Shown here: positions 1-64,000 of the stretch, in pieces
Layout of the letters: every line of letters begins with the position of its first letter
How positions within the stretch are numbered: position 1 is the stretch's first letter
Source of the DNA: a bacterium SCSIO 12643
GTDB taxonomy: Bacteria; Bacteroidota; Bacteroidia; Flavobacteriales_G; Salibacteraceae
Direction of reading: 5' to 3'
DNA length: 64,000 nucleotides
Assembly (NCBI GenBank): GCA_024398135.1
Contig: CP073750.1
Location: 3,410,001 to 3,474,000 of the forward strand
Made by a program: the position numbers and the translations under genes
The notes under the pieces: model-generated
The model's input: the letters and a program-made list of their open reading frames with translations, nothing else
Told to the model about the DNA's origin: nothing
Database searches by the model: none

Positions 1-1056
1 GGTTATGGTCGTATGGTGCATGATTGTAAAGAAATTCCAGCTATCTGGTTCTCTTTTGAAGGAGAGGTAGATCCAAATGAAATTGTAATTCAGATCGATG
101 AAAATGTCGTGAATCAAGATAACAATGCATTGTTTGCTTCTTTGATTATGCCAAGAGATTCTAATATTATGTATGGAGCTTTTGTAAATCAGAAGCATCA
201 TTACAGAGATGTTCCTGTGAGTTTGGCTACCGGGTATTTGGAATTTGATCCATCTGGAAGGAAATATCGAATTTCTAATCTTCAGAAGTTAAATGAGTCT
301 TCTTTCCCTGGGAATTATGTAGCATTAGATATCAAGAATTGTACTTTGGAAGGTGAAGGTAAGTTGCAGTTAACACAAAAAACCGGACGTGTTGAGGTAG
401 CAGCCGTTGGTAATTACGATTTTAATAGTATTAATCATAAAGCCACATTTGATGCGACAATGACTATAGACTTCTTGTTTGATGATGGTTTGTTAAACTT
501 AATTGTGGAAGATGCTAAAAAGTCAGAGTTAGAACCAACAGAAGAAAATCCAAATTATGAGTTGACATTGAGAGAGCTTTTGAAGAAAGAAGATGCGGAT
601 GAAATGATTAGTAAGATTGGAATGGCAAAAAATGTCAAAATTCCTGAGGAACTAAGAAAGACCATCTTTTTCTCTAAGTTGAACTTGATTTGGAATGAGG
701 AAACGTCATCTTATATTTCAAAAGGTCAAATAGGTATTGGTAATATGGGTAAGATACCTGTCAACATGATGTTTGATGGGGGAGTGGAGTTAGTTCAAAA
801 AAGAGGAGGAACAGATATTACGATCTATTTGGAAATCTCGCCTAGTAAGTGGTATATATTTAGTTACAGATCATCAACAGGTATAATGTCGGTATTCACT
901 TCGAATAAGGAGTTTATTGAGAAAATGCGTGAGATTAAGCCCGATAAGAAAAGGATTAAACGTGAAGGTGAGTTAAAACAGTATCAATATATGCCTGGCT
1001 CTAAACGTTTAAGATCACAATTCTTATTGAGATTAGAAGATGCCAATAGCAAATAA
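1..1056 (+). CDS. C-terminal part of a large protein of unknown function
   Basis: The reading frame is already open at base 1, so the gene begins before the window and only about 351 C-terminal residues are seen. The part visible is mostly beta-rich and acidic, with phrases such as LEGEGKLQLTQKTGRVEV, which suggest a solenoid or barrel-like secreted protein. There is no T9SS sorting domain at the C-terminus and no membrane segment. I do not recognise the family. A separate promoter precedes the next gene, so it probably ends its transcription unit here. It is a real gene because the frame is long and codon use matches its neighbours. Confidence 0.75.
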   Translation, partial: GYGRMVHDCKEIPAIWFSFEGEVDPNEIVIQIDENVVNQDNNALFASLIMPRDSNIMYGAFVNQKHHYRDVPVSLATGYLEFDPSGRKYRISNLQKLNESSFPGNYVALDIKNCTLEGEGKLQLTQKTGRVEVAAVGNYDFNSINHKATFDATMTIDFLFDDGLLNLIVEDAKKSELEPTEENPNYELTLRELLKKEDADEMISKIGMAKNVKIPEELRKTIFFSKLNLIWNEETSSYISKGQIGIGNMGKIPVNMMFDGGVELVQKRGGTDITIYLEISPSKWYIFSYRSSTGIMSVFTSNKEFIEKMREIKPDKKRIKREGELKQYQYMPGSKRLRSQFLLRLEDANSK

Positions 1057-1135
1057 AATTAACACTTGTAAGTGTCAGTTTCTGAGTGAAATATAAATGT
1101 AATAAACATTTTTTTGTTTATATCCTGTTTATAAC

Positions 1136-1167
1136 TTGTTCATAACTTATCATTTTACCTATATTTG
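1136..1167 (+). promoter_or_regulatory. Bacteroidetes-type promoter for the PlsY-like gene
   Basis: CTTG (TTG at 1136-1138), a 21-base spacer and TATATTTG at 1160-1167 match the Bacteroidetes consensus TTTG-N-TAnnTTTG. The ATG at 1175 lies only 7 bases after the -7 element, so the transcript would be almost leaderless. The element rules out the longer ORF start at TTG 1136. Confidence 0.55.
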
Positions 1168-1174
1168 GCCTCTC

Positions 1175-1765
1175 ATGAACGTAACTGAACTCATACTTGT
1201 TGCTTTTTTGGTGTGGCAAATTAGTGCGATGCCAATTCCTTCCTGGATTGCATCTGCATTCTTTGGAGTGGATAGCGAGGAATTCAATTCTGCTGTGGAT
1301 TGGTCTGAAAATAAGTTCTCTAAGGTGAGTGGGTATTGGAGTTATTTGGTATTTACGTTAGAATTTCTAAAAGGTTTCTTAGCCATTTCGTTGCTGGGCT
1401 TTGTGAATCAAGAACCAATATTCATTATGGGAATTCCATATGAATATCTATTAGGTTTAGTAATCATTCTAGGTCATACATTTCCTATTTATAATGAGTT
1501 CAATCGTACCAGAAGTCTGGGTGCGTATTTTGGCGTGTTTGCAGGTCTATGGTTGGTTCCAGCGATAATAGCAACAGCGCTATTTGTTTTACTTTGGATA
1601 TTCATCAAAAAAGTAAAGCTAAGCTCATTGTTTATTTCGTTAGGTATTTTGTTAATTATTACCTTTATGCAATTGGATGTGAGCACATTTGCAATTGCAG
1701 CGATCTTATCACTTTCTTTAGTGGTCAGTAATTTTCAATACAAAGTTGAGGCTGTTAAGGCTTAA
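1175..1765 (+). CDS. Degenerate PlsY-like (glycerol-3-phosphate acyltransferase family) membrane protein
   Basis: This 196-residue protein has about five or six hydrophobic segments. Three stretches resemble PlsY, the acyl-phosphate:glycerol-3-phosphate acyltransferase of phospholipid synthesis: an N-terminal segment with IPSW, the segment LEFLKGFLAI (PlsY has D-hydrophobic-KG at this point), and GHTFPIYNEFNRTRSLGAYFG, where PlsY has GHxFPxFxxFKGGKGVATxxG. The glycine-rich GGKG motif and the first-loop GSGNxGxTN motif are both missing, so it probably does not catalyse the PlsY reaction. I chose ATG 1175 because a promoter covers the upstream TTG. It is followed at once by the giant SPOR protein and is probably cotranscribed with it. 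Family assignment is by eye and moderately sure; function is unknown. Confidence 0.55.
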   Translation: MNVTELILVAFLVWQISAMPIPSWIASAFFGVDSEEFNSAVDWSENKFSKVSGYWSYLVFTLEFLKGFLAISLLGFVNQEPIFIMGIPYEYLLGLVIILGHTFPIYNEFNRTRSLGAYFGVFAGLWLVPAIIATALFVLLWIFIKKVKLSSLFISLGILLIITFMQLDVSTFAIAAILSLSLVVSNFQYKVEAVKA

Positions 1766-1804
1766 GTGCTTTTCTTTGTAGCATTAACATTGACCGATTT
1801 CCGT

Positions 1805-4800
1805 ATGTCTCAAGTTTACCGAGAATATCATCACAAACTATTGATTATAATATTTTTATTGTTGTCCATTCCAGTAATTGGACAAGATAAAGATGTGGAG
1901 GATGTGAAGAAAAGAGCGAGTGAATTTTTTGAGCAGGAAGATTATTCTCAGGCAAAAGAATTATACTCACAATTAGTTTCATTATACCCTAAAGATGAAA
2001 ACTTCAATTACCGATTTGGTGCTTGTTTGTTATTTGTAGATGAGGACAAAACCTACCCACTTAAGTTTTTGGAATATGCAGTAAGTCGCCCGAATGTAGA
2101 TGACGAAGCTTTTTATTTTTTAGGTAAAGGATATCATTACAACTACAGGTTTGATGAGGCCATTCGATATTTTGAAAAATATAAAAGCAAAACAGCAGAC
2201 CTAAAGGAAAAAAAATATGATGTAGATAGTCAAATTCGTTTTTGTCAGAATGGAAAAAAACTCATGCGTGATGTGAACAGCCCCAGAGTAATTTCAAAAA
2301 AGAGAGTGGGGAGGAATGAGTTCTTTACATCTTTTAAAATGTCCGAGATTGGAGGACGTACGCTATTTGCGCCTAAAGAGCTGCAGTCATCTGTAGATAA
2401 GAAAAAGGGCTATACACCGGTCATGTACCGAAACAGTAATAGTGATATCATTTTTTTTACCAGTTATGGGCCGAATGAAAAGAATGGGATTGATATTTAT
2501 AGTGTTACGGTACAGGTAACAGGTGAATTATCTAAACCGGTTAGATTACCTGAAACGATTAATACTGAATATGATGAAGGGTTTCCGTTTTTTACAGAAG
2601 AACAGGATGTGTTCTACTTTTCATCAAAAGGACATAATAGTATGGGAGGGTATGATTTGTTTAAAGCGGATTACAATGCATCCTCTCAGTATTTTGGAAA
2701 TGTGGTAAATCTGGATTATGCGATTAACACACCAGATGATGATTTGATGTATGCAGATTTAGGAGGTGAAGGGATTGCATATTTTGCGTCTAACCGAAAT
2801 TGTGGAAAAGGAGAAGTATATGTGTATCAGATTAATTCAAGTTTGGAAAGATTTGAAATTGCTGCGTTATCAGGTATTTTCTCATCTCCGTCTACAAAAT
2901 CATGTAAGATCACCGTAGAAGATCTGGATGATCATATGATTATTGGAGCATTCAATACGGATAAGAATTCAGGGGAATATCTTATGCGTTTAAAAAATGG
3001 CGGACGTTATAAGTTTTTAGTGGAACCATATGGTAGTAATGTGGCATATCAGGGAAGAGTAGAATTACCTGATTTGGCAGAAATGAAACTATTGAAGCAA
3101 GAGATTGAGATTGTTGTAGATGGTGAAAATGAAAAATTGATCATTCGTAATTTATTTGAAGAAAGCCCTACCGAGGAAGATGCCAAGTTATTAGCACAGG
3201 TTTTAATTGAGGAAGCGGATATTGAAGAAGAAAAAGCTCCTGAAATCACGATTTCTGGAGCGGAAATGTCTGATATTGTAAAGACGGATAAAGAAAAATT
3301 AGAATCTTATTTAGGAGATCTTAGAGCCAAAAGTCAGGTAAGTTATCACCTGGCCAATCAAAAAAGAGAGTTGGCGCAAAAAGATCTGGAGATGGCGGAG
3401 CAGCTAGAATCTCAAGTGAGCTTGAACGATAACTCAGAAGAAAATCTTCAGAAGCAGGAAGAGTTAACTCAGCTTATGAAAGACGCAAAGACACATTCGT
3501 TGGAAGCGGAAGCTGCGTTTAACATTGGAAAGAATTTAGAAGCGCAGGCAGGTGATGTTGAGAAGCAATTAAATAAGTATGATGGTTACATTGTACGTAT
3601 CGATAATGCCAATGATGAAGGATTGAGTGATAAAGTAGAAGAATTGTTTCAGCAATATAAGGTGGATGAAGAGATGCAAATTCCGGATGGACCTGATGCA
3701 GAACTCAGGGAGTCGCTGGAAAATGAAAGAGAGCAGGTAAGTTCATACATTAAAAAAGCAGAGAATATTACCGTTCAACAAAATGATATTCGAGAGGATA
3801 TATCTTTCGCTAAGGCAGAATTGAAAGCCACTAAGAAGAAAAAGGAAAAGGAAATCATCCAACAAAAAATAGATGGATTATACGAAGAGTTAGCCCCTTT
3901 GGAAAATCAAAAGGAAGAATTATATGAGAAGTCCAGAGCACATGAAATGTTGGCTTTGAAATATGAAAATGAATTGGATGCGATGTCTGAAGTGGCTAAA
4001 AGTCATGAAATGAACCCTGAAGTAGATAAAGCCTCGGAGGAGCAAAAGGATGCGCTGATTAATTCAATTGTAGCAACTAATGAAGAAATTATTGCTTTAG
4101 AAAGTAGTACCTCTGATAAGATTAAAAATGAAGGGGGGATAACTCCTGATACAGATAGTGAAGAGGGTGAATCGACCGCTGAAAATAATGAAAGTGAGAC
4201 AGCTGAAGGGAATACCGGAGAAACGGAAGTCGGATTAACAGCAGAGAATAATGAAGGAGAGAATTCAACAGAAAGTGAAGAAGTGAATGTTGAAGGAACT
4301 GCGTCATCGGAAGTGGCTGCCGTGGATGGGCAGGATTTGATTGATGAATTACCAGAGGATTCAGCTTCGGTTGAAGAAAACGCAATTGCAAATGAAGAGC
4401 ATACGGAATTAGCGGAAAACAACTCTGAATCTAACGTTGAAGAAGCAAATTCTGAAAATACAAGTGAAGAATCGGGTTCAGCAAATTCAGAATCCGAATC
4501 GTCTCCTTTAAGCGATAATGATGTTTTTGAATATACAGCAGAATATGAATCGCCTAGTGATAATGTTGTTGAAGTAGGTGGTACAGTTATTCCGCTAGAT
4601 ATTACTTCGAATACTGGGAAACGAGAGTATAAAGTCGAAGAGTTAAAAGATGCAGAAGTTGTTCTGGATGAGTCATCATATAACGAAGATTTTAAGAATG
4701 ACTATGAAGAAGTGAAGCAAATTGAAGATTCTTATGAAAAAGCAAAACAAACCCAGAGTATCAATTATGATTGGGTTGTTGCAATTGAGAAGGAAGTTGC

Positions 4801-7705
4801 GGAGTTAAGTTATGCAAAAACTCAAACCGATAACGAAATTTATAAATCCAGAATTAATGATAAAATCCAGGATTTAAACAGTCAAGCTGCACAGAAACGT
4901 AATTTCATGGCATTGAATGCACGTATTATTAAGCAGCTTGAAAGTCAAAGTCAGGAAACTGCTGAGAATGCGAATGAAGATAATCAGGGAGGGGAGTCAG
5001 AGAATACTGCGGGAAATACAGAAGTAGTTGAAGAAACTGAAACCGAAAATGGTAATGTTGGAACGGAAGAGATTGTAGAAAATTCTGGTGGAGTAAATGT
5101 TGGCGTTGTAGTACCTGTAGGAGGTGCAGGTGAATCTGAAGGTGGATCAACTACTAATACCATTGAAGAAGGAGAAAAATCAAATTCAGAAAATATTGCA
5201 GAAAATAATCTAGAGACGGAAAATTCTGAAGTTGGGGGAAATAATTCAGAAGAAAATGAATTAGCTGAAAACAATGAGAATACTGAAACGGAGGAATCTG
5301 CTTCTACGGAAAACAATACTGAAAGTAATAGTGGCGCAGTGGAATCCGAAAACTCTGAAAATGTAGAAGGGTCATCTGAAAATATCACTGAAAATCAAGA
5401 AACGAGTGCATCAGAGGAATCTGAGTTAGCTGGTGAGGAATCCACTGAAGAGGAGAATATTGTTGAAAATACTGAAGAGGGAAGAGTTGAAACCACTAAT
5501 GAGGAGAGTAGTGCAGAAACATCACCTGCGGTATCTATTTCAAACGAAGAAATAGTTCCGATTACAATTGCGAGTATTGATGAAAGAAACTCAAACATTG
5601 AAGAGGAGGAAGCAAGTGTTGAAGTCATAGAGAAGGTAGAAGCTGAAAAAGTGGATCAAACGAATGTGGTTGCGGAAAAGGAATCCACTGTGGATAATTT
5701 GAATACCGAATTAGAATTAACCAAAAAGAAGAAAGACAGGAGAGCTCTTGAACAAAGACTGTTAGTTGCGCAAGCGGAAGTGGAATATGAGCAGAAGAAA
5801 ATGCAAATGATAGAAATGAAAACTTCTGAAATTCAAACAGCAGAAGAATCTATCAAAGCAAACCCACTAAGCGAACGACCTTCAGAGGCAAAATATCAGG
5901 AAGCAAGATCATACGAATTAAAAGCAGATAATCTTCAAATGGAGTTGGATGAACTGGAAGAAAAGTTGAATCAAACGAAAAAGAAGAAGCATAGAAGAGT
6001 TATTGAAGCGGAAATTCAAGATGTAAGAAAAGAATTGAAGTTAAGTCAAATCAGTGCTGAAGTGGCGAAAGAAACCGCTATGGAAATGGAAGAGGTGGAG
6101 ATTTTGACACTGAAGAAACATACGGCTTATGGTAAAGAGGAGATGGTGAAGCTACCTGAAATAGAAAGAGAGCTAACCGAAGAAGAGGAAGAAAGTGTAA
6201 AACAAATGGATGCCTATGTAACCTACAAAGAAGCCAAAGACGATTTCGATAAGCAAATCGCTGAAGCGGATGTTTTATATCAATCTGGGGTAAAGAAGAA
6301 TGAGGAAGCTATTGCTTTAAACAATGAGATTAAATTGTTGAATGAAGGGTTGGATTTATTGCCTAGAGAAGAGCAGGATTCTTTAAGAATGCTGATTGTA
6401 GATAAAAAACAAACTCAGAAAAAGTTGATTGCAGAGGCGGATGTATTCTATCAACAATCTAAGAAAATTAAAAATGAAGCATATTTTAATTTGAATGAAG
6501 CCAATTCGGAGTTATTGACCATAGATGATAATCAGGAAAAAACTCAAATTTTAGCACTACTTTCAGGTAAAGTAAAAGAAGAAGTACCAACATATGATTC
6601 AACGGATATTGATGCAATACCAACGAATTTGGTACAAGATATTTTTGTGGATTCAGATACTACATTCTATAGCGAGACGAAACCAATTCCTGTGGATGTA
6701 CAATTGCCTAAAGGAGTTATTTTAAAAGTACAAATAGGAGCATTTAGAAATCCAATTAGACAAGAAACCTTTAAAGGCTTTGCTCCTATTGTTGGAGAAA
6801 GAACGTCATCTGGCTTGACCAGATATACAGCGGGTTTATTTAAGGATTTCGAATCTGTAAATGCAGCTAAAGACGGAATTCGCGCAAAAGGCTATAGTGA
6901 TGCATTTGTGGTGGCTTATTTAAATGGACAGCGTATTTCGATCGCAGAGGCTAGAAGACTATTGGCAGGTGAGATTTCAGAAGATCAGGTAGCAACAACG
7001 CAAACTGTTCCGGTACAACAAGTGCCTCAATCGGATGTAAGTGTTCCTGTACAAACTGTTCAAAGTACTTTTATCAATGTTGAAGAACAAGATGTTCAAG
7101 TATCTGATGTCAACGAAAGAGGAGAGTTGTATTTCACTGTTCAGGTAGGGGTGTATTCTGTGAATGTTTCGCCAAGAACGGTTTTAAGTCTGTCCCCTTT
7201 AAATCAGGAAAGAATCCCGAACAATTTGGTGAGATATTCCAGTGGAGTATATGGTAGTTTATCTCAGGCTATAGTTGCAAGGAATCTAATCGTTCAAAAT
7301 GGCATTAGTGATGCATTCGTTACCGCATACTACCAGGGGGAAAGAATTACAATTACCAGGGCGAAAGAATTAGCAGGTTCAGGTGTGACGTCAACACCAT
7401 CGAACAATACAAATTCAAGTACTCCAATAACGCAGCCGCAACCAACGCAAACACAATCTCAAAATACAAATACAACATCAGATGTATCTTATTTTGTTCA
7501 GGTAGGTCCATATACGGGGTCAATTCCTGTGGATCAGGCTAGAATAATTTTAGGATTAAGCTCATATGGGGTGATTGTTGAAAAAAATAATGATGCTACT
7601 TTATATAAAATTGGTAATTTTACGAGCCGCAGTGAAGCAGATGCTTTACGTGAGGATTTAGTTTCTAAAGGGTTAGTTGATCCAATTGTAGTAGAAAGTG
7701 AATAG
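1805..7705 (+). CDS. Giant TPR/PD40/coiled-coil protein with three C-terminal SPOR-like domains
   Basis: About 1966 residues. A signal peptide (about 1-27, ending VIGQ) is followed by TPR-like helices (about 30-150) and a PD40 beta-propeller (about 180-370, with FFSSKGHNSMGGYDLF). Long charged coiled coils then alternate with E/N/S-rich low-complexity linkers (bases about 4100-4600 and 4920-5560). The C-terminus has three SPOR-like repeats, each opening with a phrase like KVQIGAF, TVQVGVY or FVQVGPY (bases about 6715-6985, 7125-7380, 7485-7702). The TPR-PD40 front resembles PorE of the type IX secretion system, but OmpA is replaced by SPOR-like domains, which in other proteins bind peptidoglycan stripped of stem peptides. 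I infer a periplasmic, wall-contacting scaffold. Start ATG 1805 is preferred over GTG 1766 because the signal peptide follows it directly. The stop overlaps clpS by 8 bases. Confidence 0.85.
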   Translation: MSQVYREYHHKLLIIIFLLLSIPVIGQDKDVEDVKKRASEFFEQEDYSQAKELYSQLVSLYPKDENFNYRFGACLLFVDEDKTYPLKFLEYAVSRPNVDDEAFYFLGKGYHYNYRFDEAIRYFEKYKSKTADLKEKKYDVDSQIRFCQNGKKLMRDVNSPRVISKKRVGRNEFFTSFKMSEIGGRTLFAPKELQSSVDKKKGYTPVMYRNSNSDIIFFTSYGPNEKNGIDIYSVTVQVTGELSKPVRLPETINTEYDEGFPFFTEEQDVFYFSSKGHNSMGGYDLFKADYNASSQYFGNVVNLDYAINTPDDDLMYADLGGEGIAYFASNRNCGKGEVYVYQINSSLERFEIAALSGIFSSPSTKSCKITVEDLDDHMIIGAFNTDKNSGEYLMRLKNGGRYKFLVEPYGSNVAYQGRVELPDLAEMKLLKQEIEIVVDGENEKLIIRNLFEESPTEEDAKLLAQVLIEEADIEEEKAPEITISGAEMSDIVKTDKEKLESYLGDLRAKSQVSYHLANQKRELAQKDLEMAEQLESQVSLNDNSEENLQKQEELTQLMKDAKTHSLEAEAAFNIGKNLEAQAGDVEKQLNKYDGYIVRIDNANDEGLSDKVEELFQQYKVDEEMQIPDGPDAELRESLENEREQVSSYIKKAENITVQQNDIREDISFAKAELKATKKKKEKEIIQQKIDGLYEELAPLENQKEELYEKSRAHEMLALKYENELDAMSEVAKSHEMNPEVDKASEEQKDALINSIVATNEEIIALESSTSDKIKNEGGITPDTDSEEGESTAENNESETAEGNTGETEVGLTAENNEGENSTESEEVNVEGTASSEVAAVDGQDLIDELPEDSASVEENAIANEEHTELAENNSESNVEEANSENTSEESGSANSESESSPLSDNDVFEYTAEYESPSDNVVEVGGTVIPLDITSNTGKREYKVEELKDAEVVLDESSYNEDFKNDYEEVKQIEDSYEKAKQTQSINYDWVVAIEKEVAELSYAKTQTDNEIYKSRINDKIQDLNSQAAQKRNFMALNARIIKQLESQSQETAENANEDNQGGESENTAGNTEVVEETETENGNVGTEEIVENSGGVNVGVVVPVGGAGESEGGSTTNTIEEGEKSNSENIAENNLETENSEVGGNNSEENELAENNENTETEESASTENNTESNSGAVESENSENVEGSSENITENQETSASEESELAGEESTEEENIVENTEEGRVETTNEESSAETSPAVSISNEEIVPITIASIDERNSNIEEEEASVEVIEKVEAEKVDQTNVVAEKESTVDNLNTELELTKKKKDRRALEQRLLVAQAEVEYEQKKMQMIEMKTSEIQTAEESIKANPLSERPSEAKYQEARSYELKADNLQMELDELEEKLNQTKKKKHRRVIEAEIQDVRKELKLSQISAEVAKETAMEMEEVEILTLKKHTAYGKEEMVKLPEIERELTEEEEESVKQMDAYVTYKEAKDDFDKQIAEADVLYQSGVKKNEEAIALNNEIKLLNEGLDLLPREEQDSLRMLIVDKKQTQKKLIAEADVFYQQSKKIKNEAYFNLNEANSELLTIDDNQEKTQILALLSGKVKEEVPTYDSTDIDAIPTNLVQDIFVDSDTTFYSETKPIPVDVQLPKGVILKVQIGAFRNPIRQETFKGFAPIVGERTSSGLTRYTAGLFKDFESVNAAKDGIRAKGYSDAFVVAYLNGQRISIAEARRLLAGEISEDQVATTQTVPVQQVPQSDVSVPVQTVQSTFINVEEQDVQVSDVNERGELYFTVQVGVYSVNVSPRTVLSLSPLNQERIPNNLVRYSSGVYGSLSQAIVARNLIVQNGISDAFVTAYYQGERITITRAKELAGSGVTSTPSNNTNSSTPITQPQPTQTQSQNTNTTSDVSYFVQVGPYTGSIPVDQARIILGLSSYGVIVEKNNDATLYKIGNFTSRSEADALREDLVSKGLVDPIVVESE

Positions 7706-8012
7706 GAGTAAGTATATAATTAGAGATGTTTTTGTGAATGAAAATTCACCCTTAGAGTTACCAGAAGTAGAATCAGATATATTAGTCGATGACGGGAAAA
7801 TTCTGATTTTACATAATGATGACTACAATACATTTGACCATGTGATTAAGTGTTTGGTTGAGATTTGTGACCATTCTGGAATTCAGGCAGAACAATGTGC
7901 CTATATTGTACATTACAATGGGAAATGTGATGTAATGCATGGAGAAATGTCCAAGTTAGAAATGTGTTGTAGATTGTTGAGATTAAAAGGACTTAGCGCA
8001 ACAGTAGAATGA
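7698..8012 (+). CDS. clpS: ATP-dependent Clp protease adaptor ClpS
   Basis: ClpS delivers N-degron substrates to the ClpA or ClpC unfoldase of the Clp protease in the cytoplasm. The core is clear: HNDDYNTFDHVI (the N-degron pocket region with the conserved NDxxNT), then IVHYNGKCDVMHG, then a C-terminal helix pair ending LKGLSATVE. Total 104 residues with an N-terminal extension of about 30 that is usual for the family. The GTG at 7698 overlaps the previous stop by 8 bases; a second GTG at 7734 would give a shorter N-terminus and cannot be excluded. It sits in a run of overlapping genes with an M48 protease, NfeD and FloA, so protein quality control may be the shared theme. Confidence 0.93.
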   Translation: MNRSKYIIRDVFVNENSPLELPEVESDILVDDGKILILHNDDYNTFDHVIKCLVEICDHSGIQAEQCAYIVHYNGKCDVMHGEMSKLEMCCRLLRLKGLSATVE

Positions 8013-8803
8013 GAAAGTACTTCAAATATTTTACGCTCTTAATCCTTACCAGTTGTGCAGCAGTTCCTGTAACCCATAGAAAGCAATTGAGTCTGGTTCC
8101 AGAATCAGAATTGATTAAGTCGAGTGAAGTAGCTTATCAGACCTTTTTAGATGAGAATACGGTGCTTTCTAACAATAATCCCAATACTATAATGGTAAAA
8201 CGTGTAGGGGAAAAACTTTCCCAGGCGTGTGAAGCATTTTTAAGAGATCATAGTGATATTTCAAGAATAGAAGGATTTAATTGGGAATTTAATTTGGTTC
8301 AGGATCCTCAAAAGAACGCCTGGTGTATGCCTGGAGGTAAAGTGGTCGTGTATGATGGGATATTGTCAACCACGCAAGATGAAACTGGTTTAGCGGTAGT
8401 TTTGAGCCATGAAATAGCGCATGCCATTGCCAGACATGGTAATGAACGGGTAAGTCAACAGATGTTGTCACAATATGGTGCAGCTGCAGTACAATTGTTC
8501 ATGGGATCATCAGAAGCTGGAGGTGTGGATTTATCAGGATTGTTGTTAGATGCTTATGCCACAGGGGCGCAATTGGGAATGTTGAAATTTTCAAGAGATC
8601 AGGAAACTGAAGCAGATAAAATGGGATTGGTATTTATGGAATATGCAGGGTATGATTCACAACAGGCAATAGAGTTCTGGAAAAGAATGTCGGCAGGTGG
8701 TGGAGCTGATATACCAGCTTTAATGAGTACACATCCAACTGACGAAAAACGAATAGCGGATATAGAGGCTTATATTCCGGTAGCTAAATCATATGTAAAA
8801 TAA
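8009..8803 (+). CDS. M48 family metalloprotease, lipoprotein (LoiP/YggG-like)
   Basis: A zinc metalloprotease of 264 residues with an N-terminal lipoprotein signal (hydrophobic stretch ending ILTSC, Cys at about 16), so it is expected at the inner face of the outer membrane or in the periplasm. The zinc motif HEIAH (His134 and His138) and the downstream ETEADKMG glutamate are intact, as is the late STHP motif. The family includes LoiP and BepA, which degrade or help assemble envelope proteins. It overlaps clpS by 4 bases (ATGA) and nfeD by one base (TAATG), which indicates translational coupling in one operon. Confidence 0.93.
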   Translation: MRKYFKYFTLLILTSCAAVPVTHRKQLSLVPESELIKSSEVAYQTFLDENTVLSNNNPNTIMVKRVGEKLSQACEAFLRDHSDISRIEGFNWEFNLVQDPQKNAWCMPGGKVVVYDGILSTTQDETGLAVVLSHEIAHAIARHGNERVSQQMLSQYGAAAVQLFMGSSEAGGVDLSGLLLDAYATGAQLGMLKFSRDQETEADKMGLVFMEYAGYDSQQAIEFWKRMSAGGGADIPALMSTHPTDEKRIADIEAYIPVAKSYVK

Positions 8804-9267
8804 TGGATATTTGGATTGCAGTAGTCTTGGTGGTATTTGGAATAATATTCCTATTACTTGAAATTTTTGTTTTTCCTGGAATTGGAGTTACAGGTATCGT
8901 TGGGACTATATCTCTGATTGCCGGAGTAGTTATCGCATTTAATCAGGGAACAGAAATGGGGATGTATACCCTGGGAGGTGTGATGTTGAGTGTTGGAGTG
9001 CTCATTTATATATCCGTTAAAACCGATACAATGTCCAAAATGGCCTTATTGAAGAATATAGATTCGAAAGTAGAGATGAATGAAATGAACAAACTCAAAG
9101 TGGGTGAAGAAGGTATTACGGTTTCCAGATTGGCTCCAATGGGTAAAGCCAGATTTGGTAATGTTTATACTGAAGTTTCATCCTGGGAAGGGTTTGTAGA
9201 TGAAAACACTCCCATTCGAATAGAGAAGTTTATTGATAATACTATTTTTGTTTCACCCATAATTTAA
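8803..9267 (+). CDS. NfeD family membrane protein
   Basis: 154 residues. Three hydrophobic segments fill residues about 3-72, followed by a soluble OB-fold-like C-terminal domain (GEEGITVSRLAPMGKARFG, then IRIEKFIDNTIFV). This is the short NfeD form without the ClpP-like protease domain. NfeD proteins pair with flotillin/stomatin proteins and are thought to help form membrane microdomains. The gene overlaps the M48 protease stop by one base and lies 6 bases before floA, the expected partner order. Confidence 0.9.
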   Translation: MDIWIAVVLVVFGIIFLLLEIFVFPGIGVTGIVGTISLIAGVVIAFNQGTEMGMYTLGGVMLSVGVLIYISVKTDTMSKMALLKNIDSKVEMNEMNKLKVGEEGITVSRLAPMGKARFGNVYTEVSSWEGFVDENTPIRIEKFIDNTIFVSPII

Positions 9268-9273
9268 ACGACT

Positions 9274-10275
9274 ATGCAATTTTCACTCTTATTATTAGAT
9301 ATTAATGCAGCAATGATCATCACCCTGGTATTTGGTTTATTAGGATTGATCATGTTTCTGTACTATGTGCCACTAGGTTTGTGGTTCCAGGCTTATGTAA
9401 CCAATGTAAAAATATCCATTATCCAGTTATTCTTTATGAGAATTCGAAAAGTTCCCCCGGGAACGATTATCGCAGGAATGATTGAAGGGACAAAAGCTGG
9501 TGTACCATTAAATGCTGGCGCATTAGAAGCACATTATTTGGCTGGAGGAGATGTGATTCGTGTGGTGCATGCTTTGGTTTCGGCATCTAAAGCGAATATT
9601 GAATTACCTTTTGAAAGAGCTGCGGCTATTGATTTAGCAGGTAGAGATGTTTTTGCAGCGGTCCAAATGTCGGTGAATCCAAAAGTGATTGAAACTCCTA
9701 GAGTAGCTGCGGTTGCGAAAGATGGAATTCAGCTGATTGCGATTGCTCGTGTTACTGTAAGAGCTAACATCAAACAATTGGTTGGTGGAGCCGGAGAAGA
9801 TACGATCCTGGCACGTGTAGGTGAAGGTGTGGTTTCTTCCATTGGTTCTTCAGGATCACATAAGGAAGTATTAGAAAATCCGGATGTAATATCAAAAACG
9901 GTATTATCAAAAGGACTAGATAGTGGTACAGCATTTACCATATTATCCATTGATATTGCAGATGTGGATATAGGTAAAAATATTGGTGCGGTATTACAAA
10001 CTGATCAGGCAGAAGCTGATAAGAATATTGCGCAGGCAAAAGCAGAGGAAAGAAGAGCCATGGCGATTGCAGTTGAACAAGAAATGAAAGCGAAAGCGCA
10101 AGAGGCAAAAGCAAAAGTAATTGAAGCGGAAGCAGAGGTTCCGTTGGCTATGGCTGAAGCATTCAGAACCGGAAATTTAGGTATCATGGATTATTACAAA
10201 ATGGAAAACATTAAATCTGATACCGAAATGAGAGGTAGTATTGCAAAACCTAAAGGAGATAAGCCTAAGGAATAA
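9274..10275 (+). CDS. floA: Flotillin-like protein FloA (UPF0365)
   Basis: 333 residues: an N-terminal membrane hairpin (about 12-32), a PHB/SPFH domain with the family phrase [20 protein letters not shown], then an Ala/Glu/Lys-rich coiled coil (about 245-295, [20 protein letters not shown]). FloA forms functional membrane microdomains and clusters signalling and secretion proteins on the cytoplasmic side. Length and sequence fit the family along the whole protein. It directly follows nfeD and is the last gene of the clpS-led cluster, closed by a strong terminator. Confidence 0.95.
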
Positions 10276-10301
10276 AATTGGCTTTCAAAATATTTATAAA
10301 T

Positions 10302-10335
10302 AAAAAAGCTTCTGGTGGTGATCAGAAGCTTTTTT
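10302..10335 (+). terminator. Intrinsic terminator after floA (reads both ways)
   Basis: A 13-base arm at 10302-10314 (core AGCTTCTG) pairs perfectly with 10323-10335 around an 8-base loop. The A-run before and T-run after the stem make it usable from both strands. Confidence 0.88.
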
Positions 10336-10365
10336 ATTTGCTATGAGAAAAAATGGTGGTGTGGT

Positions 10366-10535
10366 GAAAACAAAACCGGCACCGAGGTGGTCGCCACCGG
10401 TTTTGTTATAATATCTTACCCTTGCGGATAAGGAGGTAGTTAGTGTTTACTAGCAGGTGATTAGCTAGTTCTTAGTAGGTGTTGTCTTTCGACATAGCAA
10501 AGATGTAACCTCCTAATCGTTTATTTTTAAGTTAT
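10366..10535 (-). ncRNA. Candidate structured RNA between floA and msrB
   Basis: This is the only long stretch without a protein gene (10276-10646). It holds several complementary arms: AGGAGGT 10431-10437 with ACCTCCT 10508-10514; ACTAGC 10449-10454 with GCTAGT 10464-10469; TGTC 10483-10486 with GACA 10491-10494; and CTTA 10415-10418 with TAAG 10429-10432. A minus-strand terminator follows at 10369-10407. This could be an independent small RNA or a long structured 3' UTR of msrB. I recognise no known RNA family, and no good promoter is visible; the 5' end is a guess. The remaining part, 10536-10646, is AT-rich and shows nothing I can name. Confidence 0.35.
10369..10407 (-). terminator. Minus-strand intrinsic terminator downstream of msrB
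   Basis: AACAAAACCGG at 10369-10379 pairs perfectly with CCGGTTTTGTT at 10397-10407. Read on the minus strand, the hairpin is followed by TTTTC, a weak U-run; on the plus strand it is followed by ATAATATC, so the minus direction is favoured. It lies about 240 bases beyond the msrB stop. Confidence 0.65.
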
Positions 10536-10646
10536 TTGGTCAATCATTATCATATTTTGATAATAATGTTTTGTAATGTTCAAATTGTTTAAATATTACG
10601 TAATATAATACTGTGTATTTGAATTATTGACCGAATAAAATCTAGT

Positions 10647-11138
10647 TTATTGTGTGATAATCCCAGGAAGTGCCTGATCAAATGGAATGAATTTGATAGA
10701 AACGGAGTTGACACAATGACGTGTGTTTTTATCTGTAAACTGCTCACCAATAAAAACATGGCCCAGATGACCGTGACAATTATGACAGGTGATTTCAGTT
10801 CTTCTACCATCAGCATCAACTGTTCTATCTACTGATCCGGGAATTTCATCATCAAAACTTGGCCATCCACAATGAGATTCAAATTTTGAGTTAGATCGGT
10901 ATAATGGAGCATTACACTGACGACAAACGTAAGTGCCGTTTTCAAAATGGTTCCAAAACTCTCCGGTAAAGGCACGTTCTGTTCCTTTATTGACAATTAC
11001 ATATTCTTCAAATGAATTGAGTTCGTTGTATTTTGTTTTTGTGCTATCTGATTCTTGTGCCATGGTACATGATATATTTGTGAAAATTACGAAGGTAAAT
11101 GCTCCAAGTATTTTCAACCAGTTAATATTTGTTTTCAT
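10647..11138 (-). CDS. msrB: Peptide-methionine (R)-S-oxide reductase MsrB, exported
   Basis: Repairs methionine-R-sulfoxide in proteins using a catalytic cysteine. The protein has 163 residues, with two zinc-binding CxxC pairs (CRQC and CHNC), the family phrases [12 protein letters not shown] and GHLGHVF, and the catalytic segment [11 protein letters not shown] near the C-terminus. The N-terminus is a signal peptide; the Cys in NISC could be lipidated, although the residue at -3 is Asn and not the usual Leu, so cleavage after MAQ is also possible. Either way it acts outside the cytoplasm, as many Bacteroidota MsrB proteins do. It is divergent from the subtilisin gene and convergent with floA. 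Confidence 0.95.
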
Positions 11139-11276
11139 AACGTTTATTTTTGATCACTACAAAACTCCAATAAAGTTATCACGAAAATGTGTCATTTGTG
11201 TAAAATTAATATCTATTGGTGTGTAGTAAGGTTGTCAAGGAGGGCTATGGAGTAAAAACCTAAAAGTGAAATTGAA

Positions 11277-13847
11277 ATGAAGAAGAGTTACATTATATGG
11301 ATTGGCATATGGTTATTCAGTTTGGGGCTTAATGCTCAAAACAAAATGAGCGCCCAGCTGTTAAACGATTTACAGAATTCGCCAAAACAATGGCAACAAG
11401 TATTGGTGGTGGGGTCAGAGCGTGTGGATGGATTTGCTTATTCTCAAACTGAAAGAGCAAAATATACAAGTAATGATGAATTTGTAAAATCGTTTTTAAA
11501 GGAGTTAAGAGATGTAGCTGATAAAAATCAAAACTGGTTAGAAGAAGTTCCTGCAAAAGAATTTAAAGTGATTTATAAATTTTGGAGTGTGAATATGGTG
11601 GCATTAGAAGCATCACCCAAAGCGCTACAATATTTAAATCATCATCCGGATATTTATTGGATGGAAGAATTATCAGAAAGACCTGTGATATGGGATAAAC
11701 CGGTGGAGATGAATCCTGCAACGCAAAGATCAATAGGAGGGATAGAAAATGGAATTTCTGTGGTAAAAGCAGATCAAATGTGGAGTATGGGATACACGGG
11801 ATTAGGAAGTAAGCTGCTTACATTTGATACAGGAGTATGGCCGGATCATCCAACTTTTAGAGATCAGTTCTTAGGATATCATGTTCCGTTAAAAGAAGCC
11901 TGGTTTGGTTACGATACCTATTTCCCTGGAGATAAGCCTGGATCTCATGGAACACATGTTACTGGAACTTGCTTGGGGTTAGCTCCGCAAAATGATGATA
12001 CGATTGGAGTGGCTTACAATGCCTATTTTATGGCTACTGATCCGATTGTTGAAGATTTAGCAGATATTAAAACAGCATTTGAGTTAATGCGTGCATATGA
12101 ATGGGCTTTAAATCCGGATGGAGATTTAAATACCGTTGAGGATATGCCAGATGTCATTAACAATTCCTGGGGACGTCCGTATACTCCAGATGATTCAGCA
12201 GTATGCGATGGATGGGTAAATGATTTATTTGTGAATATGGAAGTAGCTAATATCATTTCTATTCATAGTGCCGGGAATTCTGGACCAAATATGCAAACTA
12301 TTGGATATCCGGCAGTATCAAATGCATCCGTAGTAAATAACTTCTCCGTAGGTGCGGTTAACGGACATATATCCTCATATCCGATAGCTGGTTTTTCATC
12401 TCGAGGACCATCGGTATGTGGAGATACCGGATCATTGTTAATCAAACCGGAAGTTGTAGGTCCAGGAGTAAATGTAAGATCTGGGGTTCGAAACACTAAT
12501 GGAACCTACGACTATTCTAATTTTCAGGGAACCTCTATGTCAGCGCCACATGTATCTGGAGTCTCCTTGTTACTGAGAGAGGCCTTTCCAAATGCCAATG
12601 CAACTGAAATCAAGGAAGCTTTATACTATACAGCGATTGATTTAGGAGTTGTTGGAGAAGATAATACCTATGGAAATGGACTTATCGATGCAGTTGCCGC
12701 ATTTAATTATTTATCTAATATCCATACTCCCGCTGTTCCCGTATTTACCAACCTGGATATTCATTTGACTGATTTTAGTGTTAAAGAACAAAATCGATAT
12801 TGTAATCCAGGCGAAATAAAAGCGTATTTCAATAATACGGTTGATGTACCATATGGTACCGTTCAATTTCAATATGGAGTTGTAGGACAGAGCAGTCAAT
12901 TTAAAAATATAACCTCGGGAACATTTAAAACTGATGATAGCGTAACCTTTGATGTTTCTATGATGCTTCAACCTGGGTGGAATGAGTTTTTTGTTAGAAC
13001 GAGTTATTTTGGACAATTATCAGAGACAGATACCATTAATAACACCAGATATGTAAGGTTTTGGAACGCTGGACAGATGGAGCTGCCATATCAGGAGAAA
13101 TTTGATTCGAACCATGTTTTTGAAAGTTCGATGTTTGTTCAAAACCCTGATGAAAGATTAACGTGGGATACCGCTTTGGTGCAGGGAAAGTCTCAATTAT
13201 CTCATGCAGCTTTGATGAAGTTATCAGATTATGACCCACGATTGTATCAACATGATTATTTAGAAACGCCATTAATTAAAACACCAGTTTCTTCTTCATT
13301 GACTATGACATTTGATTTAAGTTATCAGCTTAGGTTTAATGGGTTTAAAGATTCCGTATTTGTAGATGTTTCTACAGATTGCGGACAATCCTGGGTGAAT
13401 AGTGGATATGTAAAAGGACCTGATAGTTTGAATACCACCACAAAACCGGTTACCGGAGATTGGGTACCTCAAGATGATACAGATTGGAGAACGGAAACAG
13501 TGGATTTGAGTTCGTTTTTAAACACTTCAAGTTTTATGGTACGTATTGGAGTATCAAATGGAAAAGGGAATTATTTGTATATCGATAATGTAAATGTTTT
13601 TGATGATCAGGGACCTCTTTCGGTCAAGAATCCGGAACAGGAAAACTGGATGATGTATCCTAACCCGAATCAACTGAAAACATTACATTTTAATGCTGAA
13701 TTTTCGGGTGAAATCTATACCATTACTGGCGTAAAGATTCATACATTCGTAAACAGAAATCAATTAGATATTTCGAATTTAAATTCTGGAATATACATTG
13801 TATATAACAGGGATTTGGAGGCGTATAAAAAACTAATTGTACGATAA
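11277..13847 (+). CDS. Secreted subtilisin-like serine protease (S8) with T9SS type A sorting domain
   Basis: 856 residues. A signal peptide (about 1-20, ending GLNA) precedes a propeptide-like region to about residue 155. The S8 catalytic domain has Asp184 in TFDTGVW, His227 in GSHGTHVTG and Ser420 in GTSMSAPHVSG; the oxyanion region NSWGR and the SAGNSGP motif are present. Beta-sandwich regions follow (about 490-780), then a type A sorting domain opening with MMYPNPNQ and ending YKKLIVR, which marks export through the type IX system. It probably degrades extracellular protein. The gene stands alone between msrB (opposite strand) and the channel gene, 30 bases upstream of the latter. Confidence 0.95.
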   Translation: MKKSYIIWIGIWLFSLGLNAQNKMSAQLLNDLQNSPKQWQQVLVVGSERVDGFAYSQTERAKYTSNDEFVKSFLKELRDVADKNQNWLEEVPAKEFKVIYKFWSVNMVALEASPKALQYLNHHPDIYWMEELSERPVIWDKPVEMNPATQRSIGGIENGISVVKADQMWSMGYTGLGSKLLTFDTGVWPDHPTFRDQFLGYHVPLKEAWFGYDTYFPGDKPGSHGTHVTGTCLGLAPQNDDTIGVAYNAYFMATDPIVEDLADIKTAFELMRAYEWALNPDGDLNTVEDMPDVINNSWGRPYTPDDSAVCDGWVNDLFVNMEVANIISIHSAGNSGPNMQTIGYPAVSNASVVNNFSVGAVNGHISSYPIAGFSSRGPSVCGDTGSLLIKPEVVGPGVNVRSGVRNTNGTYDYSNFQGTSMSAPHVSGVSLLLREAFPNANATEIKEALYYTAIDLGVVGEDNTYGNGLIDAVAAFNYLSNIHTPAVPVFTNLDIHLTDFSVKEQNRYCNPGEIKAYFNNTVDVPYGTVQFQYGVVGQSSQFKNITSGTFKTDDSVTFDVSMMLQPGWNEFFVRTSYFGQLSETDTINNTRYVRFWNAGQMELPYQEKFDSNHVFESSMFVQNPDERLTWDTALVQGKSQLSHAALMKLSDYDPRLYQHDYLETPLIKTPVSSSLTMTFDLSYQLRFNGFKDSVFVDVSTDCGQSWVNSGYVKGPDSLNTTTKPVTGDWVPQDDTDWRTETVDLSSFLNTSSFMVRIGVSNGKGNYLYIDNVNVFDDQGPLSVKNPEQENWMMYPNPNQLKTLHFNAEFSGEIYTITGVKIHTFVNRNQLDISNLNSGIYIVYNRDLEAYKKLIVR

Positions 13848-13877
13848 CCATAACCAGAAATAAACGCGTTCTGTTTT

Positions 13878-14684
13878 ATGAATAAGATTAGAAAAGAATT
13901 ACACACCATAGTATTTGGAACAGAAACCCGTTTAGGTCGTCTATTTGATCTGGTTTTGTTATGGGTGATTTTATTCAGTATTCTGGTGGTGATGTTGGAG
14001 AGTGTCCCACAGTTGAACCAAGAATACAAAGAGATATTTTTCTGGATTGAGTGGATTCTAACCGTAGTATTTACGCTGGAATACATTCTTCGGATATGGA
14101 TTTCCGAAAGGAAAACTAAGTACATTTTTAGTTTCTGGGGGATTATTGACCTGCTTTCGATTTTACCAACCTATTTAAGTATTCTTTTAACCGGATATCA
14201 CTATTTGATTATTGTACGAATATTTAGATTGCTCAGAGTATTCAGGATCTTGAAATTGGTGAGATTTAACAATGAAGCGCAATCGCTTATCAATGCATTG
14301 AAATCCAGTATGTATAAGATTGGTGTATTTCTCGTAGCGGTTCTGGCTATTGTTACTTTTATGGGGGCTTTGATGTACGTGGTAGAGAGTAATGATGAAG
14401 GATTTACCAGTATCCCACAAAGTATTTACTGGGCTATTGTTACAGTTACGACTGTAGGGTATGGAGATATGGTGCCTGAATCTGTTTTGGGAAAAATTAT
14501 TTCATCCTTTGCGATGATTATTGGTTATGCCATCATTGCGGTTCCCACAGGGATTGTAACTGTTGGAATTTCAAAAGCTTCCAATGTAACCAAAACATGC
14601 CCGAATTGTGAGCATTCTAATCCGGAAGAAGCAAAATTTTGTAATGAGTGTGGGCAGTCTTTATTGGAATCCCAGCAAGTGTAA
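13878..14684 (+). CDS. Kv-type potassium channel with C-terminal zinc ribbon
   Basis: A 268-residue six-helix voltage-gated-type channel. S4 carries regularly spaced arginines (RIFRLLRVFRILKLVRF), and the pore loop has the potassium filter TTVGYGD followed by MVPES. After S6 the chain ends in a four-cysteine zinc ribbon (CPNC...CNEC, residues about 240-260) in place of a long cytoplasmic domain. The family lets potassium cross the inner membrane in response to voltage. The zinc ribbon may serve assembly or sensing, but that is inference. It follows the protease by 30 bases and may be cotranscribed with it. Confidence 0.93.
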   Translation: MNKIRKELHTIVFGTETRLGRLFDLVLLWVILFSILVVMLESVPQLNQEYKEIFFWIEWILTVVFTLEYILRIWISERKTKYIFSFWGIIDLLSILPTYLSILLTGYHYLIIVRIFRLLRVFRILKLVRFNNEAQSLINALKSSMYKIGVFLVAVLAIVTFMGALMYVVESNDEGFTSIPQSIYWAIVTVTTVGYGDMVPESVLGKIISSFAMIIGYAIIAVPTGIVTVGISKASNVTKTCPNCEHSNPEEAKFCNECGQSLLESQQV

Positions 14685-14752
14685 ATATCCCTTTTTTACG
14701 TGGATTAGATTTGATTCGTAAATAGATGTTCTAAACGTCCTGATTCCCCTTA

Positions 14753-14768
14753 TAAATTTGTACTTTTG
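14753..14768 (+). promoter_or_regulatory. Candidate -7 elements upstream of icmF
   Basis: Two matches to TAnnTTTG lie side by side, TAAATTTG at 14753-14760 and TACTTTTG at 14761-14768, 25 to 40 bases before the ATG. No clear TTTG sits at the proper distance upstream, so the -33 element is weak or absent. Confidence 0.4.
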
Positions 14769-14792
14769 CGCCCTTGAAAAAACGCAATAAGT

Positions 14793-17700
14793 ATGACTAA
14801 AACAGAGGTGTATAAGCCAGAAAATAAGGTGAGAATTGTAACTGCCGCGTCATTGTTTGATGGACACGATGCTGCAATCAATGTAATGCGTAGAATTATT
14901 CAATCTACAGGTTGTGAGGTTATTCACCTTGGTCACGACAGAAGTGTAGAGGATGTTGTGAATTGTGCCATACAGGAAGACGTTCAGGCTATCGCAATGA
15001 CATCTTATCAGGGAGGACATACAGAGTATTTGAAATATATGTATGATCTACTAAAAGAAAATGGTGCAGGTCATATTAAAATATTTGCTGGTGGTGGTGG
15101 AACAATTTTACCATCAGAGATCAAAGAATTAGAAGCTTACGGAATAGAGAGAATCTATCATCCCGATGATGGTCGTGAAATGGGACTACAAGGGATGATT
15201 AATGATTTGGTTCAACGTTCTGATTTCCCAGTAGGAAAAGGGCTGACCAATGAATTATCAAAAATCAAATCTAAAGATAAAGTAGCCATTGCAAAGCTGA
15301 TTAGTGGAGCGGAGAATTATTCTGAGGAGTATACAGAAATCTGGAAAGAATTAGCGCCTTTAACTGAGGCTTCCAAAACTCCGGTATTAGGAATTACAGG
15401 AACAGGTGGAGCAGGAAAGTCATCTTTAGTAGATGAGTTGGTAAGAAGATTCTTAATTGATTTTGAGTATAAAAATATAGCGATTGTATCTGTAGATCCA
15501 TCAAAGAGAAAAACGGGAGGTGCGTTATTAGGTGATAGAATTCGTATGAATGCGATCAATAATAATCGTGTATATATGCGTTCGTTAGCGACTCGTCAAA
15601 GTAACCTCGCATTATCTAAACATGTTGCAAAATCTTTAGAGATTTTAAAAGCAGCAGAGTTTGATTTGATCATACTGGAAACATCAGGAATTGGTCAGTC
15701 GGATACCGAGATTATGGATCACTCAGATGTTTCGTTATACGTAATGACCCCTGAGTTTGGTGCAGCTACACAATTGGAAAAAATCGATATGTTAGATTTC
15801 GCAGATTTAGTGGCAATCAACAAATTCGATAAAAGAGGAGCTTTAGATGCTATCCGTGATGTGAAAAAGCAATATATGCGTAACCATAATCTTTGGGATG
15901 CAGATATGGATAGTTTACCCGTATTTGGAACAATTGCTTCGCAGTTCAATGACCCGGGAATGAATTCATTGTACAAAAGTATAATGGATAAAATTCATGA
16001 AACCTCTGGTGTTGATATGAAATCGGGATTTGAAATTACAAAAGAGATGTCTGAAAAGGTATTTGTAATACCTCCATCAAGAGTTAGATATTTATCTGAG
16101 ATTTCAGAAAATAACAGAGCATACGATAAAGATGTTACCAAGCAAGCGGATATTGCGCAGAAGCTTTATGGCATTTATAAGACGATGCAAACCGTTTCCG
16201 GAGCAGATTTAATTCTGGATAAATCTGGAGTAAGTATCGAAGAAGGTGTTTTATCGGAAGACAATAAAATACTTTTTGAACTTTTACAAAAAGAGTTTGA
16301 TCGCGTAAAAATGGATTTAAACCCACATCATTGGGAAACGATTATTTCCTGGAATGATAAGGTGAAAAAATACAAAGACCCTGTATTTAAGTTTAAAGTA
16401 AGAGATAAAGAATTATCAATTAAAACACATACAGAGTCATTATCTCATAGCCAAATCCCAAAGATTTCTTTACCAAAGTATACTGCGTGGGGAGATTTAT
16501 TAAAATGGAGTTTACAAGAGAACGTTCCCGGAGAATATCCATATACCGCAGGTTTGTTCCCATTCAAACGTGAAGGGGAAGACCCGACAAGAATGTTTGC
16601 CGGAGAAGGTGGTCCTGAAAGAACCAACAGAAGATTCCATTATGTAAGTCAGGGAATGCCGGCAAAGCGTTTATCTACGGCATTTGATTCTGTAACACTT
16701 TATGGTAATGATCCAGATACACGTCCGGATATTTATGGTAAGATTGGTAATTCTGGTGTGTCTATTTGCTGTTTGGATGATGCCAAGAAGTTGTATTCCG
16801 GTTTTGATTTATCACATCCATTAACGTCAGTTTCAATGACCATTAATGGACCTGCGCCAATGTTATTAGGGTTCTTTATGAATGCGGCTATTGATCAAAA
16901 CTGTGAGAAGTACATTGTTGAAAATGGACTAGAGAAAGAAGTAGAGGCTAAAATCAAAGCTATTTACGATAAAAAAGGAGTGATACGTCCAAGCTATCAG
17001 GGTGATTTGCCTAATGGAAACGATGGTCTGGGATTGATGTTATTAGGTGTAACCGGTGATCAGGTGCTTCCGGCTGATGTTTATGCAAAGATTAAAGCAG
17101 AGACGTTAACCAAAGTAAGAGGTACTGTACAAGCGGATATCTTAAAAGAAGATCAAGCACAGAATACATGTATTTTCTCTACTGAGTTTGCGTTGAAATT
17201 GATGGGTGATGTACAAGAATATTTCATCAACAATGGGGTGCGTAATTTCTATTCCGTATCGATTTCGGGGTATCATATTGCCGAAGCAGGGGCAAATCCA
17301 ATTACGCAATTGGCTTTAACCTTGGCAAATGGATTTACTTATGTAGAATATTACATGAGTAGAGGAATGGATATCAATAAATTCGGACCGAACTTATCAT
17401 TCTTCTTTTCAAACGGAATTGATCCTGAATATGCGGTAATTGGTAGAGTGGCACGTAGAATTTGGAGTAAAGCATTAAAACATAAATATGGTGCGAATGC
17501 ACGTGCGCAAATGTTGAAATATCATATTCAAACAAGTGGTCGTTCGTTACACGCTCAGGAGATTGACTTCAATGATATTCGCACTACGTTGCAGGCACTT
17601 TATGCGATAAATGATAACTGTAACTCTTTGCATACCAATGCATATGATGAGGCAATTACAACTCCAACGGAGGAATCTGTTAGAAGAGCAATGGCTATTC

Positions 17701-18218
17701 AGTTGATCATTAACCGCGAGTTGGGATTATCTAAAAACGAAAACCCAATTCAAGGTGCATTTATCATTGAAGAGCTAACTGATTTAGTGGAAGAAGCGGT
17801 ATTGAGAGAATTCGATAGAATTACCGAGAGAGGTGGGGTGCTTGGAGCAATGGAGACCATGTATCAAAGAAGTAAGATCCAGGAGGAATCTTTACATTAT
17901 GAAACGTTAAAACATACCGGAGAATTCCCTATTATTGGTGTGAATACTTATTTGAGTTCTGAAGGGTCTCCAACAGTTCAGCCGAAAGAAGTGATTCGAG
18001 CAACTGAAGAGGAGAAGCAATATCAAATTGAAATGTTATCTGAATTGCATAAAGGAAATGAGGAGAGAGTGAATGAGGAATTGGAGAAAGTGAGAAACGC
18101 AGCTATTCAGAATGAAAATATTTTTGATCAATTAATGGAAGCTTCTAAGTATTGTTCTTTGGGACAAATTACGAATTCTTTATTTTTGGTTGGAGGACAG
18201 TATAGAAGAAATATGTAA
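14793..18218 (+). CDS. icmF: Fused isobutyryl-CoA mutase IcmF (B12 domain, G-protein chaperone, mutase)
   Basis: IcmF interconverts isobutyryl-CoA and n-butyryl-CoA (some also pivalyl-CoA) with adenosylcobalamin. The 1141 residues hold, in order, a cobalamin-binding domain (about 10-140, FDGHDAAIN and SYQGGH), a MeaB-like GTPase chaperone (about 195-420, P-loop GTGGAGKSS), and the mutase barrel (about 560-1100). The fusion order, small domain first and GTPase in the middle, separates it from ordinary methylmalonyl-CoA mutase. It suggests branched-chain or fatty acid carbon metabolism and a need for B12. It is transcribed alone, with its own promoter-like element and a terminator. Confidence 0.93.
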
Positions 18219-18256
18219 TATAAGATACTAAACACGTTATGTGTAAGGTGAGAAGC

Positions 18257-18289
18257 AAAAAGAGGGTGATAATTTGTCATCCTCTTTTT
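18257..18289 (+). terminator. Intrinsic terminator after icmF
   Basis: AAAAAGAGGGTGA (18257-18269) pairs with TCATCCTCTTTTT (18277-18289) with one wobble or mismatch near the loop, followed by GTTTTT. It separates icmF from the VTC/CotH operon. Confidence 0.85.
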
Positions 18290-18360
18290 GTTTTTAAACA
18301 TTTGGAGTTTGTGTTACATCCTTGACCGGTAAGACTTAACAACACATTGGGTACAACTTC

Positions 18361-18368
18361 TATATTTG
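18361..18368 (+). promoter_or_regulatory. Candidate -7 element of the VTC/CotH operon
   Basis: TATATTTG matches TAnnTTTG and lies 62 bases before the GTG at 18430. I see no good TTTG at 17-23 bases upstream, so this is a partial promoter match. Confidence 0.4.
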
Positions 18369-18429
18369 TATGTGATAAACTAAATGTGAAAACATAAGTT
18401 TGTTCATAGGAAATTATAAATCTCAACAT

Positions 18430-18825
18430 GTGAAGAATATTATTTACACCTTATGTATTGCAGTCTTTGCCCTCTCATGTTCAAAATCACCTGGAGTTGG
18501 AGGAAAAGCGACTATTAAAGGAAAAGTAGAAGCGGTATATGTGAAAGAAGGGAGTTTTGATACTCTTGAAATAAGTGCGGTTCCAGATCATAGAGTGTAT
18601 ATTGTATATGGTGGAGGAGCTTCTCAGGACGATGATTATCGAACAAGTCCGGATGGGAGCTATAAATTTGAGTTTTTGAACCCGGGAGATTACAAAATCT
18701 ACACGTATTCTGATAGTAAATTAAATGTTTCTGGACTACAGGAAGTAGCGCGAAGCATTCAGGTTGGGAAAAAAGAAACGGAGGTAGTAGTACCTACGAT
18801 TCAAATTATTCAATACGTGAAATGA
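18430..18825 (+). CDS. Small lipoprotein, first gene of the VTC/CotH operon
   Basis: 131 residues from GTG 18430. The lipoprotein signal peptide runs to FALSC (Cys at about 17). The mature part is a small beta-rich domain with a repeated glycine-rich segment (YGGGASQDDD) and a phrase YKFEFLNPGDYKIYTYSD like those in carboxypeptidase-regulatory or SdrD/Cna-B-type folds. It probably sits on the inner face of the outer membrane or on the surface. The in-frame TTG at 18400 would add ten residues before the signal peptide, which is less likely. It overlaps the VTC gene by 4 bases (ATGA), so the two are translationally coupled. Specific role unknown. Confidence 0.75.
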   Translation: MKNIIYTLCIAVFALSCSKSPGVGGKATIKGKVEAVYVKEGSFDTLEISAVPDHRVYIVYGGGASQDDDYRTSPDGSYKFEFLNPGDYKIYTYSDSKLNVSGLQEVARSIQVGKKETEVVVPTIQIIQYVK

Positions 18826-19577
18826 TTCGGGAAATTACCCATATCCTATCTGAGATTCCAACTGTATCATTATTGGATTTGGAACAAGTTGAATTTGAAT
18901 CTAGAATTGATACCAAGTATGTCTTTCATCAGGATTTGCTCGTCTCTTTTTTGGATGACATCAAAGATGAACTGCAAGTTCTGGAAATATCCGGAGAAAG
19001 AATTTTTGGATATGAAAATGTATATTTTGATGATCCAAATTATACATTTTTCAAAAAACACCATTCCGGATTTGCGAATCGAAGCAAAGTGAGAATCCGT
19101 AAATATTCAGATAAGGGGCCATTCTTTTTTGAGATAAAATCTAAGACGAATAAAGGGAAAACCGAGAAATACAGGGTGCCATTGCAGTATTTTGGTTTAG
19201 ATAATGATGTCGAGATTTCTAATTATTTGAGAAGTCGAATTGGTTATAAGATGAATGAGTTGAATAGAAAAACAAATATCAACTATCAACGTATTACCTT
19301 TACCAATAAAGATTTATCTGAAAAATATACCATAGATTTTCACATGAATACCTCCAATAAGAATGGTTCATACGATTTTAAGAATTTAACGATTGTAGAG
19401 GTGAAGCAGAAGAAGTTCTCCGGTTTAAGCCCGTTTTTGAGAGCTCTTAGAAAGATAAACGTAGCACCGACACGATTTTCTAAATATTGTACCTCTGTGA
19501 TACGGTTAGACCATTCCGTAAAACATAATAGGTTTAAACCCATTTTGCGAAAAGTGGATAAAATAATTAGCGCATAA
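18822..19577 (+). CDS. VTC-domain protein (polyphosphate polymerase-like)
   Basis: 251 residues with the features of the VTC domain, a tunnel-fold enzyme that in yeast makes polyphosphate from ATP. Basic tunnel residues appear in SKVRIRKYSD, the acidic/basic strand in FFFEIKSKTNKGKTEKYRV, the strand TIVEVKQKK, and the C-terminal FSKYCTSVIRLD that is typical of bacterial members. No signal peptide or membrane helix is seen, so it works in the cytoplasm. Bacterial VTC-like proteins are commonly found with DUF4956 and CotH genes, as here; whether they make polyphosphate or another product is not established. It starts inside the lipoprotein stop and ends 9 bases before the DUF4956 gene. Confidence 0.87.
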   Translation: MIREITHILSEIPTVSLLDLEQVEFESRIDTKYVFHQDLLVSFLDDIKDELQVLEISGERIFGYENVYFDDPNYTFFKKHHSGFANRSKVRIRKYSDKGPFFFEIKSKTNKGKTEKYRVPLQYFGLDNDVEISNYLRSRIGYKMNELNRKTNINYQRITFTNKDLSEKYTIDFHMNTSNKNGSYDFKNLTIVEVKQKKFSGLSPFLRALRKINVAPTRFSKYCTSVIRLDHSVKHNRFKPILRKVDKIISA

Positions 19578-19586
19578 CTTTCGAAT

Positions 19587-20210
19587 ATGATACTAGAAAT
19601 AAATCCAACACATTTTTTTGAATCTAACCTTACCGAAGTAGCAACTTTGGAGTTCGGAGTGAGATTCTTGATGAATACCATAGCGTTGGCAATTATAATC
19701 TTAAAAATTTATCAGCCTACTCGAAGAGATCAGGAGTACATGTTTACTTATTTGATCTTTGGGCCGATTGTATTTTTCATGGTGAGCTTGTTTGCGCAAA
19801 CGCAATTGGGTGTTGGATTTGCCTTTGGACTATTTGCGGTGTTTTCTATTTTAAGGTATAGAACCACTACGATTCCTGTAAAGGAAATGACCTATATGTT
19901 TACGGTAATCTCTATATCCGTAATCAATGCCATTACGACTGAAATGATGGTATGGAGCAATTTGTTGATCATTAACCTGATTATTGTATTGATCGTTTAT
20001 TTAACAGAGAAAGCATTCTATAAAAAGGGAATTGAAACTCAGATTATTCTATACGAGAAAATCGAGAATATCCATCCCGATCGTTCTGCTGAGTTGATCA
20101 AAGATTTGGAAGAACGTACTGGAAATCAAGTGGAGAAATTTGATGTTTTGGAATCTGATTATTTAAGAGATTCTGTAAGACTTAGAATCTATTATCGTCC
20201 AGCGAATTAA
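19587..20210 (+). CDS. DUF4956 family membrane protein
   Basis: 207 residues with about four membrane helices between residues 25 and 145, then a soluble C-terminal ferredoxin-like segment (EKIENIHPDRSAELIKDLEERTG...). The family phrase FGLFAVFSILRYRT lies in the middle. DUF4956 proteins are inner-membrane proteins without a known activity and are usually encoded beside VTC-domain proteins, so a role in moving or sensing the VTC product is a reasonable guess. The stop overlaps the start of the DUF2490 gene by one base. Confidence 0.88.
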   Translation: MILEINPTHFFESNLTEVATLEFGVRFLMNTIALAIIILKIYQPTRRDQEYMFTYLIFGPIVFFMVSLFAQTQLGVGFAFGLFAVFSILRYRTTTIPVKEMTYMFTVISISVINAITTEMMVWSNLLIINLIIVLIVYLTEKAFYKKGIETQIILYEKIENIHPDRSAELIKDLEERTGNQVEKFDVLESDYLRDSVRLRIYYRPAN

Positions 20211-20848
20211 TGTATCTAAAAAGATCCATATTAGTTTTTATATGTATGCTCGCGATGCATGGTACCTATGCACAGAATCAAGATTTTGGAATTTGGGCTG
20301 GAGTTAAAGTGAGTAAAAAATGGAACAAGAAGTGGAGTGCTTTCGGAGAAGTGCAAACGCGATTGTTTCAAAATGTCACTTCCATCCGATCAGCTTATTT
20401 TCAGGGAGGAGTCAATTATAAGTTTGCCAAATGGTATAAACTGGGAGTGGTGTACCGATATACAGATTTTGGCGAGATAGAAACCAATAGGTTTGATATT
20501 GATAATGAATTTAGGCACAAGGTAAAGAAAAATACTTTTGAGATCAGATTGAAGTATCAAAAGACCATTGTAGCTAACGATTTAAGAGGAAATAGATATA
20601 GAATTCGATTTAAGTATAGCTACAAAATCAATAAAAAGTTGAAACCATATGTAAAAGCACAGTATTTTTACACACAAGCCTACGATTTTAATGGATGGCA
20701 TCAACAACGCTATACTTTAGGTACGTTGATTCGAATTCGTAAAAGAAATTACATTGACCTCTTTTACAATTACGATTTTGAATTTAATGTGAGACGTCCT
20801 GATGAGCGATTTATTGTTGGGATAAAATATAAACTGGAACTGAAATAA
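20210..20848 (+). CDS. DUF2490 outer-membrane beta-barrel protein
   Basis: 212 residues with a signal peptide (MYLKRSILVFICMLAMHG, cleavage after TYAQ) and alternating amphipathic strands rich in Tyr and Lys (WYKLGVVYRYTDFGE, YRIRFKYSYKINKK), ending in a short C-terminal strand YKLELK. This matches DUF2490, a Bacteroidota family assumed to form an outer-membrane barrel. It lies in the middle of the operon, overlapping both neighbours by one base, which places an outer-membrane component between the inner-membrane DUF4956 protein and the secreted CotH protein. Function unknown. Confidence 0.85.
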   Translation: MYLKRSILVFICMLAMHGTYAQNQDFGIWAGVKVSKKWNKKWSAFGEVQTRLFQNVTSIRSAYFQGGVNYKFAKWYKLGVVYRYTDFGEIETNRFDIDNEFRHKVKKNTFEIRLKYQKTIVANDLRGNRYRIRFKYSYKINKKLKPYVKAQYFYTQAYDFNGWHQQRYTLGTLIRIRKRNYIDLFYNYDFEFNVRRPDERFIVGIKYKLELK

Positions 20849-23800
20849 TGCAGAATCTGAAGTATTACATAATTACCGTTTTACTGAGCATATCTTCAAT
20901 TTTGAATTCTCAAGACTTAAGAATTAATGAATTGATGCCCAATAACGGAATCACTGTATTTGATAGTTTTGATGAAAATTCAGATTGGATTGAAATTTAT
21001 AACAATACCAATAACCCGATTCAGATTTCAGATTATTATATCTCCAATGATTTTAATGATAAGCTTAAGTGGCAATTACCTAATAAGAATCTTCAACCGC
21101 ATAAATGGGTGATCATTTTTTGTTCAGACCTGGATCTATATACCCCGGATTATCATGCCAATTTTAAATTAAAAAACGAATCGGATACGGTAGGAATATT
21201 TTTTAAAGATGGTTCTACTATCGATGTATTCGCATATGATTCTTTGCCAGTAGATGTATCTTTTGGCAGAGAAACGGATGGAAGTAATACCCTGGTATAT
21301 TTTGATAATCCAACGCCTAAAAAAACAAATAATACTTCTACCGGGTTTAACTGTATTTTAGAGATACCTAATGTTAACTTTAACTCGGGTTTTTATCCAA
21401 GTCCATTAAATGTTTTGGTAAATCATCCTACTAACGGTGTTGAATTAAGGTATTCAGTAGATGGAGATGATCCCACATCTTCTGATCCATTATATAGCGG
21501 AAGTTTGCAGTTATCTACAGATTATTCTCCAAATAAGTTTTGTGAAATACCTACAAACCCTGCTTTAAATGCTCCTGTCGCTACTTATTCAGTGATACGT
21601 TCTAATAATAGAGGTTGGTTGGCTCCAAATGGAGATCAACAAAATGTGAATGTTTTGAAAGTTAAAGCGTTTAAGTCGGGATGTATCAGCAGTGATATTG
21701 TATCCAGAACCTATTTTTTGGATGATGGAAATGTAACTTTCCCTGATTTGCCAATCATTTCAATACAAGCCGATAGTACTGGTTTTTTTAGTGATGAAAC
21801 AGGAATTTATGTGTACGGTAATGCGTATAATGGAAATTACAATAAGAGAGGAAATGATTGGGAAAGACCAATTTATTTAGAGTATTTCGATGAAAATGGG
21901 ATTCAATTAATAGGACAAAAAATTGGGGGAGAGCTTCATGGTAATGGATCTCGTCATTCTACACAAAAGAATATTCGTGTTTCTGCAAAAAGTATGTATG
22001 GTAAAAAACGAATAGAGGCACCTTTATTCGATGATTATGACATTGAAGAATTTAAGTATTTAATTGTGCGTTCTCCCGGACATAGACCTGATTGTATGCC
22101 AAGAGATGAGTTGGCAACTTCGATTGTAGCAAAATTAGGTTTTGATATCCAACAGTATAAAACCGGAGTAATGTATTTGAATGGTGAGTTTTGGGGAATA
22201 CATACGATTAAGGAAAGATTTAATGAAGATTATATCTCCATAAAATATGATATGGATGATGATCATATCGTGTTAATAGAATCAGATGGAGAAGTAGAAC
22301 ATGGTTACCCAGAAGATACTGTGCACTATTTTAATATGCTGGATTTTGTGGCGAATAATAGTTTGGATATTCCGGAAAATATGGAATACTTAAATACGCA
22401 AATGGATATTCAAAACTATCTGGATTTTATGGCATCGGAGATTTACATCGGAAATGGGGATTGGCCAACCAACAATATGCGTTATTGGAGAAAAAGAGTA
22501 GACTATAATGATTATGCCAGCCTGGGGCATGATGGTAGATGGAGATGGATGTTTTTTGATTTAGATGGCGGATTTGGAGGAACCTGTGAAGATGTATTTT
22601 ATACAATTAACACCTTAGAACGTGCATTAACTGATACCGGACATTTCATAGAATATACGCAGTTTTTTAGAGATTTAACGCAATATCAAAGTTTTAGAGA
22701 ATTATATATTAATAATTCATGTGATAAGTTAAACTCTTCATTTTTAAGTCAGGTCGCTCAGCCCAAATTAAATACCATTGTAAACGATTTAAATCTGGTG
22801 ATGACTGATCATGTCAACAGATGGGGGTACCCTTCAGTTAGTACAACTTTGGCAGACCGGATGAATGAAACACCAAGCCTTACCAAGTGGAATTATCTGG
22901 TAACCAGATTTGATACTTTTATTACCAAAAGGGCCTTTTATGTGAGAAGGCATATGCAGGAAAAATGGAGTTTATCCGACACTTCGGTAGTTACTATTGA
23001 TGTCAATAATCCAACGATGGGGTATGTGCAACTGAATACTCTACATATCAATTCTGATTTGGAAGGTGTTAGTCCGTCAGTATACCCATGGAATGGTCAA
23101 TACTTCAATAATATTGATATCCCTATTCATGCACATGCGTATCCTGGGTATCGATTTGTAGAGTGGTTAGGTACCCCAATGACATCAGCAGATACCTCCA
23201 TTAATATAACAGGAGATTCAACTTTTACAGCGATTTTTGAAGTCGATCCGAATTATGTGCCACCATTACCAATTACGATTAATGAGATTCAGGCCTGGAA
23301 TACTGCCACCGTTTTTGATGAAGATTTTAAATATGCAGATTGGATAGAGTTGTATAATCCAAATGATGAAGATATTGATATCACCAATTATTATTTAACA
23401 GATAATAAAGATAAGCTAAGAAAATATTGGATTGGTCCGAATAAAACTGTGATCAAAGCCAAAGAATTTATGGTGTTCTGGGCGGATGGAAATACTGGTA
23501 AAGGACAAAACCATACTAATTTTAAATTGAGTAAAGATGGTGAAATGGTAGCCCTGGTTGCTCCGAACGGAGTTACTGTAGTTGACTCTATCAGCTTTGG
23601 AGTACAAAAGGAAAACTATTCGTTCGGTAGGTTATCAGATGGCAACGATCCGTGGGTGGAGTTTGAATATCCAACACCGTTTTATAGTAACTTAAAAACA
23701 GACGTATCTGATTTTCCTCAACCTGTGGAATGGAAGGTATACCCAAATCCGGTAAATGGATCAACTGTATATTTCAATTCACGTACATCCGGTGAATTGT

Positions 23801-23931
23801 ACAATATATCTGGAGTTCTGATTAGACATTTTGAAAATAGTAATTCTTTAAATCTTGATTACATTATTCCAGGAGTCTATATTCTTAGAAATTCTGTTAC
23901 CGGAGAAAGTATAAAGTTGATTGTGCAGTAA
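20848..23931 (+). CDS. Secreted CotH-family kinase-like protein with two lamin-tail domains and T9SS type A sorting domain
   Basis: 1027 residues. Order: signal peptide (about 1-22), lamin-tail domain (about 24-150, INELMPNN and DWIEIYN), a chitobiase-like C-terminal domain segment (about 180-215, LRYSVDGDDPTSSDP), the CotH domain (about 300-690), an InlB-like beta repeat (about 715-790, GYRFVEWLG), a second lamin-tail domain (about 805-950) and a type A sorting domain (WKVYPNPVNG to SIKLIVQ). The CotH motifs FWGIHTIKERFNEDY and FFDLDGGFGG are intact. CotH of Bacillus spores is an atypical protein kinase; a secreted phosphorylation role here is inferred. It is the last and largest gene of the operon and ends 5 bases from the convergent menA stop. 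Confidence 0.92.
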   Translation: MQNLKYYIITVLLSISSILNSQDLRINELMPNNGITVFDSFDENSDWIEIYNNTNNPIQISDYYISNDFNDKLKWQLPNKNLQPHKWVIIFCSDLDLYTPDYHANFKLKNESDTVGIFFKDGSTIDVFAYDSLPVDVSFGRETDGSNTLVYFDNPTPKKTNNTSTGFNCILEIPNVNFNSGFYPSPLNVLVNHPTNGVELRYSVDGDDPTSSDPLYSGSLQLSTDYSPNKFCEIPTNPALNAPVATYSVIRSNNRGWLAPNGDQQNVNVLKVKAFKSGCISSDIVSRTYFLDDGNVTFPDLPIISIQADSTGFFSDETGIYVYGNAYNGNYNKRGNDWERPIYLEYFDENGIQLIGQKIGGELHGNGSRHSTQKNIRVSAKSMYGKKRIEAPLFDDYDIEEFKYLIVRSPGHRPDCMPRDELATSIVAKLGFDIQQYKTGVMYLNGEFWGIHTIKERFNEDYISIKYDMDDDHIVLIESDGEVEHGYPEDTVHYFNMLDFVANNSLDIPENMEYLNTQMDIQNYLDFMASEIYIGNGDWPTNNMRYWRKRVDYNDYASLGHDGRWRWMFFDLDGGFGGTCEDVFYTINTLERALTDTGHFIEYTQFFRDLTQYQSFRELYINNSCDKLNSSFLSQVAQPKLNTIVNDLNLVMTDHVNRWGYPSVSTTLADRMNETPSLTKWNYLVTRFDTFITKRAFYVRRHMQEKWSLSDTSVVTIDVNNPTMGYVQLNTLHINSDLEGVSPSVYPWNGQYFNNIDIPIHAHAYPGYRFVEWLGTPMTSADTSINITGDSTFTAIFEVDPNYVPPLPITINEIQAWNTATVFDEDFKYADWIELYNPNDEDIDITNYYLTDNKDKLRKYWIGPNKTVIKAKEFMVFWADGNTGKGQNHTNFKLSKDGEMVALVAPNGVTVVDSISFGVQKENYSFGRLSDGNDPWVEFEYPTPFYSNLKTDVSDFPQPVEWKVYPNPVNGSTVYFNSRTSGELYNISGVLIRHFENSNSLNLDYIIPGVYILRNSVTGESIKLIVQ

Positions 23932-23936
23932 GTCAG

Positions 23937-24839
23937 TTACAGTATTTGTCCTAAACCAAATGTTATGGCATAAAGCAATGTACTTAACGCTTGAATTTTA
24001 AGTAAAGGATCCAACTCTTTAGGTTCTTGAGCTTTATATGTTTTTATAACAACAATGGATAATGGGAGAACACTAATCCAAAACAATTGTTGCCACATTC
24101 CTGTTCCAAAAGCCAGTGTGTACCAAAGAGAAGTAAATAAAGTCAATAGAAATAGTACCATTTGATATTTACGTGCATTTTGATACCCCAATTTTACAGC
24201 AAGAGTATATTTCCCCGAGTTTTTATCATTTACAATATCTCGGGTATTGTTGAGGTTAAGTACACCAGCACTTAAAATTCCTAATGCACTGGCAGGTAAA
24301 AATACTGGAAGATCAATACTTTGAACTTGCAGAAAATAAACTCCTATAACAGAAACCCAGCCGAAGAATAGAAAAACAAAAACATCACCCAGTCCTTGAT
24401 AACCGTAAGCTGACTTTCCAACGGTATATTTAATGGCTGCCCAAATGGCACTTAATCCAATCAGTAAAAACAACATAGCATATCCTAGTTTATGCGTACC
24501 GAAGCTCAACCACAATAGGATGATTCCTGAAATCAGGGATAGTATGCTAAATAAGATCAAAGCTGATTTCATCTGCGATTTAGAGATTTTTCCACTTTGT
24601 AATGCGCGTTCCGGGCCAACTCTTTCATCATTATCCGTTCCTTTGGAAAAGTCACCATAATCATTCGCCAGATTAGATAGAATCTGCAACAAGATTGCTG
24701 TAAGGATCGCAAATAATGTAATATTTAAATTGAAGGAGTCGTTACTTTTAGCAAGTAATGAACCAAGTATAATACCAGCAACAGCAAGTGGTAATGTTCT
24801 TAGGCGAAATGCTCCAATCCAGGCTTTAAAATTTGACAT
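23937..24839 (-). CDS. menA: 1,4-dihydroxy-2-naphthoate polyprenyltransferase MenA
   Basis: MenA attaches the polyprenyl tail to 1,4-dihydroxy-2-naphthoate in menaquinone synthesis at the inner membrane. The 300-residue protein has about eight membrane helices, the Asp-rich motif NDYGDFSKGTDND (residues about 60-72) and the second motif NNTRDIVNDKNSG (about 197-209). The family phrase ERVGPERALQSGKIS follows the first motif. Length fits. It stands alone on the minus strand. Its stop lies only 5 bases from the CotH stop. Confidence 0.94.
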   Translation of the reverse strand: MSNFKAWIGAFRLRTLPLAVAGIILGSLLAKSNDSFNLNITLFAILTAILLQILSNLANDYGDFSKGTDNDERVGPERALQSGKISKSQMKSALILFSILSLISGIILLWLSFGTHKLGYAMLFLLIGLSAIWAAIKYTVGKSAYGYQGLGDVFVFLFFGWVSVIGVYFLQVQSIDLPVFLPASALGILSAGVLNLNNTRDIVNDKNSGKYTLAVKLGYQNARKYQMVLFLLTLFTSLWYTLAFGTGMWQQLFWISVLPLSIVVIKTYKAQEPKELDPLLKIQALSTLLYAITFGLGQIL

Positions 24840-24918
24840 CTGGCAAAAGTAAACTTATACCAAAAAGCGTTTCCATTAATAGTTAAATTTTATTAGACTT
24901 GTATATCAAACTATTCCT

Positions 24919-26487
24919 ATGATAAAATCATCAGTATTCACCATCCTATTTTTTACCAGTCTTATTTCGTTTTCTCAGATTCTGCCAAGTGGTGTAGAGC
25001 TAAAGAAAGGAACCCCACAATCCCTTAGGACGGGAAATCAAATTGATAGATTTGTTTACAGTGACGAGAATGTTTCCATTGCTCTGGATCGTACCGGGAG
25101 TAAATTGGCTTTTTATTCTTTTGATGACAATTTGAACAGTAAGTCTACTCGTGAAGAATGGTTGAGGTTAGATAATAAGGAGCTTAGATATGAGAAGTTA
25201 ATTGTGATGGATGAGAATATCTATGTGTTTAGTAGTCTGTATGATGAAGAGAATTTTATCACAACATTATATAAGCAAGAGCTCGATAAAGAGATGCTGA
25301 AGTTATCCGAACCTGAAGTTTTTTATAAGAATGAAACAGATGAAGAAATAGGAAAAACAAATTATCACATAGCTACATCTGAGAATGCGCAGTGGTTTTT
25401 GTTAGATGTTGCAGTAAAGATTGAGCAAGAGAAGGGAGAAAAGGAGTTTGAAGTTTTTGATATTATCGTATATGATCATGAGTTTGAAGAAAGCTGGAAA
25501 CTGGAAGAAATGCAGATTTCAGATGAAGAAACGAAGATGAGGAGATATAATTACCAAATTTCAGATAATGGTACAGTAGCGATGTTGGCTTCTGCAAGTA
25601 GCTTTGGTGATGTGGATATTTCAGCAACTACGATTACAGTAAATAATATCACTGAATTGATGAGTATGTTGGATGCAGCTCAAAGATTTATAGTTACAAT
25701 CTCAAAAGATAAAGAGCCTGTATTGTATGAGTTGAAATTAGAAGAGTATAAATTACTTTCGGTAAAATATGCATTTACTCAGGAAGATAAGATTAGTTTG
25801 ATTGGAGTATATAAAGCAAAAGAAGGAAAGGAAAGAGGTTTTTATTACGCACAGGTGAACTTGAGTGATGGAGATTTTGATTTTGAAAATATGATGGTCT
25901 TTGGAGATATGAATGGCGTGATTACTCCAAATAGTCATGCAATGGATCCTCAGGTTGCTGAAGCGTTAAGATTAACAAGAACTGTGAGACCAGGCTTTAG
26001 AATGTATGGTTTAATTCCAGATGAAAATGGAGTTACCATGGTTGGGGAATCAACTTTTTCTGACTTCTCAAATTCAACAACTTATTTTTATGGGATTGCA
26101 TTGGTTAGATTCAACTATGAAGGAGAAATAGAGTGGAGACAGGGGGTGCCAAAAATCCAATATGGTGCTTATAAGATGAGCAGATATAATTCATTTGGAA
26201 TGGTGAAATCCGGAAGTAAATTTTCATTCATATTTAACTTTCTTCCTTATGATAAATCAGGAGGAAATGTTGAAGGTAAATCGTGGTTAGCTAAAAAATC
26301 CAGTGATGTTTATTTAGCGCAAGTGGACGATGGAGGAGAAGTGACTATTGATCTATTAATGGAAGGGACCAAAAAACCATATTGGCTTCCAAGAAGATTT
26401 TATCAAACGGCAGACGGGGAAGTGATATTTATTGGAGGTGACGGAAAATCAACCTCCCTGACAAAAGTTAAAGTTTCTGGTGAATAG
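24919..26487 (+). CDS. Secreted protein of unknown function
   Basis: 522 residues with a clean signal peptide (MIKSSVFTILFFTSLISFSQ) and no C-terminal sorting domain. The rest alternates short beta strands with acidic loops and contains segments such as LDRTGSKLAFYSFDD and MLASASSFGDV, which look like propeller blades, but I recognise no family. It probably stays in the periplasm or at the outer membrane. It is a single gene between menA and the rel gene, and its stop is 9 bases from the convergent rel stop. Confidence 0.75.
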   Translation: MIKSSVFTILFFTSLISFSQILPSGVELKKGTPQSLRTGNQIDRFVYSDENVSIALDRTGSKLAFYSFDDNLNSKSTREEWLRLDNKELRYEKLIVMDENIYVFSSLYDEENFITTLYKQELDKEMLKLSEPEVFYKNETDEEIGKTNYHIATSENAQWFLLDVAVKIEQEKGEKEFEVFDIIVYDHEFEESWKLEEMQISDEETKMRRYNYQISDNGTVAMLASASSFGDVDISATTITVNNITELMSMLDAAQRFIVTISKDKEPVLYELKLEEYKLLSVKYAFTQEDKISLIGVYKAKEGKERGFYYAQVNLSDGDFDFENMMVFGDMNGVITPNSHAMDPQVAEALRLTRTVRPGFRMYGLIPDENGVTMVGESTFSDFSNSTTYFYGIALVRFNYEGEIEWRQGVPKIQYGAYKMSRYNSFGMVKSGSKFSFIFNFLPYDKSGGNVEGKSWLAKKSSDVYLAQVDDGGEVTIDLLMEGTKKPYWLPRRFYQTADGEVIFIGGDGKSTSLTKVKVSGE

Positions 26488-26496
26488 TAAAAGGGT

Positions 26497-28692
26497 CTAT
26501 TCCAATCTATGTACGGAACTTACTCCTTTAATCGCTTTGATTTTCTCTTTAACCGATTTTAGATGAGAGGTATCATTTACAAAAACTGTAATGGTACCTT
26601 CGAAAAGACCATTTTCAGTAGAGAAACTAATAGATTGAATGTTCACCAACATGTCATTTGAAATAATCTTGGTGATCTCGTTTACAATTCCTTTTCTATC
26701 AAAACCCATCAACTTCATTCCGGTTAAGAACGAAATTGTTTCGTTGGTATCCCATTTGGCTTTTACTACTCGATAACTATAGTTAGAGAGCATTTTTACG
26801 GTATTATTACAACTTACACGGTGAATTTCCATATCACCTTTTTTAGTAATAAACCCTACGACATCATCACCAGGAATAGGGTGACAGCATGTTGCCAATC
26901 CATAGTTAAATGAAGTTTGCTTACCCAGGACCAGTTCTGATTTCTTACCTCTGGTTTCAGATACAATTTTATCCAAACTGTTTATTTTCTTTAACCTTGG
27001 TTTAGAAGTAATCGTTCCGTCTTCGACTTTGAGTCGACTCAATCTATTGAGGTGAATGCTCTCCACACCAATTTTGTAGAACATATCTTCTACATGTATC
27101 ACTCCATAAAAAGTAGATAGAATCTGGAAGTTCTTTTTACTACGGGTAATACCATATTTTTTCATAGCTTTACCCAAAGTAGTTCTACCTTTAGATTCGA
27201 TCTTTTTTCTTTCTTCTTTTAAATACGCTTTAACCGCAGCTTTGGCTTTAGAAGTTGATAAAAATTCAAGCCATTCTGCTTTTGGTCTTTGGGCCTTGGA
27301 TGTAATGATCTCTACCTGATCTCCACTGGATAGTACATGTCCTAATGAAACCATTTTTTGGCTCACTTTAGCGCCAATACAGGAATTCCCAATTTCCGAA
27401 TGAATTTCGTAGGCAAAATCCAATACTGTAGAATCATGCGGCATAGAACGAATATCTCCCTTTGGAGTAAACACAAAAATCTCTTTAGCAAATAGGTTAA
27501 GCTTAAAATCATCGACAAATTCAATTGGGTTAGATGATGAATTTTCTAGTACATCACGAACTCTTTGCATCCATGTATCGAATGCATCACTTTTCTTGTC
27601 CTTGTATTTCCAGTGAGCGGCTAAACCTCGTTCTGCAACTGCATCCATTCTCTCTGTACGAATTTGGACTTCAACCCATTTCCCTCCTGGGCTCATTACG
27701 GTTGTATGTAACGATTCATATCCGTTTGCTCTAGGAGTTGAGATCCAATCTCGAAGTCTGTCCGGGTTTGGTTTATAGAAATCAGTTACCATAGAGTAGA
27801 CCTTCCAGCATTCTGCTTTTTCGTCAACTTCATTTTCTACATTAAGAATAATTCTTACTGCAAAAATGTCGTAGATCTGTTCAAAAGCTACTTTCTGCTC
27901 TCTCATTTTAGTATAGATCGAGAAAATAGACTTAGGTCTACCCTGGATTCTAAACTTAATATTGGCTTTCTTTAAACTGGTACGAATAGGGAGTGTGACC
28001 TGTTTGATAAATCTATCCCTAACGTCTTTTGTTTTTTGAAGCTTTTGTGTGATTTCATTATAAACCTGAGGTGCTTTATATTTTAAAGCAAGATCCTCTA
28101 GTTCTGATTTTAGCGCATGTAGACCAAGTCTGTGTGCTAATGGAGCATAAATATAAAGCGTTTCCGAAGCAATTTTTAATTGCTTGTCTTTACGCATAGA
28201 ATCCAGGGTACGCATATTATGCAAGCGATCAGCTAACTTAATAAGCACCACCCGGATATCATCTGCTAATGTGAGAATGATTTTTCTAAAATTAACGGCT
28301 TGAATAGAGTGTTCTCTTTCAAATACTTGTTCAATTTTAGTTAAACCATCAATAATTCTGGCTTCAGTTGGTCCAAAATAACTTTCGATATCATCAATAG
28401 TTAGATTAGTATCTTCAACGACATCATGCAATAAGGCACACACAATTGTTGTAGTACCTAAACCTATTTCTTCAGCAACAATTTGAGCTACTTCCAGTGG
28501 ATGGAAAATATATGCTTCACCCGATTTTCTTCGAACCCCTTTATGTGATTCGTTTGCGATATCAAAAGCCTTACGAATTTTACGGACATCATCCTCAGTT
28601 TGAGAAAATCGTGCGCTCTTTAAGAGGTTTTGATATACTCTGGTGATTTCTTGTTCTTCCTCAGAAATTTTAGCAGATGTTTTTTTTGCCAT
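26497..28692 (-). CDS. RelA/SpoT family (p)ppGpp synthetase/hydrolase
   Basis: 731 residues with the full long Rel architecture: HD hydrolase domain (about 45-200, with HPLEVA and LLHDVVEDT intact), synthetase domain (about 240-380, with IYDIFAVRII, GYESLHTT and RTERMDAVAERG), TGS domain (about 410-470, FTPKGDIRSMP), a conserved middle region with CCHPIPGDDVVGF, and a C-terminal ACT domain (about 655-730). The HD metal residues are present, so hydrolysis is expected; the synthetase also looks complete. It controls the stringent response in the cytoplasm. The gene lies first (most upstream to downstream: glyA, fahA, rel) in a minus-strand run with 32 bases before it. Confidence 0.95.
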   Translation of the reverse strand: MAKKTSAKISEEEQEITRVYQNLLKSARFSQTEDDVRKIRKAFDIANESHKGVRRKSGEAYIFHPLEVAQIVAEEIGLGTTTIVCALLHDVVEDTNLTIDDIESYFGPTEARIIDGLTKIEQVFEREHSIQAVNFRKIILTLADDIRVVLIKLADRLHNMRTLDSMRKDKQLKIASETLYIYAPLAHRLGLHALKSELEDLALKYKAPQVYNEITQKLQKTKDVRDRFIKQVTLPIRTSLKKANIKFRIQGRPKSIFSIYTKMREQKVAFEQIYDIFAVRIILNVENEVDEKAECWKVYSMVTDFYKPNPDRLRDWISTPRANGYESLHTTVMSPGGKWVEVQIRTERMDAVAERGLAAHWKYKDKKSDAFDTWMQRVRDVLENSSSNPIEFVDDFKLNLFAKEIFVFTPKGDIRSMPHDSTVLDFAYEIHSEIGNSCIGAKVSQKMVSLGHVLSSGDQVEIITSKAQRPKAEWLEFLSTSKAKAAVKAYLKEERKKIESKGRTTLGKAMKKYGITRSKKNFQILSTFYGVIHVEDMFYKIGVESIHLNRLSRLKVEDGTITSKPRLKKINSLDKIVSETRGKKSELVLGKQTSFNYGLATCCHPIPGDDVVGFITKKGDMEIHRVSCNNTVKMLSNYSYRVVKAKWDTNETISFLTGMKLMGFDRKGIVNEITKIISNDMLVNIQSISFSTENGLFEGTITVFVNDTSHLKSVKEKIKAIKGVSSVHRLE

Positions 28693-28724
28693 GAATTATC
28701 TATTCATTTAAACTGTTAAAAGCT

Positions 28725-30008
28725 TTATTTAATTGGATCAGCTGGAAGTAATTTAGCAGCTACTTCTCCAAAACCAATTCTAATATTTCCGTTATCACAG
28801 TGTCCACGCATGATTACAGTATCCATATCCTGGATGAATTTACGTTCAGAACCATCATTAAGTGTAACTGGTTTTGTTCCTTTCCATGCAATTTCCAACA
28901 TCGAACCGTATGAATCAGGAGTAGGTCCGGAAATTGTTCCAGATCCCATCATATCACCTGCTTTAATATTACATCCGTTGATGGTATGATGCGCGAGTTG
29001 TTGACTCATATTCCAGTACATATACTTGAAATTAGATTTACTCACTCTGGTTTCCTCTCCATTTTCTGGTTGAATAAACACATCTAAATGGATATCATAG
29101 TTCTTTTGACCTTCGTATTTTAAGTAATCAAAAACTTCTGGATCTTGAACCGGACCTTCCATTTTGTATGGTTGTAAGGCATCTAATGTTACGATCCATG
29201 GAGAAATGTGTGAAGCAAAGTTTTTAGCTAAGAAAGGTCCAAGAGGAACATACTCCCATTTTTGAATATCTCTTGCTGACCAGTCGTTGAATAAACACAT
29301 TCCGAATATGTAATCTTCAGCTTCATCAGTAGAAATTCGATCTCCAAGTTTATTTCCATCGAAAGTGATGAACCCCATTTCCAATTCGAAATCAACAAGC
29401 TTTGAAGCTCCGAAAACTGGAGGTTCATTTTCATTCGGTCTGGTCTGCCCATAAGGTCTTTTAATATCTGTACCGGATACTACAATAGAGGAGGAGCGAC
29501 CATGATATCCAACAGGAATATGCAGCCAGTTGGGTAACAATGCATTATTTGGATCTCTAAACATGGTACCCACGTTAGTTGCGTGTTCTCTACTGGAATA
29601 AAAATCAGTATAATCACCAATTTCTACAGGTAGATGCATGGTCACAGAATCTTTGTTTATCAGAATTTCATTTTTATGTGCATCATTATCTCTCAATTCA
29701 GGATTGTCATCTCTGAAAATTTCTGAGATACGATTTCTCAGTGAACGAATCCCCTCTTTATGAGAATCCATCAACACATTAAGAGAATCGGACTCATAAG
29801 ACCAGGTATCAATATCAAGACCTTTCAAATAACCTAATTCCTCTAAGGCTGCAACATCAATAATTGTGTTCCCAATAATGCTTCCAACTCTTTGTGCTTT
29901 TTCTTTTGTAGAAAAAATACCAAAAGGAATGTTTTGAATAGGAAAATCACTGTTTTTATCAACAGATATCCAAGATTTTAACTCTGGATTATTTGCAGGA
30001 ATATTCAT
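28725..30008 (-). CDS. fahA: Fumarylacetoacetase
   Basis: Cleaves fumarylacetoacetate to fumarate and acetoacetate, the last step of tyrosine and homogentisate breakdown. 427 residues: an N-terminal SH3-like domain (about 1-120) and the FAH hydrolase domain. The phrases FNDWSARDIQKWEYVPLGPF, GYHGRSSSIVVSG and MMGSGTISGP are characteristic. Acidic metal ligands appear in LVDFELEMGF. It follows glyA by 5 bases on the minus strand, so the two are probably one transcript. The neighbouring tyrosine-pathway genes are not in the window. Confidence 0.96.
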   Translation of the reverse strand: MNIPANNPELKSWISVDKNSDFPIQNIPFGIFSTKEKAQRVGSIIGNTIIDVAALEELGYLKGLDIDTWSYESDSLNVLMDSHKEGIRSLRNRISEIFRDDNPELRDNDAHKNEILINKDSVTMHLPVEIGDYTDFYSSREHATNVGTMFRDPNNALLPNWLHIPVGYHGRSSSIVVSGTDIKRPYGQTRPNENEPPVFGASKLVDFELEMGFITFDGNKLGDRISTDEAEDYIFGMCLFNDWSARDIQKWEYVPLGPFLAKNFASHISPWIVTLDALQPYKMEGPVQDPEVFDYLKYEGQKNYDIHLDVFIQPENGEETRVSKSNFKYMYWNMSQQLAHHTINGCNIKAGDMMGSGTISGPTPDSYGSMLEIAWKGTKPVTLNDGSERKFIQDMDTVIMRGHCDNGNIRIGFGEVAAKLLPADPIK

Positions 30009-30013
30009 AACTT

Positions 30014-31285
30014 TTATTTATGTAATGGGCGGTGGCCCATTAATGCATTTACTTTAGATTTTACTTCAGATTTATTATCTGCGTTTTCAGGATCCATCAT
30101 CACACGATCCATCAAGTCCACGATTTCAGGAATTTCATTTTCTGTAATTCCTCTACTTGTAATAGCCGCTGTACCTACTCGAATACCCGATGTCACGAAT
30201 GGAGATTTATCATCAAACGGAACCATATTTTTATTTACGGTAATATCCGCTTCAACCAGAGAGTTTTCAGCCAATTTACCAGTAATATCTTTTGATCTTA
30301 AGTCAATTAACATACTGTGGTTGTCTGTTCCACCTGAAATAACCTGGTACCCACGATCTACAAATTCTGATGCCATTACCTTCGCGTTTTTAGTTACCTG
30401 AACCATGTAGTGTAAGTAATCATCAGATAAAGCTTCTTCGAATGCGACAGCTTTAGCGGCAATCACATGTTCTAAAGGACCACCTTGAGATCCCGGGAAC
30501 ACTGCAGAATCAAATAATGCGCTCATCGGTTTGATTACACCTTTTGGAGTTTTTACACCTAGCGGATTTTCAAAATCTTTCCCCATCATGATGATACCAC
30601 CACGAGGTCCTCTAAGTGTTTTATGTGTGGTACTGGTCACTACATGTACATGAGGTAGTGGATCATTTAATAATCCTTTGGCAATAAGTCCGGCAGGATG
30701 CGCAATGTCAGCCATCACAAAAGCTCCAACTTCATCAGCAATAGCTCTGATTCTTTCGTAATCCCAATCTCTGGAATATGCGGAAGCACCACAAATGATT
30801 ACTTTTGGTTTTTCTTTGCGCGCTTGACTTTCTAACATGTCATAATCTACACGTCCTGTGTCTTTATGAACACCATAAAAAACAGGTTTGTACATTTTTC
30901 CCGAAAAATTTACATGAGAACCATGAGTTAAATGTCCTCCATGGGATAAATCAAACCCCAATACTGTATCTCCTGGTTGAATCATGGCCATTAAAGCTGC
31001 GTAATTAGCTTGCGAACCACTATGCGGTTGAACGTTTGCCCATTCCGCATTAAATAGTGTCTTTAATCTATCAATGGCTAGTTCTTCAATTTGATCTACA
31101 ATTTGACATCCACCATAATACCTTTTATGCGGGTAGCCTTCTGCGTATTTGTTTGTTAAAATAGAGCCCATTGCATCTAAAACTTCTTGACTTACAAAGT
31201 TTTCGGAAGCAATAAGTTCAATACCTTCAAGTTGACGTTTTTTTTCTTGATCGATTAAATCAAAAACCAATTGATCTTTATGCAT
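30014..31285 (-). CDS. glyA: Serine hydroxymethyltransferase
   Basis: Converts serine and tetrahydrofolate to glycine and 5,10-methylene-tetrahydrofolate, using pyridoxal phosphate in the cytoplasm. 423 residues, full length. The PLP lysine lies in [15 protein letters not shown], and the N-terminal phrase [11 protein letters not shown] and the segment [15 protein letters not shown] are present. It heads the minus-strand run glyA-fahA-rel. With folD further on, it covers the C1 folate branch in this window, although the two are not in one operon. Confidence 0.97.
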
Positions 31286-31394
31286 GACGTAAAAATTTTA
31301 TCAGAATAATAAGCTCACGAATGTAAGAAATTACCCCTGTTGGATTGATACTTCTTTACATTAAAATTGAATAGGGTTATGAACAAAAATTACT

Positions 31395-32306
31395 TTATTT
31401 ATTACGTCTTGACCTTCTAGTTTTTCCGTAGAATTCTTGACGTCTAGGAAGTTTATGTCTTTTCCTGCCAGAACGAATACGCTTACTATAGTAGATCATC
31501 GTGGTAAAATATCCATCGTTTGAATTTGGATTTCCACGTACTTTCCCTTCTGGATAATAATTAGGATCGCTTGGATTATCCAAACCTCGATATGAAGCGT
31601 CAATGGCTTGTTGATCTCCATCAAAAACGGAAAGCTCTGGATAGACCGTGCTTACATCATCAAGATAATCTGTAAATGTTAGTCTGTAGGTGAAATTAAT
31701 GCCTACTCTATGAACTCTATATCCTGAATATTTACCCTTAAAGGATACAAAAAAACCAGTTGAGAGAGGAATAACCGCTTGTAATGGAGAATACGTGTTT
31801 GAAGGACCTTCGGTCTTAAGTGGACGAAGTTTAACATTAGTTGATCCAAATTTACCAGACGGGTCATGATACAAAATACCTAGTCCTGTTGCTAAAACCA
31901 CGTGTAAATCAGCAACATACCTTCTTTTTCCTCCAAGGTCGTTTAATACGAAAGGATGATATTCTGCCATGGCCAAACCTTCAAACAAATTGTTTGTGAA
32001 GTTTAAATTTCTTGTCGTTCTACTTGTATTAGGAGATAACTGATCATCTCCTGCAATGTGGATGTAACTAATTGAGAAGTTTAAGAAAAAACGATAGTCC
32101 ATCATTCTTCTTGCAAATGCTGAAATATTAAATCGTGTTGATGCAAAAACAATATCAGATGGGCCTTTTTTCGAAGCATAGCTTAAACCGCCAATATCAC
32201 CAAAATAATTTGATGTACCCAAACCGCCACCAACTTCCCAAGTGTAATTTTGTGCGGTAGTACTATATGAAACGAATAAAAATACTAATACGTAAAATAG
32301 TTTCAT
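31395..32306 (-). CDS. DUF6089 outer-membrane barrel protein (PorG-like)
   Basis: 303 residues. Signal peptide MKLFYVLVFLFVSYSTTAQ, then WEVGGGLGTSNYFGDIGG, a phrase typical of DUF6089 proteins, of which PorG of the type IX secretion machinery is a known member. Amphipathic strands fill the middle, and the protein ends in a highly basic tail (GRKRHKLPRRQEFYGKTRRSRRNK minus a few) that is unusual for a barrel. Bacteroidota often have several DUF6089 paralogues, so PorG identity is not certain. It is 109 bases upstream-downstream from glyA and divergent from the flavoprotein gene. Confidence 0.75.
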   Translation of the reverse strand: MKLFYVLVFLFVSYSTTAQNYTWEVGGGLGTSNYFGDIGGLSYASKKGPSDIVFASTRFNISAFARRMMDYRFFLNFSISYIHIAGDDQLSPNTSRTTRNLNFTNNLFEGLAMAEYHPFVLNDLGGKRRYVADLHVVLATGLGILYHDPSGKFGSTNVKLRPLKTEGPSNTYSPLQAVIPLSTGFFVSFKGKYSGYRVHRVGINFTYRLTFTDYLDDVSTVYPELSVFDGDQQAIDASYRGLDNPSDPNYYPEGKVRGNPNSNDGYFTTMIYYSKRIRSGRKRHKLPRRQEFYGKTRRSRRNK

Positions 32307-32397
32307 AGGATTAACTCATTCCTATATTATATAAATGCTTGAAGCATTTATAGTTAATAAAATCCCCAAAAAGTAACGCAAGTTTCTCAGGCTTACG

Positions 32398-32431
32398 TTT
32401 GCAAACGTGGCTCATAAATGAGTTACATTTG
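32398..32431 (+). promoter_or_regulatory. Bacteroidetes-type promoter for the FabK/nitronate monooxygenase-like gene
   Basis: TTTG at 32398-32401, a 22-base spacer and TACATTTG at 32424-32431 match the consensus exactly. It lies after the longest-ORF start at 32418, so translation must begin at 32445 or 32451. Confidence 0.7.
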
Positions 32432-32450
32432 CGAGACGAAAGTAATGACA

Positions 32451-33401
32451 ATGAATAGAATTACAAAACTATTTGCAATTGAAAAACCAATTATTCAGGC
32501 AGGAATGATTTGGTGTTCACCTTGGCAGTTAGCAGCTGCTGTCAGTAACCACGGGGGACTGGGAGTGATTGGTGCAGGGTCAATGTATCCTCATATTTTA
32601 GAAGAACATGTTGTGAAATGTAAAAATGCAACAGACAGGCCTTTTGCGGTAAATTTACCATTACTTTATCCTGATATTGAGTCGCATATAGAAACAATTA
32701 TTAAATATAAAGTTCCTGTTGTGATTACTTCTGCAGGGAATCCAAAGACCTGGACGTCCAAATTAAAAGCTGAAGGAATTAAAGTGATCCATGTTGTATC
32801 TAGTGCGAAGTTTGCTATGAAATCGGAACAAGCGGGAGTAGATGCAATTGTTGCAGAGGGTTTCGAGGCTGGAGGACATAATGGTAGAGAAGAAACAACC
32901 ACATTAACGCTGATCCAAAAAGTAGTTGATTCCGTAAGTATTCCTGTCATTGCTGCAGGAGGAATAGGTACGGGTAAGTCTATGTTGGCTGCAATGGTTT
33001 TAGGTGCTGATGCGGTTCAAATTGGATCAAGGTTCGTTGCTGCAGAGGAGTCTTCAGCGCATCCAAATTTTAAGAAGCAGGTTGTTGAGGCAGGTGAAGG
33101 CGATACCAAATTAACATTAAAGGAGTTAACACCTGTTCGATTGATCAAGAATAAATTTTTTGATCAAATTGAAGAAGCATATGAAAAAAATGCATCTTCT
33201 GATGAATTAAGAGAATTACTTGGTAGAGGCAGAGCAAAAAAAGGAATGTTTGAAGGTGATTTAGAAGATGGTGAACTGGAAATTGGTCAGGTCGCAACAT
33301 ATATAGACCGTATTCAACCGGCATCAGAAATCATGGATGAAATTCTTAAAGATTTTTTTGAAGCCAAGCAACAACTTCAGGGAGATAAGTTCGTCTTCTA
33401 A
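32451..33401 (+). CDS. FMN-dependent nitronate monooxygenase / FabK-like enoyl reductase
   Basis: 316 residues forming a TIM-barrel flavoprotein of the 2-nitropropane dioxygenase/FabK group. Seen are PIIQAGMIWCS at the N-terminus, VAEGFEAGGHNGRE (the catalytic-loop region), IPVIAAGGIGTG and ADAVQIGSRFVAAEES (FMN phosphate site). Family members either oxidise nitronates or reduce enoyl-ACP; sequence alone by eye does not separate these. The ATG at 32451 gives the usual N-terminus MNRITKLF; the ATG at 32445 is also possible. The promoter position excludes 32418. Confidence 0.85.
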   Translation: MNRITKLFAIEKPIIQAGMIWCSPWQLAAAVSNHGGLGVIGAGSMYPHILEEHVVKCKNATDRPFAVNLPLLYPDIESHIETIIKYKVPVVITSAGNPKTWTSKLKAEGIKVIHVVSSAKFAMKSEQAGVDAIVAEGFEAGGHNGREETTTLTLIQKVVDSVSIPVIAAGGIGTGKSMLAAMVLGADAVQIGSRFVAAEESSAHPNFKKQVVEAGEGDTKLTLKELTPVRLIKNKFFDQIEEAYEKNASSDELRELLGRGRAKKGMFEGDLEDGELEIGQVATYIDRIQPASEIMDEILKDFFEAKQQLQGDKFVF

Positions 33402-33440
33402 AGTGAAATATCCACACAAAAAAAACGTTATTCGGTACAA

Positions 33441-35546
33441 ATGAATCGAAATACTCTAAAACACCAATTATTCATTGGTTTGATTTTACAGTTTCTACTG
33501 CTGTTAAATATCAACACGCTAATAGGTGCGGTAAATGCACCTGAGTTGAAGTGTGTGGCTGTTAATCAAAATGGAGAAGCAACTTTAACCTGGGTACCCC
33601 CATCAGATCCAAATAATGAATTTCAATTTTACAATGTGTATGTGGCCACGAATATAAATGGCCCATATACTGCGAATGTTGTAAATACTTTAGCTGCAAC
33701 GCAATTCCAGGATTTGATTAACAATGCGAATTTGGGTTCAGTTTATTTTTACGTAGAAACGATTTATGATGATGGTTCTGGCCAAACACCTTCTGGTCCT
33801 TCTGATACAGCACAATCGATTTTACCTTTTTTTACGTCTGTTACCGATTCTACCAATGTGATGCAATGGAATCCGGTTTTTTCCCCGAATATTCCTTCAA
33901 GTTCTGGTGTCTATAATATTTTTAGAAAAATTGGAGTGGGTGGAATTTATACGCAGATTGGAACAACGAATTATGGAACGGAGTTATTTAATGATAGTTT
34001 CAAAGTTTGCTCAGATTCTATTTATTACAGAATAGAAATTGCAGATCAAACAGGATGTACATCTGTATCTGCTGTTTTGAAGGATTTGTTTCAGGATAAT
34101 ACCCCTCCGGCAACACCAATATATGATTCAATTACTGTAGATGGAGCAGGGCAACAGGTAAGTATGGGATGGGAACCATCTTCATCTCCCGATACGGATG
34201 GATATATTATTTTGTATTATCAAACAACACCACCAGTAGGTTACATTACTTTGGATACGGTTTGGGGACGTTTTAATACAACATATCTGGAGACTTTACC
34301 AACAATTGATCCTAAGATTAAATTTCAGCAGTATACTATTGCTGCATTCGATAGCTGTTATAAACCTAATGCCAATACATCAGCAGCAGCCATTGATCAA
34401 AGAACGATTCATTTAAAAGTTGTTCCGAATAATTGTGAAAATACCGTATCCTTAATTTGGAACTCCTATATTGGATGGACTGATTTGGATAGTTATGAAA
34501 TTTTAGTTTCGGTAAATAATGGACCGTATCAATTGGCCGTTACCGTTCCAGGAACAGATACCTCTTACACACATCAAAAATCAAATGATTTGGATTTGTA
34601 TTGCTATAAAGTTCGAGCAGTTAGTACCAATAGAACAAGGACCAGTACCTCAAATATAAAATGTGCTTTGGCTAATTCTTTGGTGATACCGTCTCAACAG
34701 TATTTTAAGAAAATTACCGTTGAAAATAATAGTTCAATTCATATTGAATCTTTAACAGATACTTCATTACCTGCAACTGCCTATGTGCTTTATAGAAGTT
34801 TAGAACGACATAATAACTTTTTTGAAGTTACGAGAATACCTTCTCAAAATACGCCTGTTTTTTCTATGGATGATTATGAATCAAGTGTAGATGAAACTTC
34901 ATATTTTTTTAGAATTGGCATTGTGGATACTTGTGGAAGTATAATGTTTATTTCCAGACCTGGGAATTCAATGTATCTGGAAGGAGATATGGATAATGAT
35001 TCGTTAGATATAACCTTACAATGGAACGATTATATTGGATGGGATTCTGTAGGGTCCGGAGTTAAGGATTATGGAATATACAGGATTATCGATAATCAGA
35101 GAGATTTGGTAGGAACGGTCGATGTGGGGACTACGAGATTTAATTATCCGTTAAAAGATGATATAGAATTAGGTGCGAATTTCTGTTTTGAAATTGAAGC
35201 GCGCGAAGATTTGGGGAATGCTTTTGGGATGCAAGACTCGGCATTATCCAATCGCATATGTTTTACAAGAAATTTAAATGTTTTTGTACCCAATGCATTT
35301 AGACCTGGGGGTGCCAACCCTATATTTAAACCAGTGGTGAGCTTTGGAGAGTTGGCTTCATTTCAAATGATCGTTTATGACAGATGGGGAAAGACGGTAT
35401 ACGAAACCAACGATATTAATCAAGGATGGAATGGTGAAATCAATGGAAAACTGGCAGAATTAGGGGCTTACGTATATTGGATTCAAGTTTCAAATTTTAC
35501 TGGTGCTTCCTACCAAAAAAGAGGTTCATTTGTATTGTTGAGATAA
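33441..35546 (+). CDS. Fibronectin-type-III-rich secreted protein with T9SS type B (gliding-motility C-terminal) domain
   Basis: 701 residues. A signal peptide is followed by about five beta-sandwich repeats resembling fibronectin type III (phrases such as TLTWVPPSDPNNEFQFYNVY, VSLIWNSYIGWTDLDSYEI and ITLQWNDYIGWDSVG). The last 85 residues form the type B sorting domain: VPNAFRPGG, YDRWGKTVYET, GWNGEINGKLAELGAYVYWI. Type B cargo of the type IX system usually needs a partner SprF/PorP-like protein, which is not encoded next to it here. It is probably a surface adhesin or structural protein. 39 bases separate it from the flavoprotein gene. Confidence 0.9.
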   Translation: MNRNTLKHQLFIGLILQFLLLLNINTLIGAVNAPELKCVAVNQNGEATLTWVPPSDPNNEFQFYNVYVATNINGPYTANVVNTLAATQFQDLINNANLGSVYFYVETIYDDGSGQTPSGPSDTAQSILPFFTSVTDSTNVMQWNPVFSPNIPSSSGVYNIFRKIGVGGIYTQIGTTNYGTELFNDSFKVCSDSIYYRIEIADQTGCTSVSAVLKDLFQDNTPPATPIYDSITVDGAGQQVSMGWEPSSSPDTDGYIILYYQTTPPVGYITLDTVWGRFNTTYLETLPTIDPKIKFQQYTIAAFDSCYKPNANTSAAAIDQRTIHLKVVPNNCENTVSLIWNSYIGWTDLDSYEILVSVNNGPYQLAVTVPGTDTSYTHQKSNDLDLYCYKVRAVSTNRTRTSTSNIKCALANSLVIPSQQYFKKITVENNSSIHIESLTDTSLPATAYVLYRSLERHNNFFEVTRIPSQNTPVFSMDDYESSVDETSYFFRIGIVDTCGSIMFISRPGNSMYLEGDMDNDSLDITLQWNDYIGWDSVGSGVKDYGIYRIIDNQRDLVGTVDVGTTRFNYPLKDDIELGANFCFEIEAREDLGNAFGMQDSALSNRICFTRNLNVFVPNAFRPGGANPIFKPVVSFGELASFQMIVYDRWGKTVYETNDINQGWNGEINGKLAELGAYVYWIQVSNFTGASYQKRGSFVLLR

Positions 35547-35593
35547 GTTGAAAAATGCCTTAAAATCATAACCTGTGTGAACTCAAAACTTAC

Positions 35594-35601
35594 TACTTTT
35601 G
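35594..35601 (+). promoter_or_regulatory. Candidate -7 element of guaB
   Basis: TACTTTTG matches TAnnTTTG and lies 31 bases before the ATG. The upstream TGTG at 35574-35577 is only a weak -33 candidate. Confidence 0.4.
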
Positions 35602-35632
35602 TGAAATTTTATTTTCGACAATTAGCATAGTT

Positions 35633-37108
35633 ATGGATACATTATCAGCACGCGTTATAGGAGAAGGTCTTACTTACGATGACGTATTATTAATTCCTGC
35701 ATATTCAGAGGTATTACCAAGGGATGTAAATATATCTTCGAAGTTCTCTAGAAATATTGATATCAATATTCCAATTGTATCTGCCGCTATGGATACAGTA
35801 ACCGAATCTAAGTTAGCGATCGCTATTGCACAAGAGGGAGGAATTGGTGTGTTACATAAAAACATGACCATTGAAGAGCAGGCTTATGAAGTAAGAAAAG
35901 TAAAGCGATATGAAAGTGGGATGATTCTGGATCCAATTACTATTTTGGTAAGTAATACTGTTGGTGATGCATTGGCTTTAATGCAAGAACATTCTATTGG
36001 TGGTATTCCTGTCGTTGATGATGATATGACGCTTATCGGGATTGTAACAAATCGTGATTTACGATTTGAGAAAAACTTATCCAGACCAATTACCGAAGTG
36101 ATGACATCAGAAAACCTGATCACTATCAAATCAGGTTCGGATATCAGTGCTGCGGAAAGTGTATTGCAAAGACATAAAATTGAAAAGTTACCGGTAGTTG
36201 ATGAAGAGAATAAACTAACCGGACTTTTAACTTTTAAGGATATCGTTAAAGCGAGATTAAAACCAAATGCATGTAAAGATTCGTTTGGTAGGTTAAGAGT
36301 TGCTGGTGCGGTTGGTGTAACTCCGGATACTTTAGATAGAGTGGATGCATTAGTGAAAGCAGGCGTGGATGCTGTGGTTGTTGATACAGCTCACGGACAT
36401 TCTCGTGGGGTGATCGAAATGGTAAAAACGGTAAAAGAAAATTATAAAAGTATTGATGTTGTAGCAGGTAATATTGCAACGGTATCTGCGGCCAAAGCTT
36501 TAATTGAAGCAGGTGTGGATGCAGTGAAAGTTGGTATTGGTCCGGGTTCTATCTGTACAACACGTGTAATCGCTGGTGTTGGGGTTCCTCAATTTACTGC
36601 GGTAATGATGGTTGCAGAAGCATTAAAAGGTACTGGTGTTCCGGTGATTGCTGATGGTGGAATTCGTTATACTGGTGATATTGTTAAAGCATTAGCAGCT
36701 GGTGCCGCTTCTATTATGGCAGGGTCTATGTTTGCTGGAGTGGAGGAATCACCAGGTGAAACTATCCTGTATCAAGGAAGAAAGTTCAAATCATACCGTG
36801 GAATGGGATCTATTGAAGCGATGCAAAAAGGATCGAAAGATAGATACTTTCAAGATGCTGAAGATGATATTAGTAAACTAGTACCAGAAGGAATTTCTGG
36901 TCGAGTGGCTTACAAAGGTGGTATTGCAGAGGTATTGTACCAACAAATTGGAGGTATTCGTTCTGGTATGGGCTATTGTGGTGCAGCAACATTAAAAGAG
37001 TTAGCAGAAGCTGAATTTGTGAAGATTACATCGGCAGGGGTAGTAGAAAGTCACCCTCATGATGTATCTATTACAAGAGAGGCTCCAAATTACTCAAGAA
37101 AAGGATAA
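35633..37108 (+). CDS. guaB: Inosine-5'-monophosphate dehydrogenase
   Basis: Oxidises IMP to XMP with NAD, the committing step of guanine nucleotide synthesis. 491 residues. Two CBS domains are inserted at about 95-215, and the catalytic loop GPGSICTTR has Cys308. The segments [19 protein letters not shown] and [11 protein letters not shown] are also characteristic. The N-terminal phrase [13 protein letters not shown] is typical. It is transcribed alone or leads into the PPIase operon, 20 bases downstream. The last seems possible, given the short gap. Confidence 0.97.
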
Positions 37109-37128
37109 CCTTATTTTATTATAATCTT

Positions 37129-39090
37129 ATGAATTTAAAACATGTATTAACTGGAGTGGCATTGATCGCTTCAAGTTTTGTGGTAGCACAAAACGAAGAT
37201 GATGTGCTTTTGACAATCGAAGGAAATGATATCACCGTTTCTGAATTCATGGCTATTTACAACAAAAACAATGTTGAAATAGAATCAGCGGACAAAAAGA
37301 GTGTAGAAGACTATTTAGATCTATACTTAAATTTTAAGCTGAAAGTTCATGAAGCAGAAGTTCAAGGATATGATACCGTACCCGCTTTCCAAAATGAACT
37401 GGGCGGATATGTAAATCAATTGGCAGCTCCATATTTGGTAGATAATCAATTTACCGAGGATTTAATTAAAGAGGCTTATGAGCGTTCCAAATGGGAAATC
37501 AAGGCAAGCCATATCATGATTAAAATTCCGGAAAACCCGACACCAAAAGATACCGCTAATGCATGGATTAAAATTAATCAGATTTATAAGGAAGCATTGA
37601 CAGATTCTAATTTTGCTGATTTAGCTGTAAAATATTCTGATGATCCATCAGTGACAAAAAATGGAGGTGATCTAGGTTATTTCTCTGCTTTTAGAATGGT
37701 TTATCCGTTTGAATCTGCTGCGTATAAAACTGAAGTAGGAAGTGTTTCTAAACCGATTCGTACTTCATATGGGTACCATGTAATTAAAGTAGAAGATAAA
37801 CGTCCGGCAAGTGGTGAAATCAAGGCGGCTCACATCATGGTGATTTCTAATGATAAATCTACACCGGAAGAGGCAGCTAAGGCTAAGAAAAAGATTACGG
37901 AAATCTATCAAAAACTTCAGGCTGGAGAACCGTTTACCAGATTAGCGAATACTTATTCTGATGATAGAGGGTCTGCGCAGAAAGGTGGTGATTTGGGTTG
38001 GTTTGGTGCCGGTAGAATGGTTCCTGATTTTGAAGCTCAAGCATTTGCTTTAAAAAATAATGGTGATTACTCTGAGCCTTTTTTAACTCAGTTTGGATGG
38101 CATATTGTGATGCGTGAAGACAAAAGAAATATTGGATCGTATGAAGAAGAATATGATGAGCTGGAAAAAAAGGTAAAGAAAGATAGAAGAAGTCTGGGGT
38201 CAGAACATGCTTTGGTAACGAAGTTGATGAAAGAATACAAAGTCAAAATCAAAACCAAATCTAAAGATGCATTTTATACCGTTATAGATTCATCATATTT
38301 TGAAGGAAAATGGGAATTGGCAAAAGCGGAAGGGCTGGATGCCGCTATGATGACGATTAATGATAAGAAGTATGGTAAGAAAAAGGTAACTTATACTCAA
38401 GCTGATTTTGCTAAATATTTATCTGATAAAATGAGAAACCGTAAAGCTGAGTCGGTACCATTATTTATTGATAAAGAATTTGACAAATTTGTTGATCTTA
38501 AGATGATTGCTTATGAAAAATCAATTTTAAGCTATAAGTATCCAGAGTATAAAGCACTTTTAACTGAGTATCATGATGGTATATTGTTGTTTGAAATCAT
38601 GGAGAAAGAAGTGTGGAAAAAAGCGATGCAAGATTCTACTGGACTGGAAGCTTATTACGACAAACATAAGTCGGAATACATGTGGAATGAGCGTTTAAAT
38701 GCGAAACAGTATATCTGTGATAATAAAGAAATCGCTGATATGGTAGCGTTAATGATTAAGGAGAATAAATCGGATTCTACCATTATGGCGATGATGAACA
38801 AAAATTCAGAATTGGCTGTAAATATTCGTGAAGGCAAATACGAAATTGATGAGGAACCATACTTTGCTGAAGTAGAGCGTAAACCAGGAGTGAGTATTGT
38901 TGACAATAAAGACAATGTTATCGTAGTAGAAGTTATGGAAGTTCTTCCTTCTCAGGAAAAGCAATTGGATGAGGTGCGTGGATTGATCACATCGGCTTAT
39001 CAGGATCAACTGGATAAAGAATGGATCGAAGCATTACGCGTAAAGTACTCTTATACGATCAATAAAGAAGTTCTTAGTACATTAAACTAA
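37129..39090 (+). CDS. Periplasmic peptidylprolyl isomerase with two parvulin domains
   Basis: 653 residues, signal peptide ending VVAQ. An N-terminal SurA-like helical part (about 25-110) is followed by two parvulin (PpiC) domains: first about 118-222 (ASHIMIKIP, YSDDPSVTKNGGDLGYF, GYHVIKVED), second about 230-330 (AAHIMVISN, YSDDRGSAQKGGDLGWF, GWHIVMRED). A long C-terminal helical region follows. Role: folding of outer-membrane or secreted proteins in the periplasm. It is the first of three PPIase-related genes; the stop overlaps the next start by one base. Confidence 0.93.
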   Translation: MNLKHVLTGVALIASSFVVAQNEDDVLLTIEGNDITVSEFMAIYNKNNVEIESADKKSVEDYLDLYLNFKLKVHEAEVQGYDTVPAFQNELGGYVNQLAAPYLVDNQFTEDLIKEAYERSKWEIKASHIMIKIPENPTPKDTANAWIKINQIYKEALTDSNFADLAVKYSDDPSVTKNGGDLGYFSAFRMVYPFESAAYKTEVGSVSKPIRTSYGYHVIKVEDKRPASGEIKAAHIMVISNDKSTPEEAAKAKKKITEIYQKLQAGEPFTRLANTYSDDRGSAQKGGDLGWFGAGRMVPDFEAQAFALKNNGDYSEPFLTQFGWHIVMREDKRNIGSYEEEYDELEKKVKKDRRSLGSEHALVTKLMKEYKVKIKTKSKDAFYTVIDSSYFEGKWELAKAEGLDAAMMTINDKKYGKKKVTYTQADFAKYLSDKMRNRKAESVPLFIDKEFDKFVDLKMIAYEKSILSYKYPEYKALLTEYHDGILLFEIMEKEVWKKAMQDSTGLEAYYDKHKSEYMWNERLNAKQYICDNKEIADMVALMIKENKSDSTIMAMMNKNSELAVNIREGKYEIDEEPYFAEVERKPGVSIVDNKDNVIVVEVMEVLPSQEKQLDEVRGLITSAYQDQLDKEWIEALRVKYSYTINKEVLSTLN

Positions 39091-39944
39091 TGATTCGGAA
39101 ACTTGGCTATATAATCTTATTCAGCACTCTTTTTATAGCATGTGTACAGAAAGAGAACGATAATGATGATAAAGTTCCTGTAGCTAAGGTGTATGATAAA
39201 TACTTATACGAGGATGAAGTACTCAAACAGATTCCTTTCGAAGCATCTATTGAGGATAGCGTAAGTATAAGGAACAGTTATGTGAATTCCTGGATTGATC
39301 GTCAATTAATGGTGCATCAGGCAGAGTTAAACCTATCTGAAGAGGATCAGGATGTAACGCAAAAGCTTGAGAAATATCGAACTGACCTGTTGATATACTC
39401 ATATCAAAATCAATTACTTCTAGAAAAACTGGATACCAATGTTTCAATGGAAGAAATTGAAGCGTATTATAAAGATCATGAAGAGATGTTTGGTTTAGCA
39501 GATTATATTGTTAAGGCCAGATATGTGATGTTGGATTCAGGGAGCTTAAAGAATAAGCAGGTTAAGAAATGGTTGATGTCGTCTGATGATGAAGATTTTA
39601 AAAAACTGGAGGAGTTCTGTTATATGCACGCTGCGAAGTTTTATTTAGATGATAATTGGCAGTATTTATATGAGTTATTAAACGAGGTTCCGATTGTATC
39701 TTATAACAAGGAAAAACTGTTAAAAAACAAGAAACTGATTGAGCTATACGATAACGGATATCTATATTTGGTCAGATTAGTCGATTACAAGTTGAAAGAC
39801 GGTGTTTCACCTCTTTCAATGGAGGAAGAGAATATAAAAAGGATTATCCTGAATAACAGGAAGCTAGAGTTACTCGAAAGTTTGAGGACTGATATATATC
39901 AAAAAGCAAAAAACATACAAGAAATTGAGATCTTCGTACCTTAA
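39090..39944 (+). CDS. SurA-related lipoprotein lacking a recognisable parvulin domain
   Basis: 284 residues, with a lipoprotein signal (TLFIACVQ, Cys at about 18). The N-terminal half resembles the helical chaperone part of SurA/PpiC proteins (YEDEVLKQIP, SWIDRQLMVHQAEL), but I find none of the parvulin signatures (HIL, GGDLG, GYH) in the second half. It may therefore be a chaperone without isomerase activity, anchored to a membrane. It overlaps the gene before by one base and the gene after by 20 bases, so all three are one operon. Confidence 0.8.
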   Translation: MIRKLGYIILFSTLFIACVQKENDNDDKVPVAKVYDKYLYEDEVLKQIPFEASIEDSVSIRNSYVNSWIDRQLMVHQAELNLSEEDQDVTQKLEKYRTDLLIYSYQNQLLLEKLDTNVSMEEIEAYYKDHEEMFGLADYIVKARYVMLDSGSLKNKQVKKWLMSSDDEDFKKLEEFCYMHAAKFYLDDNWQYLYELLNEVPIVSYNKEKLLKNKKLIELYDNGYLYLVRLVDYKLKDGVSPLSMEEENIKRIILNNRKLELLESLRTDIYQKAKNIQEIEIFVP

Positions 39945-41298
39945 GAATACGATCATAACTGGATTATTGAGTTTGGTCACATTTGGGTTGTTAGCCCAAT
40001 CGGAAACAAAAAATCAACCGGTTGTTGATAAAGTAATTGCGGTTATAGCTGATCAAATTGTATTACAATCCGAATTAGAAGGTTCGATTATTCAATATGC
40101 AAGATCAGGTCAACCTATTGAAGAAAACACCAGATGTGTCATATTTGAAGATTTAATGTTCAAAAAACTCTTATTGAATCAGGCCGCTATTGATAGTTTG
40201 GAAGTTTCAGAAGATCAGATTAATGGAGAAATTTCTAGAAGAATTCAGTATTTTGTTCAACAAATTGGATCTGAAGAGAAATTGGAAGAGTTTTATGGTA
40301 AATCCATTCCGGAGATTAAAGACGAATTCCACGACCTTATTAAGGAGCAAATGTTGACCCAACAAATGCAAGGTTCGATTACAGGTAATGTAGATATCTC
40401 TCCAAAAGAAGTCAAAGCGTTCTTTAATAAAATCCCTGAAGATAGTTTACCATTTGTAAACTCTGAGGTAGTGGTAGAACATATTGTGATTGATCCCGTG
40501 ATTAGTGATGCTGAAAAAGAAGCCACACGTCAAAAACTAGAAGGAATTAGAAATAGAATTTTAAAAGGTGAAGATTTTGGGACATTGGCTTTTTTGTATT
40601 CTCAAGACCCAGGATCGGCTAAGAAAAATGGTGAATTAGGTTTTATGGAAAGAGGCCAGTTGGTTAAGGAGTTTGCGGCTGTGGCATTTACAATTCAACC
40701 AGGACAGGTCTCTGAGATTTTTGAAACGGAATATGGTTTTCATATTGTTCAATTGATCGAAAGAAGAGGACAACAAGCGAATGTGAGACATATTCTTTTA
40801 AAACCTCAATTTGCGCAGGCGGATTTATTTACAGCAAAGAGCAAGCTTGATTCTTTAAGAAAACAAATTCTTGAAGTAGATTCTATTAAGTTTGAAACTG
40901 AAGCAGCTAGATTTTCAGATGATAAATCGACCAGAATGAATGGAGGTAAATTGATTAATCCACAGACCGGAAGTACGACTTTTGAAATCGATGAAGTGAG
41001 TAAAGTAGATCCGAGTTTGTTTTTTATTCTAGATAAAATGAAACCTGGAGAGATTTCGCAACCGGTAATTTACCAGAAATATGATGGATCGCAATCGTAT
41101 AGAATCGTAAAACTGGTTTCTGTAACTGAACCACACCGTGCGAACTTGGAAGATGATTACCTGAAGATTCAAACTGCTGCCAAAGCAGAAAAAGAAAAAG
41201 AAGCTCTAGATAAATGGATCCAGGGGAAAATTAAATTGAATTATATTCGAATTGATGAATCGTTACAAGATTGTCAATTTCAACATAGCTGGTTTTAA
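39925..41298 (+). CDS. surA: SurA-like periplasmic chaperone / peptidylprolyl isomerase
   Basis: 457 residues from a TTG start inside the preceding gene, signal peptide ending FGLLAQ. It has the SurA order: N-terminal chaperone domain (about 30-170, VDKVIAVIADQIVLQSEL), parvulin 1 (about 180-285, VEHIVIDP, YSQDPGSAKKNGELGFM, GFHIVQLIE), parvulin 2 (about 287-395, VRHILLKP, degenerate second half) and a C-terminal helix. SurA escorts beta-barrel proteins to the BAM complex. No ATG is available that would keep the signal peptide, so the TTG start is favoured. Four bases, including one stop context, separate it from moxR. Confidence 0.9.
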   Translation: MRSSYLKNTIITGLLSLVTFGLLAQSETKNQPVVDKVIAVIADQIVLQSELEGSIIQYARSGQPIEENTRCVIFEDLMFKKLLLNQAAIDSLEVSEDQINGEISRRIQYFVQQIGSEEKLEEFYGKSIPEIKDEFHDLIKEQMLTQQMQGSITGNVDISPKEVKAFFNKIPEDSLPFVNSEVVVEHIVIDPVISDAEKEATRQKLEGIRNRILKGEDFGTLAFLYSQDPGSAKKNGELGFMERGQLVKEFAAVAFTIQPGQVSEIFETEYGFHIVQLIERRGQQANVRHILLKPQFAQADLFTAKSKLDSLRKQILEVDSIKFETEAARFSDDKSTRMNGGKLINPQTGSTTFEIDEVSKVDPSLFFILDKMKPGEISQPVIYQKYDGSQSYRIVKLVSVTEPHRANLEDDYLKIQTAAKAEKEKEALDKWIQGKIKLNYIRIDESLQDCQFQHSWF

Positions 41299-41301
41299 TA
41301 T

Positions 41302-42273
41302 ATGGCAGGAACACAATTTAAATCCGATGTAGAAGCTGTAGAAGCTTTTAGAAATAAATATACCCAATTAACTCAGGAAGTTCAAAAAGTAATTATTGGA
41401 CAAGAAGACGTTTTAAAAGAAGTTTTAATTGCTATTTTCAGTGGCGGACACGTACTTTTGGTAGGTGTGCCCGGATTGGCGAAAACGCTTTTAGTGAACA
41501 GTATTTCTAACGCGTTGGGATTGAATCATAACCGTATTCAGTTTACTCCTGACTTAATGCCATCGGATATTATTGGTTCGGAAATTCTAAATGAATCGAG
41601 ACAATTTCAGTTTGTTAAAGGGCCGATTTTTGCAAATGTCATCCTGGCTGATGAGATTAACCGTACCCCTCCTAAAACACAATCTGCATTATTAGAAGCA
41701 ATGCAGGAAAAATCCGTGACAGCGGCAGGTCAAACTTTTAAATTAGATCAGCCATTTTTTGTTTTAGCTACGCAAAATCCAATTGAGCAGGAAGGAACGT
41801 ATCCGTTGCCTGAAGCGCAGTTGGATAGATTTATGTTTAATATCTGGGTGGATTATCCATCGTTTGAAGAAGAGCTGGAAGTTGTGAAAACAACGACAAA
41901 TGATGAAACACCAACCATTGATTCGGTTTTAAGTGCTGAGGAAATCACGTATTTCCAACATTTGGTAAAAAGAGTACCTGTAGCGGATAATGTTTTAAGA
42001 TATGCAGTGACGCTTACAGCGAAGACCAGACCTCAAGGAGAGCATGCAACTGATGTGGTAAACCAATATGTTTCCTGGGGAGCAGGACCGAGAGCATCAC
42101 AATATTTAATTTTAGGTGCAAAAACACATGCTTTGATTAACGGTAAATTTGCTCCGGATATTGAAGATGTACAAGCTGTTGCATTACCAATTCTAAGACA
42201 TAGAATCGTACCAAACTATAAAGCGGAGGCTGAAGGTTACAACGTGACCAGGATTATCAAATCGTTATTATAA
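41302..42273 (+). CDS. MoxR family AAA+ ATPase
   Basis: 323 residues, cytoplasmic. Walker A is the MoxR form GVPGLAKT, Walker B is ILADEINR, followed by the sensor segment TQNPIEQEGTYPLPEAQLDRF and the arginine-finger region. MoxR ATPases act as chaperones, often with von Willebrand factor A proteins encoded beside them, for example in the BatABCD cluster. Here it follows surA by 3 bases and no VWA gene is adjacent, so the partner is not seen. An inverted repeat follows the stop. Confidence 0.95.
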   Translation: MAGTQFKSDVEAVEAFRNKYTQLTQEVQKVIIGQEDVLKEVLIAIFSGGHVLLVGVPGLAKTLLVNSISNALGLNHNRIQFTPDLMPSDIIGSEILNESRQFQFVKGPIFANVILADEINRTPPKTQSALLEAMQEKSVTAAGQTFKLDQPFFVLATQNPIEQEGTYPLPEAQLDRFMFNIWVDYPSFEEELEVVKTTTNDETPTIDSVLSAEEITYFQHLVKRVPVADNVLRYAVTLTAKTRPQGEHATDVVNQYVSWGAGPRASQYLILGAKTHALINGKFAPDIEDVQAVALPILRHRIVPNYKAEAEGYNVTRIIKSLL

Positions 42274-42284
42274 TTTAACGAAAA

Positions 42285-42322
42285 TACCCTATAAAGTCAT
42301 TTTCTATATGACTTATAAGGTA
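42285..42322 (+). repeat. Imperfect inverted repeat between moxR and the universal stress gene
   Basis: TACCCTATAAAGTCAT (42285-42300) and ATGACTTATAAGGTA (42308-42322) are complementary apart from one mismatch and one bulge, with a 7-base loop. It can be a terminator for moxR without a strong U-run or an operator for the stress gene 40 bases downstream. Confidence 0.55.
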
Positions 42323-42361
42323 TAATTTTAGGGACAAATAATACCATTAAACTTATTTGTT

Positions 42362-43228
42362 ATGAAACGTATTTTGTTCCCTACCGATTTTTCTGATGCA
42401 GCAAATAATGCTCTAAATATTGCGATGAAGTTGTCTAAGACACTTCAGGCAGAACTTCATGTATTACATTCATTAAACAGCGTTCAACAATACGTTGATA
42501 TTAGCTTAACCACTGCTGGAGATATTACCATGCCAGGTATGCAACCCGAAGTGGTTTTAGAAGCTATCCAACAAGAAACAGATAGAGTGAACGCCAAGAT
42601 GGATGAGCTTGAAAAAGAAATTAAAGCTGTAGGAATTAATGTAGAAACCAAAGTCATTCAACAAGCTCTGGATTTTGAGATCAATGATATTATTCAGGAA
42701 AATAATATCGATTTTGTTGTTATGGGAACACATGGATCTTCAGGAATAAAAGAAGCGTTTATTGGTTCTACAGCACAAAAAATTGTTAGAATCGCAACGG
42801 TGCCAGTATTGACTGTGAATACGGCTTCCGATGAATTCAATATTCGTAGAATTGTGTGTTGTTCTGATTTTACGGAAGAGAAAATTAATGAGCAATTGCC
42901 TAGAGTAAAAAGATTTGCAGACATATTCGAAGCGGAATTGGATTTGGTATATGTAAATACACCAACGTATTTTGAGGAAACTAAAACTGTTTTAGATCGT
43001 ATGGAGCAGGTGAAGTTTGATTACGGTTTGAAAAATTGTGATTCTCATATATATAATGCATTTGATATTGATGAAGGAGTCATTAATTTCTCTGAACAAC
43101 AAAATGCGGATGTAATTGCAATGATCACGCATGGATATCGAGGGGTTAAGAAGCTCTTTAACGATAATATCACTGAGTCCGTGGTGAATCATAGTGAGAT
43201 ACCTGTTTTAACGTTGCATATCCATTAG
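42362..43228 (+). CDS. Tandem-domain universal stress protein
   Basis: 288 residues made of two UspA folds (about 1-145 and 150-288). The first keeps the ATP-binding signature GTHGSSGIKEAFIGST; the second has THGYRGVKKLFNDNITES, a weaker version. Universal stress proteins bind ATP or sense energy and redox state in the cytoplasm; the exact role of this one is not known. It is a single gene, preceded by an inverted repeat at 42285-42322 that may control it. Confidence 0.93.
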   Translation: MKRILFPTDFSDAANNALNIAMKLSKTLQAELHVLHSLNSVQQYVDISLTTAGDITMPGMQPEVVLEAIQQETDRVNAKMDELEKEIKAVGINVETKVIQQALDFEINDIIQENNIDFVVMGTHGSSGIKEAFIGSTAQKIVRIATVPVLTVNTASDEFNIRRIVCCSDFTEEKINEQLPRVKRFADIFEAELDLVYVNTPTYFEETKTVLDRMEQVKFDYGLKNCDSHIYNAFDIDEGVINFSEQQNADVIAMITHGYRGVKKLFNDNITESVVNHSEIPVLTLHIH

Positions 43229-43369
43229 TTGGATTGTTTTAAAAGCGAAAACAAACAAAAGATTTAACCCGTTGTGATTTATTTAGAAAAATTGTGAAGT
43301 AAAAGAAAATATTTCTGTTGTTTTTCGTTTAAATGAATCGCAAATTCGCGTGCATTATTTCGGAGTTAA

Positions 43370-45427
43370 ATGAGATACGTATCTATGAGATTTATAGTTT
43401 CATTATTGATCATGGTTCCTCTTTTAGGAACTTCCTTTTCAGTTTTAGCGCAAGACGATTGCCCATTATCGGAGAATAAGAAAGCGGTGAAAGCTTATGA
43501 AAAAGCTATCGACAAGAAAAAGTATAGTTATAAAGAAAGAATGATGTTCTTTAGAGAGGCTTTAACTCTGGATGAGGATTTTACAATGGCGATTTGGGAA
43601 AAGACTTTTGCACAGATTAAGCATGCCAGAAGTAAACAAAAACCATATCAAAAGACTGAAGAAGATCTTAAAAGAGTCGTAGAAGCTTGTCCGGAAATTC
43701 ATTCTGCAGCATATTATTTTCTGGGAGAAATCAATATGAATAAAGATGATTATGAGGCTGCTGCAAAATACTATGATGCTTTTATAAGATTCTCGAGTGA
43801 TGATGACTCTAAATATGAAAGAAGGTATGATGAGCAAATGGAAATGGCTAAAGAAAACTTAAAATTAGCCCAATTCTTGGCTTATCAATACGCCAATCCA
43901 CATCCATTTAATGCGGAGAAGATTGTTCCATTGTCACAAGATGAAAGTGATGAGTATTTACCTGCGATTTCACCTGATAATGAAGTGATGCTGTTTACCA
44001 GAAGAGTAGAGGTAAAACAAAACATGAAAGAGAGCTACATTAAAAGCGATCGAATTGTTAAAGTGGAGAGGTTTTCGGTTTCAAATTATACCAACGGGGA
44101 ATTTGTAAAAGGACAGGCATTTGGACCTCCTTTTAATATGAATACGGAAGCTAATTATGGAGGTTCTGCAATTTCTGCGAATAATCGAGAGATTTATTAT
44201 ACTGTTTGTGAGCCATATCAAGGAAAAATGAACTGCGATATCTATTATTCCAAGTATGAATTTTCACCTAAAACCGAAGGTGGTAATTCAGAATGGCATT
44301 GGACAAAACCTAAAAATTTAGGTCCAAATATTAATACGAATGAAGGATGGGAATCACAACCTACGATTTCAAAAGACGGAAAATGGATGATGTATGCCGT
44401 ATATCGTGAGGGAACTCGTGGTATTGACATTTTCCAATCTAAGAGGCAAGCAGATGGAACCTGGGGAAAAGGTCAAAGTATGGGAGAGCCTATTAATACC
44501 GCGGGAAATGAGAAAAGTCCATTCTTTCATTCAGATGATAAAACCTTGTATTTCGCATCGAAAAACGGACATATGGGAATGGGAGGATATGATGTATTTG
44601 TGAGTCGATTCGAAGATGGAAAATGGACTGTTCCATTGAATTTAGGCTATCCTTTGAATACTCCGGAAGACGAGCATGGTTACGTGGTGAGTTTAGATGG
44701 CAAGACGGCATATTTTGGTTCTGCATCTCCATTTAACGGTGGCAAGGGAAAAAGTCTGGATATCTATAGCGTGGCATTACCTAAAAAGATTCGACCCGAA
44801 AAAGTGATGTTGGTGAAAGGAACAGTGAAAACGATTAAAGGAGAAGCCCCAAAAAATGCGAAGATAGAATTGAGAAACACAAAAACGCAAGAGGTAGAAT
44901 CTGTTGAAGTAGATACGATTAGTGGTTCATTTACAGCTATTGTCAATGTCGAAGACTCTGCAGATTATGTGGTTACCGCTAAAGGAGAAGATTTAGCTTT
45001 TAACAATAAACTGATTAAAGCACCAAAAGAAGGAGAACCTATAAAAACTAAGGTGGATGTCAAAGTGGAGAAAAGTAGAATGGGACAACATATTACCATT
45101 GAAAATATCCATTTTGCTACAAACTCTGCAGATTTAAGTGCAGATTCCAGAGCGAGTTTAGATGCTTTAATTGCCTATATGAAAGAACATCCAACGTTTA
45201 AAGTATCCATTGAAGGACATACTGATAATGTGGGGGATGCACGTGCCAATCTGGCTTTATCAACGGATAGAGCCTACTCAGTAATGGCCTATTTACAAGA
45301 AAACGGTGTTTCTCATAAAAACTTAAAATTTAAGGGGTGGGGATCTGCAAAGCCAATTACTTCCAATAGCACTGCTCAAGGTAGAGCAAAAAACAGAAGG
45401 ATTGAGATCGTAGTTTTATCTATGTAG
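43370..45427 (+). CDS. PorE-like protein: TPR, PD40 propeller, CRD and OmpA C-terminal domain
   Basis: 685 residues with the domain order of PorE, a peptidoglycan-anchored part of the type IX secretion and gliding apparatus: signal peptide (ending SVLAQ), TPR (about 45-165), PD40 propeller (about 195-440, with SPDNEVMLFTRR, SKDGKWMMYAVY, FFHSDDKTLYFASKNG), a carboxypeptidase-regulatory-like domain (about 455-540) and an OmpA domain (about 570-685, IEGHTDNVGDARANLALSTDRA, GRAKNRRIEIVV). The OmpA part binds peptidoglycan. PD40/OmpA paralogues are common in the phylum, so PorE itself is likely but not certain. The ATG at 43385 is an alternative start. Convergent with prfC, with 2 bases between the stops. 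Confidence 0.88.
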   Translation: MRYVSMRFIVSLLIMVPLLGTSFSVLAQDDCPLSENKKAVKAYEKAIDKKKYSYKERMMFFREALTLDEDFTMAIWEKTFAQIKHARSKQKPYQKTEEDLKRVVEACPEIHSAAYYFLGEINMNKDDYEAAAKYYDAFIRFSSDDDSKYERRYDEQMEMAKENLKLAQFLAYQYANPHPFNAEKIVPLSQDESDEYLPAISPDNEVMLFTRRVEVKQNMKESYIKSDRIVKVERFSVSNYTNGEFVKGQAFGPPFNMNTEANYGGSAISANNREIYYTVCEPYQGKMNCDIYYSKYEFSPKTEGGNSEWHWTKPKNLGPNINTNEGWESQPTISKDGKWMMYAVYREGTRGIDIFQSKRQADGTWGKGQSMGEPINTAGNEKSPFFHSDDKTLYFASKNGHMGMGGYDVFVSRFEDGKWTVPLNLGYPLNTPEDEHGYVVSLDGKTAYFGSASPFNGGKGKSLDIYSVALPKKIRPEKVMLVKGTVKTIKGEAPKNAKIELRNTKTQEVESVEVDTISGSFTAIVNVEDSADYVVTAKGEDLAFNNKLIKAPKEGEPIKTKVDVKVEKSRMGQHITIENIHFATNSADLSADSRASLDALIAYMKEHPTFKVSIEGHTDNVGDARANLALSTDRAYSVMAYLQENGVSHKNLKFKGWGSAKPITSNSTAQGRAKNRRIEIVVLSM

Positions 45428-45429
45428 TA

Positions 45430-47016
45430 TTACCCCACTTTGAATTCACTGGTAGTATGGAATTCAATATCCGGGTAATCTGATTTTGCCATATTTAATA
45501 GGAATGGCGAATCAGCCATAAATACCCAGTTATCATCTTTATCCTGAACTACGTTTCTGGATTTAATTCTAACAAAATCGTCCAATTGTTTTTGATTGGT
45601 TGTGGTTAACCATGTTGCTTTATGATGAGGTAATCCTCTAAACGAACAGGAAGCGCCATATTCATGCTTTAAACGGTATTGGATAACTTCGAATTGTAGC
45701 TCACCAACAGTACCTAGAATTTTCTTATTACCAGGTTGCTGTGTAAACAACTGCGCGACACCTTCATCAGATAGCTGTTTCAATCCTTTTTCTAATTGTT
45801 TAGTTTTCATAGGGTCAGTATTAACTACCTCTCTAAACAACTCAGGAGAGAAACTCGGCATACCTTTAAACATGAATTTATCACCTTGTGTTAACGTGTC
45901 TCCGATTTTGAAATTCCCCGTATCATATAATCCAATTACATCACCAGGGAAAGCTTCATCTACAACTTCTTTACTTTGAGCCATAAACGAATATGGATTG
46001 GAGAATTTTAATTTTTTATTGAGTCTTACATGCTCAAAGAATTTATTACGCTCAAATTTTCCGGAACATACACGTAAGAAAGCAATTCTATCTCTATGTC
46101 TAGGATCTAAGTTAGCGTGAATTTTAAAAATAAAACCACTGAATTTAGAAGCTTCCGGATCGATTGGTCCTGCATCAGAAACGCGAGGTAGCGGATTTGG
46201 TGCAATTTCCACGAATGTGTTGAGCATTTCACGAATTCCGAAGTTATTTAGTGCAGACCCAAAGAATACCGGTGCAGTTTTAGCCGATAGATATTCGTTA
46301 ATATCAAAAGCATCATAAACACCTTCAACCAATTCCAGATCATCTCTTAATTCTGCAGCCTGATCCCCCAGGTTTTCGTCTAATTTGGGATCATTTACGT
46401 CAGATATAGAAACGATGTCATCTTCAATACTGGTTTTGTTCGGATTGAATAAGTTGATTTCGTTTTCATAGATGTTATAAACACCTCTAAAGTCTTGCCC
46501 GATTCCAATTGGCCAGGTTAACGGACGCACTTTAATTCCTAATTCTTCTTCCAACTCATCCAATAAATCAAAAGCGTCCTTTCCTTCACGATCCATCTTA
46601 TTGACAAATACAATAACCGGAGTATCTCGCATTCTACACACCTCCATGAGTCTTCTGGTTTGTGGCTCAACACCATTGGCCGCATCAATTACCAAAATAA
46701 CGCTATCAACAGCAGTCAATGTACGATAAGTATCTTCGGCAAAATCTTTGTGACCAGGAGTATCCAGAATATTAATAAGCTTATCCTTATAGAAGAACGT
46801 CATCACGGAAGTCGCTACCGAAATCCCTCTTTGCTTTTCGATCTCCATAAAGTCTGAAGTCGCAGTCTTTTTAATCTTATTGTTCTTAACCGCTCCGGCA
46901 ACTTGAATGGCACCTCCAAATAGCAATAACTTTTCAGTCAGTGTTGTTTTTCCCGCATCAGGATGCGAGATAATACCAAATGTTTTTCTTTTATCTATTT
47001 GCTCTTGAAGACTCAT
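45430..47016 (-). CDS. prfC: Peptide chain release factor 3
   Basis: RF3 is the GTPase that removes RF1/RF2 from the ribosome after termination. 528 residues, matching the usual length. G1 is [11 protein letters not shown]2/G3 include DTPGHKDF, and G4 is NKMDREGKD. The elongation-factor-type domains II and III follow. I start at ATG 47016; the longer frame begins at TTG 47040, but a -7 promoter element TATTTTTG covers that codon, and 528 aa fits known RF3 proteins. The gene is divergent from the next outer-membrane gene. Confidence 0.95.
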
Positions 47017-47037
47017 GCGCTTTGTTTTATCGGGCGG

Positions 47038-47045
47038 CAAAAATA
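47038..47045 (-). promoter_or_regulatory. Candidate -7 element of prfC
   Basis: On the minus strand the sequence reads TATTTTTG, a match to TAnnTTTG, 21 bases before the ATG at 47016. No good TTTG lies at the proper distance upstream. Confidence 0.45.
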
Positions 47046-47094
47046 AAGAAGAGCATGAGATTCTTATAGCATGAATTTAGAATTCTTAATTGGA

Positions 47095-47128
47095 TTTGAT
47101 TTTGAATCTGGTGCTTCGTTTATATTTG
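47095..47128 (+). promoter_or_regulatory. Bacteroidetes-type promoter for the outer-membrane protein gene
   Basis: TTTG (47095-47098, or 47101-47104 with a 16-base spacer) and TATATTTG (47121-47128) with a 22-base spacer. The ATG at 47147 lies 19 bases after it, which rejects the ORF start at 47090. Confidence 0.65.
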
Positions 47129-47146
47129 ATCATTATTCGAGAATTT

Positions 47147-48016
47147 ATGAAAAGAGAATTTAACCTCGGGATATTTGTTGGAGTCATTGTGATCATTGGA
47201 TTAACCTCTAATGGATGGTCTCAGGAAGTGTTTAAGGATTTTACTTTAAATTATTCTATTTCAGAATTTAAATGGAATTCCGATAGGTATGTGCCTTCAA
47301 AAAAGAGATATAGAGTTGCAACGGAATCTATGGTAACCAATAGACCCGGAGTTTCTGAATCCTCTAAGGCGGTGTATAAAGGAGGTTTCCAAATTGAGAC
47401 CGGGTTTCAATTTGCAGATGTAAATAGGAATCATAATTCTCAAGTTCCAAATTTAGGATTATTGTATGGTGTTTCAAATCGGGTAGAAGTGAGATTGTTT
47501 ACAACACTAAACGTGAATCAGCTGAATCTTAATAATCTGGATACGTACATTGGTGTTAAGGTAAATGTGGTTGAACAAGGAGACTATATCCCCGAATTGG
47601 CATTGGTATTTAATCAGGAAGTTCCGAGAGTGTTTTTAAATAGCGGAAATAATATCAATCCAATTTGGAAGTCTAATTTTTTAGCGGCCTGGAGTTATGC
47701 ATTTCCAAAGAAGTTTAGCATTGCAGGAAATTTGAAATATGCATTTAGAACTGAATCTAAAAATGAGGGTATTGATGTTCAAAATCAATTTGGATATACT
47801 TTAAATTGTGGGTATGAAATCCAGAAAAATATTGGTGTTTTTGCGGAAATCTATGGAGATAAGATTATCGTAAAAAACATTGGTTGGGTGCATAATATGG
47901 ATGGAGGTGTATGGTATCGATTTAGTCCATTGTTTCAGGTTGATGCACAATTCGGATATGGATTAAATGAGGAATACAATTTCTTTATGCTTGGATTTAG
48001 TAAGCTAATTCTATAA
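47147..48016 (+). CDS. Outer-membrane beta-barrel protein, transporter-like
   Basis: 289 residues with a signal peptide (hydrophobic segment ending NGWSQ) and a barrel of amphipathic strands. The phrase TNRPGVSESSKAVYKGGFQIETGF is characteristic of the Phenol_MetA_deg/transporter barrel group, and later strands (VEVRLFTTLNVN, ISGNLKYAFR-type) alternate inside-outside. Substrate unknown. It starts its own transcript and is followed at 2 bases by the MtfA-like peptidase gene, so they are likely cotranscribed. ATG 47147 is used because the promoter lies after ATG 47090. Confidence 0.75.
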   Translation: MKREFNLGIFVGVIVIIGLTSNGWSQEVFKDFTLNYSISEFKWNSDRYVPSKKRYRVATESMVTNRPGVSESSKAVYKGGFQIETGFQFADVNRNHNSQVPNLGLLYGVSNRVEVRLFTTLNVNQLNLNNLDTYIGVKVNVVEQGDYIPELALVFNQEVPRVFLNSGNNINPIWKSNFLAAWSYAFPKKFSIAGNLKYAFRTESKNEGIDVQNQFGYTLNCGYEIQKNIGVFAEIYGDKIIVKNIGWVHNMDGGVWYRFSPLFQVDAQFGYGLNEEYNFFMLGFSKLIL

Positions 48017-48017
48017 C

Positions 48018-48896
48018 ATGGGATATTTAATTCTTGCAGTTTTAACTCTGGTATTAATTTTCGTTTTATACCGTTTATGGTTCAAACAGAAATGGAAAAC
48101 TCCGTCCAAGCCTTTTCCTAAAGCATGGCAAAAAATCCTGTTAAGAGAGGTCGGTTTTTATGCAGGGTTATCTACTGAAGGAAAACGACATTTTGAATTT
48201 AAGATCCAGGAATTTCTTTTGAACATAAGAATCACTGGAATTGATACAGCTGTAGACATAGATGATGAATTATTAATCGCTGCCAGTGCGGTAATTCCCA
48301 TTTTTGAATTCCCCAAATGGAAATACACGAATCTGTTTGAAGTGTTATTATATTCTTCATCATTTAACGAAAAGTTTCAAACCAAAGGTGCGGAACGAAA
48401 TATTCTGGGGATGGTAGGAACAGGATATATGAATGGGAAAATGATTTTGTCCAAACAAGCACTGCATCATGGGTTTCAAAATGAAACGGATAAAAAGAAT
48501 ACGGCTATTCATGAATTTGTTCATTTGATTGATAAATCCGATGGGGTAATTGACGGAATTCCTGAAAGTTTATTGAACAAGCAATATGTGATTCCCTGGA
48601 TAGATTTGATGAATCAGGAAATGAATGCTATTTATGATAAAAGCTCAGACATTAATCCGTACGGAGGAACGAATAAATCTGAGTTTTTTGCTGTGGCCAG
48701 TGAATACTTTTTTGAAAGACCTAAATTGATGGCTCAGAAACATCCGGAATTGTATCAAGTTTTAGAAGGAATGTTCAATAGTAACATGGACGAAAGAGAA
48801 TTAAATAGAACTCAAAACAGTATTAGAAGAAATGACCCTTGTCCTTGCGGAAGTGGTGGAAAATTCAAAAACTGTTGTGGAAGATTTCATTATTAA
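48018..48896 (+). CDS. MtfA-like (M90) zinc peptidase with C-terminal SEC-C motif
   Basis: 292 residues. One N-terminal membrane helix (about 3-20) precedes the M90 domain, which carries the zinc motif HEFVHLID (His165 and His169, then Asp) and the downstream region GGTNKSEFFAVASEYFFERP with the third ligand. MtfA in E. coli is an aminopeptidase that binds the Mlc repressor. The C-terminus is a SEC-C motif (NDPCPCGSGGKFKNCCG), known from SecA and thought to bind metal and target protein; an MtfA/SEC-C fusion is less common. It is 1 base after the barrel gene and 9 before an orphan. Confidence 0.88.
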   Translation: MGYLILAVLTLVLIFVLYRLWFKQKWKTPSKPFPKAWQKILLREVGFYAGLSTEGKRHFEFKIQEFLLNIRITGIDTAVDIDDELLIAASAVIPIFEFPKWKYTNLFEVLLYSSSFNEKFQTKGAERNILGMVGTGYMNGKMILSKQALHHGFQNETDKKNTAIHEFVHLIDKSDGVIDGIPESLLNKQYVIPWIDLMNQEMNAIYDKSSDINPYGGTNKSEFFAVASEYFFERPKLMAQKHPELYQVLEGMFNSNMDERELNRTQNSIRRNDPCPCGSGGKFKNCCGRFHY

Positions 48897-48905
48897 AAAA
48901 ACAAA

Positions 48906-49343
48906 ATGGGAATTTTTTCAAGATTACTAGAACGCGATGCAGAAAACCTTTCAATTAATAAGATAAAAGGTTTTGAAAGGGAAATAATAGCTAGTAAAGA
49001 ATCATCTAAACTAAGCATTGAGTACTCGGAATTAATGGGGTATCATTACTTAAGATTTTATCTAATAAGCCCTATTGATATTAATACTTTTAAGGGATGT
49101 CGAATAGGATTTAAAAATCAAGAACAAGAAATTATAGTTGATTCAGATAGTTCTGAAATCATTACTTTTTTTTCTAATAAATTGAATTTAGGACTTTCCG
49201 AGTTTGAAGTAGAAATTGAAGATTCTATTTGTACCATGATAAAAGAGAAGAAAATAGATCAAATAGTGGTTTTCTATAAAAACGATATATTAGAATTGGA
49301 GGTAATTGAAAAAGAGTATTTACGATCAATAATGTTTGATTAG
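48906..49343 (+). CDS. Orphan cytoplasmic protein
   Basis: 145 residues, with no signal peptide or membrane segment. It is beta-rich with many acidic and Ile residues (KNQEQEIIVDSDSSEIITFF) and ends in VIEKEYLRSIMFD. I recognise no family. Codons are more AT-rich than the neighbours, which could mean recent gain, and in size and composition it resembles small immunity-type proteins, but no toxin gene lies beside it. Its 9-base gap from the MtfA gene suggests readthrough. Confidence 0.6.
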   Translation: MGIFSRLLERDAENLSINKIKGFEREIIASKESSKLSIEYSELMGYHYLRFYLISPIDINTFKGCRIGFKNQEQEIIVDSDSSEIITFFSNKLNLGLSEFEVEIEDSICTMIKEKKIDQIVVFYKNDILELEVIEKEYLRSIMFD

Positions 49344-49421
49344 TGTTGCTTACAACTTTTATTCTAGACTTTACGTCTACTATGTGAGAATGCGGGTATG
49401 TTTAATCTTTAATAAATACTC

Positions 49422-50246
49422 ATGAATTATTTAAAAACCGTTTTGTTAACCTTAATTTGTCTGATTTTCATAAAATTAGTTTCAGCCCAAAAGTTTTATG
49501 TTGGTATATCTTCCGGCTATGCTATTGGTATTGCCAATCAAAGAGGTGATATGGTGAATTCCTATGTGGATTATTCTAAAGTCGTCACAGAATATAGGTT
49601 TGAGAATGTACCGTATTCTCTGGGGAGGGGATGGAATATTGGTGGTCAATTTGGATATAGGTTCCATAAAAATATTGCTTTTGAAACGCAAATAAACTAT
49701 CATCAAAGTGCTGATGTTGATCAGAATGACATTGAAATAACATCTAATTTTGGAATAGGAAAATCTGAACTCCATGAGCGTAAAACTATAAGTGCCAAGA
49801 TGTATCGAATTACCCCTTCTATAGTTCTTCATATGGGAAATGAAAAGATCAATCCTTATATGAAGCTCGGTGCTGTAATTGGTTTTGGTCGTATCATTAC
49901 AGATGGAGCATCGGTATTCAATTCAGTTGGAAATACGAATAGTAGTTCCTATAAAAAAATAGATGAAGGAGGAGTCTCATTTGGAGCTAAAGGAGCTTTT
50001 GGATTGGATTATATACTATCATCCAAATGGTCGGTTTTTTCTGAATTAAGTTTTATCACCATGTCATATGCTCCTGAATATGGGAATCTTGAAACATCCG
50101 ATGGGACGAAAAGAAATTATAACTACGATGATTCATTTTCAGAGAGTGAAAAATTCATAATTCTTTTTGATATGCCCGAGACGCTAAAAAGGTCTTACAA
50201 TTTTAACAGTTGCGGTTTAGATTTAGGTGTGAGGTTTAGTTTTTAG
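49422..50246 (+). CDS. Outer-membrane beta-barrel protein (OMP_b-brl type)
   Basis: 274 residues with a signal peptide (ending LVSAQ), then a barrel opening with FYVGISSGYAIG and later GQFGYRFHKNIAFETQINYHQS, ending with LDLGVRFSF, a typical C-terminal aromatic strand for BAM recognition. The many Tyr, Gly and Ser residues fit an OmpW/PorT-like eight-strand barrel. Function is unknown. It is a single gene with 78 bases before and 124 after it. Confidence 0.8.
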   Translation: MNYLKTVLLTLICLIFIKLVSAQKFYVGISSGYAIGIANQRGDMVNSYVDYSKVVTEYRFENVPYSLGRGWNIGGQFGYRFHKNIAFETQINYHQSADVDQNDIEITSNFGIGKSELHERKTISAKMYRITPSIVLHMGNEKINPYMKLGAVIGFGRIITDGASVFNSVGNTNSSSYKKIDEGGVSFGAKGAFGLDYILSSKWSVFSELSFITMSYAPEYGNLETSDGTKRNYNYDDSFSESEKFIILFDMPETLKRSYNFNSCGLDLGVRFSF

Positions 50247-50370
50247 TTAGAATTAGTATTGATTTAAACAACCCGTTTGGTGGATCAAAAACTCTTAACA
50301 AAAGGGTAGATTTCCCCTTCATTTTCCTAACAATAATCGTATTTTCGCGGCACTTAAAAAATGCAGTGAA

Positions 50371-51324
50371 ATGAGTATTAGATACGTTATTGTTGAGTCG
50401 GAAGTAGGTGCCGGAACGAGAGGTGCTTCATTAGGATTTAAAGCCATGGAAGTGGTGGGGTGGAACAATAAAAGTGAAACCTTATCTAAATACAATCACA
50501 AGACCGTTGAGGTATACAACCAAGATTTGTACCGAGACGTTGATACTCCTAATGCTATTCGTATTGAAACTGTAGTTAAAGTGCTGGAAAATGTAACTGA
50601 AGCAGTGCATACCGCTATGGAAACTGAGTTTCCGATTGTGTTGTCCGGAGATCATTCTATTGCTGCCGGGACGATTGCGGGTATGAAAAAAGCATATCCA
50701 AATAAACGCTTAGGTGTGGTTTGGATTGATGCTCATGCCGATATTCATTCGCCATATACCACACCATCAGGAAATGTGCATGGAATGCCATTAGGTTCTG
50801 CGTTAGGTTTGGATAATCTGGAATTAAAAATCAATGAGCTTAGCGATAAAGAAGTAGCTGCCTGGAATAGGATGAAAGGTCTTTCAGGAGTAGTTCCTAA
50901 CGTATTACCAGAAGATACAGTGTATTTTGGAGTAAGAGATACAGAAGAACAAGAAGACGAAATCATTGCAAAACATCAAATCAGGAATTACCGGGTGGAA
51001 GAGGTCCGGCATAGAGGCATGGATGTTTGTATATCCGAAGCCATAGAAAGATTAGACCACTGTGATATGATTTACATTTCATTTGATGTAGATAGTATGG
51101 ATTGTGATTTAATTTCTCATGGTACAGGAACACCGGTTTCAAAAGGGTTTGATGAAAAGGAAATCAAAGAAATCATTACAGCTTTTATTGAAACTGAAAA
51201 GGTAGGATGTCTGGAGTTTGTAGAGATCAATCCAACTTTAGACGAAAAGAAAAATAAAATGGCGGAAACAGCTTTTGAAATTCTGGAAGATGTATTGCCG
51301 CAAATTGAGAAGGTAAACCAGTAA
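50371..51324 (+). CDS. rocF: Arginase
   Basis: Hydrolyses arginine to ornithine and urea with two Mn ions in the cytoplasm. 317 residues. Metal ligands are in GDHSIAAG, DAHADIHSP and SFDVDSMD; the phrase SGNVHGMP is the arginase substrate loop, which favours arginase over agmatinase or formimidoylglutamase. The end EINPTLDEKKNKMAE also fits. It is close upstream of argS (55 bases to the chosen ATG), an arginine-linked pairing by position only. Confidence 0.93.
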   Translation: MSIRYVIVESEVGAGTRGASLGFKAMEVVGWNNKSETLSKYNHKTVEVYNQDLYRDVDTPNAIRIETVVKVLENVTEAVHTAMETEFPIVLSGDHSIAAGTIAGMKKAYPNKRLGVVWIDAHADIHSPYTTPSGNVHGMPLGSALGLDNLELKINELSDKEVAAWNRMKGLSGVVPNVLPEDTVYFGVRDTEEQEDEIIAKHQIRNYRVEEVRHRGMDVCISEAIERLDHCDMIYISFDVDSMDCDLISHGTGTPVSKGFDEKEIKEIITAFIETEKVGCLEFVEINPTLDEKKNKMAETAFEILEDVLPQIEKVNQ

Positions 51325-51379
51325 AGTTTATCAGCGAAGAATGGAAAAACCACGATGGTTTTTTACAAAAAGCATAGCA

Positions 51380-53155
51380 ATGAATATTGAACAAAATATA
51401 ATAGAAAACGTAAATAAAGTATTAATCAAACTGTTTGGAGATCAGGATTTCCCTTCGATTCAATTACAAAAAACACGTAAAGAATTTGAAGGAGATTATA
51501 CTGTAAATGTCTTTCCTCTTTTAAAGATTAGTCGTAAAAATCCAATGGAAACGGCTCAAATGATTGGAGAGGAAATGACCCAGATGGTTGATTTTATTGA
51601 ATCTTTTGAGATTGTAAAAGGATTCCTGAATTTAAAAATCAGCAATTCATACTGGAACGATCTTTTCCAACAAATTGCACAAACTGAAAACTGGGGATTT
51701 GCGCCAGATTCAGGAAGAACAGTAATGGTTGAGTATTCTTCACCGAATACGAATAAGCCGTTGCACTTAGGTCATTTAAGAAATAATTTCTTAGGGTATT
51801 CGGTAGCAGAAATTCTTAAAGCAAACGGACACCATGTAGTAAAAACACAGATCATCAACGATCGTGGAATTCACATTTGTAAATCCATGATCGCATGGCA
51901 ACGTTTTGGAGATGGTGAAACACCGGAATCATCAGGACTTAAAGGAGATCATCTGGTAGGTAAATACTATGTGAAATTTGATCAGGAATACAAAAAGGAA
52001 ATTGCTGATTTAGTAGCAAAAGGGGCAGAAGAGGAAGAAGCAAAGAAAAATGCACCAATTCTTAAGGCAGCACAAGAAATGCTGCAGCAATGGGAAGCAA
52101 AAGAGCCTGAAGTATATGCACTTTGGGAAAAAATGAACGGATGGGTTTATGCTGGGTTTGAAACAACCTATAAATCAATGGGAGTTGATTTTGATAAACT
52201 TTATTATGAGTCAGATACTTACCTGTATGGGAAAGACTTCGTAACAGAAGGATTGGAAAAAGGAATTTTCTATAAAAAAGAGGATGGTTCAGTTTGGATT
52301 GACTTAACAGCTGAAGGTCTAGATCATAAACTGGTTTTACGTGCAGATGGAACTGCGGTGTACATGACACAGGATATTGGTACAGCGATTCAGAGATACA
52401 AAGATTATCCAAATCTAAATCAACTGATATATACAGTAGGAAACGAACAGGATTATCACTTCAAAGTACTGTTTATCATTCTTCAAAAACTCGGATTTGA
52501 TTGGGCCAAAGAATGCTATCATTTGTCTTATGGCATGGTGGAGCTTCCTCATGGTAAAATGAAGTCTAGAGAAGGAACAGTGGTCGATGCAGATGATTTG
52601 ATGCAGGGCATGGTAGATGATGCTAAAAAGGCATCTGAAATTCATGGACATATTTCTGATCAGACCGAAGAAGAACAAAATGCACTAGCCGATAAGGTGG
52701 GTAAAGGTGCTTTAAAGTATTTCATTCTTAAAGTAGATCCGAAAAAGAAAATGTTGTTTGATCCGTCAGCATCTATTGATCTGAATGGGAACACTGCACC
52801 GTTTATTCAATATGCACATGCCAGAATTCAATCAATCATTCGCAGAGCTGGAGGTGTAGAACCAGTAAAAATATCAGAAGATCATCTGACCGAAAAAGAA
52901 TTGGATTTGATCAAAACGATGAATGATTACCCATCAATCATTGCGGAAGCAGGGAAAAACTATAGCCCGGCTAACATCGCGAATTACATTTATGATTTGG
53001 TGAAAATGTATAATTCATTTTATCAATCTACCCCAATCTTCAACGAAGACAATGAACCTTTAACGCAATTCAGAGTTTTATTGTCCGATCAGGTCGGTAA
53101 GACGATTAAATCAGGTATGAAGCTTTTAGGTATTCAGGTACCTGACAGAATGTAG
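51380..53155 (+). CDS. argS: Arginyl-tRNA synthetase
   Basis: Charges tRNA-Arg in the cytoplasm. 591 residues. An N-terminal Add-1 domain (about 1-100) is followed by the class I catalytic core with HIGH as LHLGHLRN, a KMSKS-like KMKSREGT and the C-terminal helical anticodon domain with the family ending GMKLLGIQVPDRM. The ATG at 51380 (MNIEQNIIENV) matches usual N-termini; the in-frame ATG at 51341 would add 13 residues without a role. Confidence 0.96.
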   Translation: MNIEQNIIENVNKVLIKLFGDQDFPSIQLQKTRKEFEGDYTVNVFPLLKISRKNPMETAQMIGEEMTQMVDFIESFEIVKGFLNLKISNSYWNDLFQQIAQTENWGFAPDSGRTVMVEYSSPNTNKPLHLGHLRNNFLGYSVAEILKANGHHVVKTQIINDRGIHICKSMIAWQRFGDGETPESSGLKGDHLVGKYYVKFDQEYKKEIADLVAKGAEEEEAKKNAPILKAAQEMLQQWEAKEPEVYALWEKMNGWVYAGFETTYKSMGVDFDKLYYESDTYLYGKDFVTEGLEKGIFYKKEDGSVWIDLTAEGLDHKLVLRADGTAVYMTQDIGTAIQRYKDYPNLNQLIYTVGNEQDYHFKVLFIILQKLGFDWAKECYHLSYGMVELPHGKMKSREGTVVDADDLMQGMVDDAKKASEIHGHISDQTEEEQNALADKVGKGALKYFILKVDPKKKMLFDPSASIDLNGNTAPFIQYAHARIQSIIRRAGGVEPVKISEDHLTEKELDLIKTMNDYPSIIAEAGKNYSPANIANYIYDLVKMYNSFYQSTPIFNEDNEPLTQFRVLLSDQVGKTIKSGMKLLGIQVPDRM

Positions 53156-53234
53156 CCATTTTGAAGAAGCTATCGAAGTGAAACAGATGAACATCGAACG
53201 AAAACAATTATTATTGCAGCTATAAAATACATCC

Positions 53235-54578
53235 ATGTTTAATAGATTACAAGAGAGATTAGAAAAGTCGTTTCAGACCCTAAAAGGTCAGGGGAGTATT
53301 ACGGAAATTAACGTAGCTCAAACGATGAAGGAGATCCGTAGAGCGTTGCTGGATGCGGATGTGAATTATAAAATCGCGAAAGAGTTTACCAATACGGTAA
53401 AAGAAAAAGCTTTAGGTGCGGATGTACTGACGGCAATATCTCCTGGTCAGTTATTGACTAAGATTACCCATGATGAGTTAGCGAACTTGATGGGAGAAAC
53501 CGTTGAAGAATTGGATTTAAGTGGAAATCCAGCGGTGATCTTGATGGCAGGACTTCAAGGTTCTGGTAAAACCACCCATTCAGGTAAATTGGCAAATTTC
53601 TTAAAAACCAAGAAGGGAAAGACTCCGTTATTGGTTGCTGCCGATGTTTACAGACCTGCAGCGATTGATCAGTTGCATGTGGTGGGAGAGCAAATTGGTG
53701 TGGATGTATATTCTAACAAAGAAGAAAAAGATCCGGTAAAAATTGCTGAAGCAGGTATTGCCCATGCAAAAAGTAATGGACAAAATGTGGTAATTGTTGA
53801 TACCGCTGGTCGTTTGGCTGTTGATGAGCAAATGATGCAGGAAATTGCTGCTATTAAAAATAGCATCAATCCGAAAGAAACTTTGTTTGTCGTGGATGCC
53901 ATGACCGGTCAGGATGCGGTAAATACTGCAAAAGAGTTTAATGATAGATTAAACTTTGATGGGGTAATTCTTACCAAATTAGATGGTGATGCTCGTGGTG
54001 GTGCCGCTTTATCGATTCGTCACGTTGTTAAGAAACCAATTAAGTTTATTGGTACCGGTGAGAAAATGGAAGCGTTGGATATTTTCTATCCGGAACGTAT
54101 GGCCGACCGTATTCTCGGTATGGGGGACGTGGTTTCCTTAGTAGAGCGTGTTCAGGATCAATTTGATGAAGAGCAGGCCCGTAAGCTTCAAAAGAAAATT
54201 GCGAAGAACCAGTTTAACTTTGATGATTTTCTACAACAAATTCAACAAATCCAGAAAATGGGTAATGTGAAGGATTTGATGGGAATGTTGCCAGGTATGG
54301 GGAAAGCAATGAAGAATATTGACATTGAGGATGATGCTTTTAAACATATTGAAGCAATTATCTATTCAATGACACCTAAAGAAAGACAACAGCCACAGAT
54401 CATTAATGGTTCACGTAAAAAACGAATCGCAAAAGGAAGTGGAAGAGATGTTCAGGAAGTGAATCAGTTGATGAAACAATTCAACGATACCAAGAAAATG
54501 ATGAAACTGATGAACAATAAGTCTGCGATGGCCAATATGATGAAACATTTGGGTGGAATGCCAGGAATGGGACAATAA
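53235..54578 (+). CDS. ffh: Signal recognition particle protein Ffh
   Basis: GTPase subunit of the signal recognition particle, which targets membrane proteins to SecYEG with the 4.5S RNA. 447 residues: N domain (about 1-95), G domain with GLQGSGKTTHSGKLA, DTAGRL and TKLDGDARGG, and a Met-rich M domain (about 300-430) with NGSRKKRIAKGSG and ending GGMPGMGQ. The RNA gene is not in the window. The gene stands in a run with argS before it and folD after it. Confidence 0.97.
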   Translation: MFNRLQERLEKSFQTLKGQGSITEINVAQTMKEIRRALLDADVNYKIAKEFTNTVKEKALGADVLTAISPGQLLTKITHDELANLMGETVEELDLSGNPAVILMAGLQGSGKTTHSGKLANFLKTKKGKTPLLVAADVYRPAAIDQLHVVGEQIGVDVYSNKEEKDPVKIAEAGIAHAKSNGQNVVIVDTAGRLAVDEQMMQEIAAIKNSINPKETLFVVDAMTGQDAVNTAKEFNDRLNFDGVILTKLDGDARGGAALSIRHVVKKPIKFIGTGEKMEALDIFYPERMADRILGMGDVVSLVERVQDQFDEEQARKLQKKIAKNQFNFDDFLQQIQQIQKMGNVKDLMGMLPGMGKAMKNIDIEDDAFKHIEAIIYSMTPKERQQPQIINGSRKKRIAKGSGRDVQEVNQLMKQFNDTKKMMKLMNNKSAMANMMKHLGGMPGMGQ

Positions 54579-54617
54579 TAGCAATCAAAACGAAATTTAA
54601 CTAAACAGAATAACGAA

Positions 54618-55490
54618 ATGACTTTATTAGACGGAAAGAAAACTTCTAACGAGATTAAAGAAGAGTTAGCCATTGAGGTAGCTAAGATTAAAGCAGAAGG
54701 AGGAAAAGTACCTCATTTAGCAGCAATATTAGTTGGAGATAATGGAGCAAGTATCACTTATGTGAATGCTAAAGTGAAAGCTTGTGAAAAAGTTGGTTTC
54801 GGTTCTAGTTTAATTAAAATGCCTGTCGAAACAACTCAAGAAGAATTGTTGGCTAAGATCGAAGAGTTAAACAATGATGATGTGATTGACGGATTTATTG
54901 TGCAGTTGCCATTACCGGATCATATCGATGAAGAAACCGTTTTAAATGCTGTTTCTCCTATCAAAGATGTGGATGGATTTCATCCGGCAAACTTTGGTAA
55001 AGTAGCTTTAGGGTTGCCTTCATTTATTCCGGCAACACCAAACGGAATTTTAGAATTGTTGAAACGCTACAATGTAGAGACTTCAGGAAAGCATTGCGTG
55101 GTTGTTGGAAGAAGTCATATCGTAGGATTACCGATGTCCATTTTAATGGGACAAAACAATTATCCGGGTAACTGTACGGTAACTTTAACGCATTCCAGAA
55201 CAAAGAATCTGGCAGAGATTACTAAAACTGCAGATATCCTTATTGTCGCGTTAGGTAAGCCTGAGTTTGTAACTGGTGATATGGTAAAAGAAGGCGTAAC
55301 GGTGATTGATGTAGGTATCACACGGGTGAAAGATGAAACGAAAAAATCAGGTTTCCGTTTATTGGGAGATGTTCATTTCGATTCAGTAGCACCAAAGTCT
55401 GAGTTCATCACTCCGGTTCCAGGAGGTGTAGGACCAATGACAATTGCATCATTAATGCAAAACACTTTAAAAGCCATTGACTTGAAGTAA
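54618..55490 (+). CDS. folD: Bifunctional methylene-THF dehydrogenase / methenyl-THF cyclohydrolase
   Basis: FolD interconverts 5,10-methylene-THF and 10-formyl-THF with NADP in the cytoplasm. 290 residues with the catalytic Lys in [13 protein letters not shown], the nucleotide-site phrase [14 protein letters not shown] and the ending [18 protein letters not shown]. It follows ffh by 39 bases and is closed by a clear terminator. Confidence 0.97.
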
Positions 55491-55511
55491 GAATCAAAAG
55501 ATAATAATAGG

Positions 55512-55540
55512 AAAACCGATATTAGCGTATCGGTTTTTTT
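55512..55540 (+). terminator. Intrinsic terminator after folD
   Basis: AAAACCGATA (55512-55521) pairs with TATCGGTTTT (55528-55537), loop TTAGCG, followed by further T residues. Confidence 0.9.
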
Positions 55541-55561
55541 GTGGAATAAATTAAGGATAAA

Positions 55562-56065
55562 ATGAAAGGTTTAATAATACATGGTAGTTCAAGAAAAGAT
55601 GGCAACACGAGTTTAGCGATTGAAGAATTGAGAGGACTTTGGAGCTCTGATAGAATAGATTTAGTAGATTATGCAATTGCCCAATATGATTATGAACATC
55701 AATATAACGATGATGACTTTATAGCGTTGATGCGTCAAATCGTAGAATACGATGTGATCGTTTTTGCCACACCGGTATATTGGTACGCCATGAGCGGAGT
55801 AATGAAGACCTTTTTTGATCGAATCACAGATTGTTTAAAGGTTGAAAAAGAACTGGGACGGAAACTCAGAGGTAAAAAAATGGCTGCAATATCGTGTGGC
55901 TCAGAATCAGGAGAAGTATTTGGGTTCTTTTATCCATTTGAAAGTAGTGCTGATTATTTAGGAATGGATTATTTAGGACATACACATACCTGGGTTTCTG
56001 ATACGGAGTTGACTGATGAGGTGAAAGAAATTATTGCAGAGTTTAAAAATAAACTTGAAGTTTAA
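55562..56065 (+). CDS. Flavodoxin-fold NAD(P)H-dependent FMN oxidoreductase
   Basis: 167 residues. The N-terminal phosphate loop GSSRKDGNTSLAI and the mid-sequence FATPVYWYAMSGVMKTFFDR are typical of the NADPH-dependent FMN reductase/iron-sulfur flavoprotein group that uses the flavodoxin fold in the cytoplasm. Substrate cannot be told from sequence. It opens a run of small plus-strand genes after the folD terminator. Confidence 0.9.
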   Translation: MKGLIIHGSSRKDGNTSLAIEELRGLWSSDRIDLVDYAIAQYDYEHQYNDDDFIALMRQIVEYDVIVFATPVYWYAMSGVMKTFFDRITDCLKVEKELGRKLRGKKMAAISCGSESGEVFGFFYPFESSADYLGMDYLGHTHTWVSDTELTDEVKEIIAEFKNKLEV

Positions 56066-56092
56066 CCCTATCTAAAATTGAGATTAAAGTTT

Positions 56093-56704
56093 ATGAAAAA
56101 GTGGATATTATTCGTTCTATTATTTGGACTTGGGACACTGAAAGCGCAACAAGCCATGTATGAGATTTGTCCGATTAAAAATTCTGAAAGGATTCCGGAT
56201 GTTGAGGTATTGGATCAAAATGGAGAGTCAGTTAATTTAAAACAATATATTGGAGAGAGGCCAGTGGTGGTGGTTTTCTACCGTGGCGGTTGGTGTCCAT
56301 TTTGCATGCGTCATTTGGCAGCTTTACAGGAAGTACATGGAAAGATTAAAAAAATGGGATTTGAACTCATAGCCGTCACACCAGATGATTTTATTCACTT
56401 TGATACGACCATTGCAAAAAGTGGAGGTATTGATTACAAATTGTTTTCTGATAAGAATATAAATGCTATTAACGGATTTGGAATTGGATGGAAGATTGAT
56501 GATGAATTATATCTGAAATATAGAAATGAATATCATATGGATACCGAATGGTGGACCAGTTCAATTCATCACGTATTACCGGTACCTGCAGTATTTGTGA
56601 TCAAATATGGTATTGTTCAATATCAGCATGTAGATCCGAAGTATTCACAAAGATTGTCACCAGATATCCTAATTAGTTTCTTAAAGGCCGTACAGGAGAA
56701 GTAA
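56093..56704 (+). CDS. Exported thioredoxin-fold, peroxiredoxin-like protein
   Basis: 203 residues from ATG 56093. A signal peptide ends at TLKAQQ. The AhpC/TSA-like fold has the active-site segment VVFYRGGWCPFCMRHLAALQE, with CxxC rather than a lone peroxidatic Cys, followed by VTPDDF and a late cis-proline region LPVPAVFVI. It probably reduces disulfides or peroxides in the periplasm. The longer frame starts at TTG 56078; the ATG leads straight into the signal peptide and is favoured. Confidence 0.85.
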   Translation: MKKWILFVLLFGLGTLKAQQAMYEICPIKNSERIPDVEVLDQNGESVNLKQYIGERPVVVVFYRGGWCPFCMRHLAALQEVHGKIKKMGFELIAVTPDDFIHFDTTIAKSGGIDYKLFSDKNINAINGFGIGWKIDDELYLKYRNEYHMDTEWWTSSIHHVLPVPAVFVIKYGIVQYQHVDPKYSQRLSPDILISFLKAVQEK

Positions 56705-56778
56705 GTTTAAATTAGGAATACAACCTTGAAACCAAAGTTTAAGTATATCTTGTCAGATGTTATAAAATTCGGGATAAA

Positions 56779-57270
56779 ATGCGATATATAGGGTTTTTAT
56801 TGTTTCTGTTTTCATTGCACGCGGTGGCACAAAATCCACATCTGGAAGCTTTTGCTCCCCTGGTGAATAAAACCTGGAAGGCGGAAGGAAAATGGAGTAA
56901 TGGAAGTAAATTTATACAAGAAGTAAGTTTTAAATATGACTTACAGAAAAACGTTGTGGTTACGAACTCCAAAGGGTTTATCGACTACTCTCAAACGAAA
57001 TTAGGAAATCGGAATCATGGTGTACGTATGTGGGTCAATGAAGCCAAAGCAATAAAGTTTTGGGAGTTTGATGTCTTTGGTGGAGTTACCAAAGGTACCG
57101 TGACTACTGAGAATAAGAATTTCGTTTATACCTACGATTATGGTGGTACAATAGTCACTGATATGTGGGAATACGTTGATGAGAATACATACAGATTTGT
57201 GGTGGGTGTATTTAAGGATGGAAAATGGGAGAGCATTTATCTAGATACACAGTTTAAAGCCGTACAGTAA
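56779..57270 (+). CDS. Small exported beta-rich protein of unknown function
   Basis: 163 residues with a signal peptide (ending HAVAQ) and a lipocalin-like run of short strands (WKAEGKWSNGSKFIQEVSFKYD, WEFDVFGGVTKGTVT). It may belong to the DUF1579-like group, but I am not sure. No membrane segment and no sorting domain, so probably periplasmic. It is 74 bases after the thioredoxin-fold gene and 11 before the DKNYY gene. Confidence 0.65.
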   Translation: MRYIGFLLFLFSLHAVAQNPHLEAFAPLVNKTWKAEGKWSNGSKFIQEVSFKYDLQKNVVVTNSKGFIDYSQTKLGNRNHGVRMWVNEAKAIKFWEFDVFGGVTKGTVTTENKNFVYTYDYGGTIVTDMWEYVDENTYRFVVGVFKDGKWESIYLDTQFKAVQ

Positions 57271-57281
57271 GAATATTAATA

Positions 57282-58007
57282 ATGCCAAAAAGCTTTTATT
57301 TCATAATGATTTGTCTTTTCACTTATGCTTGTGAAGGGTATGAAGTTAAAAATGGACAGGTATATTATAAAGATTGGAATGAGGCGCATGGAACACGAGA
57401 AAATATAATTTCGAAAGCAGATGCGCAGACTTTTGAAATACTGGGAAATGAAGCCTATGCGCGAGATAAGAATTATGTGTTTTACCATGGGCAAATTATT
57501 CATGGAGCCGATCCGGAATCGTTTGAACCTTTAGAAGGGCTATTTGCCATAGATAAAGAACGCGCGTATTATTCAGGAGATTCGATAGAAGGAGCAAGTA
57601 GCCGGGATTTTAAAGTTTTAGAAAGTGGATATTCTGCCGACTATAAAGACATATACCTGCAAAGAAAACCATTGCACGTATGTTCTGTAGAAGGTTTTAA
57701 ATTCATTGAAGCCACAGATGATAAGAGGTTTTTCACCAGATGGTCTACTGATGGATGTCATTACTTTTATTTAGAATATAAAGTACCTTCGGACGATTAT
57801 GAAAAGATAAAAATTTATCCAAAAGGAGAAGGGTTTTCAACTGATGGTACGTATATCTACTTCTGTGGAAGAAATATAATGTTTAACAAAGAAGGAGAAC
57901 GAATACTAGATACGGTGGATCTCGCTACTTTTGAAGTGGATGGTATTGATTGTAGAGATAAGTTTGGATGTATCAATGTTTTCCATGGAAGAGAATTCTG
58001 CGAATAA
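57282..58007 (+). CDS. DKNYY-family lipoprotein
   Basis: 241 residues. A lipoprotein signal ends at FTYAC (Cys at about 17). The protein then repeats blades with phrases ARDKNYVFYHGQIIHGADPESFEPL, AIDKERAYYSGDSIEGASSRDFKVL and STDGTYIYFCGRNIM, the pattern of DKNYY domains: a surface or periplasmic repeat family with no assigned activity. Stop overlaps nothing, but the VOC gene begins only 2 bases downstream. Confidence 0.75.
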   Translation: MPKSFYFIMICLFTYACEGYEVKNGQVYYKDWNEAHGTRENIISKADAQTFEILGNEAYARDKNYVFYHGQIIHGADPESFEPLEGLFAIDKERAYYSGDSIEGASSRDFKVLESGYSADYKDIYLQRKPLHVCSVEGFKFIEATDDKRFFTRWSTDGCHYFYLEYKVPSDDYEKIKIYPKGEGFSTDGTYIYFCGRNIMFNKEGERILDTVDLATFEVDGIDCRDKFGCINVFHGREFCE

Positions 58008-58009
58008 AT

Positions 58010-58405
58010 ATGAATTTAAATCAAATCACTATACCATCTGTTGATGTAAATCGGGCAGTAGATTTTTATCAAAAACTAGGATTAGATTTAATAGTAAAAT
58101 CTAATGATCATTATGCCAGATTTGTATGTCCTAATGGGAGTAGTACTTTTTCCATTCATGAAGTTTCTGAACTGAAAGAGGGAGAAGGAATTTACGTGTA
58201 TTTCGAATGCGAAAATTTGGATGAAAAAGTTCGGGAGTTAAAAGCAAAAGGTGTTGAATTTGAGGAAGACCCTACCGATAGAAGTTGGCTTTGGAGAGAA
58301 GCCAGACTTAAAGATTTGGATGGGAATCAACTGATTTTATATTTTGCTGGAGAGAATAGATTAAATCCACCCTGGAGATTAAAAAATACTGAAATAAAAG
58401 GATGA
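58010..58405 (+). CDS. VOC-fold (glyoxalase/bleomycin-resistance) protein
   Basis: 131 residues from ATG 58010. Two VOC repeats are seen, with the start NQITIPSVDVNRAVDFYQKLG and end LKDLDGNQLILYFAGEN, which carries a glutamine where many metal-binding members have Glu or Gln before the last strand. Substrate unknown. An ATG at 57968 lies inside the DKNYY gene and would give an N-terminus without homology. The stop overlaps the response-regulator start by 4 bases (ATGA). Confidence 0.8.
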   Translation: MNLNQITIPSVDVNRAVDFYQKLGLDLIVKSNDHYARFVCPNGSSTFSIHEVSELKEGEGIYVYFECENLDEKVRELKAKGVEFEEDPTDRSWLWREARLKDLDGNQLILYFAGENRLNPPWRLKNTEIKG

Positions 58406-59082
58406 AGATTTTACTGATCGAAGATGAAGCCAGTGTATCATCTTTTATAAAAAGAGGGCTTGAGGAAGAAGGGCATATTGTAACTCAGGCATTTGATGGT
58501 GTTACCGGAGTTAAACTGGCAGATGATTCGGAATTAGATTTAATTATTCTTGACGTTATCATGCCTGGAATGAATGGTATTGAAGTCTGTAATATCCTAA
58601 AAAATGAAAAGGAAATTCCAACACCGATCATTATGTTAACAGCTTTGGGAACAACGGACGACATAGTAACCGGGTTAGATATAGGAGCAGATGATTACTT
58701 AACCAAACCGTTCAAATTCAAAGAATTATTAGCCCGGATAAATGCACTAACCAGAAGACGAAAAAAATCAGAAAAAAAGGAAAACGAATATTTACAGGTT
58801 CAGGATTTGACTATGAATCTAGGCTCAAAAGAAGTATATCGAAATGGAATTCAAATTGAATTGACCGCCAGAGAATTTAAGCTATTAGAATACCTCCTTA
58901 AAAATAAGAATAGGGTGGTTTCACGAACCAGTATTCTGGAAAATGTATGGGAAGTAGATTTTGATTTGGGAACTAATGTGATTGATGTATACATCAATTA
59001 CCTTCGGAAAAAAATCGAACAGGGTTTTGATTCCAAAATCATTAAAACGGTAATTGGAATGGGGTATATCATTAAGGATTAG
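58402..59082 (+). CDS. OmpR/PhoB-family response regulator
   Basis: 226 residues with a receiver domain (about 1-120, phosphoacceptor Asp51 in LILDVIMPG, acidic ILLIEDE at the start, Lys in LTKPF) and a winged-helix DNA-binding domain (about 130-226, LTAREFKLLEYLL, INYLRKKIE). It is phosphorylated by the kinase encoded 3 bases downstream. The start overlaps the VOC gene. Repeated boxes at 60422-60485, ahead of sulP, are plausible binding sites for it. Confidence 0.95.
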   Translation: MKILLIEDEASVSSFIKRGLEEEGHIVTQAFDGVTGVKLADDSELDLIILDVIMPGMNGIEVCNILKNEKEIPTPIIMLTALGTTDDIVTGLDIGADDYLTKPFKFKELLARINALTRRRKKSEKKENEYLQVQDLTMNLGSKEVYRNGIQIELTAREFKLLEYLLKNKNRVVSRTSILENVWEVDFDLGTNVIDVYINYLRKKIEQGFDSKIIKTVIGMGYIIKD

Positions 59083-59085
59083 ATT

Positions 59086-60429
59086 ATGCGGATCAGTACC
59101 AAATTATCCATTACATTTTCGATCATTGCAAGTGTCATTTTTGTGGTGTTTGGGATTCTATTATATTGGTTTTCATCTGATCATAGAAAAAATGATTTTC
59201 TGAAACGATTGAGAGAACGTGTGGAGATCACGGAGAAAATCTTTTTAGAAAAAGACTCCTTTTCTGATGAAGAGTTTGAAAAAATTAATGATCAGTTTTT
59301 ACATACTTTACCACAAGAGACTGAAGAAGTGGTACCTATTGTTCATGGCCGGAAGCCTCAATTTAAATATGATTATCCCAAGGAAGTGGTCATCAGCTTA
59401 ATCCGCAATGGGAATATAGAATTTGAGTGGGATGGAAATCAGGGCGTCAGTAAGCTATTTCATGTAAAAGGAAAGGATTATCTCATTATTGTAACAGCAA
59501 AAGATGAGGTAGGATTAGATTATTTGAAATACCTGCGAAACATTGTGGTATTGTTGGTCCTATTAGGGATTCCCATCATTTTTGCTTTAGGGTTTGAAGT
59601 GACAAAACGTGCTTTAAAACCCATTTCATTGAAAATTCAGAACGCGAATAAGATTAGTGCTTCGAGTTTACATTTAAGACTCAGTGTTTGGAATGAAAAT
59701 GATGAACTTGGAGAATTGGCGATTTCCTTTAATAAGCTTTTGGATAGATTAGAATCTGCGTTTGAGGCGCAAAAGTCTTTTATCAATAATGCGTCTCATG
59801 AGCTAAGAAATCCGTTAACTGCCATTTTAGGAGAAGCAGAGTTGGCGGTAAGTAAATCCAGAACCAATGAAGAATATGTAGCGTCTCTCAAAGCAATACT
59901 AAACGAAGCAGAAATTTTGAATTCTACGGTGAATAATCTACTTCAACTATCAAAGATATCGGTTCAGGACATTGGGCTAACCTATAAGGAAGTAGAATTT
60001 GAAACATTCCTGGGTTCTGTGCGTGATAGTTATGAGTTCATCAATCCAGAACATCAGTTAAAATTAGATATAGAAGAAGTTAAAGACAATAAGATTCTAT
60101 GTAATCAAAACCTGCTCAAGACTGCATTGATCAATATTTGGGACAATGCATGTAAATTTTCTTCCAATAAACCGGTTGAGATAAATGCTCAGTTAGATAA
60201 CGGATGTATCATCTTAAAAGTGGTTGATCAGGGAGTAGGAATTGAAGCTGAAGATTTAGATAAAATTGCAACCCCATTTTATCGAGGTAAGAATGTAATC
60301 AATGTAAAAGGATCAGGAGTGGGCTTGTCATTAAGTGCAAAAATCATTGAATTACATAAAGGGAAGTTATCAATAGATTCCCTTTTAAATGAGGGTACAA
60401 CTGTTACCATTTCTATGCCTGTAATCTGA
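59086..60429 (+). CDS. Sensor histidine kinase (two membrane helices, HAMP)
   Basis: 447 residues: a membrane helix (about 8-28), a periplasmic sensor region (about 29-152), a second helix (about 153-174), a HAMP domain (about 175-228), the HisKA domain with His238 in ASHELRNPLTAIL, and the ATPase domain with N box (IWDNACKFS), DQGVGIE and GSGVGLSLS. It is paired with the response regulator 3 bases upstream. The signal it senses is not clear from the sequence; the next gene, a SulP transporter, may be its target. Confidence 0.95.
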   Translation: MRISTKLSITFSIIASVIFVVFGILLYWFSSDHRKNDFLKRLRERVEITEKIFLEKDSFSDEEFEKINDQFLHTLPQETEEVVPIVHGRKPQFKYDYPKEVVISLIRNGNIEFEWDGNQGVSKLFHVKGKDYLIIVTAKDEVGLDYLKYLRNIVVLLVLLGIPIIFALGFEVTKRALKPISLKIQNANKISASSLHLRLSVWNENDELGELAISFNKLLDRLESAFEAQKSFINNASHELRNPLTAILGEAELAVSKSRTNEEYVASLKAILNEAEILNSTVNNLLQLSKISVQDIGLTYKEVEFETFLGSVRDSYEFINPEHQLKLDIEEVKDNKILCNQNLLKTALINIWDNACKFSSNKPVEINAQLDNGCIILKVVDQGVGIEAEDLDKIATPFYRGKNVINVKGSGVGLSLSAKIIELHKGKLSIDSLLNEGTTVTISMPVI

Positions 60430-60485
60430 GATTAAGAAGATTCTAATCTGATTTTAATGTCAGATTAAGATGGTTCTAATATGAT
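60422..60485 (+). promoter_or_regulatory. Repeated boxes between the histidine kinase and sulP, probable response-regulator sites
   Basis: Two 23-base direct repeats, 60430-60452 and 60463-60485, agree at 20 of 23 positions and share GATTAAGA, then TTCTAAT, then TGAT; they are 33 bases apart, about three helical turns. Half-sites TAATCT and AGATTA recur at 60422, 60429, 60444 and 60462, giving palindromes across the kinase stop. A TTTG at 60487-60490 follows. Confidence 0.6.
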
Positions 60486-60523
60486 GTTTGGATTATTGTT
60501 ATTAACCTATAAAAAATGTATAC

Positions 60524-62098
60524 ATGGAACAGACATCTATTCAAAATTCAGGATTATTTGCGCATATTAAACAAGACTTACCATCCAGTATTGTAGTCTT
60601 TTTCGTTGCTTTACCACTATGTTTGGGTATCGCATTAGCGAGTGGGGCCCCACTATTCTCAGGGTTAATTGCGGGTATTGTTGGAGGTATTGTAGTTGCA
60701 GCAATTAGTAATTCTTCACTAGGAGTTAGTGGACCGGCAGCAGGTCTTGCTGTAATCGTATTAACATCAATCAAATCTTTAGGTGGTTTTGACGATTTCT
60801 TGGTAGCTGTGATTATCGCTGGAGCAATTCAAATTGTTCTTGGATTATTGAGAGGTGGAGTTATAGGTTACTATTTCCCGTCTTCCGTAATTAAGGGGAT
60901 GTTGGCGAGTATTGGGATAATCATTTTCCTAAAGCAAATTCCACATGCATTTGGGTATGATGCGGACTATGAAGGTGATATGGCTTTCCAACAAGCTGAT
61001 GGAGAAAATACTTTTTCGGAGTTAATCAATATGTTGGACTATATAACTCCTGGAGCAGTAATTATTAGTGTGATATCTTTAACGATTCTGTTAGTTTGGG
61101 ACAATTATTTATCTAAGAAGCATAACATTTTTAAGTTAGTCCAGGGTTCCTTAGTAGCCGTAGTTTCAGGTATTGTATATCAAGTTTTGGCTACAAAGTA
61201 TTTTCCTGAATATGCAGTCTTAAAAGATCATTTAGTAGAAGTTCCTGTATCAAAAGACTTATCTAGTTTCTTAGGACAGTTTACATTACCTGATTTTGCC
61301 AGAGCTTTTGATAGTGATATATGGGTTGTTGCATTTACAATAGCAGTTGTAGCAAGTTTAGAGACACTTTTAAGTGTGGAAGCTACTGATAAATTAGACC
61401 CAAAGAAAAGAACAACAAATACCAATAGAGAGCTATTGGCTCAGGGAACAGGAAATATGATTTCGGGTTTAATCGGAGGTCTTCCAATTACACAGGTAAT
61501 TGTTAGAAGTTCGGCTAATGTTCAGTCTGGAGGGCAAACAAAATTATCTGCAATCATGCATGGATTCTTCTTATTGATTTGTGTGGCATTTATACCAGAC
61601 ATTTTAAATATGATTCCATTAGCATCTCTGGCATGTGTACTTTTCATTGTAGGGTATAAGTTAGCGAAACCAAGTCTGTTCAAAAGAATGTATGAATTAG
61701 GTTGGAGCCAGTTTTTACCATTTATTGTGACCATTTTAGGTGTTGTATTTACAGACTTATTAAGAGGAATTGCTATGGGAGTAGTAGTAGCAGTAATTGT
61801 TTTGTTAAGAAACAGTCTTAAAAACTCTCACTTCTTACATCCTAAAACAACAGACAATGGAGAGCATAAAGTAAAAATGACTTTAGCGGAAGAAGTATCA
61901 TTCTTAAATAAAGGCACAATCCTAAAAGAATTAAATAGTCTGCCTAAAGGAACTCATTTAGTTATTGATATGAGCCATTCTGTAAGTATTGATTATGATG
62001 TGTTAGAGATTATCGATAATTACAAGAGTACCGCTAAAAATAAAGGAGTAACTGTGGATCTGATCAATAGAGGAGACGAGCCAACAGCCGACTATTAA
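60524..62098 (+). CDS. SulP family anion transporter with STAS domain
   Basis: 524 residues, inner membrane. About 12-14 hydrophobic segments (10-430) with the family phrases SSLGVSGPAAGLA and IGGLPITQVIVRSSANVQSGGQTKLSAI, then a C-terminal STAS domain (about 440-524, LVIDMSHSVSIDYDVLEII). SulP carriers take up sulfate, bicarbonate or other anions; near-marine Bacteroidota often have bicarbonate-type (BicA-like) forms. A carbonic anhydrase is not encoded next to it, whereas sulfate-assimilation genes begin 1 kb further on, so sulfate is also plausible. A likely target of the adjacent two-component system. Confidence 0.92.
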   Translation: MEQTSIQNSGLFAHIKQDLPSSIVVFFVALPLCLGIALASGAPLFSGLIAGIVGGIVVAAISNSSLGVSGPAAGLAVIVLTSIKSLGGFDDFLVAVIIAGAIQIVLGLLRGGVIGYYFPSSVIKGMLASIGIIIFLKQIPHAFGYDADYEGDMAFQQADGENTFSELINMLDYITPGAVIISVISLTILLVWDNYLSKKHNIFKLVQGSLVAVVSGIVYQVLATKYFPEYAVLKDHLVEVPVSKDLSSFLGQFTLPDFARAFDSDIWVVAFTIAVVASLETLLSVEATDKLDPKKRTTNTNRELLAQGTGNMISGLIGGLPITQVIVRSSANVQSGGQTKLSAIMHGFFLLICVAFIPDILNMIPLASLACVLFIVGYKLAKPSLFKRMYELGWSQFLPFIVTILGVVFTDLLRGIAMGVVVAVIVLLRNSLKNSHFLHPKTTDNGEHKVKMTLAEEVSFLNKGTILKELNSLPKGTHLVIDMSHSVSIDYDVLEIIDNYKSTAKNKGVTVDLINRGDEPTADY

Positions 62099-62132
62099 GC
62101 AATGGTCTTCGGACCTCATTGAAATCAAAGCT

Positions 62133-62984
62133 TTGAAAAAAGAGAATCAATATAAATCATACGATTATATGGTGCTTATGGATTTTTCTGAAGCATCATA
62201 TATCGCTTTGAAGTATGCGATTTCAATGGCAAAGGTGCAAAATGCATGTATCCATATATTTCATGTGATTGATCAGGATGAGAAAATCGCAGATGAGAAT
62301 CTGGATTCTTTGACACAGATTATCGAAAAAGAACGGAAGTCAGTCACTATTTTGCAATCTTCCATATGTGAGATGATTCATACTGAGGGGATTGAGACGA
62401 AATCTTTAGTAGAGTTTGGTGACCTTATATGGATGATTAAAGATCAAACACAGAAGATTAATCCAGATCTTGTTTTCGTAGGTAAAAAAGAAGGAAAAAA
62501 TAAAAATGATAGTCGTTTAATTAAATATCTGCTAGACGATTACAAAGGTTCCATTTTGATTGTTCAAAAAGATCAACAATTTAAAGAGTCGTCACAAATT
62601 GTTTTAGGGTGTAGTAAGCGAACACTTAGATCTTGTAACATTGATTTTGCTTTGGAGTTGGGAAAGCTTACCCGCAAAGCTTTGCATGCATTTCATATAC
62701 AGAAAAGCAATTTTTATTCTAAATCGGAAGGTTTATCTGATGAGTGGAAACAGCTTGAGAAAAATAACCCCGAGATAAAATGTACCTATCATAAAGGGGC
62801 GCAAATCATAGATGGAATGATCACTTTTATGCAACAAAATAAAAGTGATTTGGTATGCTTAGGGAGAGGTAAAAGAAGAGAATCTCTATGGAGTAAGGTC
62901 TTTGACTCTTCAGGTTATTTGGATCAATTAGTGGATCGGATCAATATTCCAATATTAGTTTTAGAAACTAACCCTGAAATGTAA
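62133..62984 (+). CDS. Universal stress protein, tandem domains, divergent
   Basis: 283 residues in two UspA-like halves. The first has MDFSEASYIALKYAISMAK; the ATP-binding loop of each half is degenerate (VGKKEGKNKNDSRL and LGRGKRRESLWSKV in place of GxxGxGG), so nucleotide binding is uncertain. The start is TTG 62133; an ATG at 62169 would be shorter and is also possible. It lies 34 bases after sulP and may be cotranscribed, which would link stress sensing to anion uptake. Confidence 0.8.
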   Translation: MKKENQYKSYDYMVLMDFSEASYIALKYAISMAKVQNACIHIFHVIDQDEKIADENLDSLTQIIEKERKSVTILQSSICEMIHTEGIETKSLVEFGDLIWMIKDQTQKINPDLVFVGKKEGKNKNDSRLIKYLLDDYKGSILIVQKDQQFKESSQIVLGCSKRTLRSCNIDFALELGKLTRKALHAFHIQKSNFYSKSEGLSDEWKQLEKNNPEIKCTYHKGAQIIDGMITFMQQNKSDLVCLGRGKRRESLWSKVFDSSGYLDQLVDRINIPILVLETNPEM

Positions 62985-63075
62985 AACAAGTTGTTTTGCC
63001 CTTATTTAGAAGCTTTCAAAGAGAATTTGCTGGAGATAAAGTAGCGAAAATTCCGCAATATATTTACATTCGCAT

Positions 63076-63483
63076 ATGCTTTCTCGAAAAACTAAATATG
63101 GATTAAAAGCACTGACCTACATTGCCCGACACCAGGAAAATGCTCCTGTGCAGATTTCTGTCATTGCTGAAAGTGAAAATATTTCGCATAAGTATTTAGA
63201 GAGTATTTTGTTGTCGCTTAAGAAAATGGGGTATGTAGGGTCCAAGAAGGGTAAAGGGGGAGGATACTACCTCCTAAAATCACCCGCTGAGATTGGTATG
63301 ACTGATTTAATTCGAAATTTGGAAGGCCCAATTGCCATGTTACCATGTGTAAGTTTAAATTACTATGAAAAATGTGATGATTGCCCGGATGAAGATGCGT
63401 GTTCTGTGCATTTACTGATGATTCAGGTTAGAGATAGTACCTTAAAAGTCCTTGGAAATAATACCCTGGCAGACATTATTTAA
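63076..63483 (+). CDS. Rrf2-family transcriptional regulator
   Basis: 135 residues. The N-terminal winged helix (SRKTKYGLKALTYIARH, ISHKYLESILLSLKKMGYV, KGGGYYLLKSP) and the four-cysteine set CVSLNYYEKCDDCPDEDAC in the C-terminal half match Rrf2 regulators such as IscR and CymR; the cysteines could bind an iron-sulfur cluster or sense redox. It is immediately upstream of DUF2061 and cysH, so I infer that it controls sulfate assimilation, as CymR does in Firmicutes. An inverted repeat at the operon promoter is a candidate site. Confidence 0.93.
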   Translation: MLSRKTKYGLKALTYIARHQENAPVQISVIAESENISHKYLESILLSLKKMGYVGSKKGKGGGYYLLKSPAEIGMTDLIRNLEGPIAMLPCVSLNYYEKCDDCPDEDACSVHLLMIQVRDSTLKVLGNNTLADII

Positions 63484-63537
63484 CATTTTACTGGATAATT
63501 AATTTCTAAATTATAGTTCACTAATGGATTTCGTATA

Positions 63538-63576
63538 TACATTTGCATAATTATCCTAGTATTCCGATAGGGTAAT
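63538..63576 (+). promoter_or_regulatory. Promoter -7 element and overlapping palindrome of the DUF2061-cysH operon
   Basis: TACATTTG at 63538-63545 matches TAnnTTTG. Four bases later an inverted repeat begins: ATTATCCTA at 63550-63558 and TAGGGTAAT at 63568-63576, 8 of 9 paired, around a 9-base spacer. It covers the likely start of transcription, the expected place for a repressor operator, and the Rrf2 gene lies just upstream. Confidence 0.6.
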
Positions 63577-63599
63577 AGTAATTTAAAAGAAAATCTGGG

Positions 63600-63863
63600 A
63601 TGGGCATAATTCAATTGAAAGGTGAACAGCGTAATTATCAATCCGATAGCACATCTGAAAAACCAATCCGAAGTGTAGTAAAATCAATAAGTTGGCGTGT
63701 AGTAGGTACAGTGGATACAGTATTGATCTCCTGGTTGATTACGGGCACACTTACATTGGCATTTTCCATCGGTGCAGTGGAGTTGGTGACGAAGATGTTG
63801 TTGTATTTCTTTCATGAAAGAGTTTGGGCATCTATAAAATGGGGGAAGTCAAATGGATATTAA
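63600..63863 (+). CDS. DUF2061 membrane protein
   Basis: 87 residues with the DUF2061 core SVVKSISWRVVGTVDTVLISWLITG and FHERVWASIKWG and two membrane helices. Members are small inner-membrane proteins often found with sulfate-assimilation (cys) genes; activity unknown. It overlaps the cysH start by 11 bases. Confidence 0.92.
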   Translation: MGIIQLKGEQRNYQSDSTSEKPIRSVVKSISWRVVGTVDTVLISWLITGTLTLAFSIGAVELVTKMLLYFFHERVWASIKWGKSNGY

Positions 63864-64000
63864 TGAGGTTAACAAAGAATTAAATCAGAAATCTCCGACT
63901 GAGATTATACAGTGGGCTCTGGGTTTAAACAAAAAGTCTGTGGTGACAACAAATTTTAGACCTTACGAAGGCGCTATTTTGCATGCGGTTAGTAGAGTCA
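63853..64000 (+). CDS. cysH: Phosphoadenylyl/adenylyl-sulfate reductase, partial (runs off the window)
   Basis: Only the first 49 residues are in the window. From ATG 63853 the translation holds TNFRPYEGAILHAVSRV, the start of the PAPS/APS reductase nucleotide domain (SVVTTNFRPYE in the family). CysH reduces activated sulfate to sulfite in the cytoplasm. The start overlaps DUF2061 by 11 bases. The frame is open to the end of the window, so it is 3'-truncated by the edge; the cysteine that separates APS from PAPS reductases cannot be checked. Confidence 0.85.
   Translation, partial: MDINEVNKELNQKSPTEIIQWALGLNKKSVVTTNFRPYEGAILHAVSRV

Follow-up and report, generated by a model that had tools for sequence, protein, structure and literature searches.

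A VTC–DUF4956–CotH operon of Bacteroidota as a candidate export-coupled polyphosphate system

Five genes of the bacterium SCSIO 12643 (Bacteroidota, Flavobacteriales_G, Salibacteraceae) form an operon whose VTC–DUF4956–CotH core recurs beyond chance across bacterial genomes. We propose that its VTC polymerase and DUF4956 translocator export polyphosphate to a surface module, a reading that we consider close to an even bet, though slightly short of one. The proposal draws on gene order, on the catalytic residues and fold of the polymerase, and on linkage to CotH and to envelope conduits, all obtained by computation. Throughout, the window is the whole 64,000-nucleotide stretch of contig CP073750.1 that was analysed.

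Organisation of the operon

The five genes lie on the same strand at positions 18430–23931 of the window (Table 1), and ORF calling reproduced the coordinates, order and overlaps given in the preliminary description. The lipoprotein and VTC genes overlap at ATGA, VTC and DUF4956 are separated by a 9-base gap, and the DUF4956/DUF2490 and DUF2490/CotH junctions are each a TAATG overlap. The complete order, lipoprotein–VTC–DUF4956–DUF2490–CotH, is also found in a congener (L006). Downstream, the operon is bounded by a convergent gene on the opposite strand (23937–24839), and upstream the preceding gene ends at 18218. This upstream gene (14793–18218) encodes one chain resembling B12-binding, GTPase and acyl-CoA mutase domains, like the fused mutase IcmF, and looks unrelated to the operon.

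Between the two, a hairpin followed by a T-rich run was picked out by eye as the probable terminator of the upstream gene; a terminator scan allowing loops of 3–8 bases reported none. The Bacteroidota −7 promoter consensus is TAnnTTTG, to which the octamer TATATTTG bears a weak likeness, and no well-placed −33 element was seen by eye near it. A sigma-70 promoter scan gave no more sites than were found in shuffled sequence, and an Rfam search over the operon region returned no match.

Table 1. Features of the operon and its upstream flank (window positions).
Feature	Position	Strand	Details
Hairpin AAAGAGG...CCTCTTT, then T-rich; probable terminator of upstream gene	18258..18289	+	by eye
TATATTTG, weak likeness to Bacteroidota −7 promoter element	18361..18368	+	by eye
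Lipoprotein gene	18430..18825	+	131 aa, GTG start, ALSC lipobox
VTC / triphosphate-tunnel polyphosphate polymerase domain protein	18822..19577	+	251 aa, PF09359
DUF4956 inner-membrane protein, proposed translocator	19587..20210	+	PF16316
DUF2490 outer-membrane beta-barrel, proposed conduit or receptor	20210..20848	+	PF10677, signal peptide
Secreted CotH kinase-like protein	20848..23931	+	1027 aa; CotH domain and a pair of LTD domains; borderline T9SS-type tail

The VTC protein retains the polymerase residues

In the Pfam scan the VTC domain was the only one above cut-off on its chain (5.8e-26, 91.9 bits against a curated cut-off of 23), with no SPX domain. A profile built from 64 sequences picked out yeast VTC4 from the PDB (2.6e-12), and alignment equates K32, R91, R93, K106, R157, E193 and K221 with VTC4 K200, R264, R266, K281, R361, E426 and K458. 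The preliminary description had raised the loss of catalytic residues as a possible weakness; all seven of these tunnel and metal residues are kept, each in 63–64 of the 64 aligned sequences. Four of them (K200, K281, R361 and K458) were chosen in view of the VTC4 structure. The other three, R264, R266 and E426, were mutated to inactivate the yeast VTC complex (PMC9911596). The AF2 model of the protein (pLDDT 95.1) has VTC4 (3g3r) as its best PDB fold (E=2.3e-13), ranking above triphosphatases and other tunnel (TTM) enzymes. Given the retained catalytic residues and this fold, the protein probably polymerises phosphate to polyphosphate.

A VTC paralogue at L103:8130-8993 deviates at several catalytic positions of the alignment and is possibly non-catalytic, as in yeast Vtc2/Vtc3. 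Two apparent fusions were discarded: that of VTC with DUF4956 in Bacteroides cellulosilyticus (L076, ~8900-9050), where a run of N joins the frames into a false 542-aa product, and a 787-aa ‘fusion’ in L058, which is a spurious high-GC frame.

A family search found no PPK1 in the window genome or in two congeners, and located two tandem PPK2 genes outside the window (G000:C1:318277-319789). PPK2 enzymes are usually thought to be polyphosphate consumers, and the VTC polymerase would supply them in this genome. A general role of VTC as stand-in for lost PPK1 was rejected: phylum-wide, VTC shows no relation to the absence of PPK1 (3/19 against 34/179, p=1).

VTC, DUF4956 and CotH co-occur beyond chance

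Of 198 evenly sampled Bacteroidota genomes, 37 have VTC, 59 DUF4956 and 81 CotH. All 37 VTC genomes have DUF4956, which lies within 1.5 kb of 39 of the 41 VTC genes, and the distances of the two families correlate (rho 0.77). CotH likewise occurs in all 37, compared with 44 of the 161 genomes without VTC (Fisher 8e-18, an optimistic value because the sampled genomes are related); the safer figure is at genus level, with CotH in 28/28 VTC genera against a background of 59/103 (p=4e-9). None of 20000 size-matched permutations reached the VTC–CotH link, so genome size is no explanation. Within the window's own order, CotH is present in 16/16 VTC-positive genomes and 8/26 others, and in one genome of this order (G216), whose VTC is broken, CotH is missing. 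The recurrent pairing put forward in the preliminary description gains support, and co-occurrence is conserved among relatives.

The core recurs in Bacteroidota, Chloroflexota and Deinococcota, and LytTR- or OmpR-type two-component regulators are recurrent neighbours. Most of the control genomes fit the pattern: C. glutamicum and M. acetivorans contain all three families, whereas Bacteroides ihuae has VTC and DUF4956 without CotH, with Cthe_2159 in the operon instead; CotH and Cthe_2159 occupy 37 and 9 loci, respectively, and never the same one. A further locus, L123 (PBNL01000005.1), is titled Euryarchaeota archaeon and has the gene order of flavobacterial-type loci (L119, L021); it is probably misbinned.

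The trio is not confined to Pel loci

The preliminary description put the system forward as a candidate undescribed one, which does not hold for the trio. The genes cotH, polyphosphate polymerase and DUF4956 are reported as accessory genes beside Pel operons in streptococci, clostridia and bifidobacteria (PMC7112168). In S. intermedius, strains deleted for a DUF4956-type gene or for cotH lose over half of their aggregation in one medium and have altered Pel levels, while deletion of the VTC gene has no such effect (PMC12345266). The membrane protein of that study is described there as MgtC-like with an ACT domain; from this description and PMC7112168 we read it as the DUF4956 protein. No paper found in the mainly open-access literature that we searched assigns a function to the cluster, in line with the preliminary description.

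These data invite the explanation that the trio acts on an exported glycan, be it Pel, a cellulose-like polymer or another, by tuning or modifying it, polyphosphate being incidental. The adjacency to Pel operons in Firmicutes and bifidobacteria and the two S. intermedius phenotypes fit it, as do the glycan-binding Cthe_2159 proteins that take the place of CotH at 9 loci and the set of VTC, CotH and glycosyltransferase genes in C. perfringens NELoc-2 (PMC2879425). However, PelG was above cut-off in 0/37 VTC-positive Bacteroidota genomes and in the window genome there is none; the window operon carries no glycan synthase, and the recurrent neighbours are conduits and regulators. We regard this accessory role as unlikely. 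The authors of PMC12345266 did not find the trio arrangement outside Pel loci; contrary to that statement, it is common in Bacteroidota without Pel, and a Deinococcus plasmid carries CotH–PPP–DUF4956 without Pel neighbours. What is new here is this spread without Pel, together with the association with conduits and the export model. A cassette so far regarded as bound to Pel proves to be general, which changes the reading of its mutant phenotypes.

DUF4956 adjoins envelope conduits

The DUF4956 domain was found well above cut-off in the Pfam scan (8.4e-48). Its AF2 model (pLDDT 88.8) has five long helices followed by a C-terminal beta-alpha-beta-beta domain of ferredoxin/ACT-like type, and N30, Y42, R90, R92, T93, N114, E141, R177 and G179 are invariant in the alignment. 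Positive charges at 46–47, 90–98 and 141–147 would, by the positive-inside rule, place the C-terminal domain and the invariant R90/R92-T93 motif in the cytosol. A PDB fold search returned no solved structure at E<=0.001; its weak matches include aspartate-kinase ACT domains, in agreement with the ACT domain described for the S. intermedius membrane protein. Homology to the VTC1-type three-helix membrane channel was rejected on the five long helices and the absence of a fold match.

Three kinds of neighbour were counted as conduits: DUF2490 barrels, HlyD adaptors (alone or together with TolC) and phosphate-selective porins of the OprO/P family. Among loci with enough flank, 103 of 133 have a conduit beside DUF4956, and in the even sample this is true of 29 of 33 VTC loci; as background, the conduit families make up 4 of 915 ORFs at 4.5–9 kb distance. 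Where VTC and DUF4956 are both present, the conduit is a DUF2490 barrel in 79 loci and an HlyD-family adaptor in 14, never both. None of five Chloroflexota loci has a conduit (p=4e-4), as expected for what is regarded as a single-membrane lineage. An OprO/P porin stands straight after DUF4956 in Pseudoalteromonas (L143, 2.4e-47) and in one Bacteroidota genome (L043), which hints at a phosphate-based cargo. One locus (L046) has the order CotH–DUF4956–HlyD–TolC–VTC. Where Bacteroides/Prevotella-type genomes have no VTC, an HlyD adaptor and then a TolC-like protein come after DUF4956. VTC-less loci of this type (L149-L162, L061) share a conserved DUF6580–DUF4956–HlyD–TolC–SDR arrangement.

This pattern argues for DUF4956 as the inner-membrane part of an export path, and we infer that in the window it may be a translocator feeding polyphosphate out. 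If VTC does make polyphosphate, coupled export through DUF4956 is somewhat more probable than its opposite. The conduits also bear on the idea that VTC merely fills a cytosolic polyphosphate store, with DUF4956 an MgtC-like regulator and CotH linked through shared physiology only. The published MgtC/ACT description, the ACT/ferredoxin-like domain with its weak aspartate-kinase matches and the two PPK2 genes, which could draw on stored polyphosphate, would suit such a store. We nevertheless hold it to be quite unlikely: hhalign gave a probability of 0.5% for DUF4956 as an MgtC homologue (a weak test, against four MgtC template sequences), DUF4956 consistently adjoins envelope conduits, and CotH, mostly bearing export signals when near VTC, is found in all VTC-positive Bacteroidota of the even sample.

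Lipoprotein, DUF2490 and CotH proteins

The lipoprotein has a carboxypeptidase-regulatory-like fold and no family above cut-off in the Pfam scan; its family occurs near DUF4956 on the same strand in 42 loci, with a lipobox in most. DUF2490 (1.4e-18), CotH (PF08757, 3.5e-33, residues 363–698) and LTD (1.5e-31) were all above their Pfam cut-offs. The CotH family profile matches the Bacillus CotH structure 5jd9 at 7.9e-36, whereas the domain as a lone sequence query found no PDB relative. Both aspartates of catalytic type (D538 and D571) are retained in the window protein. Its tail is borderline for T9SS sorting (22.8 bits for TIGR04183, cut-off 23; 19.2 for PF18962, cut-off 27), and the T9SS channel SprA is encoded in the genome. 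Most CotH proteins encoded near VTC begin with a hydrophobic, signal-like stretch, and 16 of 47 have a lipobox. The assignment of the five products to different compartments in the preliminary description gains support. A second, divergent CotH gene of the same genome lies outside the window (G000:C1:3911227-3912123), and one near-VTC CotH gene (L010:11857-14051) is in two frames and apparently broken.

VTC is absent from 22 of the 59 DUF4956 genomes, mostly ones with HlyD–TolC in Bacteroides/Prevotella-type loci, so that DUF4956 may carry something else. Conceivably, then, DUF4956 and CotH are the true unit, exporting a donor or substrate other than polyphosphate, with VTC an optional add-on. 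CotH is present in 18 of these 22 genomes, and in S. intermedius the phenotype common to the DUF4956 and CotH deletions is missing from the VTC deletion. In addition, five loci, not all of which have VTC, carry after DUF4956 a family with weak likeness to CotH (hhalign E 8.8e-5, probability 60). Set against this, VTC adjacency is the strongest link in the data and is accompanied by the correlated VTC and DUF4956 distances, and PPK1 is present in 22/22 of the VTC-less DUF4956 genomes (90% of the sample has PPK1). On balance we find such a unit improbable.

The five members of the CotH-like family (L034:8841-9863, L035:10418-11440, L073:9551-10693, L106:9596-10693 and L131:9656-10735) are ~350 aa long, without a Pfam match, and carry the kinase-like motifs IGNTDW...HNIKL...YDFDW. 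In L034 a calcineurin-like phosphoesterase follows.

Proposed mechanism

In the export model the operon would do in bacteria what the VTC polyphosphate polymerase-translocase does in eukaryotes. Its VTC enzyme would polymerise phosphate from ATP in the cytosol, and DUF4956, as its partner, would thread the anionic chain across the inner membrane. An outer-envelope part would then relay the chain, namely the DUF2490 barrel here and, in other loci, an OprO/P porin or HlyD (alone or with TolC); Chloroflexota loci would have no such part. At the surface, the lipoprotein and the secreted CotH/LTD protein may bind, anchor or use polyphosphate. The preliminary description had offered, as speculation, a polymer made inside and used outside, and the catalytic residues, conduits and CotH link now add weight to that idea. 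The export model is weakened most by the S. intermedius VTC deletion, which had no aggregation phenotype (PMC12345266), and by the VTC-less DUF4956 systems. The missing fold match of DUF4956 to the VTC1 channel, the lack of a VTC–PPK1 relation and the CotH-less B. ihuae also speak against it.

A further step, that exported polyphosphate is the phosphoryl donor of an extracytoplasmic CotH kinase, strikes us as a long shot. It would explain the presence of CotH in every VTC-positive Bacteroidota genome of the even sample, and, if true, surface proteins or glycans would be phosphorylated where ATP is absent. A review of polyphosphate assigns the bacterial route to PPK1/PPK2 and the eukaryotic route to VTC (PMC10657179). 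A widespread bacterial VTC polymerase with its own membrane partner and conduits would, if true, be a second, export-coupled polyphosphate route, and might explain how kinases function extracellularly.

Comparison with known systems

The accessory genes of Gram-positive pelDEA(DA)FG operons share with our operon the three neighbouring families, a secreted CotH and a membrane protein with an ACT-like domain. Unlike that cassette, the window genome is without Pel (as judged by PelG) and combines the trio with a lipoprotein and putative T9SS-type secretion, while an outer-membrane barrel or HlyD/TolC partners accompany it in these loci. The Bacillus CotH spore-coat kinase (5jd9; PMC7821199) has the same CotH domain with both catalytic-type aspartates; the window protein differs in its predicted export beyond ATP-rich compartments, its LTD domains and its borderline sorting tail. 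In the DUF4956 subgroup with an adjoining HlyD adaptor and TolC protein, the arrangement resembles tripartite HlyD–TolC efflux, except that the inner-membrane part would be DUF4956 rather than an RND, ABC or MFS pump; the window itself has the DUF2490 barrel. OprO/OprP porins, absent from the window operon, contribute a family member straight after DUF4956 in two lineages.

In yeast, the VTC complex (Vtc1/Vtc3/Vtc4) couples synthesis to translocation (PMC9911596). The window polymerase differs in having no SPX domain, DUF4956 is a separate gene unrelated to Vtc1-type helices by fold search, and operons of the window's type add envelope conduits and CotH. Common to both are the TTM tunnel and metal residues and the pairing of the polymerase with a membrane protein, a pairing for which we propose coupling here as well.
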